Positions 1 to 34,014 of a stretch of DNA of 34,014 nt are shown here, one piece after another. The number at the start of each line of letters is the position of its first letter. The stretch's first letter is position 1. The notes beneath the pieces were generated by a model, which was not told the DNA's origin, did not search any database, and saw nothing but the letters and a program-made list of their open reading frames with translations. The stretch is from NCBI GenBank assembly GCA_946490195.1, contig CAMLWN010000009.1:1-34014 (forward strand). Reading direction: 5' to 3'. The position numbers and the translations under genes are program-made. This DNA comes from an uncultured Mycoplasmatota bacterium. Its GTDB lineage: Bacteria; Bacillota_I; Bacilli_A; RF39; UBA660.

Positions 1-48
1 CGTCTCAACCTTGGCAAGGTCGCATTCTAGCCACTGAACCACACCTGC
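1..48 (-). tRNA. tRNA-Gly(GCC), 3' part cut off by the window edge
   Basis: Read on the minus strand from 48 down: acceptor 5' strand GCAGGTG, D-arm GTTC/GAAT around AGTGGCTA, then anticodon stem CGACC/GGTTG enclosing loop TTGCCAA. The anticodon is GCC (glycine). The variable loop start is present; the T arm and acceptor 3' strand lie outside the window. The first 48 positions match the canonical spacing 7-2-4-8-4-1-5-7-5. It is probably the first gene of a tRNA or unlinked unit continuing to the left. Confidence 0.9.
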
Positions 49-59
49 ATTGCATTAAT

Positions 60-88
60 ACTATATCAAAAAGAAAGAAAAAAAGCAA
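60..88 (-). promoter_or_regulatory. Possible promoter for tRNA-Gly
   Basis: On the minus strand there is TTGCTT (88-83), a 17-base spacer and TATAGT (65-60), 12 bases before the tRNA 5' end. The -35 box lies inside the terminator hairpin of the preceding nuclease gene, so the two signals overlap. Inferred from consensus similarity only. Confidence 0.45.
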
Positions 89-105
89 CAAAAAATTTAT
101 GTTGC
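85..105 (-). terminator. Intrinsic terminator of the nuclease gene
   Basis: On the minus strand GCAACA and TGTTGC form a 6-bp stem around a T-rich loop, followed by TTTTTTTCTTTC. The loop holds the TAA stop codon of the upstream nuclease gene, so coding region and terminator overlap. Confidence 0.65.
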
Positions 106-828
106 CAATTTACTCTTACCTGTTAAATAATCAATAGTAATTCCATCTTCTATATTATAAACAAAAACATTAAAACAAACTTCTCCACATTTGTCTTCTA
201 CACTACTAGCCTCAATTTGTACTCCACTTGCTACCAAATTATTTTCTTCAAAAATTGGTGTAACTCGATATAGAACATGATGATTTGTTTTTTTTACATA
301 TTCAGCAACCTGATTCTCAAAAGGTAGCATCCCTTCTACATTCATTGTTCGAGTACAAGTAATCAAATTTTTTTCATTCGCATTCTCTCCAGCTAACTGA
401 AACCCAATCAAATGACATCGATTATACAAATACTTACCATCTACAATATCATACTTTACTGATTGCCAACCACTTGGCTCAACAGAACTAATACTTTCTC
501 TATCCTCAGTTGGCATAAGCTCTTGGCTAATATTTACAAAAGCTATCCCACATCTTCCCAACGCATCTAAATCACTATAACGCTCAAAAGAAGTTGTTGT
601 ATAATCACTCTCTTCAAAATTAGGTTGATTATTATTTAAAACTTTATAAAGCTCTCCTTCATAAATAGGAACCTCCATTTTAGTCGCATAACTACCATTA
701 ATAAAAGGTAAATATTCTCTAATAGGTTCTACATAATAAACAACCACAGACATAATCAAAAATATAATAATCATGATAAGAAAACGGTTAACCAAATTTT
801 TTCTTTTTTTTCTTCTACGTCTACTCAT
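97..828 (-). CDS. Membrane-anchored DNA/RNA non-specific endonuclease
   Basis: The 243-aa protein starts with a very basic cytoplasmic stretch (MSRRRRKKRKN), then one membrane segment at about residues 14-32. The rest should lie outside the cell. The C-terminal half carries the beta-beta-alpha-metal nuclease signature: NRCH at 136-139, standing where EndA-type enzymes have DRGH, and NLITCTRTMN at 154-163, which supplies the metal-binding asparagine. This is the Endonuclease_NS_2/EndA-like family of Gram-positive bacteria, which degrades external DNA and RNA or processes it during uptake. His139 would be the general base. No competence genes lie nearby, so nutrient scavenging or defence against extracellular DNA is equally possible. 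The family call is firm; the biological role is inferred. Confidence 0.88.
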   Translation of the reverse strand: MSRRRRKKRKNLVNRFLIMIIIFLIMSVVVYYVEPIREYLPFINGSYATKMEVPIYEGELYKVLNNNQPNFEESDYTTTSFERYSDLDALGRCGIAFVNISQELMPTEDRESISSVEPSGWQSVKYDIVDGKYLYNRCHLIGFQLAGENANEKNLITCTRTMNVEGMLPFENQVAEYVKKTNHHVLYRVTPIFEENNLVASGVQIEASSVEDKCGEVCFNVFVYNIEDGITIDYLTGKSKLAT

Positions 829-874
829 GCACTACCATCCTTATTATCATTCACATTATACCACAAAAACCTAT

Positions 875-1528
875 TTAAACAAATTCCTGATTCATAATCC
901 AATTGATATCATCAATTGCTTTATCTAAATTAAATCTTCCGTTTCCAACCGGATAATATACTGCATAAAAAGTATAATCTTCTCCAAATATTCTTTTAAC
1001 AAATTTCTGTCTTCTTACTTGAGAAACAAAAATTTTTTTCCCTAAAACAATACTACTCACTTGATTTCCAAATAAAATAATTACCTTAGGCTTTACTATA
1101 GCTATTTCTTTTTTTAACAAAAACAAATATTTTTTCAAAACCTCATCAGGAAGTTCTCTAGCATCTACTTGAGTACACTTGCCTAAATTTGTCAAAAAAT
1201 ATTGATGTTTACAAACATTTTCATAAACCTCATAAGCAAAAGAAATCGTCCATTCTTTTCCTTTAATACTTCTTAATTTCTCATAAATATCTATATCGAG
1301 CAAATTTAATCGATAAAATATCTCCCAAACATTTTTTGTTCCAATCCAAGGAAACTTAGGCCCTTTCCAATCTTTAGAAGAAGCAATATTTCTTCCAGTT
1401 GGATTCATAAAGACAAAGAAAAGTAGAGGTTTATCTATACAGCCTCCATTATAAATAGAATCAAGTTCTATCGCTCCATATTTTTTTTGCATTTTATCAT
1501 AAATCGGAATCAATTCATCTAATTTCAT
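875..1528 (-). CDS. Uracil-DNA glycosylase superfamily protein
   Basis: 217 aa counted from the ATG at 1528. That ATG sits 6 bases after an AGGTG ribosome site; an in-frame GTG at 1537 overlaps the site itself and is less likely. The order of motifs is that of the UDG fold: FVFMNPTGRN near residues 38-47 (active-site loop position), YFLTNLGKC at 110-118, a buried strand KPKVIILFGNQV at 146-157, and YYPVGNGRFN at 191-200 where true family 4/5 enzymes have an HPS-type loop. It lacks the four iron-sulfur cysteines of family 4. The superfamily is clear, but whether it removes uracil or another base, or has lost catalysis, cannot be read from the motifs. It lies 26 bases downstream of the ABC transporter gene that ends at 1555. 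Confidence 0.75.
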   Translation of the reverse strand: MKLDELIPIYDKMQKKYGAIELDSIYNGGCIDKPLLFFVFMNPTGRNIASSKDWKGPKFPWIGTKNVWEIFYRLNLLDIDIYEKLRSIKGKEWTISFAYEVYENVCKHQYFLTNLGKCTQVDARELPDEVLKKYLFLLKKEIAIVKPKVIILFGNQVSSIVLGKKIFVSQVRRQKFVKRIFGEDYTFYAVYYPVGNGRFNLDKAIDDINWIMNQEFV

Positions 1529-1554
1529 AGAAAACACCTAAATTTATTTTAACA

Positions 1555-3972
1555 CTATTTATCTAAAATCGCATCAATTGGTTTAATACGTGTAATTTTT
1601 TTCAAAAATAAACTTGTAAGCATTAAAAGAAGAGCTAAAGTAAATAAAAGAACAAGGATAAGCACCAAAGGATTTTCTAAAAAAACCTGAATAGAATAAT
1701 ACAAATATTGATTTACTGAACGATTTATAAGAAAGGATACTAGAAAATAGAAAACAACAAACAAAAGATAAGATAGAAAACTAATTATACCCGTTTCATA
1801 AAGAAAAATTTTAATCACATCTTTTTCACTAGTTCCTAAAGCTCTTAAAATACCAATTTCTTTTTTGGCAGAAGAAATAGAAGTCGTCAAATAATTTCCA
1901 AATAAAAGAATAGTAAAAACAACAAATAACAAAGCTAAACACAAAAGAAAATAACGCAAAAAATAATACAAATGAATTACGGATGGAACCATATCAAATG
2001 ATGTATCTACCAAGTAATAAGCAGATGGATAAGAATTAGAAATAACAAATTCCGTATTTTCAAAAAGCTGTTTAAGTTTACTTGGATTTTCTTCTACAAT
2101 TCGTACAAAAGACGGCATATGAATATTTTCGCGAGCTTCTAAAACAACCGAATCACTAACATAATTAACCGAATCAAGAGTTATCCCTTTTACTTGTACA
2201 ATAAATAAAGAATTTTCACTAAACGGTCTACGTAAAATAAGTGGTAAAGAAAAACCATCAACCAAATAGTTTTGAATATATTCTATAAGCGAAGGTAAAT
2301 CATCTTGAAGGTTTTTATAATTTTCATTAAAACCCGAATCAATCTCTCTTAAAAAATCTACAGATAACACAACTTCATCTTTCTGTAAAGAAGAAATTTC
2401 TTCCAAACCATGTAAAGTAATAATTTGAGAAGAAGAAAACACATCGATATCTTGACTAAAAGTATCCCCTACTTGCAAACTAAGAGAATTTGCAACATTT
2501 TCTTCACTATAAAAAAGATTTTTAAAATACTCAATATCCTTAACATAAACAACATTCCCTTTAGAAGCATAATTTGTATAATAAAAACTTTCTAAATTTT
2601 CATTTGGAAAATGTCCAGATAAAAGATATTTTTCATACAAAGAAATGTCATCAAGAACAATTCCAACAATAAAAACATTCGTATTACCAAGCTTAATAGA
2701 ATGATTATCTTCTATCAATTCTTCATAATTTTTAGGTCGATAGATTTCTCCACTTGTATCCTTAATTCCATACTTTAAAATATAATCAGCCATATAACGG
2801 TGAATAACGATTTCATCATTATTTGAAGGAATGCGTCCTAAAAGATTTGAAAACAATGCATCATCCTCAATTTCAATAAAGTATTTTCCACTAGGAGTTA
2901 TAGGATAAAAATCATCTTTAACCCCATAAGTTTCTTCAAAAGAAAAAGATAAACTATATATACCTAAAGAAAGAGTATAAGCCGGATTCAAAACTCTCCC
3001 ACTAAGTGTTTCCAAATTTTTTAAATCAGTATCTATTAAATCAACGCTAGATTCTCCCTCATACTTATAAATATCTAATACAGACTGCTTATTATCAGTT
3101 AAAGCCTTTAAAACAAAAGCATCATCATTAAATAAAAACAAATTCATAGAAACGCCTAAAAACAATAAAGAAAGAGCCATAATAAAAATCGTTAAAAAAA
3201 GCTTAAATGGTTTTACTTGTAAATTTCGTAGAGCCATTTTTATAGCAAAAACAAAAGGAAGTTTAGAACTTTCAAAAGAAAGTTTTTTATTCTCTATCTG
3301 AATGTTTGGATTAGAGTCTTCTACTACCTCGCCATCAACAAGTTTAATAATACGTTCTCCATAACGTTTAGCAGATTCTTCATCATGAGAAACAACAATC
3401 ACCAATTTCTCTTGACTTATTTCTTTTAAAATTTCAAAAATTTGCTGACTAGAAGCATAATCTAAATTTCCTGTTGGTTCATCTGCTAAAATAATCTCCG
3501 GTTCCTTAACCAAAGCTCTTGCAATTGCCACTCGTTGTTTTTGACCACCAGAAAGTTCGTTAATTTTTCGAAGTGCTAACTCATCAATCGACATTTTCTT
3601 TAAAAGTGAATAAACCTTATTTAAATCTTTTTTCCCGTGTAATTCTAAAGCCAAACTTACATTTTCAAAAACATTATACTCTTCTAAAAGATTAAAATCT
3701 TGAAAAACAAACCCAATTGCTGAATTTCGATATTCATCATATTCCTGATTTGAAAATTGTGTAACATTCTTTTGATAAAAAAAGATTTCTCCACTACTCG
3801 GAGTATCTAATCCTCCAAGAATATTTAAAAGAGTAGACTTTCCACAACCACTTTTTCCTAATATAAAAACCATTCCTTTTGAAGCAAACTGTAAATGAAC
3901 ATTTTTTAAAGCAATAGTATCCGGTCCTTTTTTAGAACGATAAATTTTTGTAACATTTCTTAACTCCAACAT
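1555..3972 (-). CDS. ABC transporter, ATPase fused to FtsX/MacB-type permease
   Basis: An 805-aa fusion. Residues 1-220 are the ATPase: Walker A GKSGCGKST at 39-47, signature LSGGQ at 140-144, Walker B ILADEP at 161-166 and the switch His at 196. A membrane segment follows near 250-280, then a long extracytoplasmic domain of about 380 residues, then three C-terminal membrane segments of FtsX type. Such proteins do not pump solutes across the bilayer; they use ATP to drive changes on the outer side (peptide antibiotic removal, lipoprotein or cell-wall signalling). Gene order matches the last part of Ytr-type operons (YtrE and YtrF, here on one chain). Ribosome site AGGTG stands 5 bases before the ATG. 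A short palindrome, TTACAA-ATA-TTGTAA, lies upstream at 3987-4001. Confidence 0.9.
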   Translation of the reverse strand: MLELRNVTKIYRSKKGPDTIALKNVHLQFASKGMVFILGKSGCGKSTLLNILGGLDTPSSGEIFFYQKNVTQFSNQEYDEYRNSAIGFVFQDFNLLEEYNVFENVSLALELHGKKDLNKVYSLLKKMSIDELALRKINELSGGQKQRVAIARALVKEPEIILADEPTGNLDYASSQQIFEILKEISQEKLVIVVSHDEESAKRYGERIIKLVDGEVVEDSNPNIQIENKKLSFESSKLPFVFAIKMALRNLQVKPFKLFLTIFIMALSLLFLGVSMNLFLFNDDAFVLKALTDNKQSVLDIYKYEGESSVDLIDTDLKNLETLSGRVLNPAYTLSLGIYSLSFSFEETYGVKDDFYPITPSGKYFIEIEDDALFSNLLGRIPSNNDEIVIHRYMADYILKYGIKDTSGEIYRPKNYEELIEDNHSIKLGNTNVFIVGIVLDDISLYEKYLLSGHFPNENLESFYYTNYASKGNVVYVKDIEYFKNLFYSEENVANSLSLQVGDTFSQDIDVFSSSQIITLHGLEEISSLQKDEVVLSVDFLREIDSGFNENYKNLQDDLPSLIEYIQNYLVDGFSLPLILRRPFSENSLFIVQVKGITLDSVNYVSDSVVLEARENIHMPSFVRIVEENPSKLKQLFENTEFVISNSYPSAYYLVDTSFDMVPSVIHLYYFLRYFLLCLALLFVVFTILLFGNYLTTSISSAKKEIGILRALGTSEKDVIKIFLYETGIISFLSYLLFVVFYFLVSFLINRSVNQYLYYSIQVFLENPLVLILVLLFTLALLLMLTSLFLKKITRIKPIDAILDK

Positions 3973-4035
3973 ATACTCACCTATTCTTACAAATATTGTA
4001 AAAGATTATGTATAAAAACACAAGCACTTTACAAA

Positions 4036-4605
4036 TCAATTAATACCACACGACTCAAATACCCAAGGATAAAACCAAAAACCAAATTCCACTATATAAC
4101 ACACATGACCACTTAAACCTGTTTTTTTATTTTCATAAGAAATTATTTGATAACTTCCTTTATATCCTACTCCATAATACGTATCATTTATTAAAATCAT
4201 AAAAATAGGTTTTTCTAAAGAAGATATTCTATTAAAATCTACAAAAGCAAGCATAAGAATGACAAACAAAAGAATTCCTAAAATTCCTTTAATTTTTACA
4301 TTTTGACTCATTTCTTTAAAATTCAAACAAATCATATAAAGAAAAAATACGCTAAAAACAAATAAAGCTCCAAAAACTTCAGCCCAAAAATAAATTCCGA
4401 AAAAATAACTAATCACTAACGTAATGGGAATGACAAAAAGTAAAAAAAGAAAAGTCCATTTATATTTTTTTTTTAAAAGAAGAGACGTTTCTAAAAACAA
4501 CAAAAAAAACCAAACATAAAACAATTCTCCAAAAAAAAGTTCTTTCCAAAACAAATACAAGACAAGAAAAAGAAAACAACAACCAATCAATAACCATTTT
4601 TTCAA
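4036..4605 (-). CDS. Membrane protein of unknown function
   Basis: 189 aa with about five membrane segments (roughly 3-20, 25-42, 50-72, 78-95 and 106-124) and a C-terminal extracytoplasmic tail of about 60 residues. The tail contains DTYYGVGYK and ends in aromatic residues (FGFWFYPWVFESCGIN). I do not recognise the family with confidence. It sits between the ABC-2 permease and the MacB-type fusion, in the same direction, with 65 bases to the gene upstream and 63 to the gene downstream. It is therefore probably a member of the Ytr-like operon, perhaps an accessory subunit. Confidence 0.7.
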   Translation of the reverse strand: MKKWLLIGCCFLFLVLYLFWKELFFGELFYVWFFLLFLETSLLLKKKYKWTFLFLLFVIPITLVISYFFGIYFWAEVFGALFVFSVFFLYMICLNFKEMSQNVKIKGILGILLFVILMLAFVDFNRISSLEKPIFMILINDTYYGVGYKGSYQIISYENKKTGLSGHVCYIVEFGFWFYPWVFESCGIN

Positions 4606-4670
4606 AACTCTTCACCTATAATAAAAATAGCAAAAAAGAGAACAGAAAACAACAAAAAAAGAAAGAACAA

Positions 4671-5300
4671 TTAAAATTCTTTCTTTACATAAATTCTTTT
4701 ACTTATCTGATAAGAAATAAAAGTAACCAAAAATACAAGAATAAGCAAAATCCAAGGTAAATAAAGATGTAAAAAATGAGTAAGATTTTCAGGGATAGTA
4801 AGAGAAATATTTTTCATCAAAAATCCTACTAAAAAACTTAGCAAAAAAATACCTACAAATAAACCAATACGTCCCTTTTCCACTCCAAATTTAATAAGCA
4901 AAGGATACATAAAAGCTTGAAGAAGTAAGATAGATGCTCCACATCCAAGTAATAAAGAAAGGGTTTTTTGAATATCAAAATCTTGATTTACTAAACCAAC
5001 TAAAAAGGCAATCAAAAAAGTTCCTAGTAAAGCAATTGCCAAAAGTAAAATACTTCCAACATATTTAGATAATACAAGCTCTTTCTTTTTTACAGGCAAA
5101 CTAATCGTATAAGCATCCCATTTATTATATTCATCATAACTAAAAGTCGTCATAAACATCATCATACTAATAAAAGCAGGCACAAAATACAAAAAGTCAT
5201 TTCCTTCTAAAGCTATCAAACCAAAAACAAGTAAAAATATCAAAATAGTTCTTGCATTTCCTTTAATAAGCAAAAAATCTTTTAAAATAAGCCCTTTCAT
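4671..5300 (-). CDS. ABC-2 type transporter permease
   Basis: 209 aa beginning MKGLILKDFLLIKGN, a typical opening of small ABC-2 permeases, followed by about six hydrophobic segments. A short cytoplasmic loop contains SYDEYNKWDAYTISLPVKKKELVLSKY, the conserved region after the second segment in the YtrC/YhaP-like group; only part of it needs noting (PVKKKELVLSKY). The ATG overlaps the TGA of the ATPase gene upstream by four bases, so the two are translationally coupled and should form one transporter. The substrate is unknown; relatives act in bacitracin, acetoin or wall-antibiotic responses. Confidence 0.87.
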   Translation of the reverse strand: MKGLILKDFLLIKGNARTILIFLLVFGLIALEGNDFLYFVPAFISMMMFMTTFSYDEYNKWDAYTISLPVKKKELVLSKYVGSILLLAIALLGTFLIAFLVGLVNQDFDIQKTLSLLLGCGASILLLQAFMYPLLIKFGVEKGRIGLFVGIFLLSFLVGFLMKNISLTIPENLTHFLHLYLPWILLILVFLVTFISYQISKRIYVKKEF

Positions 5301-6157
5301 AAAACACTTCCTTTCACAAGTAAAACCATTAACTCTTCTAAAGTAATTTTATCCATAACCATCTTAGGATATTTCTTCTTAAGAAGTTCTGGATTTTTTA
5401 CCAATATTTCATATCCATATTTATTTTTTAAAAAGCGAATGACATCCCCTTTTGCTATAGAAGAAAATTCTTCAATTCCACATTTCAAAATCCCATAGTT
5501 ATCCATAATATCATCACGAGTTTCTTCCAAAACAATATGTCCTTTATCTAAAAATAAAATATAATCAGCAATATGTTCTAAATCGGAAGTAATGTGAGTA
5601 GAAAGTAGAAGAGTATGTTCTTCATCTTGAATAAAATCTAAAAATAAATCAAGCACTTCTTTTCGAACAATCGGATCAAGTCCACTAGTTGGCTCATCTA
5701 AAATCAAAAATTTAGGATGATGTGACAAAGAAGTAACAATTTCCAATTTCTTACGCATTCCCTTAGAGAAAGTTTTAATAGCTTTATTTCTAGGTAAAGA
5801 AAATTTATCTAAATAAGAAAAGAACAAGCCTGGATCCCAATTTTTATACAGATTTTTCATAATTTTATGAATATCATTTGCAGTCATTACCTCTGGAAAA
5901 AAGGAATTATCTAAAACCACTCCAATATCTTCTTTTATTTCACGAGCTTCTTCATTCATATCACGTCCAAATATTTGAATGCTTCCTTCACTTTGAATAA
6001 TTCCTAACAAGGATTTTATAAAGGTCGTTTTACCTGCTCCATTCTCCCCAATAAGACCAATAATCACTCCACCCGGAAAACAAGTAGAAATTGGACCTAA
6101 AACAAAATCAGAATAACTTTTCTGCAAATTCTTTACTTCAAGTATATTTTTCATCAT
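5297..6157 (-). CDS. ABC transporter ATP-binding protein (YtrB-like)
   Basis: 286 aa with Walker A GENGAGKTT at 37-45, a degenerate signature FSKGM at 130-134, Walker B LILDEP at 151-156 and switch His at 188. The roughly 70-residue tail beyond the ATPase core is typical of ATPases paired with ABC-2 permeases. The start overlaps the TGA of the GntR gene, and the stop overlaps the permease ATG, so regulator, ATPase and permease are one coupled unit. A second Met follows immediately; both are equally compatible with the GGGAG site. Confidence 0.92.
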   Translation of the reverse strand: MMKNILEVKNLQKSYSDFVLGPISTCFPGGVIIGLIGENGAGKTTFIKSLLGIIQSEGSIQIFGRDMNEEAREIKEDIGVVLDNSFFPEVMTANDIHKIMKNLYKNWDPGLFFSYLDKFSLPRNKAIKTFSKGMRKKLEIVTSLSHHPKFLILDEPTSGLDPIVRKEVLDLFLDFIQDEEHTLLLSTHITSDLEHIADYILFLDKGHIVLEETRDDIMDNYGILKCGIEEFSSIAKGDVIRFLKNKYGYEILVKNPELLKKKYPKMVMDKITLEELMVLLVKGSVL

Positions 6158-6531
6158 TTTTTTCTCCCATCTAAATATTCTAAAATTTCCTTCACTTCAT
6201 CTAAAGACACATGAAGACTTTTCGCAATATTCAAAGCTTTTTCTAACAAACTCTCCATTTCTTTTAATTTTTCTTCACGCATCAATTCCCTATTTCTTGG
6301 TGCAACAAAACTCCCTTTTCCATGACGTGTAATAATATAGCCTTCACTTTCCAATTCATCATAAGCTTTTTTAACCGTCATTACACTAATATGGAGATCT
6401 AAAGCTAAACTTCGAATACTCGGCAATAACTCATCTTCCTGTAGTTCATTGTTCATTATTTGTTCAATAATCCATTTTTTAATCTGCTCATAAATAGGAA
6501 CAGAACTACTATTACTAAGTAAAATTTTCAT
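6154..6531 (-). CDS. GntR family repressor, YtrA subfamily
   Basis: 125 aa. The ATG at 6531 is chosen because the ribosome site GGAGGG precedes it by four bases; an upstream in-frame TTG at 6543 abuts that site. The winged helix-turn-helix covers residues 6-75, with LPSIRSLALDLHISVMTVKKA as recognition region (residues about 37-57) and GKGSFVA as the wing. Only a 45-residue helical tail follows, with no ligand-binding domain, which defines the YtrA subgroup. These proteins sit first in ABC operons and repress them until wall-active antibiotics or similar stress appear. Here a strong promoter and an inverted repeat lie directly upstream, so autoregulation of the operon is very likely. Confidence 0.92.
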   Translation of the reverse strand: MKILLSNSSSVPIYEQIKKWIIEQIMNNELQEDELLPSIRSLALDLHISVMTVKKAYDELESEGYIITRHGKGSFVAPRNRELMREEKLKEMESLLEKALNIAKSLHVSLDEVKEILEYLDGRKK

Positions 6532-6544
6532 GAATCCCTCCAAA

Positions 6545-6577
6545 CTGTTATATAGAGTATATAACAGTATATAACAC
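6545..6577. promoter_or_regulatory. Palindromic GntR (YtrA-type) operator
   Basis: CTGTTATATA (6545-6554), spacer GAG, then TATATAACAG (6558-6567): a perfect 10+3+10 inverted repeat. A third half-site, TATATAACAC, follows directly at 6568-6577. The repeat covers the -10 box and likely start of transcription, the usual position for repression by steric block. That the GntR protein is the ligand is inferred from position. Confidence 0.8.
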
Positions 6578-6584
6578 TTGTCAA
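6556..6584 (-). promoter_or_regulatory. Sigma-A type promoter of the GntR-ABC operon
   Basis: On the minus strand there is a perfect TTGACA at 6584-6579, a 17-base spacer and TATACT at 6561-6556. It is the best promoter match in the window and lies 25 bases before the start codon. The -10 box falls inside the palindromic operator. Confidence 0.85.
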
Positions 6585-6684
6585 TAGAATATGTATACTT
6601 GCCAAATTATAACAAGGTAAAAACAAAGAATTATCATGAATTTTCATTCTCTCTAAATAACCATTAAAAACTTTTAAATTTAAA

Positions 6685-6714
6685 AAAAATAGCAACAAAT
6701 TTGTTGTTATTTTT
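6685..6714 (-). terminator. Terminator after the P-type ATPase gene
   Basis: A near-perfect hairpin with core CAACAAATTTGTTG (6693-6706) extends outward through A-U pairs on both sides. On the minus strand it is followed by a run of T. It lies 27 bases beyond the ATPase stop codon. It is A-rich on one side and T-rich on the other, so it could act in both directions, but no plus-strand gene needs it. Confidence 0.65.
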
Positions 6715-6740
6715 ATAATTTATACGAAAAAATAATAAAT

Positions 6741-9071
6741 TTAAATTTTTTTCATATCTTTCGTAACATTATCAATAATTAATTTTAATCCGACAACCAC
6801 AATGTAAGCAACAAATAAAGTACAAACTAAAACTGCTAAACCATCAGAATCAAGCGGAGTCAGATGAAGGAGCTTTTGAAACAAATACGTTGCCATAAAA
6901 TATCCTACAGCTGTAGTTGTACATAGAAAGGTACTTAAACGATTAAATGGTCGACAAGATTCAATAACTGCAAATACACTTACTCCACCAATAGTTAAAT
7001 ACTGAATAGTAAGCATCATATCTTCACTTATGTCAAGTCCAGCCCTCATAAAAGTTAAAACCACTAAACAAAGGATAATCGTCAAAGCATATGGTGAAGC
7101 ATTTTTTAAAACAGTTTTCAAAAAACTTCCTTCAATTGGTTTATCATTTCGCTTAAAGGATAAGAAAAATGATGTATATCCTTCAATAGCTAAATCTATC
7201 AAAGTAATCTGAATTGGAATAAATGGAAAAGGTGTATTTGTAATAATATTAAAGATAGATAATAGTACAGAATAAATAGTTTTAATAAAGAAAATCCTTG
7301 CCACATTTGTAATGTTATTAACAACTCTTCTACCTTCCATTAAAACATCTTTAAGAACACTAAAATCCGAATTTAATAAAACAATCTGTGAAACTTGTCT
7401 TGCTACATCACTTGCTTCAGGTAAAGTAATACTACAATCTGCTTGTTTTAAAGCAATCACATCATTCACACCATCTCCCGTCATGGCAACAGTCCGACCT
7501 TGACTTTGTAAAGCTTCAACAATAAGTTTTTTTTGATGAGGCAAAACACGAGCAAAAATACTATAATCATTAACAATCGATGCGATATCCTCATCATTCG
7601 TAACGGTAGATAAATCAATATAAGAATTATAATCTTCCAAGCCAGCTTTTTTAGCAATACTAGAGACAGTCAAAGGATTATCACCAGAAATAATTTTAAT
7701 ATCCACTTGTTGCTTTTTAAAGAATCCTAACATTTCCTTAGCATTTTTTCTTAATGGATCATCTAACTCAATAAAACCAATCATTTTTAAATCTTTTAAT
7801 CCATCTTCTTCAATAGCTTCTTTAGAATGAGCAATTCCTAAAACTCTTTTTCCTTCCTTTTGCAAATCTAAAACTCGCTTAGGTAATTTCATATCACTTC
7901 GTTCGATAAGTCTTTCAGGTGCTCCAATAACAATTGAACCAATCTCTTTAAAAGTTATACTACTCCATTTTCTCTCAGAAGAGAAAGCTACTCTATTCGT
8001 AACCTCATATTGTTCATTTCCTTTAAAATAATCCTTAATAGCATCAAAAGTAGCATTGGCTCCTTCCATACTATTTACAAACGCACACATCACATCATCA
8101 ATAGGTTTAGATAAAACATTCTCGTTAACAACCCAATAATCACTAACACGCATTCTTCCTTCAGTAATCGTTCCGGTTTTATCCAAACATAAAGTATCCA
8201 CATGAGCAAGTGTTTCCACACTATATAAATCCTGCACTAAAACTTTTTTCTTAGCAAGTTTAATAACTCCCGTAGCTAAAGAAATTGTAATCAAAAGCAT
8301 AAGTCCCTTAGGAAGCATTCCTAAAAGAGCTGCTGCCGTGGTAACTACAGAATCAAATTCACCAGCATTCCGTAAAAAATAAGCTTCAACAAAAAGCAAA
8401 ACCCCGATTGGGATAATAGCAAAACTTGTCGTTCGAGTTACTTTCTTCATAGAATTTACAAGTTCTGATTCCGCTCTTTTGTATTTTTTCGTTTCACTAG
8501 TAATATGAGAGACAAAATTGTCATTACCAACTTTAACAACCTTAGCATAACCTCTTCCACTAACAACATAACTACCAGACAATAAAGCATCATCTTTCAT
8601 TTTTAAAATAGAATCCGATTCCCCAGTAAGCAATGATTCATTTACTTCAATTTCCCCATCAATCATTACCGAATCCGATACAATTTGAGAACCAATTTCT
8701 AATAACATCACATCATCTAAAACTAGTTCATCCATTTTAATTTCTTGTTCTTCTCCATCTCGAATAACAGTAACTTTGCTTTCCTTTAAAACACTCAACT
8801 TTCTTACTAAATTTCGAGCATGAATTTCTTGATAAATTCCAATTCCAATATTAAGGATAATAATAGCCATATAAAATAAATTGGAATAAGCTCCAACATA
8901 AACTAAAGCAATAGCTATCAAAACATTAAAAAGATTAAACAAAGTAAAAACATTATCTCGTACAATTTCCCAATTCGTTCTAGTTTTATCATCATCTACT
9001 TTATTTACTTGTCCTTTTAAAATTCTATTTTGCACTTGCTTTTCACTTAAGCCCGTTATTTTTTCTTTCAT
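6741..9071 (-). CDS. Cation-transporting P-type ATPase (CtpE-like)
   Basis: 776 aa, with the P-type order: two N-terminal membrane segments (about 42-80), actuator motif TGES at 149-152, membrane segment 4 with PKGL at 254-257, phosphorylation site DKTGT at 297-301, nucleotide domain, the hinge GDGVND, and six C-terminal membrane segments. The PKGL element and GVNDVIALK hinge resemble the CtpE/MgtA-like group that moves Ca2+ or Mg2+. The soft-metal CPC/CPx motif and N-terminal metal-binding domains are absent, so copper, zinc or cadmium export is unlikely. The ion is not determined. It is a single-gene unit with a TATAAT at 9098-9093 and its own terminator. Confidence 0.93.
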   Translation of the reverse strand: MKEKITGLSEKQVQNRILKGQVNKVDDDKTRTNWEIVRDNVFTLFNLFNVLIAIALVYVGAYSNLFYMAIIILNIGIGIYQEIHARNLVRKLSVLKESKVTVIRDGEEQEIKMDELVLDDVMLLEIGSQIVSDSVMIDGEIEVNESLLTGESDSILKMKDDALLSGSYVVSGRGYAKVVKVGNDNFVSHITSETKKYKRAESELVNSMKKVTRTTSFAIIPIGVLLFVEAYFLRNAGEFDSVVTTAAALLGMLPKGLMLLITISLATGVIKLAKKKVLVQDLYSVETLAHVDTLCLDKTGTITEGRMRVSDYWVVNENVLSKPIDDVMCAFVNSMEGANATFDAIKDYFKGNEQYEVTNRVAFSSERKWSSITFKEIGSIVIGAPERLIERSDMKLPKRVLDLQKEGKRVLGIAHSKEAIEEDGLKDLKMIGFIELDDPLRKNAKEMLGFFKKQQVDIKIISGDNPLTVSSIAKKAGLEDYNSYIDLSTVTNDEDIASIVNDYSIFARVLPHQKKLIVEALQSQGRTVAMTGDGVNDVIALKQADCSITLPEASDVARQVSQIVLLNSDFSVLKDVLMEGRRVVNNITNVARIFFIKTIYSVLLSIFNIITNTPFPFIPIQITLIDLAIEGYTSFFLSFKRNDKPIEGSFLKTVLKNASPYALTIILCLVVLTFMRAGLDISEDMMLTIQYLTIGGVSVFAVIESCRPFNRLSTFLCTTTAVGYFMATYLFQKLLHLTPLDSDGLAVLVCTLFVAYIVVVGLKLIIDNVTKDMKKI

Positions 9072-9127
9072 AAAACACCACCGTATAAATCTATTATATC
9101 AATGCACAAAAAAAATGAAAAGGATTT

Positions 9128-10238
9128 TTACACAATTCCTTCCCAAGAAACATCTGTTGGTTTATTAGCTGGACAACTACTAAACATACTAGAAACATTC
9201 GCATTATTTTTATATACAAACTTTTCCCCATAAATAACATTTGTTAAATCACTTGAACCCCAAAAAAATTGAGAAAAAATAGTAACTTTTGTAGTATCAA
9301 AAGAACTTAAATTAAGCTCTTGTATAGAAGTATCCCGAAACATTCCTCCCATATTAGTCACTTGCAAAGTATCAAAAGACGTAATATTAAGCTCAGTCAG
9401 ACCTGTTGAAAGTCCAAACATATAATACATATTTGTAACATTTGATGTATCAAAAGACGAGACATCTAAACGAACAATATTTCTTTGACCAGAAAACATA
9501 TTTGACATGTTTGTAACTTTAGATGTATCAAAACTAGATAAATCAAGTTCCAATAAAACAGGAGCGTTATCAACTACAGCATTATTAGCAAACATTCCTG
9601 CCATATTTGTTACATTTGACGTATCAAAATGACTTAAATCTAAACTGCTTAAATACCTTAAATCATAAAACATTCTTGACATATTCGTAACTTGGCTAGT
9701 ATCAACAAACTCCAAACCTTCAATGGAAGTTAACTTACTTATGTAATCTCCATCTACAGTTTCAGCATAATAACTAAAAAAATTCTCTGAATTAACTGGT
9801 AAATAAATAGTCTCGTTACTTTGAATATAAGCAGTATAAGTTCCTGGGTCATCTCCATTCTCAACCAAATGCACTAAAATACTCTCATCCTCTTTTTCAC
9901 TTAAATCAACAGAAACTACAGCATTATCTATTGTTGTGATTTCATTTTGAAAAACAATTGTTTTTATACTTGACTTTTTTTCTTCATATGAAACATCACA
10001 AGTTTCAACAGCACAATTTTTTATAAAATTAGGTTCTTTAAAATATAAAATTACAAGTTGTTTTAAAAGTATCCATACCAGTAATTATAGGTGCCCAACT
10101 GCTATTATCCCATCTAATAGTCGCATCATTAGTACAACTACTTTTTTGATTATCAAAAATATATCCACTAGTTTTATTTGGAACAGTATCCGAAAATACA
10201 TCTTCAATATAAACAGCTAATAAAGCATCTTCATTCAT
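9128..10238 (-). pseudogene. BspA-like LRR surface protein, frameshifted
   Basis: The 3' part (9128-9874 and on up to about 10046 in the same frame) encodes six repeats of about 24 residues built around FDTSNVTNM, the DUF285/BspA-type leucine-rich repeat found in surface adhesins of gut bacteria. The 5' part (10038-10238) is in another frame and encodes a domain ending in TTCNFIF-stop. Removing one T from the TTTT run at 10047-10050 joins the frames as TCNLYFKEPNFIKNC. The same small domain (GYIFD...SCTN...W) occurs in the gene at 31949-33148, where it is followed by a matching CSLYF. No signal peptide or ribosome site is visible before the Met at 10238; an 11-G run and a TGA lie upstream. 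I read this as a decayed gene, not programmed frameshifting. Confidence 0.75.
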
Positions 10239-10433
10239 TTTAATTTGAGAAGATTGATTACTCAGTATACCCCCCCCCCCATGTCAATTTACATACAAGT
10301 TGACAAAATGCATAACTATCTTTTTCTTCATCACTTTCAACTCTCTCTTCTACTGTTTTAAGTATACCAAAAAAATAGGCATATTCCCAGTCAAATTTCA
10401 AAAAAAAGAATATATTACTAAAGGAGGAATATT
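10239..10433. other. Intergenic region around the G tract
   Basis: Besides the 11-base tract, the minus strand here holds an open stretch from about 10401 to 10258. It reads like protein (EYAYFFGILKTVEERVESD... to KLTWGGGVY then stop) but lacks a recognisable start or ribosome site. It may be a remnant of the missing 5' end of the BspA-like gene or chance. The plus strand holds the AAAGGAGG ribosome site of the next gene at 10420-10427. Confidence 0.4.
10270..10280. repeat. Homopolymer of 11 C (11 G on the minus strand)
   Basis: The only long G/C run in an A/T-rich window. It sits between the BspA-like reading frame and a short upstream open stretch. Changing its length by one base would change which upstream frame is joined to the downstream one. 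It may be a slippage tract or a sequencing artefact of the poly-G kind. Confidence 0.85.
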
Positions 10434-10751
10434 ATGTCAGCGGAAATATTATCAATTATTACAATGTTTGTAACAATTTTATTTGGATTTCTTTCCAAAA
10501 AAATCAGTTGGTTTAAAAATTATATGATTCCATTACAAAATTTAACTATCGGAATAATTTTTGCTTTAGTAGAATGGATTATAACAAAAGATTTTAATTT
10601 AGCTGTTGCAATGAGTGGTCTAATGGCTGGTGGAACATATGACTTAGTAAAAAATATTAACCAAGCTTATCAAGAATTTCAACAAAATAAAGAAACTACA
10701 AATACAAACAAAACTTCGCAAGAAGAACAAAAAAATCAAGAGCTAAAATAA
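10434..10751 (+). CDS. Holin-like small membrane protein
   Basis: 105 aa with a strong AAAGGAGG ribosome site seven bases upstream of the ATG. Three hydrophobic segments (about 4-21, 32-50 and 56-70) are followed by a charged, Gln/Asn/Lys-rich tail of about 30 residues. The layout and the motif GLMAGGTYDLVKNI resemble the Phage_holin_5_2-type holins of Firmicutes phages. No endolysin, capsid or integrase gene is near, so it is either a phage remnant or a domesticated holin. It is the only plus-strand gene in the first 12 kb and converges on mutY with a 9-base overlap of the coding ends. Confidence 0.7.
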   Translation: MSAEILSIITMFVTILFGFLSKKISWFKNYMIPLQNLTIGIIFALVEWIITKDFNLAVAMSGLMAGGTYDLVKNINQAYQEFQQNKETTNTNKTSQEEQKNQELK

Positions 10752-11789
10752 CTTTTGATTTTTTTCTTTTTGTAAAGTCCAAACTTTCTGAAATACAGTT
10801 GGCAATGAATACTTTTCTTGAATTTCTTTAGAAGAAACAAAAAGCTCATGACAAATTTTTTCTTGTAAAGATACAAAATACACTTTTATAATCCAAATTT
10901 GATGAGAAAAAACATGCTTCACTTCACCAATTTCTTGAAGATTTTCATAAAAAATATGTTTAGTTTGCAAATACTCTTGTACTTCATCCACAGTAAAAAA
11001 AGAGTCAACATTAGGAATCTCATATAAATTAGCCAATAGTCCTTCACTATCTCTTTTATGAATCATATAAACATTATTATATTTAAATAAAAAGGCAGTT
11101 TTTTTAAATATTGGCTTTTCCTTTTTTACTTTTTTCATAGGATATAAAGAAATTGTCTGATGTTGATAAGCCTTACAACATGACTTTAAAGGACAAACCC
11201 CACAACTAGGGTTTCTTGTACAAACTAAAGCTCCTAACTCAATAAAGCTCTGAGTAAAATCCGAAGCCTTTTCATCTTTCATCAAATCTTGTAAAATCAA
11301 ACGATATTTCTCTCGAATTTTTGGTTTCAAAATATCTTCTTTTTCTTCATAGATTCTCGATAAAACTCGCATGACATTTCCATCAATCGCTGGCTCAGAT
11401 ATATCATACGCAATCGATAAAACAGCTCCAACAGTATAAGGACCTATTCCAGGCAATGACTGCAATACTTCTTTAATAGGCGGAAGAAAATCAAAACCAT
11501 TTTCATAAAGAATCTTAGCTGCTTTTTGTAAATTTCTAGCCCGACTATAATATCCTAAACCTTCCCACAATTTAAGAAGTTCATCTTCATGAATTTTTGC
11601 CAAAGAAGAAACAGTAGGCAAATTTTTCAAAAAACGTTCATAATAAGGAATTACAGTTTCTACCCTAGTTTGTTGAAGCATCGTTTCTGATATCCAAATT
11701 TTATAAGAATCTTTTGTATGTCGCCACGGTAAATCTCGTTTATTTTCAGAATACCAAGCAAGCAAATCTTTAACATTCTTCTTTTTCAT
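10743..11789 (-). CDS. mutY: A/G-specific adenine DNA glycosylase
   Basis: 348 aa, the usual MutY length. It removes adenine paired with 8-oxoguanine. Catalytic Glu35 stands in SETMLQQT, the helix-hairpin-helix LPGIGPYT at 112-119, and catalytic Asp136 in AIDGNV. The iron-sulfur cysteines are C190, C196, C199 and C205; the first gap is five residues where most MutY have six, a small oddity. The C-terminal MutT-like domain that reads 8-oxoG includes HVFSH. The ATG lies inside the 3' end of the alarmone synthetase gene (20-base overlap) with no visible ribosome site, which suggests translational coupling. Confidence 0.95.
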   Translation of the reverse strand: MKKKNVKDLLAWYSENKRDLPWRHTKDSYKIWISETMLQQTRVETVIPYYERFLKNLPTVSSLAKIHEDELLKLWEGLGYYSRARNLQKAAKILYENGFDFLPPIKEVLQSLPGIGPYTVGAVLSIAYDISEPAIDGNVMRVLSRIYEEKEDILKPKIREKYRLILQDLMKDEKASDFTQSFIELGALVCTRNPSCGVCPLKSCCKAYQHQTISLYPMKKVKKEKPIFKKTAFLFKYNNVYMIHKRDSEGLLANLYEIPNVDSFFTVDEVQEYLQTKHIFYENLQEIGEVKHVFSHQIWIIKVYFVSLQEKICHELFVSSKEIQEKYSLPTVFQKVWTLQKEKNQKLF

Positions 11790-12375
11790 ATTTACTCATA
11801 ATTTTATTCATTTCATACATCTTACGATCAAGTTCTTGAATATCCTCTGCATAACTAAGCATTGCTTCTTGAACATCTAAAGGAATTTCTTCATGAAATT
11901 TATAACGAATTTTATGGTCTAAACTTGCCCAAAAATCCATAGCTACTGTTCGTACTTGAATTTCAGCCGTAACATATTCAACATATCCTTCTAAATATAC
12001 AGGTACTAAAACAATTAAATGATAACTACTATAACCTGTATCTTTAGGTTCCTTAATATAATCTTTTCTTTTTTTTATCAAAAGATTTGTTGAATGACTA
12101 ATCATGGATACAATATCATAGACGTCACTTAAAAAGGAAACAACAATTCTAAATCCAACAACATCTGAAATATGCTTTTCAATATTTTCAAAACTATATT
12201 CATATCCTCTAGATTCCAATTTATTTTTTATACTTTCTTTCGTTTTAATCCGAAATTTCACATGCTCAACCGGCATATATCCATGCTTTCTTTCAAATTC
12301 TTTTATTAACACATGAAGTTCCGTTTCTAACATTTTTTGAGCATATTCATATTTATAAAAACAATCTTGATCCAT
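11770..12375 (-). CDS. Small alarmone synthetase (RelQ/YjbM-like GTP pyrophosphokinase)
   Basis: 201 aa consisting of the RelA/SpoT synthetase domain alone, with a helical C-terminal tail. It transfers pyrophosphate from ATP to GDP or GTP to make (p)ppGpp. Key stretches are VVGFRIV near 72-78, the substrate loop KDYIKEPKDTGYSSYH at 104-119, EIQVRT at 138-143 and WASLDH at 149-154. There is no hydrolase, TGS or ACT domain, so it is regulated by expression or allostery and not by the ribosome. Ribosome site AGAGGTG lies 11-12 bases before the ATG. A terminator-shaped hairpin lies in its leader. It is coupled to mutY. Confidence 0.92.
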   Translation of the reverse strand: MDQDCFYKYEYAQKMLETELHVLIKEFERKHGYMPVEHVKFRIKTKESIKNKLESRGYEYSFENIEKHISDVVGFRIVVSFLSDVYDIVSMISHSTNLLIKKRKDYIKEPKDTGYSSYHLIVLVPVYLEGYVEYVTAEIQVRTVAMDFWASLDHKIRYKFHEEIPLDVQEAMLSYAEDIQELDRKMYEMNKIMSKYEKEEC

Positions 12376-12405
12376 AATAAATTTTTTTCACCTCTAGTTA
12401 AAAAA

Positions 12406-12430
12406 GAAGCAATACCACTCGTATCACTTC
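12406..12430 (-). terminator. Hairpin plus T run between ytxH-like gene and alarmone synthetase
   Basis: On the minus strand GAAGTGATAC pairs with GTATTGCTTC (ten pairs including two G-U) around loop GAGTG, followed by TTTTTT. It has the shape of an intrinsic terminator. A TATAAT at 12445-12440 lies just upstream, so transcripts from that promoter would meet the hairpin at once. It could be the terminator of the upstream gene or an attenuator. Confidence 0.65.
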
Positions 12431-12468
12431 AACAAACATATTATATCATATTTAAGAAAAAAAGCAAC

Positions 12469-12864
12469 TTAACCTTCAAGTTTCTTTAAAACACCTTTAG
12501 TAACTTCAATAGCTTTTTCTCGAACAGCTGTAGCAGCTTCTTCTAACATTGGTTCACCTTTTTCTTTAACATAATCAACCAATTCCTTAGCGCTTTTTTG
12601 AATTTCTTGAGCTTTTTTTTGAGCCACTTTCAACACTTTCTCTTTATCTAAATCTTTTAAAGCTACTTCAATTTCTTCAGACTTACGAACTACATATTCT
12701 TTCACGTCATCCAAATCTACTTCTTTAGCTTTGTTTACTAAATCATCCAATTTTTCTTTCAATTCAGCTCGAGTTTCTTTACCACTCTTTGGAGCAAACA
12801 AAATACCTAAACCAGCGCCAATTGCAGCACCACCTAATAAAGCTGCAGCAGTTTTCTTTTTCAT
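12469..12864 (-). CDS. YtxH domain protein
   Basis: 131 aa. The N-terminus KKKTAAALLGGAAIGAGLGILFAPKSGKETR is the YtxH signature: a short glycine/alanine-rich membrane segment (about 6-24) followed by APKSGKETR. The remaining 100 residues are highly charged Lys/Glu helices, probably coiled coil. These proteins are found in many Firmicutes and linked to general stress responses, but their molecular function is unknown. It is transcribed away from the CmpB-like gene; a TATAAT lies about 30 bases before its start. Confidence 0.87.
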   Translation of the reverse strand: MKKKTAAALLGGAAIGAGLGILFAPKSGKETRAELKEKLDDLVNKAKEVDLDDVKEYVVRKSEEIEVALKDLDKEKVLKVAQKKAQEIQKSAKELVDYVKEKGEPMLEEAATAVREKAIEVTKGVLKKLEG

Positions 12865-12927
12865 TTAAAATCGCCTACCTTCCTAAAATCATTATACACC
12901 AAAAAAGAAGAAAGAATACATTGTTGT

Positions 12928-12965
12928 GAGTCATATTGACTCTTAATTGACAAAAAAGGTATAAT
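12928..12965 (+). promoter_or_regulatory. Promoter with overlapping palindrome for the CmpB-like gene
   Basis: TTGACT at 12936-12941, an 18-base spacer and TATAAT at 12960-12965, followed by ribosome site AGAGG before the ATG at 12987. A perfect inverted repeat GAGTCA-TAT-TGACTC (12928-12942) covers the -35 box and could bind a regulator. It lies between two divergent genes. Confidence 0.72.
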
Positions 12966-12986
12966 AAAAACAGAAAAGAGGAAAAA

Positions 12987-13685
12987 ATGCAAAGAATTTC
13001 GACATATATTTTATTATTTTTTATTTATTCATTTTTAGGTTGGTGTTTAGAAGTAGGATGCAAATTAATAAGCGACCATAAATTTGTTAACCGTGGATTT
13101 TTAATCGGACCATACTGCCCAATTTATGGATGTGGAGCCTTAATCATGACTATTTTACTAAATAAATATTTAGATGACCCAATAACACTTTTTATCATGA
13201 TTGTTCTTTGTTGTTCAATTTTAGAATACTTTACAAGTTACTTTCTAGAAAAAATATATCATACTAGATGGTGGGATTATTCAAATTACAAATTTAATAT
13301 TAATGGGCGAATTTGTTTAGAAACAATGATTCCCTTTGGAATTTTCGGATTACTCATTATGTACAAAATAAACCCATTTTTTATAAACATAATTAATAAA
13401 ATTCCAATCAATTTAGCTATAATTTTAAGCGTAATTCTTATAATAATTTTTATCATTGATAACATTATCTCTTCAAAAACAATTTTAGAAATCCAAAAAA
13501 TTAATCAAAACATTCAAAATAAGTTAATTATCAAAAAAGATGATACAGAAAGAATTACCAATTTAGTACTAGAAAAAATTGAGAAGTCAAAAAAACTCCT
13601 CAATCTCAGACTTATTCATGCCTTCCCTCACTTAAAATTACTTAAGCGAACGAGAAAGAAAGATACAAAAAGAAAGAACAGATAA
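12987..13685 (+). CDS. Putative ABC-transporter type IV membrane protein (CmpB family)
   Basis: 232 aa. The N-terminal 150 residues match the PF06541-type pattern: SFLGWCLEV in the first membrane segment, RGFLIGPYCPIYGCGA in the following loop, and a DYS...FNINGRICLE...F stretch after segment three. About five membrane segments are visible, then a basic, helical tail of about 80 residues. The family is annotated as a putative transporter, but no ATPase partner is present and the function is not established. Its last 48 bases overlap the 3' end of the PAP2 gene on the other strand. Confidence 0.85.
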   Translation: MQRISTYILLFFIYSFLGWCLEVGCKLISDHKFVNRGFLIGPYCPIYGCGALIMTILLNKYLDDPITLFIMIVLCCSILEYFTSYFLEKIYHTRWWDYSNYKFNINGRICLETMIPFGIFGLLIMYKINPFFINIINKIPINLAIILSVILIIIFIIDNIISSKTILEIQKINQNIQNKLIIKKDDTERITNLVLEKIEKSKKLLNLRLIHAFPHLKLLKRTRKKDTKRKNR

Positions 13686-14231
13686 AGAAATACAAAAAGC
13701 TCCAATAACATCACTTGTATAATGAACTCCTAAATAGATTCGACTTAATCCAATTAAAAGAGTAAATAAAATCAAAAAAATAGTAAAAAGAATTTTACAA
13801 GTTTTTGACAAATTACTTTCCCAAATGAAATAAATCATCAAAAAAGAAAACGAAGTCGTAGCCATCATATGTCCACTTGGAAAAGAATATCCTGTGGCTT
13901 CTACTAAATGAGGAAATCCAGGACGTTCCCTACTAAAAAAATACTTTAATAATAAATTCAAAACTGTTTCAACAGCCATCGTACCAATTAAAAGTTTTCG
14001 ACTTCTTTTATTTCTTAAAATCAAAAAAGCAATGATAATAAAAATACCTATCCATAAAGTATCCCCGAAATCCGTAATAAATGTAAAAAAATCTTTTAAA
14101 GGAAAACGACTAATCCTTTCATAAAAAGGAACATCAAAGAAAATTGTATTTCCATTAATAATAAAAATAGATAAAAAGAAAAAACAAAAAAAGAAAAAAA
14201 TCGATATATATAAGTAATAAATTGTCTTCAT
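13638..14231 (-). CDS. PAP2 family membrane phosphatase
   Basis: 197 aa with six membrane segments. The three phosphatase motifs are complete: K96-YFFSRERP (C1), PSGH at 118-121 (C2) and SRIYLGVHYTSD at 163-174 (C3), with His121 and His170 as catalytic pair. Family members dephosphorylate phosphatidic acid, phosphatidylglycerophosphate or undecaprenyl pyrophosphate on the outer membrane face. The length fits the BcrC/YodM-like group, but the substrate cannot be told from these motifs. It converges on and overlaps the CmpB-like gene by 48 bases. Confidence 0.92.
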   Translation of the reverse strand: MKTIYYLYISIFFFFCFFFLSIFIINGNTIFFDVPFYERISRFPLKDFFTFITDFGDTLWIGIFIIIAFLILRNKRSRKLLIGTMAVETVLNLLLKYFFSRERPGFPHLVEATGYSFPSGHMMATTSFSFLMIYFIWESNLSKTCKILFTIFLILFTLLIGLSRIYLGVHYTSDVIGAFCISLSVLSFCIFLSRSLK

Positions 14232-14337
14232 AACGTATCTCCCACTATTTTAATATATGTTTTACTTATCTTATTTTACTATGATTTTTTTCTTTTTTCT
14301 ATATCAAATTAAAGTATCTTATAAATAAATTTTCAAA

Positions 14338-16149
14338 CTAACTTGCAAAGAAAACTTGATACCAACGAATAAAAGTAAATACATTCCATATTTTACGATA
14401 ATGATCTTTTTTTTGGTTTTTATGTTCTTCTAACATTTTTAAAAGTTTTTTAGTATCAAAATATTTTAAGGCAACATCAGAAGTAAATGCTTTCTCTATC
14501 GTTTGATAAACATCATCTTCTCGCATCCAATCACGAATAGGAACAGGAAAGCCCAACTTTTTCTTTTTATATGCTTCAGTTGGAATAACTTTTCTTGCTG
14601 CATCACGTAGAGCCACTTTCGTATTCTCTTTAGTAACTTTATATTCTAAAGGTAAGGAAGCCGCAATTTTAAAAACTTCTTTATCCACAAATGGAACTCT
14701 TCCTTCTAAAGAATTGGCCATTGTCATACGATCCGCTTTTTGTAAGATATCCTTCATCAACCAAAAATGAATATCAATAGCTTGCATTTTTACCAAATTA
14801 CTTTCCCCTTTAAATTCATCATATATAGGTTTGGTAATTTCTTGATTTTTTAAAGTTACTGGAATTTTTAAAAGCTTTTTTACTTCGCGTTCATTCCAAA
14901 CTTTATTGACACCTATATAATTTTCTTCTAAAGTCATTCCTCTTCTAACTAAAAAATTAATTCCGCGAATTGGAGGCAAATACAAACAAAATTTAGCAAT
15001 TGCATGACGAATAAAATAAGGAACTTTATTATAAAAAGAATAATCTACTTCTTCACGGTAAGAATTATAACCGCCAAAGAATTCATCAGCACCTTCTCCA
15101 GAAAGGACAACTTTTACATCTTCACTAGCAAGTTTTGAAACAAAATACAAAGCGACAACAGCTGGATCACTAGCTGGTTCATCCATATGATAAAAAACCT
15201 TATCTAAAGTTTCCATATATTCTTCTTTACTAATCTTTTTTTGCTTGTTCTGAATTCCTAATTTTGAAGCTAAATCTGTAGCATAGTCGCTTTCATTATA
15301 ACGAGGAATATCATATCCAACCGTATAAGTCTTATCAGGTTTTGCTAAAGAAACAAGGTAAGAAGAGTCAATTCCGCTAGACAAAAAAGAACCAACCTCA
15401 ACGTCACTAATCATATGATGCTCTACACTATCCTCCATAACCTCTCCTATTTTTTTAACAGTTTTTTTATAATCTTTCTTCTCAATAGGAAACTCCAACT
15501 TATAATAACGAGCAATATCAATTTCTCCATTTTGATAAGTTAAAGTACAACCAGCATCAAGTCTTTTCACACCTTCAAAAAAAGTTTCAGTAGTTGGAGT
15601 AAAACTAAAAGATAAATATGCAGGTAATATTTTTTCATTAAATTTTTTTTTAAATTTTGGATGATCTAAAAAAGCTTTAATTTCTGAAGCAAACATAAAC
15701 GTCTCATCATTTTGATAATAATAAAAAGGTTTTATACCAAAAGGATCTCTTGCACAAAATAAAACTTTTTCTTGGATATCATATAAAGCAAAAGCAAACA
15801 TACCACGTAAATGATTAGGTAAATCCTTACCCCATTCTTGATATCCATACAAAAGAACTTCCGTATCACTATCCGTTTGAAAAGGATAATCTTTTAATTC
15901 TTTTTTTAATTCTTTATAATTATAAATTTCCCCATTAAAAACAACAACTAAATTTCCATCATGACTAAACATAGGTTGTTTTCCACCTTCAATATCGATA
16001 ATAGATAATCTTCGTTGTCCCAACGCAACACCATCACGAACAAAAAAACCTTCAGCATCTGGGCCACGATGTTTAATACGATCTGTCATTCCTTTTAAAA
16101 CTTTTTTCATATTTTTTTCTTTACCAACAAATCCAGCAATTCCACACAT
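14338..16149 (-). CDS. asnB: Asparagine synthase (glutamine-hydrolysing)
   Basis: 603 aa. The start MCGIAG provides Cys2, the glutaminase nucleophile after Met removal. The N-terminal class II amidotransferase domain ends near 200; the synthetase domain carries the ATP-pyrophosphatase loop SSGIDSS at 257-263, as in Bacillus AsnB-type enzymes. It makes asparagine from aspartate, glutamine and ATP. Ribosome site AGAGGTG is present, and a TATAAT box lies about 30 bases before the start. It forms its own unit after the tex terminator. Some relatives amidate cell-wall diaminopimelate instead, so the exact acceptor is not fully certain. Confidence 0.93.
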   Translation of the reverse strand: MCGIAGFVGKEKNMKKVLKGMTDRIKHRGPDAEGFFVRDGVALGQRRLSIIDIEGGKQPMFSHDGNLVVVFNGEIYNYKELKKELKDYPFQTDSDTEVLLYGYQEWGKDLPNHLRGMFAFALYDIQEKVLFCARDPFGIKPFYYYQNDETFMFASEIKAFLDHPKFKKKFNEKILPAYLSFSFTPTTETFFEGVKRLDAGCTLTYQNGEIDIARYYKLEFPIEKKDYKKTVKKIGEVMEDSVEHHMISDVEVGSFLSSGIDSSYLVSLAKPDKTYTVGYDIPRYNESDYATDLASKLGIQNKQKKISKEEYMETLDKVFYHMDEPASDPAVVALYFVSKLASEDVKVVLSGEGADEFFGGYNSYREEVDYSFYNKVPYFIRHAIAKFCLYLPPIRGINFLVRRGMTLEENYIGVNKVWNEREVKKLLKIPVTLKNQEITKPIYDEFKGESNLVKMQAIDIHFWLMKDILQKADRMTMANSLEGRVPFVDKEVFKIAASLPLEYKVTKENTKVALRDAARKVIPTEAYKKKKLGFPVPIRDWMREDDVYQTIEKAFTSDVALKYFDTKKLLKMLEEHKNQKKDHYRKIWNVFTFIRWYQVFFAS

Positions 16150-16210
16150 GTTGCATCACCTCTTATAAATGTATTATACCCTTTTTTTTCTGAAAATAAA
16201 AGTTAAATAA

Positions 16211-16246
16211 AAAATGCACTGTTTTTTCAAAAAACAGTGCATTTTT
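16211..16246 (-). terminator. Strong intrinsic terminator of tex
   Basis: Perfect 17-bp inverted repeat: 16211-16227 and 16229-16245, with core TGCACTG/CAGTGCA. On the minus strand it runs into TTTTTATTT. It begins immediately after the tex stop codon. Confidence 0.9.
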
Positions 16247-18367
16247 CTATTCTTTAATAAGTGATAGTTGAACTTTTTCTTTTTCTAAATCAATTCCACA
16301 AACATAGACAGTTACAATATCTCCAACACTTAAAATATCATTAGGATTTTTAACAAAATTTTTACTCATTTTAGAAATATGTACTAATCCATCATCATGT
16401 AACCCGATATCAATAAAAGCTCCAAAGCTCGTAACATTACGAACGGTACCTTTAAGTTCCATTCCTTCTTTTAAATCGTGAATGGTAAGTACATCACTTT
16501 TTAAAACAATATCATCTAACTTATCTCGGTAATCTTGGCCTGGATGTTTTAATTCTTCTAAAATATCTTCTATAGTATAAACGTCTGCATCTAATTCTTT
16601 GGCAAGTTTAGAAGCATTAGCTTTACTTAAAGCTTCATTAAATTCTTGAGTTCCTAAATTTTTCAAATCCAACTGTAAAGATAATAAAACTTTTCTAGCA
16701 AGTTCATAACTTTCTGGATGAATTCTAGTCCTATCTAAAAGATTTTCTCCATCAATTACTCGTAAAAAACCAATAGATTGTTCATAAACTTTATCTGTAA
16801 AACCTGCAAGTTTCTTAACTTCTTCTCTTGAAGTAAAAGTCTTCTTTTCACGAAACTTCAAAATACTATCAATAGTTTTTTTCGTTAAACCAGAAATATA
16901 ACTTAAAATACTTGCACTAGCTGTATTAATATTTACACCAATTTCATTAACAATCTTAGAAACAGTAAATCCCAAAGCTTCTGAAAGTTCTTTTTGATTC
17001 ACATCATGTTGATATTCTCCAACCCCGATACTTTTTGGATCAATTTTAACTAACTCAGATAATGGATCTTGTACTCTTCGTCCAATCGAAATGGCACTTC
17101 TTTTTTCAACTGTTAAATCAGGAAACTCTTTAATAGCTAAAGGACTAGCTGAATAAACAGAAGCACCAGCTTCACTAACTAAATTGTACAAAACACCTGT
17201 CCCTTTAATAGAATCTGCAACAAAAGCTTCACTTTCTCTTGAAGCAGTACCATTTCCAATAGCAATAATTTGTACACCATACTTTTGAATTAAAGAAGTT
17301 AAAATTTCTTTACTCTTTTCTTTTTCATTTTTAGGTTCATGAGGATAAATCGTAGCGATTTCCAAAACATTACCATAAGGATTTAAAACAGCCAATTTAC
17401 ATCCTGTACGAAAAGCAGGATCAAAACCTAAGACCACTTTATCTTTAACTGGTTTAATCATAAGTAAATGCTCTAAATTATCTTGGAAAGTTAAAATTGC
17501 TTTTTTCTCGGCCATTTCCGTTAAATCCGCACGTATTTCTCTTTCAACACTAGGATATATCAAACGTTTTAAAGCATCCTCAATTGCACTTTCTACTTCC
17601 GAAACCACAAAAGAATCTTGATTCTTAATAATTTTACTTTTTAAATACTCCAAAATTTTCTCTTTATCAAAATCTAGAGAAACAGACAAAACCTTTTCTT
17701 CTTCTCCTCGATTCATAGCTAAAATTCGATAATGCTTAGCGTATTTAATTTTTTCTTCAAAATCATAATACATTTGATAAACTTTTTTTTCATCAACAGC
17801 ATTTTTCTTTACTTTACTAACAATAGTTCCATTATTCCAAATTTCTTTTTTAATAAATTTTCGATAATAAGCATTATCACTTATCCACTCAGCAATAATG
17901 TATTTTGCTCCTTCAATAGCTTTTTCTACTCCACATTCAAATCCACTTGCTAACTTTTCCATCGTTCCATTTACAGGAAAACTCATCATTTTTTTAGCTA
18001 ACGGTTCAAGTCCCATTTTAATAGCTTCACTAGCCTTAGTTTTTTTCTTTTCTTTAAATGGTCGATATAAATCCTCTACATCACTTAATTTTTCACAAGC
18101 TAAAATAGAAGCTCTTAATTCATCTGTCATCAAATCTTTTTCTTCAATTAACCTGATAACATCTTCTTTTCTTTTAAGTAAATTTTCTAAATATGTATAT
18201 TCTTTTTCAATACTTCTTATTTGCTCTTCATCTAATGAGCCTGTTGCTTCTTTTCTATAACGAGCAATAAAAGGAATTGTTGCCCCTTCACTAAGTAAGT
18301 TTAAAACCGCTTCTACTTGAGAAACTTTAATTCCTAAATTTTTTGCTAAAACTTCTTTATTATCCAT
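16247..18367 (-). CDS. tex: Tex family RNA-binding transcription accessory protein
   Basis: 706 aa, full length for the family. It has the Tex N-terminal helical region with IPFIARYRKEATGSLDE (about 31-47), the RNase H-like YqgF domain with VLGFDPAFRTGCKLAV (about 317-332), helix-hairpin-helix motifs (NINTASASILSYISGL and AGFTDKVYEQSIGFLRV) and an S1 RNA-binding domain at about 640-706 (GTVRNVTSFGAFIDIG). Tex binds nucleic acids and affects transcription and toxin or stress gene expression in several bacteria. The role here is inferred from the family. A TATAAT box lies upstream and a perfect terminator follows. Confidence 0.95.
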   Translation of the reverse strand: MDNKEVLAKNLGIKVSQVEAVLNLLSEGATIPFIARYRKEATGSLDEEQIRSIEKEYTYLENLLKRKEDVIRLIEEKDLMTDELRASILACEKLSDVEDLYRPFKEKKKTKASEAIKMGLEPLAKKMMSFPVNGTMEKLASGFECGVEKAIEGAKYIIAEWISDNAYYRKFIKKEIWNNGTIVSKVKKNAVDEKKVYQMYYDFEEKIKYAKHYRILAMNRGEEEKVLSVSLDFDKEKILEYLKSKIIKNQDSFVVSEVESAIEDALKRLIYPSVEREIRADLTEMAEKKAILTFQDNLEHLLMIKPVKDKVVLGFDPAFRTGCKLAVLNPYGNVLEIATIYPHEPKNEKEKSKEILTSLIQKYGVQIIAIGNGTASRESEAFVADSIKGTGVLYNLVSEAGASVYSASPLAIKEFPDLTVEKRSAISIGRRVQDPLSELVKIDPKSIGVGEYQHDVNQKELSEALGFTVSKIVNEIGVNINTASASILSYISGLTKKTIDSILKFREKKTFTSREEVKKLAGFTDKVYEQSIGFLRVIDGENLLDRTRIHPESYELARKVLLSLQLDLKNLGTQEFNEALSKANASKLAKELDADVYTIEDILEELKHPGQDYRDKLDDIVLKSDVLTIHDLKEGMELKGTVRNVTSFGAFIDIGLHDDGLVHISKMSKNFVKNPNDILSVGDIVTVYVCGIDLEKEKVQLSLIKE

Positions 18368-18412
18368 ACTTTCACTCTTTCTAACATGCCAATCAATTAT
18401 ATCACAGAAAAA

Positions 18413-20194
18413 TTATTTTTTCCGAACAATTTCACGAATTTTTTGAAATTTTTCCTTATCTTTATCTTTAAAAAAAGCCAAACAACTTTCTAAATAATAA
18501 GAAAACAATTTCTTCTTTCTAACATCATCACTATTAGATATTTCTTTTTTAGAGTTTTGAAGATCTTTAATAAGAAATCTACGAAGTACAGAATAAAAAG
18601 TCGCATTAGGTGAATAATCCATTTCGAACATACAACGAAAATCATTTTGAAGTAAATATTCCATTTCTTTATTTTTAAAAAACATATAATACCAAACAAG
18701 CACTTGTTCACCATTTTTCAGAAGAATATTTAAAAAGTTTTTCTCTATATATTGCCATAAAGAAGCAATTTGTTCTTCTTTTAAAAATTCATACTGTTCT
18801 TCAAAATTAACTATTTTTCCCAATTCTTGAACAAATTCATCTTTAGAAATCTTATCAAGAACAAACGAAATCAAAGAAAATAAAAGTTTTTGAAATTGTC
18901 CCGCATCAGGAAGTTCAATTTCTTCTTCATCAAGTACTTGAATAATACCATTTGTAGATAAAGAAAGCGAAGAGAAAAAATCATCCCTATTTATCTGATA
19001 GTTCACCATACGATGTAAAGCAAATTCTTTTTCTTTATTTACATCTCCATTAGGAAGTAAATCTAAAAACGTAAACGGAAAATAATTCACGTCTGGAGCA
19101 TAAACAATTCTTAAATAATTTTGAAATTCTATCAAATCTACAGTTTGATAAATAGCTTTTTCTTGTTCAAGCAAATTTTTTAAAATATTCTGATAAAATG
19201 TTTTATTCTCATGTTCATTTTTCATTTTACAAGCCATAATTCTTTCATAGACATGTAAAATACGAACACTAAGTTCTTCCAACTCTAAAAATACTTTATG
19301 ATACGAAAGAATATCCGTATAAGAATATTTTACATCCATCAAAAAACCATTCTGATAATACTCAAAACTATTTAAATCAAATTCTTGAACAACATCATCT
19401 TGCTCACCTTCATATTCTAATAATCCAACCTTATATTTTAATAAAATACCATTTGCTTCATGAAAATATTTTTCATATACATCAGCAAGATCTAATGAAA
19501 AAAAATAAGCTTGTAATTCATTCCATAGATTAGACAAACAAGATTTAGGAAAATTTTTCAAACAAGATTCAAATAACAATAACAATTCTCCATGCTCTTC
19601 TTTTTTAATATCATATCGAACTAATTTTTTATATAATTTTTTTAAAACATCTATTTCCATTTCAAAAGCTTTTTCAGAATCTGCAAAAACAGATATTTCT
19701 TGATAAGCATTTGCCTTTACAAAAGAAGAAAATAGTTCTTTTAAATTTAATGTCATATCTAAGTATGTTTTACTAACTTGATATTCCCAATTTTTAAACC
19801 CCAAAAAAGCTTCAATATACTCTTTAAAATACGAAATATTTCTAACAGACAAAGCTTCTTTAAAATTTAATGCACTAAAAGCCTGACATTCAAAAAACTC
19901 CCAAACAGTTTGTAATGAAGAAAATGTAAGTAATACATCACAAGATAAATTTTGATGAGTAATAATATTTGCTAACAAAAAATCATCATAATCAAAACCA
20001 GCATTTTTTTCAATCTTTTCAGCAACAGATTGCAAAACAGCATAATTTTTTTCAAAGTAACTCAAAATATTTTCCTTTTGTTGAATCAAATCTTCTAAAA
20101 CCAATTTATAACATTCTTTATTTTCATTTTCATATAACTTTTGAACTTTTAAAATTTGTTCCCATATATCAAATAGTTTATAAACATTCTCCAT
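18413..20194 (-). CDS. Large helical protein of unknown function
   Basis: 593 aa, no recognised family. Composition is rich in Leu, Glu, Lys and Phe, predicted almost wholly helical, with no signal peptide or membrane segment, so it is likely cytoplasmic. No nucleotide-binding, zinc-finger or catalytic motif is visible. One less charged patch (about 362-385) contains RIVYAPDVNYFPFTFLDLL, which could be a structured core. It has a GGGGGA ribosome site, TATAAT at 20221-20216 and TTGTTT 17 bases further up. It is transcribed toward tex with 45 bases between them. It resembles the N-terminal half of the 22970-24871 protein only in composition; I see no alignable segment. Confidence 0.8.
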   Translation of the reverse strand: MENVYKLFDIWEQILKVQKLYENENKECYKLVLEDLIQQKENILSYFEKNYAVLQSVAEKIEKNAGFDYDDFLLANIITHQNLSCDVLLTFSSLQTVWEFFECQAFSALNFKEALSVRNISYFKEYIEAFLGFKNWEYQVSKTYLDMTLNLKELFSSFVKANAYQEISVFADSEKAFEMEIDVLKKLYKKLVRYDIKKEEHGELLLLFESCLKNFPKSCLSNLWNELQAYFFSLDLADVYEKYFHEANGILLKYKVGLLEYEGEQDDVVQEFDLNSFEYYQNGFLMDVKYSYTDILSYHKVFLELEELSVRILHVYERIMACKMKNEHENKTFYQNILKNLLEQEKAIYQTVDLIEFQNYLRIVYAPDVNYFPFTFLDLLPNGDVNKEKEFALHRMVNYQINRDDFFSSLSLSTNGIIQVLDEEEIELPDAGQFQKLLFSLISFVLDKISKDEFVQELGKIVNFEEQYEFLKEEQIASLWQYIEKNFLNILLKNGEQVLVWYYMFFKNKEMEYLLQNDFRCMFEMDYSPNATFYSVLRRFLIKDLQNSKKEISNSDDVRKKKLFSYYLESCLAFFKDKDKEKFQKIREIVRKK

Positions 20195-20252
20195 AGTATT
20201 CCCCCGAATAATTCTATTATAAAAGTGAACAAATCAAAAAACAAGAAAAAAA

Positions 20253-20270
20253 TTCTTACAAAAGTAAGAA
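20253..20270 (-). terminator. Terminator of the lgt-surface protein operon
   Basis: TTCTTAC/GTAAGAA stem (seven pairs) with an AAAA loop. On the minus strand it is followed by TTTTTTTCTTG. It lies 12 bases after the stop of the 438-aa surface protein. Confidence 0.8.
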
Positions 20271-20281
20271 CTTAAATAAAA

Positions 20282-21598
20282 TTATAAACTCAATTGATAT
20301 GGATTACCTTGAGACCCATCTCCCCCACTTATTTTAACATTAGAGGATAGATATAAAGCAGGAGAAACAGCACATTCAGAATTCGGATAACTAGCATTTA
20401 CTTCTCCATTACTACTCACATAAAACACGGCCAAACCATCATAACGGGAAAGTGTATTCAATGTCCATTGAGCATGAATATTATCGTATAACCAGTTGTT
20501 ATTATAACAATCATCATAGTTATTCCAATCAAATAAATATGCATTTAAGCATGTATTTCTATCTATATTACTTCCTCCACTTGTTGCGTAGCCATAATCA
20601 GATGGATACATAAGTCCTATTTTTCCTGTCTGCATTGATAATCTTTCTCTTTCATAAAAATCACCTGCCGTTACACTAGCATAATCTCCACGCCCTCCGG
20701 AACTCCATTTAGCAATGCTTATCATTTCTTGATATGAATTTTGTATACTGTTTAAATAAGTTCCATTTAGTTCTTCTTGTAAACTTGCTGTTGCCCAATC
20801 GTTAACGTTATTAGTATCCCATGCCATTGCTTCACTATAAGATTCATCTCTAATGATTTCTAATCTGGTTTCTCTATTTCCTGTTCCATCATCGATATTA
20901 TTAAATACACCTATTATTCTCCATAACTCGTTATTGAAGGATACATAATTATTTGGATTGGCTCCAACATATCTTAAATTGTTATCTGCTGTTCCATCAA
21001 ACTTTAATTCGTCCGTTTCTCCTTTAGCTAATATAGTTTCTGCACCAGTCGGAACTTTACATTCCCCTAGTTCTCCTATAATGGTTCCACTAAAACTTTT
21101 TCCCATATCTGCTGTCTGGTCTTCTTCTGTATTTTGATAGGTTACAGTTAATGTAAATGTATCTGTTGTACTAGCTTGAATTCTTGTTCCTTCTAATAAC
21201 ATCGTAGTTCCACTAGTTGTTGCGGGAAATTGAGCATTTCCTACTAATACTGTTCCATCGCTTTTTTCAAGTTTTACTCGTAAATCTTTTTGATTTACAA
21301 ATGTATTCGTTGTATTATTCCATAATAAATTATAACATACATCTATGTTATTTGGATTTTGAACAGTAAAAGTATACGTAACACTATCTCCTGGTATCAT
21401 ATTGCTACTTACGACATTCGCCGATTCACTGATAATCAAATTTTGTAATGTATTCGTTTGACCTTGGGACTGATTATTCTCTGTATTTCCTGTTCCTTCT
21501 ACCCTTGATGTAAAATAAGAATACGTTCCTTGATAGGTCAAAGAAATCATAATGACTAAAGCTGATATGATAACTACAAACATTCTTTTTTGTTTCAT
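20282..21598 (-). CDS. Secreted TasA/SipW-like surface protein with C-terminal WRII-NPYQL domain
   Basis: 438 aa. A signal sequence (about 1-24) ends in GTYSYFTS, the sequence type seen before the cut site in SipW-processed TasA/camelysin proteins. Residues 50-180 form a beta-sandwich-like domain (PGDSVTYTFTVQNPNN...). From about 205 to the end is another domain starting ...ELWRIIGVF and ending in SPALYLSSNVKISGGDGSQGNPYQL; only the end tags WRII and NPYQL need noting. The same domain ends the decayed genes at 31949-33148 and 33191-33965. No SipW peptidase is in the window. It follows the 162-aa protein by 12 bases, in one operon with lgt. The function, perhaps matrix fibre or adhesin, is inferred. 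Confidence 0.78.
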   Translation of the reverse strand: MKQKRMFVVIISALVIMISLTYQGTYSYFTSRVEGTGNTENNQSQGQTNTLQNLIISESANVVSSNMIPGDSVTYTFTVQNPNNIDVCYNLLWNNTTNTFVNQKDLRVKLEKSDGTVLVGNAQFPATTSGTTMLLEGTRIQASTTDTFTLTVTYQNTEEDQTADMGKSFSGTIIGELGECKVPTGAETILAKGETDELKFDGTADNNLRYVGANPNNYVSFNNELWRIIGVFNNIDDGTGNRETRLEIIRDESYSEAMAWDTNNVNDWATASLQEELNGTYLNSIQNSYQEMISIAKWSSGGRGDYASVTAGDFYERERLSMQTGKIGLMYPSDYGYATSGGSNIDRNTCLNAYLFDWNNYDDCYNNNWLYDNIHAQWTLNTLSRYDGLAVFYVSSNGEVNASYPNSECAVSPALYLSSNVKISGGDGSQGNPYQLSL

Positions 21599-21610
21599 AT
21601 TTTATCCTCA

Positions 21611-22099
21611 CTATTCTATTTCTTCTAAAACTATTCTGGCCTGAACATTTTTTCCTATATCTATTTCATCAAGATTATGAACTTTTACAGTTAATACATA
21701 ATCTACGATTTCTCCAGGCTTTATTACCTCTCCATCATACATAGTTGTGGTTTCACTTGGAAATACTTCACTACTTATTTCAACACTTCTATTATCTCTA
21801 CTAAAAGAATAAGTAACTTGTTCTTTAGAATATAATTCATTGTATACTTCAATAAACTTTAATTGAAAATCTTTTGCTTCATCTGTTTCATTTTTTACCT
21901 TAATATGTAAAGAAGTTGTACTACCCTCACGAATATTAGATAAAAGTAAATTCCCCGCATTTTCATATTCTACAGTTAAACTTTCTTTTTTTATGCTCGC
22001 GTGATTAGAAAAATGATGCGAATAGGTATCATAAATTAAAATACCCACAGCTAAACCAATCAGTAAAACAAACCACAATCTCTTTCTATTTTTCTTCAT
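21611..22099 (-). CDS. Membrane-anchored protein with Ig-like/TasA-like domain
   Basis: 162 aa: basic start MKKNRKR, one membrane segment (about 8-24), then an extracytoplasmic beta-rich domain of about 125 residues (SLTVEYENAGNLLLSNIREGS; KPGEIVDYVLTVKVHN). The layout PG-E-V-DY-LTV-V-N is like the domain in the middle of the neighbouring 438-aa protein, so the pair may assemble together. The gene starts eight bases after the lgt stop and ends 12 bases before the next gene: one operon. No known family is recognised. Confidence 0.75.
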   Translation of the reverse strand: MKKNRKRLWFVLLIGLAVGILIYDTYSHHFSNHASIKKESLTVEYENAGNLLLSNIREGSTTSLHIKVKNETDEAKDFQLKFIEVYNELYSKEQVTYSFSRDNRSVEISSEVFPSETTTMYDGEVIKPGEIVDYVLTVKVHNLDEIDIGKNVQARIVLEEIE

Positions 22100-22107
22100 T
22101 TTCTACC

Positions 22108-22920
22108 TCAAAAATGAATACTTTCATGATTAGGTTCACTATACAAATCTTCAAACTTTCCTTTTCGAGATTGAATCATTAAACCAAGTATTGCAATAAT
22201 AAATAAAACAAACGAAACCATTTGAGCCACTTTAAATCCACCAAGCATTAAAGAATCTGTTCTCATAGATTCGATAAAGAATCTTCCGACACTATACCAA
22301 ATTAAATATACGCAGGTTAATCCCCCAACTTTTAAATACTTATAATGTCTTACAATAAGTAAAACAATAAAACCTAATAAACACCATAAAGATTCATACA
22401 AAAAAGTTGGATGATAATAATTTCCATTAATATACATTCCATTAATAATAAATTCTGGAATATGTAAATTCTCTAAAACAGAACGACTAACAATTCCACC
22501 ATGGGCTTCCATATTAAAGAAATTGCCCCATCTACCAATAGCTTGAGCAAGAATTACTCCAGGAACTGCCATATCAACGATTTTAAATAATCGTGCATTA
22601 TACTTATGACAATAAAGAGCCATCGTAATAAATCCAGCAATTAAACCACCATGAATGGCAAGTCCACCTTCCCAAATTTTAAAAATACTAACAGGGTCAC
22701 TTGCATACTGACTCCAATTAAAAATCACATAATATGCTCTGGCACCAATAAACCCAAATATAATGGTCCAAAAACATAAATTAAATAAAAAATCTGTAGG
22801 ATAATTATGTTTCTTACCTTCCCTTAAAAGCAAAGTAATTCCAACAATTACACCAACTAAAAGTAAAAAAGAATACCACATAATTTCAAAATTACCAATT
22901 TTAAACATAACAGGATTCAC
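22108..22920 (-). CDS. lgt: Prolipoprotein diacylglyceryl transferase
   Basis: About 270 aa with seven membrane segments. It carries the Lgt signature GRWGNFFNMEAHGG (about 129-142) containing the essential Arg and Asn, and WEGGLAIHGG (about 84-93) with the conserved His-Gly. It transfers diacylglycerol from phosphatidylglycerol to the lipobox cysteine of lipoproteins. Start choice: ribosome site GGAGG at 22931-22927 directly abuts the ATG at 22926, which is too close; a GTG at 22920 is six bases away and is preferred. It is the first gene of an operon with two surface proteins, which is unusual company for lgt. A TATAAT box lies at 22949-22944. Confidence 0.93.
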   Translation of the reverse strand: MNPVMFKIGNFEIMWYSFLLLVGVIVGITLLLREGKKHNYPTDFLFNLCFWTIIFGFIGARAYYVIFNWSQYASDPVSIFKIWEGGLAIHGGLIAGFITMALYCHKYNARLFKIVDMAVPGVILAQAIGRWGNFFNMEAHGGIVSRSVLENLHIPEFIINGMYINGNYYHPTFLYESLWCLLGFIVLLIVRHYKYLKVGGLTCVYLIWYSVGRFFIESMRTDSLMLGGFKVAQMVSFVLFIIAILGLMIQSRKGKFEDLYSEPNHESIHF

Positions 22921-22969
22921 ATGCATCCTCCATTCTATAAATGATTATAACACAAAATAGAAAATTTTT

Positions 22970-24871
22970 TTATTTTTTTAACAACAAACTTTGTTCTTCG
23001 AAAAACATATTTAAAACTTCATTTTGATGATTTAAAAAACTAGCTATTTCTTTCAAAAATAATTCATATCGATATAAGTCTGAATCTTTAGCTTTTTTAA
23101 AAAAACATTCTTGAAACATATACATATTATAATTATCAATAGCTCGTCTTAAAGGGCTGGTATTATGAGAATAATACTCTAAGCCAAGTCCAAAATGTCC
23201 TTTACATTCTGTTGAGTAATAAGCTTTAGGAAATTTTTGTTCCAATACTTTCGTTTCACTTAAATAAATATCACTTTTTCTTTCACTTCTAAGTAGTTCT
23301 CTTAATCTTCGAATATCAGAAATTTCTGTAGATGTAACTTCATGATTTCGATACAAAAATGGAAAAGAATGTTCATAAGCAATCTTTGCAAGTAAATAAT
23401 TGGCAAAAACCATTAAAGATTCTACAATTTTCTCAGCAGTTGATACACCAACAATATTGGTATTTGAAACATTTGAACTTGTTCGATTTAATAACGCATA
23501 GATTTTATCTATATGTAAATATTTTTCAAAAAAAGGTTTTAATTCACGTAAATTGTTTAAAGTAGAAACATAGGCTGGATCATCTTTTTCTGTTTCTATT
23601 ACTTCACTACAATGTTCATAAGTATCATTTTTTCCTATAAAAGCATTCTCAGCTTTAACTTCATACCTAATCATGTCAAAAGATTTTGAAGAAATATCAA
23701 CGTAAATACTAAAAACTTTTCGAACATGATTTTGACATAGATTAAAAAGATTTTTAGATAAACAGCTTGGAAACATTAAAATAGGCGGATCTGTATAAAC
23801 TGTAACACATCTTTTAGTTGCTTCTTTAAGAAGTAAACTATCCATTGAAAGATAAGCTAACGGATGAGCAATGTGAATACCTACCCGATAAAAATCATTA
23901 ATTTTTTGACAACTAAATCCATCATCTAATTCTACAGCACACTCCCCATCTACTGTATATAAAATAGGCATGCCTTTACTATAACCCATTTCTGGATGTT
24001 TAAGCACACATAATTTGCTTTCTTGTTTGACAGGAACTGAAAATTTCTTTGGCAAATTATATTGATACTTTAATTCTTTTAAAGAAGTTTCAATACTTTT
24101 ATTATGCGGTTTATCCATAAGCCAAAGTTGTTTTTCTTCAGTTAAAAATACTAACCATTTATTAATAAAATAATGGTATCTTTCTTCTTTTTCTCCCAAA
24201 AAATTTTTATTTTCTAAAAATTCTTGAAAAATATTTTCTAATTTTTGAATTTCATTTAAAAATAATCTTTCTTTTCCATGATTAAATAATATTTGTAAAA
24301 CTCGGTCATAATATATTAATTCATCTAAATAATCATAATTTTTTAAAATATGTTTCTCTAAAACGTGTAAATATTGATAAATTACATCAGATAATAAAGA
24401 AAAGGCCGTCTCATCTAAAAAATTTATTTGATGAGGCTTTTCAATAAGAATATTTTCTAATACTTCTAGATTTCGAATATGAAAAATTAAGTGTTTTAAT
24501 AGATCTAATTTTGTTTCATCATATTTGTAATCAAGAGCATTAGCAAGCTCTATCGAAAGCAAATCTAGTTTTCCCATAATTTTTTTTAAAAACTCATTTT
24601 CTTTATTTTCTAATAATAACTTACGTATTAATAATCGAAGAGATTGAAATCTTTTATATGCTTCTTCTTTATGTTTAAAAGCTTTATATTTAGCTATGAT
24701 TAAAAATGGATATACTTCAATTAAATGTTCATAAGATTTTGAAGGGTCAAAATTTTGCAATTCCATTTCATATAATTCTAAAATTGGAAAAAACTTTTCT
24801 TCAGAAGAAAGCGTTCTTAAAAATTCTTGATCGTTCTCTCGATATTTTTGAATAAGAAGACTTATATCCAT
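22970..24871 (-). CDS. Divergent RNB-family ribonuclease with a novel N-terminal half
   Basis: 633 aa. Residues about 300-580 match the RNase II/R catalytic domain: YTVDGECAVELDD at 305-317, GIHIAHP at 331-337, FANYLLAKIAYEHSFPFLYRNHE around 489-511 (the LANE...P..YR.HE motif), and GHFGLGLEYYSHNTSPLRR at 558-576. The metal-binding acids D308, D316 and D317 equal RNase II D201, D209 and D210; the fourth (D207) is Glu314. Arg575 matches catalytic R500. The cold-shock and S1 RNA-binding domains are absent. In their place are about 290 helical residues that I do not recognise. A 3'-5' exoribonuclease is likely, with an unusual way of binding RNA. Ribosome site AGGTG precedes the ATG by eight bases or so. 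Confidence 0.85.
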   Translation of the reverse strand: MDISLLIQKYRENDQEFLRTLSSEEKFFPILELYEMELQNFDPSKSYEHLIEVYPFLIIAKYKAFKHKEEAYKRFQSLRLLIRKLLLENKENEFLKKIMGKLDLLSIELANALDYKYDETKLDLLKHLIFHIRNLEVLENILIEKPHQINFLDETAFSLLSDVIYQYLHVLEKHILKNYDYLDELIYYDRVLQILFNHGKERLFLNEIQKLENIFQEFLENKNFLGEKEERYHYFINKWLVFLTEEKQLWLMDKPHNKSIETSLKELKYQYNLPKKFSVPVKQESKLCVLKHPEMGYSKGMPILYTVDGECAVELDDGFSCQKINDFYRVGIHIAHPLAYLSMDSLLLKEATKRCVTVYTDPPILMFPSCLSKNLFNLCQNHVRKVFSIYVDISSKSFDMIRYEVKAENAFIGKNDTYEHCSEVIETEKDDPAYVSTLNNLRELKPFFEKYLHIDKIYALLNRTSSNVSNTNIVGVSTAEKIVESLMVFANYLLAKIAYEHSFPFLYRNHEVTSTEISDIRRLRELLRSERKSDIYLSETKVLEQKFPKAYYSTECKGHFGLGLEYYSHNTSPLRRAIDNYNMYMFQECFFKKAKDSDLYRYELFLKEIASFLNHQNEVLNMFFEEQSLLLKK

Positions 24872-24911
24872 AGATTATCACCTATTTCTAGTATAAAAGA
24901 AAGAAGAAAAA

Positions 24912-24933
24912 AAAGATAGCCCAAACTATCTTT
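24912..24933 (-). terminator. Intrinsic terminator of uvrA
   Basis: AAAGATAG/CTATCTTT stem with a six-base loop; on the minus strand a run of eight T follows. The uvrA TAG stop is part of the stem. Confidence 0.88.
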
Positions 24934-27736
24934 CCAAATATTTTTTTAACCATTGTCCTGTGTAAGACTCTTTTACTTTACTTACTTGTTCAGGTGTACC
25001 AGCAGCAACTATCGTGCCTCCTCCTACACCACCATCAGGTCCTAAGTCAATAATATGGTCAGCAACTTTAATCACATCTAAATTATGTTCAATCACAATA
25101 ACTGTATCGCCGTTATCAACAATACGATTTAAAATTGCTAATAATTTTTTTATATCTTCAGAATGTAATCCAGTTGTCGGTTCATCTAAAATAAATAAAC
25201 TTTTTCCAGTAGGTTTCTTTTGAAGTTCTTTAGCAAGTTTCACTCTTCCAGCTTCACCACCAGATAAAGTTGGAGCACTTTGACCCAATTCGATATAAGA
25301 AAGCCCAACATCCATCAAAATATCCACTTTTCGCTTAATTTTTGGAACATTTTCAAAAAACTCAGCAGCCTCATTTACCCGCATATGAAGAACATCGCTA
25401 ATGTTCTTACCTTTAAAAGTAATAGAAAGAGTTTCTTTATTATAACGTTTACCATGACAAACATCACAAGGAACATATACATCTGGTAAAAAATGCATTT
25501 CAATTTTTTTAACCCCGTCTCCCCAACAAGCTTCACATCTTCCACCTTTAACATTAAAAGAAAATCTTCCTTTATCATAGCCATGCATCTTCGCTTCTTT
25601 AGTATTCGCAAATAAATCACGAATATCATCAAATAGACCAATATAAGTTGCTGGATTACTACGAGGAGTACGTCCAATCGCATCTTGACTAATCATAACT
25701 ACTTTATCAATATTTTCTAAACCTTTAACTTCTTTACATTTACCAGGAACTTCTTTTGAACGAAAAAGTTGATTAGCAACCGTTTTATACAAAATTTCAT
25801 TAACTAATGTACTCTTGCCACTTCCAGAAACACCTGTAACACATATAAATTTTCCTAAAGGAAATTTTACATTAATTTTTTTCAAATTGTTCTCTTCAGC
25901 TTTAACAACTTCCAAGTATTTACCATTTCCCTTACGACGTTTTTTAGGAACTTCAATTTTTTCTTTACCACTTAAATAACGACCTGTTAAACTATGTTCA
26001 TTTTGCATAACTTCTTCAGGTGTACCTGTTGCAACAACCGTACCACCTTCAGTTCCAGCACCTGGACCAATTTCAACTAAATAATCTGCAGCTCGCATAG
26101 TATCCTCGTCGTGTTCAACAACAATTAAAGTATTTCCTAAATCTCGCATTTCTTCTAAGGATTTAATCAATTTTTCATTATCCTTCTGATGAAGTCCAAT
26201 ACTTGGTTCATCTAAAACATACAAAACTCCTGATAATTTACTACCGATTTGAGTTGCAAGCCTAATTCGTTGTGATTCACCACCGGATAAAGTTCCGGCT
26301 TTACGATGCAAAGTCAAATATTCAAGTCCTACATTAACTAAGAAAGACAAACGATTATCTATTTCCGTCAACAAAAGACGACTGATATTTTCTTGTTCAT
26401 TAGTAAGTTTCAAATTTCGTAAAAAGTCTCTCAATTCTTTAATACTCATCATCGTCATATCATAGATATTTTTTCCTTGAATATAAATAGATAATACACT
26501 ATCTTGAAGTCTTGTTCCATGACACACTGGACAATCCATTTCAACCATAAATCCTTCAAGCCATTCACGAACCCAAGAACTAGTTGTTTCCATATAACGA
26601 CGTTCTAAATTAGGAATTACTCCCTCATAATAATCATTAGAATAACGAACATTTCCCGTTTTAGAAACATACTTAATCTCTACTGGATCCTTTGAACCAA
26701 ACAAAATATTTTCAAACTTTTCTCGTGGAATATCTTTAACAGGCATATTCATATCTATATCATAATACTCACAGACAGCTTGAACTGTTTGATTATAAAT
26801 ATTATTGTCCAAGTTATAGGCAACAATCGCTCCTTCATTTAAACTTTTTTCCTTATTAGGAATAATTAAATCTTCACTAATTTTAAGCTTTGTTCCTAAG
26901 CCCTTACATTCAGGACATGCCCCATAAGGACTATTAAAAGAAAAAAGTCTAGGCTCAAGTTCAGGAATGGAAAAATTACACTTCACACAAGCATAATTTT
27001 CACTCATTAAAATTTCTTCTCCACCAATCACATGAAATAAAACTTTTCCACTAGCAAGTTTTGTACTCGTTTCAATAGATTCAAAAACACGACTTCGTTC
27101 ACTTTCCTTAACTACTACACGGTCAACAACAACTTCAATATTATGTTTTTTATTTTTTTCTAGTTTTATTTCTTCATCTAAACTAAAGTTATCTCCATCG
27201 ACTCTTACCCGTGAATATCCTTCTTTTCGTAAATCTTCAAACAAATCTTTTTGAGTTCCTTTTTCGCCATGAACGATAGGCGCTAAAATCTCTAACTTAG
27301 TTCCTTCCTCAAATTCCATAATTTTATTTGTCATTTCTTCAATACTTTGACTTTTAATTGGAATATGATGATTTGGACAATATGGCACTCCAATACGCGC
27401 AAATAAAAGACGCAAAAAATCATAAATTTCTGTAATTGTTCCAACAGTACTTCGAGGATTTTTATTAGTCGTTTTTTGATCAATAGATATACTTGGACTT
27501 AATCCTTCAATACTATCTACATCAGGTTTTTCCACATTTCCAATAAATTGACGAGCATAAGCAGATAAACTTTCTACGTATCTCCTTTGTCCTTCAGCAA
27601 AAATTGTATCAAAAGCTAAACTACTTTTCCCACTTCCAGAAACTCCAGTCATAACAATTAATTTATTTTTTGGAAGCTCAATATCTACATTCTTTAAATT
27701 ATTTTCACGAGCTCCTTTAACAATAATTTTATCCAT
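24926..27736 (-). CDS. uvrA: Excinuclease ABC subunit A
   Basis: 936 aa, normal length. It has two ABC ATPase modules: Walker A GVSGSGKSS at 31-39 and GVSGSGKST near 635, each with an LSGGE signature. Zinc modules are CVKC...CPEC in the middle and CEAC...CDVC near 735-760. UvrA finds bulky DNA damage and loads UvrB for nucleotide excision repair. uvrB and uvrC are not next to it here. The gene has its own promoter region (TTGCAT, 19-base spacer, TG-G-TAGAAT at 27769-27764) under an inverted repeat, and its own terminator. Confidence 0.98.
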   Translation of the reverse strand: MDKIIVKGARENNLKNVDIELPKNKLIVMTGVSGSGKSSLAFDTIFAEGQRRYVESLSAYARQFIGNVEKPDVDSIEGLSPSISIDQKTTNKNPRSTVGTITEIYDFLRLLFARIGVPYCPNHHIPIKSQSIEEMTNKIMEFEEGTKLEILAPIVHGEKGTQKDLFEDLRKEGYSRVRVDGDNFSLDEEIKLEKNKKHNIEVVVDRVVVKESERSRVFESIETSTKLASGKVLFHVIGGEEILMSENYACVKCNFSIPELEPRLFSFNSPYGACPECKGLGTKLKISEDLIIPNKEKSLNEGAIVAYNLDNNIYNQTVQAVCEYYDIDMNMPVKDIPREKFENILFGSKDPVEIKYVSKTGNVRYSNDYYEGVIPNLERRYMETTSSWVREWLEGFMVEMDCPVCHGTRLQDSVLSIYIQGKNIYDMTMMSIKELRDFLRNLKLTNEQENISRLLLTEIDNRLSFLVNVGLEYLTLHRKAGTLSGGESQRIRLATQIGSKLSGVLYVLDEPSIGLHQKDNEKLIKSLEEMRDLGNTLIVVEHDEDTMRAADYLVEIGPGAGTEGGTVVATGTPEEVMQNEHSLTGRYLSGKEKIEVPKKRRKGNGKYLEVVKAEENNLKKINVKFPLGKFICVTGVSGSGKSTLVNEILYKTVANQLFRSKEVPGKCKEVKGLENIDKVVMISQDAIGRTPRSNPATYIGLFDDIRDLFANTKEAKMHGYDKGRFSFNVKGGRCEACWGDGVKKIEMHFLPDVYVPCDVCHGKRYNKETLSITFKGKNISDVLHMRVNEAAEFFENVPKIKRKVDILMDVGLSYIELGQSAPTLSGGEAGRVKLAKELQKKPTGKSLFILDEPTTGLHSEDIKKLLAILNRIVDNGDTVIVIEHNLDVIKVADHIIDLGPDGGVGGGTIVAAGTPEQVSKVKESYTGQWLKKYLER

Positions 27737-27780
27737 TACAACACCTCATTTAAAAGCATTAATATTCTACCACATAAAAA

Positions 27781-27816
27781 GCAAATATATGCAAAAATAC
27801 TATAGCATATATTTGT
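27781..27816. promoter_or_regulatory. Inverted repeat over the uvrA -35 region
   Basis: GCAAATATATGC (27781-27792) and GCATATATTTGT (27805-27816) match at 11 of 12 positions, 12 bases apart. The first arm overlaps the candidate uvrA -35 box (27794-27789). It could be an operator or a leader hairpin. It is not the usual CGAAC-GTTCG LexA box of Firmicutes. Confidence 0.5.
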
Positions 27817-27839
27817 TCGTTATTCAATGGAAATTTTGA

Positions 27840-27868
27840 TTGAAAAAATGAAAAAAAACATATATAAT
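27840..27868 (+). promoter_or_regulatory. Promoter of the plus-strand RNA, unit 1
   Basis: TTGAAA (27840-27845), 17 bases, TATAAT (27863-27868). Units 2 and 3 have TTGATA-16-TATAAT at 28160-28187 and 28499-28526. A second TATAAT (27891, 28210) lies seven or eight bases before GGATAC in each unit and may set the start instead. Confidence 0.65.
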
Positions 27869-27903
27869 GTATATATCAAAGAAATTTGATTATAATTTTT
27901 AAT

Positions 27904-27995
27904 GGATACATCTGAAGTGCGAATCAGATGCTACCCTTTTGATTGTTGATAGGCACCTGAATACAACCAAGTTGTTTCAGATGCCTTTATTTATT
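27904..27995 (+). ncRNA. Structured antisense-type RNA, unit 1
   Basis: Hairpin 1 (27904-27935) pairs ATCTGA with TCAGAT, with a lower stem GGATA/TACCC weakened by one lost base. Hairpin 2 (27951-27986) pairs AGGCA-CTGAA-CAAC with GTTG-TTCAG-TGCCT and is followed by TTTATTTATTTT, an intrinsic terminator. No peptide is evident on this strand. The 3' end overlaps the end of the small peptide gene on the other strand. Exact ends are inferred. Confidence 0.6.
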
Positions 27996-28047
27996 TTATT
28001 AATAATAAGATTATTATGAAATAAAAGGATTTTTCTCTTTTATTCAT
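27991..28047 (-). CDS. Small hydrophobic peptide, unit 1 (toxin-like)
   Basis: 18 codons: MNKREKSFYFIIILLLIK. A charged N-terminus is followed by a hydrophobic run of about 10 residues, as in membrane-acting type I toxins such as Ibs. A likely ribosome site AAAGGG lies nine bases upstream, inside hairpin CCCTTTCT/AGAAAGGG (28057-28081), so translation should be restrained. Promoter TTGCAA-17-TATAAT reads toward it from 28141. The unit 2 copy keeps the same first 16 residues and the same last residues with an in-frame insertion, which argues for coding. No homologue is recognised. Confidence 0.55.
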   Translation of the reverse strand: MNKREKSFYFIIILLLIK

Positions 28048-28056
28048 AGTATCACG

Positions 28057-28081
28057 CCCTTTCTATTCTTTTTAGAAAGGG
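28057..28081 (-). promoter_or_regulatory. Ribosome-site-sequestering hairpin, unit 1
   Basis: Stem CCCTTTCT/AGAAAGGG (eight perfect pairs) with a nine-base loop in the peptide leader. The AAAGGG ribosome site is the 3' arm. Unit 2 has the same hairpin at 28396-28420. Confidence 0.7.
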
Positions 28082-28112
28082 AAAGCATCTGAATTCAAAT
28101 GTATCCGATATC

Positions 28113-28141
28113 ATTATAGCAAACATGCATTTGCTTTGCAA
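28113..28141 (-). promoter_or_regulatory. Promoter of the peptide mRNA, unit 1
   Basis: On the minus strand TTGCAA (28141-28136), 17 bases, TATAAT (28118-28113), with GGATACAT beginning seven bases downstream. The same promoter with the same spacing is at 28480-28452 in unit 2. The leader is then about 59 bases long. Confidence 0.75.
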
Positions 28142-28222
28142 ATAGCTTAAATTTGGTTATTGATAAAACAAAGAATTATTATATAATGTATATATCAAAG
28201 AAATTTGATTATAATTTTTATT

Positions 28223-28315
28223 GGATACATCTGAAGGAGAATCAGATGCTATCCCTTTGTTTGTTGATAGGCACCTGAATACAACCAAGTTGTTTCAGAT
28301 GCATTTATTTATTTT
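28223..28315 (+). ncRNA. Structured antisense-type RNA, unit 2
   Basis: Hairpin 1 (28223-28254): GGATA/TATCC and ATCTGA/TCAGAT, loop AGGAGAA. Hairpin 2 (28269-28304), the terminator, has one changed base (GATGCA for GATGCC) and is followed by TTTATTTATTTT. Ends are approximate. It overlaps the 3' end of the 25-codon peptide. Confidence 0.6.
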
Positions 28316-28386
28316 ATTAATAATAAGATTATTATAAATAATAACAGGATTATTATGAAATAAAAGGATTTTTCTCTTTTATTCAT
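28309..28386 (-). CDS. Small hydrophobic peptide, unit 2 (toxin-like, extended)
   Basis: 25 codons. It is identical to the unit 1 peptide up to residue 16 and then gains seven residues (reading FIIILLL) before the shared end IK. The difference is exactly 21 bases, looks like slippage duplication of the ATA/ATC/TTA codons, and keeps frame and hydrophobicity; the longer version could cross a membrane. It has the same promoter, leader hairpin and ribosome site as unit 1. No homologue is recognised. Confidence 0.55.
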   Translation of the reverse strand: MNKREKSFYFIIILLLFIIILLLIK

Positions 28387-28451
28387 AGTATCACGCCCTT
28401 TCTATTCTTTTTAGAAAGGGAAAGCATCTGAATTCAAATGTATCCGATATC

Positions 28452-28480
28452 ATTATAGCAAACATGCATTTGCTTTGCAA
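28452..28480 (-). promoter_or_regulatory. Promoter of the peptide mRNA, unit 2
   Basis: TTGCAA (28480-28475), 17 bases, TATAAT (28457-28452) on the minus strand; identical in layout to unit 1. Confidence 0.75.
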
Positions 28481-28561
28481 ATAGCTTAAATTTGGTTATT
28501 GATAAAACAAAGAATTATTATATAATGTATATATCAAAGAAATTTGATTATAATTTTTATT

Positions 28562-28652
28562 GGATACATCCGAAGGAACAATCGGATGCTATCCCTTTGT
28601 TTGGTGATAGGCACCTGAATGCAACCAAGTTGTTTCAGATGCCTTTTTTTAT
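28562..28652 (+). ncRNA. Structured antisense-type RNA, unit 3 (no peptide partner)
   Basis: Hairpin 1 (28562-28594) reads ATCCGA/TCGGAT where unit 2 has ATCTGA/TCAGAT: a T-A pair replaced by C-G, which preserves the stem. Hairpin 2 (28609-28644) is followed by TTTTTTTATTTTTT. The repeat ends here, and the DUF2207 gene ends at 28656 on the other strand, so the hairpin may also serve that gene. The peptide half of the unit is missing. Confidence 0.6.
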
Positions 28653-28655
28653 TTT

Positions 28656-31046
28656 TTAGAAACGACCGCCTCCGCCGCCTCCGCCGCCGAAGCCACCGCC
28701 AGAGGAAAAGCCTCCTCCTCCACCAGAACCACTAGACCAACTTCCTCCAGATGAAGATGGAGAAGAATAACTACGTGCACTTCTTACAGATGAAGAAACA
28801 GATGAAGAAATCATATGGAAATGAGTAAAGACAAATGGGTCTATTAAATTAGTCTCTGGAATATTCATTTCTTCCATCTTCATTTGCATTGTTTTAGAAA
28901 GTTTATCTGCACATCCCAAAACAACAGCATAAACTAAATATTTTTCCCATAAAACAACTTCAGGTAATTCTTTTTCATCCATTCTTCCAAAATCTTTTAA
29001 AAATCTTTTAAAAGCAGACCATTTAGCAAATTCCAAAGCTCCTTTTTTTGTTCTCTTTTTTACTTTACTCGTATAAATTAACAAGAAAATCGCACTTAGA
29101 ATTAAAGCCACATAAAAGTATAAACTTATAAAAACAAAGTGATTTATAGCATAGAGATGAATAATTCCAAAAAAGGAAAACACTAGAACAAACACAGAAA
29201 AAATTCGACTACCTAATTTTAAATAAAAATCAAAAGTATTTTTTTTCTGAATAGAATTCTTTATAGAATTTTTTCTTCCACATAAACTAAAAATAATGAT
29301 AAGCAAAATTGAAAGAAAAGGAAGATTCATAGCAATAAAGAAAATAAACAAAAAGACCATAATAACAGCTGAATAAGGATTATATTTTTTAGCTTTCACC
29401 TTTACCGTTTTCTCATCATTAACATACAACTCTTCGTCTAAAGCTTCACTTAACATTTTTTCTTGTACAGTTTTCCATTTTTTTACTGAAGACATAGAAT
29501 TTCGATTCTTCAAACTTTTCAAAGTAACGGAATTTGAAGAATTAAATAAAAAGTCTATCATAGCTTTTTCCTTTTGATTTAACTGATCTGTATATTTAGG
29601 ATTTCTTTCTAAAAGAAAATCTTTTTTATTTTCCATTTGCTTTAAAAAAATCTTTTTTTGACAAACCATATATAAAATTTCTGCAGTAATCGACTGATCT
29701 GTTAATTCTTTTTTTAATAAATATTCAACAGTTGAAGGGGAAAAATCATCCGGAAAATCACGCATATATTTATGAAAAAAATCGACTTTAATTTCTTTAT
29801 CACATTTAATATATAAAAGGATACCTACTCCAACAACTCCAGTAATTAAAACGATAATAATCGTAATCGCATTTTGATTATATTTTTCTTCATTTTGGAT
29901 AATTCCTAAACGCACAGTATCTAATTGATCAAGCAATGTATTTTTTAAAGTTTCATTTTGTAAAATCATTACAGCATTCATAGCTCTTTCATACCAATAG
30001 TAATCTACATATTCAAGAGCGTTATTAGTGTATTCTTTGGCATCCTCTTCTTCTTTGGCAACAACTAAAACAAGTAAATCAGCAAGTTTACTTCGTAAAT
30101 CTGCTTTTACTTTTTCATCCATTACCCAATCAGTATAATCTTGAGCTAAATTATAACAAGAACGATTTGGATGTTTTTCACAGTACAAAATTTCTTCATA
30201 AGCTTTTTCTTGATATTGATATTCTCTTTGCTCACGTTCATAATTAGCTTGATTTGCCATATCCTCTTCATAATTTAAAATCTTATCTAATGCTGTCACA
30301 TGAGTAAATTTTGTTGAAGAAGGTACTACGCCCTTATCAAAAACAGCTCGAATATCTACTGCTTCATAACTAAATACATTGTGGACTTCAGCTTCTAAAA
30401 CTTGATTGGATACTTTATTTATTTCTCCTTGTAAAGGACCATGAGCCCAGATACGAAATTCAGTTTGGTTATTAGGAAAAGTAATTCGAATTTTTAAAGT
30501 TCCAATCGATTCACGCAAACTATCTCCAATCACATTCCAATAAATTTCAGCAACGTCATCATGAACTACGGCCATATTTTTTAAAGTATATTTTAAATAA
30601 AAAGCTTCATTTTTACTATCTGGCAAAAAAATCCGATAAGATTCACCATCCGAAGAACTTGTGGTTGTATAAACGCCATAGTCTCCAGCATCGGCATTTG
30701 AAGTTTCCTTAAAAAGAGTTCCTGAAACATTTTGAAAATCAAAATTTTCATCAATAGGTAAAGCTCTAATTTCTTCTAATGTAATACCTGAACCGTTATG
30801 AATTTTACTTCCTCCATAGTATTCCATCTCAGGTCGAAATTCATAAGCATCTGGATTTTGAAATAAAATATCCCTATCCATTCCATTAAATTCACCATTT
30901 AAATAAAAATATTCTTCAACAGTAATGTCGCCATTTTCTTTTATAACAGCATTAACATAAAAATTTTCTATACCAGACTCTGCTTGAACACAAACCGGAA
31001 TTAACAAAAGAAAAAGAAATAAAACTCTTTTTAAAATCTTCATCAT
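28656..31046 (-). CDS. DUF2207 family membrane protein with Gly-rich tail
   Basis: 796 aa from the ATG at 31046, which follows an AAGGG ribosome site by nine bases; a TTG nine bases earlier is too close to that site. A signal peptide (about 1-23, ending VQAES) precedes the extracytoplasmic DUF2207 domain (IENFYVNAVIKENGDITVEEYF... to about 245). A charged helical stretch follows, then a membrane segment near 395-412, a cytoplasmic part, and three or four more membrane segments at about 555-650. The end is serine-rich and then nearly pure glycine, closing in GGGGGGGGRF, the hallmark of the family. The function is unknown. Glycine codons make the tail locally G/C-rich against the background. 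Confidence 0.92.
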   Translation of the reverse strand: MMKILKRVLFLFLLLIPVCVQAESGIENFYVNAVIKENGDITVEEYFYLNGEFNGMDRDILFQNPDAYEFRPEMEYYGGSKIHNGSGITLEEIRALPIDENFDFQNVSGTLFKETSNADAGDYGVYTTTSSSDGESYRIFLPDSKNEAFYLKYTLKNMAVVHDDVAEIYWNVIGDSLRESIGTLKIRITFPNNQTEFRIWAHGPLQGEINKVSNQVLEAEVHNVFSYEAVDIRAVFDKGVVPSSTKFTHVTALDKILNYEEDMANQANYEREQREYQYQEKAYEEILYCEKHPNRSCYNLAQDYTDWVMDEKVKADLRSKLADLLVLVVAKEEEDAKEYTNNALEYVDYYWYERAMNAVMILQNETLKNTLLDQLDTVRLGIIQNEEKYNQNAITIIIVLITGVVGVGILLYIKCDKEIKVDFFHKYMRDFPDDFSPSTVEYLLKKELTDQSITAEILYMVCQKKIFLKQMENKKDFLLERNPKYTDQLNQKEKAMIDFLFNSSNSVTLKSLKNRNSMSSVKKWKTVQEKMLSEALDEELYVNDEKTVKVKAKKYNPYSAVIMVFLFIFFIAMNLPFLSILLIIIFSLCGRKNSIKNSIQKKNTFDFYLKLGSRIFSVFVLVFSFFGIIHLYAINHFVFISLYFYVALILSAIFLLIYTSKVKKRTKKGALEFAKWSAFKRFLKDFGRMDEKELPEVVLWEKYLVYAVVLGCADKLSKTMQMKMEEMNIPETNLIDPFVFTHFHMISSSVSSSVRSARSYSSPSSSGGSWSSGSGGGGGFSSGGGFGGGGGGGGRF

Positions 31047-31108
31047 AAACACCAACCCTTAACATATAAATATTATATCATTTATGAAAAAAAAAGACAG
31101 CTTTATTT

Positions 31109-31861
31109 CTACTTGTTTTTACGATATTGTATTTGATAAGTAATTCGAAGTAAAAGTTTCCAAGGAAGAAATCTAGAAAAAAACAAACCAAGTTTCATCG
31201 TAAATGTAGGTACGATGATCAATTTTTTTTGAAACATTTTATCAATTGCATATTTTGCAACATAACGACTACTTGCCCCATCTACTTTAAATTTTCCATG
31301 AGCAACTTTATTAAATTCAGTATTCACAGGTCCAGGACATAAAGCACTGATAACAACTGGACTTTTTTCATGTCGTAATTCTTCATATATTGCCATGGTT
31401 AATTTCAAAACATAATTTTTAGTTGCATAATAAGTAGCAAGCCTTGGACCTGCTAAGAAACCCGCACTACTACAAACGTTTAAAATATATCCTCCACCAT
31501 ATTGTTCAAATTTTTGTAAAAAAAGTTTTGTTAAAACATGGTAAGCAACTACGTTTAATTGAATCATTTCAAGTTCTCTGGTTAAATCAGTTTTATCAAA
31601 ATTCCCAAATAAACCAAAACCCGCATTATTGATAAAAATATCAATTTTTCTATTTTCAAATTTTTCATATAGTTTATATAAATTTTTTTCTTCCAACAAA
31701 TCTAAAACAACTATTTCAACATGTACATCAAGTTCTTTTTTTAATTCCTCTAATCTTTCCTTTCTTCTAGCAACTAAAATTAAATCAATATCTTTACTTG
31801 CTAAATAGCGGGCCATATCTCTTCCTATTCCACTACTCGCACCTGTAATTAAGGCAATCAT
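31109..31861 (-). CDS. Short-chain dehydrogenase/reductase
   Basis: 250 aa from the ATG at 31861, chosen because the Rossmann strand starts at once (MIALITGASSGIG) as in relatives. An ATG at 31906 would add 15 unlikely residues and overlap a TATACT promoter-like box. The NAD(P) motif TGASSGIG lies at 6-13, INNAG near 80-84, catalytic Ser in CSSAGF and Tyr-Lys in YYATK. The C-terminal part (about 200-250) has basic and hydrophobic residues like the DltE/YqjQ-type members. The substrate is unknown. The gene stands alone. Confidence 0.88.
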   Translation of the reverse strand: MIALITGASSGIGRDMARYLASKDIDLILVARRKERLEELKKELDVHVEIVVLDLLEEKNLYKLYEKFENRKIDIFINNAGFGLFGNFDKTDLTRELEMIQLNVVAYHVLTKLFLQKFEQYGGGYILNVCSSAGFLAGPRLATYYATKNYVLKLTMAIYEELRHEKSPVVISALCPGPVNTEFNKVAHGKFKVDGASSRYVAKYAIDKMFQKKLIIVPTFTMKLGLFFSRFLPWKLLLRITYQIQYRKNK

Positions 31862-31948
31862 AATATCACTATCCAATCTTAAGAATAGTATATCCCATAA
31901 ACCCAAAATAATAAACCTTTATGTTTCTTTCTAACAAAGAATATTAAC

Positions 31949-33148
31949 TCAAGAAACTTGATAAGGATTTTCCTTAGTTCCTTCACCTGTAATTGTCACA
32001 TAGTCCAGAAATGATTTCCCACTGTTATATAACTATTTAGATTTGATAATTGATGATTATAACTTCCATCAAATATTCCTCCACCTGTTTGAAAGAATTA
32101 CCTCATCTACTGTAATAAGTCCTATTGGATAACTTAATGCTTTATTCCCTTGACTAGAAGAAGATATCGTATATAAATTACTTTCATTTTCGCAAATCAA
32201 ACTTGGTATGCTTTCTAGCATTCGTAAGTAACCTTTATTATATGTCGTAACACTTCCTGTTTCTACTCCGCTTTGTGAATTTAATGTACTCCTATCTCCA
32301 CAAAACCCAGCATTCATATCTATATATGAAGCATAACTTGATAATACATTTGTATAAAAATTATCATTAGCTTGTTTTATAGTTGATGATGTACTTGTTC
32401 CATATGCTTCTCCACTCGTATACATATACCCTAAATACATATTATCATTACTTGCTGGATTAAATTGGAAGTTTCCTACTTGTCTATCTACACTAGATTC
32501 ACCATTATCATGAATACTTGTTCCATCATAAATTATTCTTATTGTACCATCACCATTTATTCTTATTATTCTCCAATAATGATTGGCAAAGTATACATAA
32601 TTATTCTCAACACTTCCTCGGTAATAATAACTCGTTCCATCTGCATCAGTTGTTTCAAATATTCCCTTTTCATGAGACTCACACACTTCATCATCACATG
32701 CTGACTTCGTAAAATCAGGTGTATATTCATATACTTCTAATTCTCCTAATACAGTTTCTACTGTCTTAGTTTTTACAAAATATAAACTACATTTTGTTTG
32801 CTTATTGGTACTTGAATCATAATTCGTATAATCTCCTTCAAATTCCCATGTACTATGATTCCAATTTGGTATTACTCCATTAGTACAATTAGAATTTTCT
32901 GTATCTAAAATATACCCACTATTCTGTTCAGGCAAATCAAAAGTTATTTCATTATCCACGTAATTAAACAAAAAAATATCTCCTGGATCTTGTACTGTTC
33001 CATTAATAATATTAAATTCATCTTGTGTTTGAAAAGAAGCAAATGATGTATAAAAAAACACTCCAGATACTAACAGTATACAAGCTACTGTAAATATTAT
33101 TATTCCCATTTTATTAGAATCTTTTTGTTTGAATTTTTCTAATTCCAT
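31949..33148 (-). pseudogene. Decayed WRII-NPYQL surface protein gene
   Basis: The open part (32069-33148, 359 codons) has a membrane anchor at about 15-33, a small GYILD...CTN...W...CSLYF domain as in the 9128-10238 gene, then the domain starting YWRIIRINGDGTIRIIYDG. It breaks at ILSNRWRNI-stop, where the neighbouring copy reads ILSGTGGGVFDG. Beyond a frameshift the DNA still encodes TGGGIFDGSYN and FWTM, then jumps to VTITGEGTKENPYQVS ending at 31949. About 40 codons are deleted at an ATG microhomology. Ribosome site AAGGTG precedes the start by five bases. Confidence 0.8.
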
Positions 33149-33190
33149 AATTCACCTTCATTCTAAAAAATCACTTACTCCTTGAAAAAA

Positions 33191-33965
33191 TTATACTAAT
33201 TGATATGGATTATCTTTAGTTCCTTCACCTGTAATTGTCACATCAGATCTAAGATTGATAACTGAACGCAGACTAAGAGAAGAAGTTGAACCAAAATCAT
33301 CTAAATAACCAGAAGTTCCTACACCAAAGACACTTGAACCCCAACCAGTAAGAACAAACGGATTATATCCACCTACAGGTGTCATTGTCCAAAATGAACT
33401 TCCCATTGTCAAATAACCATTTGGATTTGTTTTCTGATAACTATGATTTCCATCAAATACTCCTCCACCTGTTCCAGAAAGAATTACTTCATCTGCTGTA
33501 ATAAGTCCTATTGGATACATTAATGCTTTATTTCCTTGACTAGATGAAGACACCGTATATAAATCACTTTCATTTTCACATATCAAACTAGGACTACTTT
33601 CCACTACTCGTAAGTAACCTTTATTATATGTCGTAACAATCCCTGTTCCTGCTCCGCTTTGTGAATTTAATGAACTCCTATCTCCACAAAATCCAGCATT
33701 CATATCTATATATGAAGCATAACTTGATAATAACTTGTATAAAAATTATCATTAGCTATTTTAATAGATGATGATGTATTGGTTCCATGTGCTTCGCCAT
33801 CTGTATACATATATCCTAAATACATATTATCGTCATATGCATCGTTATATGGACTGATTCCTACATATCTATCTTCACTTACTTCACCATTATCATGAGT
33901 ACTCGTTCCATCATAAATTATTCTAATCGTACCATCACCGTTTATTCTTATTATTCTCCAATAAA
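33191..33965 (-). pseudogene. Second WRII-NPYQL surface gene copy, frameshifted and cut by an IS-like end
   Basis: A paralogue of the 31949-33148 gene, closely alike at DNA level. It reads YWRIIRINGDGTIRIIYDG, then loses one base (ACAAGTTATTATC where the other copy has ACAAATGTATTATC, near 33730), so the frame ends at 33706 and resumes as MNAGFCGD at 33703, running to NPYQLV at 33191. Upstream of YWRII, where the other copy has FANHYW, the sequence turns into a foreign hairpin at 33965. The N-terminal half is outside the window. It lies 42 bases before the other copy. Confidence 0.8.
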
Positions 33966-34014
33966 TAACCACGTCTAAAAGACGTGGTTTTCACTTAGCC
34001 TATAAGGCATAAAT
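33965..34014. mobile_element. Probable end of an IS200/IS605-type element
   Basis: AACCACGTC-TAAAA-GACGTGGTT (33967-33989) is a perfect hairpin typical in form of the subterminal palindromes of this IS group. It is followed by TTCACTTAGCC and a second short palindrome GCCTATAAGGC. Similarity to the neighbouring surface gene stops just before it. No transposase is inside the window, so the call rests on the hairpin and the abrupt break. Confidence 0.6.

Follow-up and report, generated by a model that had tools for sequence, protein, structure and literature searches.

RNBx, the protein encoded by the gene studied here, is a new subfamily architecture among the RNB ribonucleases, with an unusual gene linkage and evolution. 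The gene is located in a window of 34,014 nucleotides, the whole stretch of DNA that was analyzed, from an uncultured Mycoplasmatota bacterium. The helical N-terminal half of RNBx and its linkage to dnaI appear to be new; RNB proteins without cold-shock (CSD) or S1 domains and catalytically dead RNB proteins are already known. The features of the gene and its neighbors are listed in Table 1.

Table 1. Positions in the window of RNBx, its parts and the flanking genes.
Feature	Position	Strand	Basis or remark
RNBx, RNB-family protein of 633 aa, whole ORF including stop	22970..24871	-	ORF reading, dN/dS 0.07-0.18
RNBx residues 1-255, family-specific helical N-terminal half, no known family	24107..24871	-	AF2, Pfam, hhalign, Foldseek
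RNBx residues 258-633, RNB catalytic region and lead-in helices	22973..24100	-	Pfam RNB, hhalign against RNase R
RNBx metal-binding motif D308, E314, D316, D317	23921..23950	-	Alignment to RNase II structures
RNBx R575-R576 of motif HFGLGLEYYSHNTSPLRR; R575 would correspond to RNase II R500	23144..23149	-	
uvrA, upstream neighbor, conserved flank	24926..27736	-	Gap to RNBx 54 bp
lgt, downstream neighbor, conserved flank	22108..22926	-	Gap to RNBx 43 bp

The RNBx frame begins with ATG and contains no internal stops, and the opposite (plus) strand is rich in stops. When RNBx was compared with relatives at 91, 84 and 77% identity we found dN/dS values of 0.07, 0.11 and 0.18, indicative of purifying selection. 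The gene occupies the uvrA-lgt interval in most gene-bearing genomes of the window's genus (about a dozen assemblies). The low dN/dS values together with this recurring position argue that RNBx is a real gene. It is nevertheless dispensable, since in genome G020 uvrA adjoins lgt with no gene between, and in G011 (locus L065, G011:C22, 1840-2500) the copy between intact uvrA and lgt is broken by an early stop and has lost a large internal part. A search for a standard RNase R gene (rnr), proposed along with the sequence-only reading of this DNA, located one on contig C42 of the same genome. Since the genome also encodes standard RNase R, RNBx is not the housekeeping enzyme.

Pfam placed an RNB domain at residues 304-587 (E 2e-41; 142.8 bits against a gathering score of 29.3), which makes RNBx a member of the RNB superfamily. 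Alignment of this region to RNase R with hhalign gave a probability of 100 and an E of 4e-61, and the C-terminus of RNBx falls where RNase R continues into its S1 domain. Against the NCBIfam equivalog for RNase R (TIGR02063) RNBx scored 111.7 bits, below the cut-off of 597.85. In the alignment to RNase II structures residue 305 of RNBx aligns with residue 198 of RNase II, so that D308, E314, D316 and D317 correspond to D201, D207, D209 and D210. All four metal-binding positions are acidic; one Asp is replaced by Glu, so RNBx does not carry a strict quartet of four Asp. Residue 550 aligns with residue 495 of PDB chain 2ix1, the numbering of which is about 20 residues longer than that of 2id0, and by subtracting these extra residues we infer that R575 is R500 of RNase II. 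The sequence-only reading had claimed that three metal-binding acids and the key Arg are kept and that the fourth acid is Glu314, and the structural alignment bears this out for D308, D316, D317 and R575. With Glu in place of Asp207, metal binding may be weaker or different.

We found no Pfam match to CSD, OB_RNB, S1 or HTH domains in the window RNBx, in 20 of its relatives, or in the N-terminal halves of 81 members of the subfamily. The same Pfam library gave clear CSD2, OB_RNB and S1 matches in the genome's RNase R, so their absence from RNBx cannot be put down to a failed test. Pfam on 21 full-length members and 81 N-terminal halves, hhalign, and AF2 all gave no sign of the N-terminal CSD1 and CSD2 that characterize RNase R, and the C-terminal S1 was likewise absent from RNBx. 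The view of RNBx as an RNB ribonuclease without cold-shock or S1 domains is thereby confirmed. Profile-profile comparison placed the start of the conserved lead-in helices of RNase R at about residues 231-258 of RNBx. The part that is novel is therefore about residues 1-255, and the earlier estimate of about 290 unassignable residues was correct in that a new region exists, but too long.

The AF2 model of residues 1-302 is all helix with zero strands (mean pLDDT 67, pTM 0.52); it was built on five close relatives, its confidence is middling, and residues 115-152 and 285-302 are poorly determined. AF2 on the full protein gave a mean pLDDT of 43.8 and was left out of the interpretation. Foldseek with the N-half model returned zero matches at E<=0.001. 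With VIA-align 2 the best Z was 10.3 (rmsd 2.9 over 106 residues), and the matches were to HEAT, 14-3-3 and designed repeat proteins; a middling Z for a helical model may reflect merely a common helix arrangement. The model suggests that the N-terminal half is probably solenoid-like and that hidden CSD or S1 folds are unlikely in it, and such folds were rejected on the combined evidence of hhalign, the helical model and Pfam. Structure prediction and fold search had been named beforehand as the check for such domains and neither revealed any. No Pfam family was common to more than 2 of the 81 N-terminal halves. The N-terminal half of the window protein is acidic (pI 5.6).

Several candidate origins of the helical half were considered and rejected. 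For homology to YtxC, PF08812 was not among the matches listed for the window protein or its N-terminal half, and was not found in 60 sampled genomes of the class. Common ancestry with DnaI, DnaB, ThrS or a neighboring 593-aa protein was dismissed on hhalign probabilities below 1%. No viral copies of the N-terminal half were found. By eye, residues 119-160 or so look ankyrin-like; Pfam gave no such match.

RNase R is the nearest clade to RNBx and has the RNB fold, the motif and the order of catalytic residues in common with it, but RNase R has HTH, CSD1, CSD2 and S1 domains and RNBx has none of these. In Dss1 of the yeast mtEXO the CSDs are replaced by other N-terminal domains that bind a helicase (PMC5758563). 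In contrast to RNBx, Dss1 is eukaryotic, keeps a beta-barrel and S1, and has WH and HTH domains that are described folds. The Dss1 arrangement of a KOW-like barrel, WH and HTH in front and S1 behind was not seen in RNBx, which has no S1 and, in the middling-confidence model, no strand in its N-terminal half. A Dss1-like complex of RNBx with a helicase is putative and rests on the dnaI gene linkage of its relatives. Deinococcus DrII and Haloferax RNase R establish that an RNB domain can work with few or no accessory domains (PMC12320835). However, DrII carries an HTH where the CSDs would be and, with a PDB chain of 469 aa, is a much shorter protein, and neither of the two is described with the 255-aa helical half of RNBx. 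Ssd1 is an RNB protein that persists without catalysis (PMC8934651), as do many RNBx relatives, but Ssd1 retains the cold-shock domains of the DIS3 architecture, whereas the window RNBx retains its catalytic acids, which Ssd1-like proteins have lost. The claim of novelty depended on there being no described RNB subfamily with the same architecture, and we found none.

Using an N-terminal profile we detected the RNBx subfamily in 82 of 386 genomes and 48 of 150 genera of the bacterial family to which the window belongs. Both counts are minima, since a broader profile added members in 8 of 40 dnaI regions, which had been picked because the first profile had missed members there, and 2 further regions of the 40 held only longer RNase R-like forms. 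Presence is patchy across genomes, and the genomes with RNBx are about 1-1.5 Mb. The frames are nearly all open and about 600-690 aa long, a whole-length family model matches 81 of those collected, and the helical half of about 255 aa is retained in nearly all members together with the RNB domain. Rooted on canonical RNase R, the tree groups the members in a single clade (support 100/99). We found no true members beyond the bacterial family in samples of the class and phylum, and the subfamily is so far limited to one family of Bacilli. An outside match in G146 proved to be a coiled-coil protein, and another in G159 covered 45 positions at the linker of a 718-aa frame. The subfamily is fast-evolving; in 36 genomes mean identity was 23% for RNBx, 52% for DnaI and 64% for ThrS. 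A lineage-wide, partly degenerating subfamily is beyond what a reading of the single sequence could see.

The acid quartet varies across the family. Among the 81 members 41 have D-E-D-D, 11 have D-D-D-D and 29 are altered. Since D-E-D-D is found in 41 of 81 members, Glu314 is not an oddity, and Glu in place of Asp207 is the usual state of the active-looking branch and not the decay of a single copy. At the uvrA-lgt site, D-(D/E)-D-D and both Arg are intact in the window copy and in 14 of the remaining 15. On the RNBx tree there are at least 10 switches between kept and lost quartets. Loss of catalytic residues is graded, with frames left open, and occurs mainly among dnaI-linked copies, which make up 27 of the 29 altered members (counts that ignore relatedness). 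The altered pair L236/L230 still has a dN/dS of 0.17, which argues that altered-quartet proteins are functional. That 29 of the 81 relatives have altered acids indicates that catalysis is not essential to the family.

In 49 of 81 RNBx loci the immediate upstream neighbor in the same orientation is dnaI, overlapping RNBx or separated from it by no more than 25 bp in 46 of these 49, and in 33 loci thrS is one of the next three genes downstream. Further divergent members were also seen immediately behind dnaI. The dnaI-linked members sit in deep branches of the RNBx tree. The simplest reading of this tree, which was built quickly and has 23 weak forks, takes four changes of genomic site and makes the uvrA-lgt site in the window's genus a derived one. 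In that genus RNBx is not near dnaI; a relic of RNBx behind dnaI was sought there and rejected, since the genes in that place are unrelated to it. In B. subtilis the slot behind dnaI is occupied by ytxC (dnaB-dnaI-ytxC-thrS); PF08812 was, as noted, not among the matches listed for RNBx. The place behind dnaI may simply have been inherited and carry no functional significance. In the literature library searched, no paper joined RNase R, helicase loader and DnaI, and dnaI, ytxC and thrS occurred together in one annotation atlas only.

Other arrangements were seen at these loci. Three genes lie in a row in L285 (G385, 883-4701), namely dnaI, a 577-aa member with altered catalytic residues and a canonical RNase R of 695 aa, and L289 has two RNBx members in tandem. 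L276 (G397) and L278 (G432) have RNB proteins of 778 and 843 aa with a weak CSD2 between dnaI and thrS, which are possible intermediates or separate paralogs. In the window's genus, L315 (G014:C10, 701-3034) encodes an RNase R-like protein of 778 aa whose gene immediately precedes thrS, and the same genome also has an RNBx of the uvrA-lgt type.

Whole-gene alleles of RNBx have been exchanged in the window's genus, with edges at the gene boundaries. Relative to the window, the DNA of L044 is about 90% identical in uvrA and lgt and 52-66% identical across RNBx; for L039 the values are about 70-81% in the flanks and 82-94% across RNBx. Both shifts fall at the edges of RNBx at a resolution of 200 bases. 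The uvrA tree rejects both RNBx groupings (p-AU 7e-5 and 0.004). In a binning chimera the same high identity would not be regained beyond the gene. L038 differs in that identity is lower on the lgt side only.

We favor, with a confidence just short of even, the explanation that RNBx is an active 3'-5' exoribonuclease paralog whose helical half is a protein-binding scaffold and whose ancestry lies in the dnaI operon. An RNase R paralog would have lost its cold-shock domains and S1 clamp and gained the helical, probably solenoid-like N-terminal half. The window protein would still be a metal-dependent 3'-5' exoribonuclease, an activity predicted from the retention under selection of the acid quartet (one Asp being Glu), the Tyr and the Arg. 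A protein bound to the helical half would then, in place of OB folds, guide RNBx to particular RNAs. Altered substrate choice or a protein partner was the implication drawn earlier from the sequence, and this proposal is aided by the helical prediction, the acidic N-terminal half, the dnaI linkage and the precedent of Dss1. Ancestral RNBx was probably co-expressed with the helicase loader DnaI, and this origin suggests that its first role involved RNA present when replication starts or restarts, for example primers or RNA-DNA hybrids. In lineages that have lost the acids, RNBx would be maintained as a subunit that binds RNA or protein. We hold it rather improbable that the subfamily is a partner of DnaI that trims or holds RNA at replication start or restart, with catalysis optional and alleles swapped as whole-gene cassettes; if this were true, active enzymes and pseudo-enzymes would coexist in one bacterial family.

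The altered quartets in 29 of 81 members, the repeated state changes on the tree and the constraint on L236/L230, which points to functional non-catalytic forms, would also be expected if RNBx were already, or nearly, a non-catalytic RNA-binding regulator for which Ssd1 in fungi is the precedent (PMC8934651), the acids being remnants. However, the selective retention of the quartet and both Arg in the window copy and nearly all uvrA-lgt copies favors catalysis, and we regard such a regulator as credible but unlikely. RNBx could instead be a redundant RNase R paralog that lost its accessory domains by streamlining and serves general RNA decay with no dedicated partner. This would suit the small genomes, the activity of minimal RNB proteins (Haloferax RNase R, Deinococcus RNase II; PMC12320835) and the existence, between dnaI and thrS, of longer forms in which CSD2 is weak. 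Streamlining predicts loss, yet nearly all members have held on to the helical half, and a plain decay enzyme would not be expected to lose catalysis repeatedly while its frame stays intact; we doubt this explanation as well, without thinking it far-fetched.

Antagonistic selection on RNBx, for example in phage defense or counter-defense, could produce fast divergence and whole-allele exchange, and is consistent with the identity steps at the gene edges in L044 and L039, the conflict with the uvrA tree and the patchy presence. But RNBx matched no PADLOC-DB model at E<=0.1, most relatives lie beside dnaI and thrS and not in defense islands, and dN/dS is low between close alleles, and we judge this selection quite improbable. 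The relatives are draft metagenome assemblies, some contigs of which break within or close to the gene (G016), and this would speak for an assembly or binning artifact. An artifact is contradicted by the presence of the same gene with its neighbors in about a dozen assemblies and by the near-identity of both flanks of the swapped allele, unlike a chimera, and we give an artifact almost no credence.

RNBx is part of a natural series that runs from full RNase R through forms with a weak CSD2 and active-like proteins free of CSD and S1 to intact frames with altered catalysis. A single bacterial family contains the whole series, most of it at the same locus. The passage from an enzyme to a non-enzymatic RNB protein, to our knowledge familiar mainly from fungal Ssd1, can thus be tested in bacteria. 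A functional dnaI linkage would tie an RNB nuclease to helicase loading.

Elsewhere in the window three other loci were noted. At 18413-20194 (minus strand), between a camelysin-like gene and tex, lies the helical-looking, unassigned 593-aa protein mentioned above, which is 29-71% identical among relatives in which tex is 88-98% identical. At 9128-9874 (minus strand) a surface-like protein with DUF285 (a mycoplasma-type repeat) and no obvious signal peptide may be a fragment. At 32069-33148 and 33191-33703 (minus strand) the second ORF begins with a repeat of the end of the first (MNAGFCGDRS...), which looks like a tandem copy or a frameshifted repeat.
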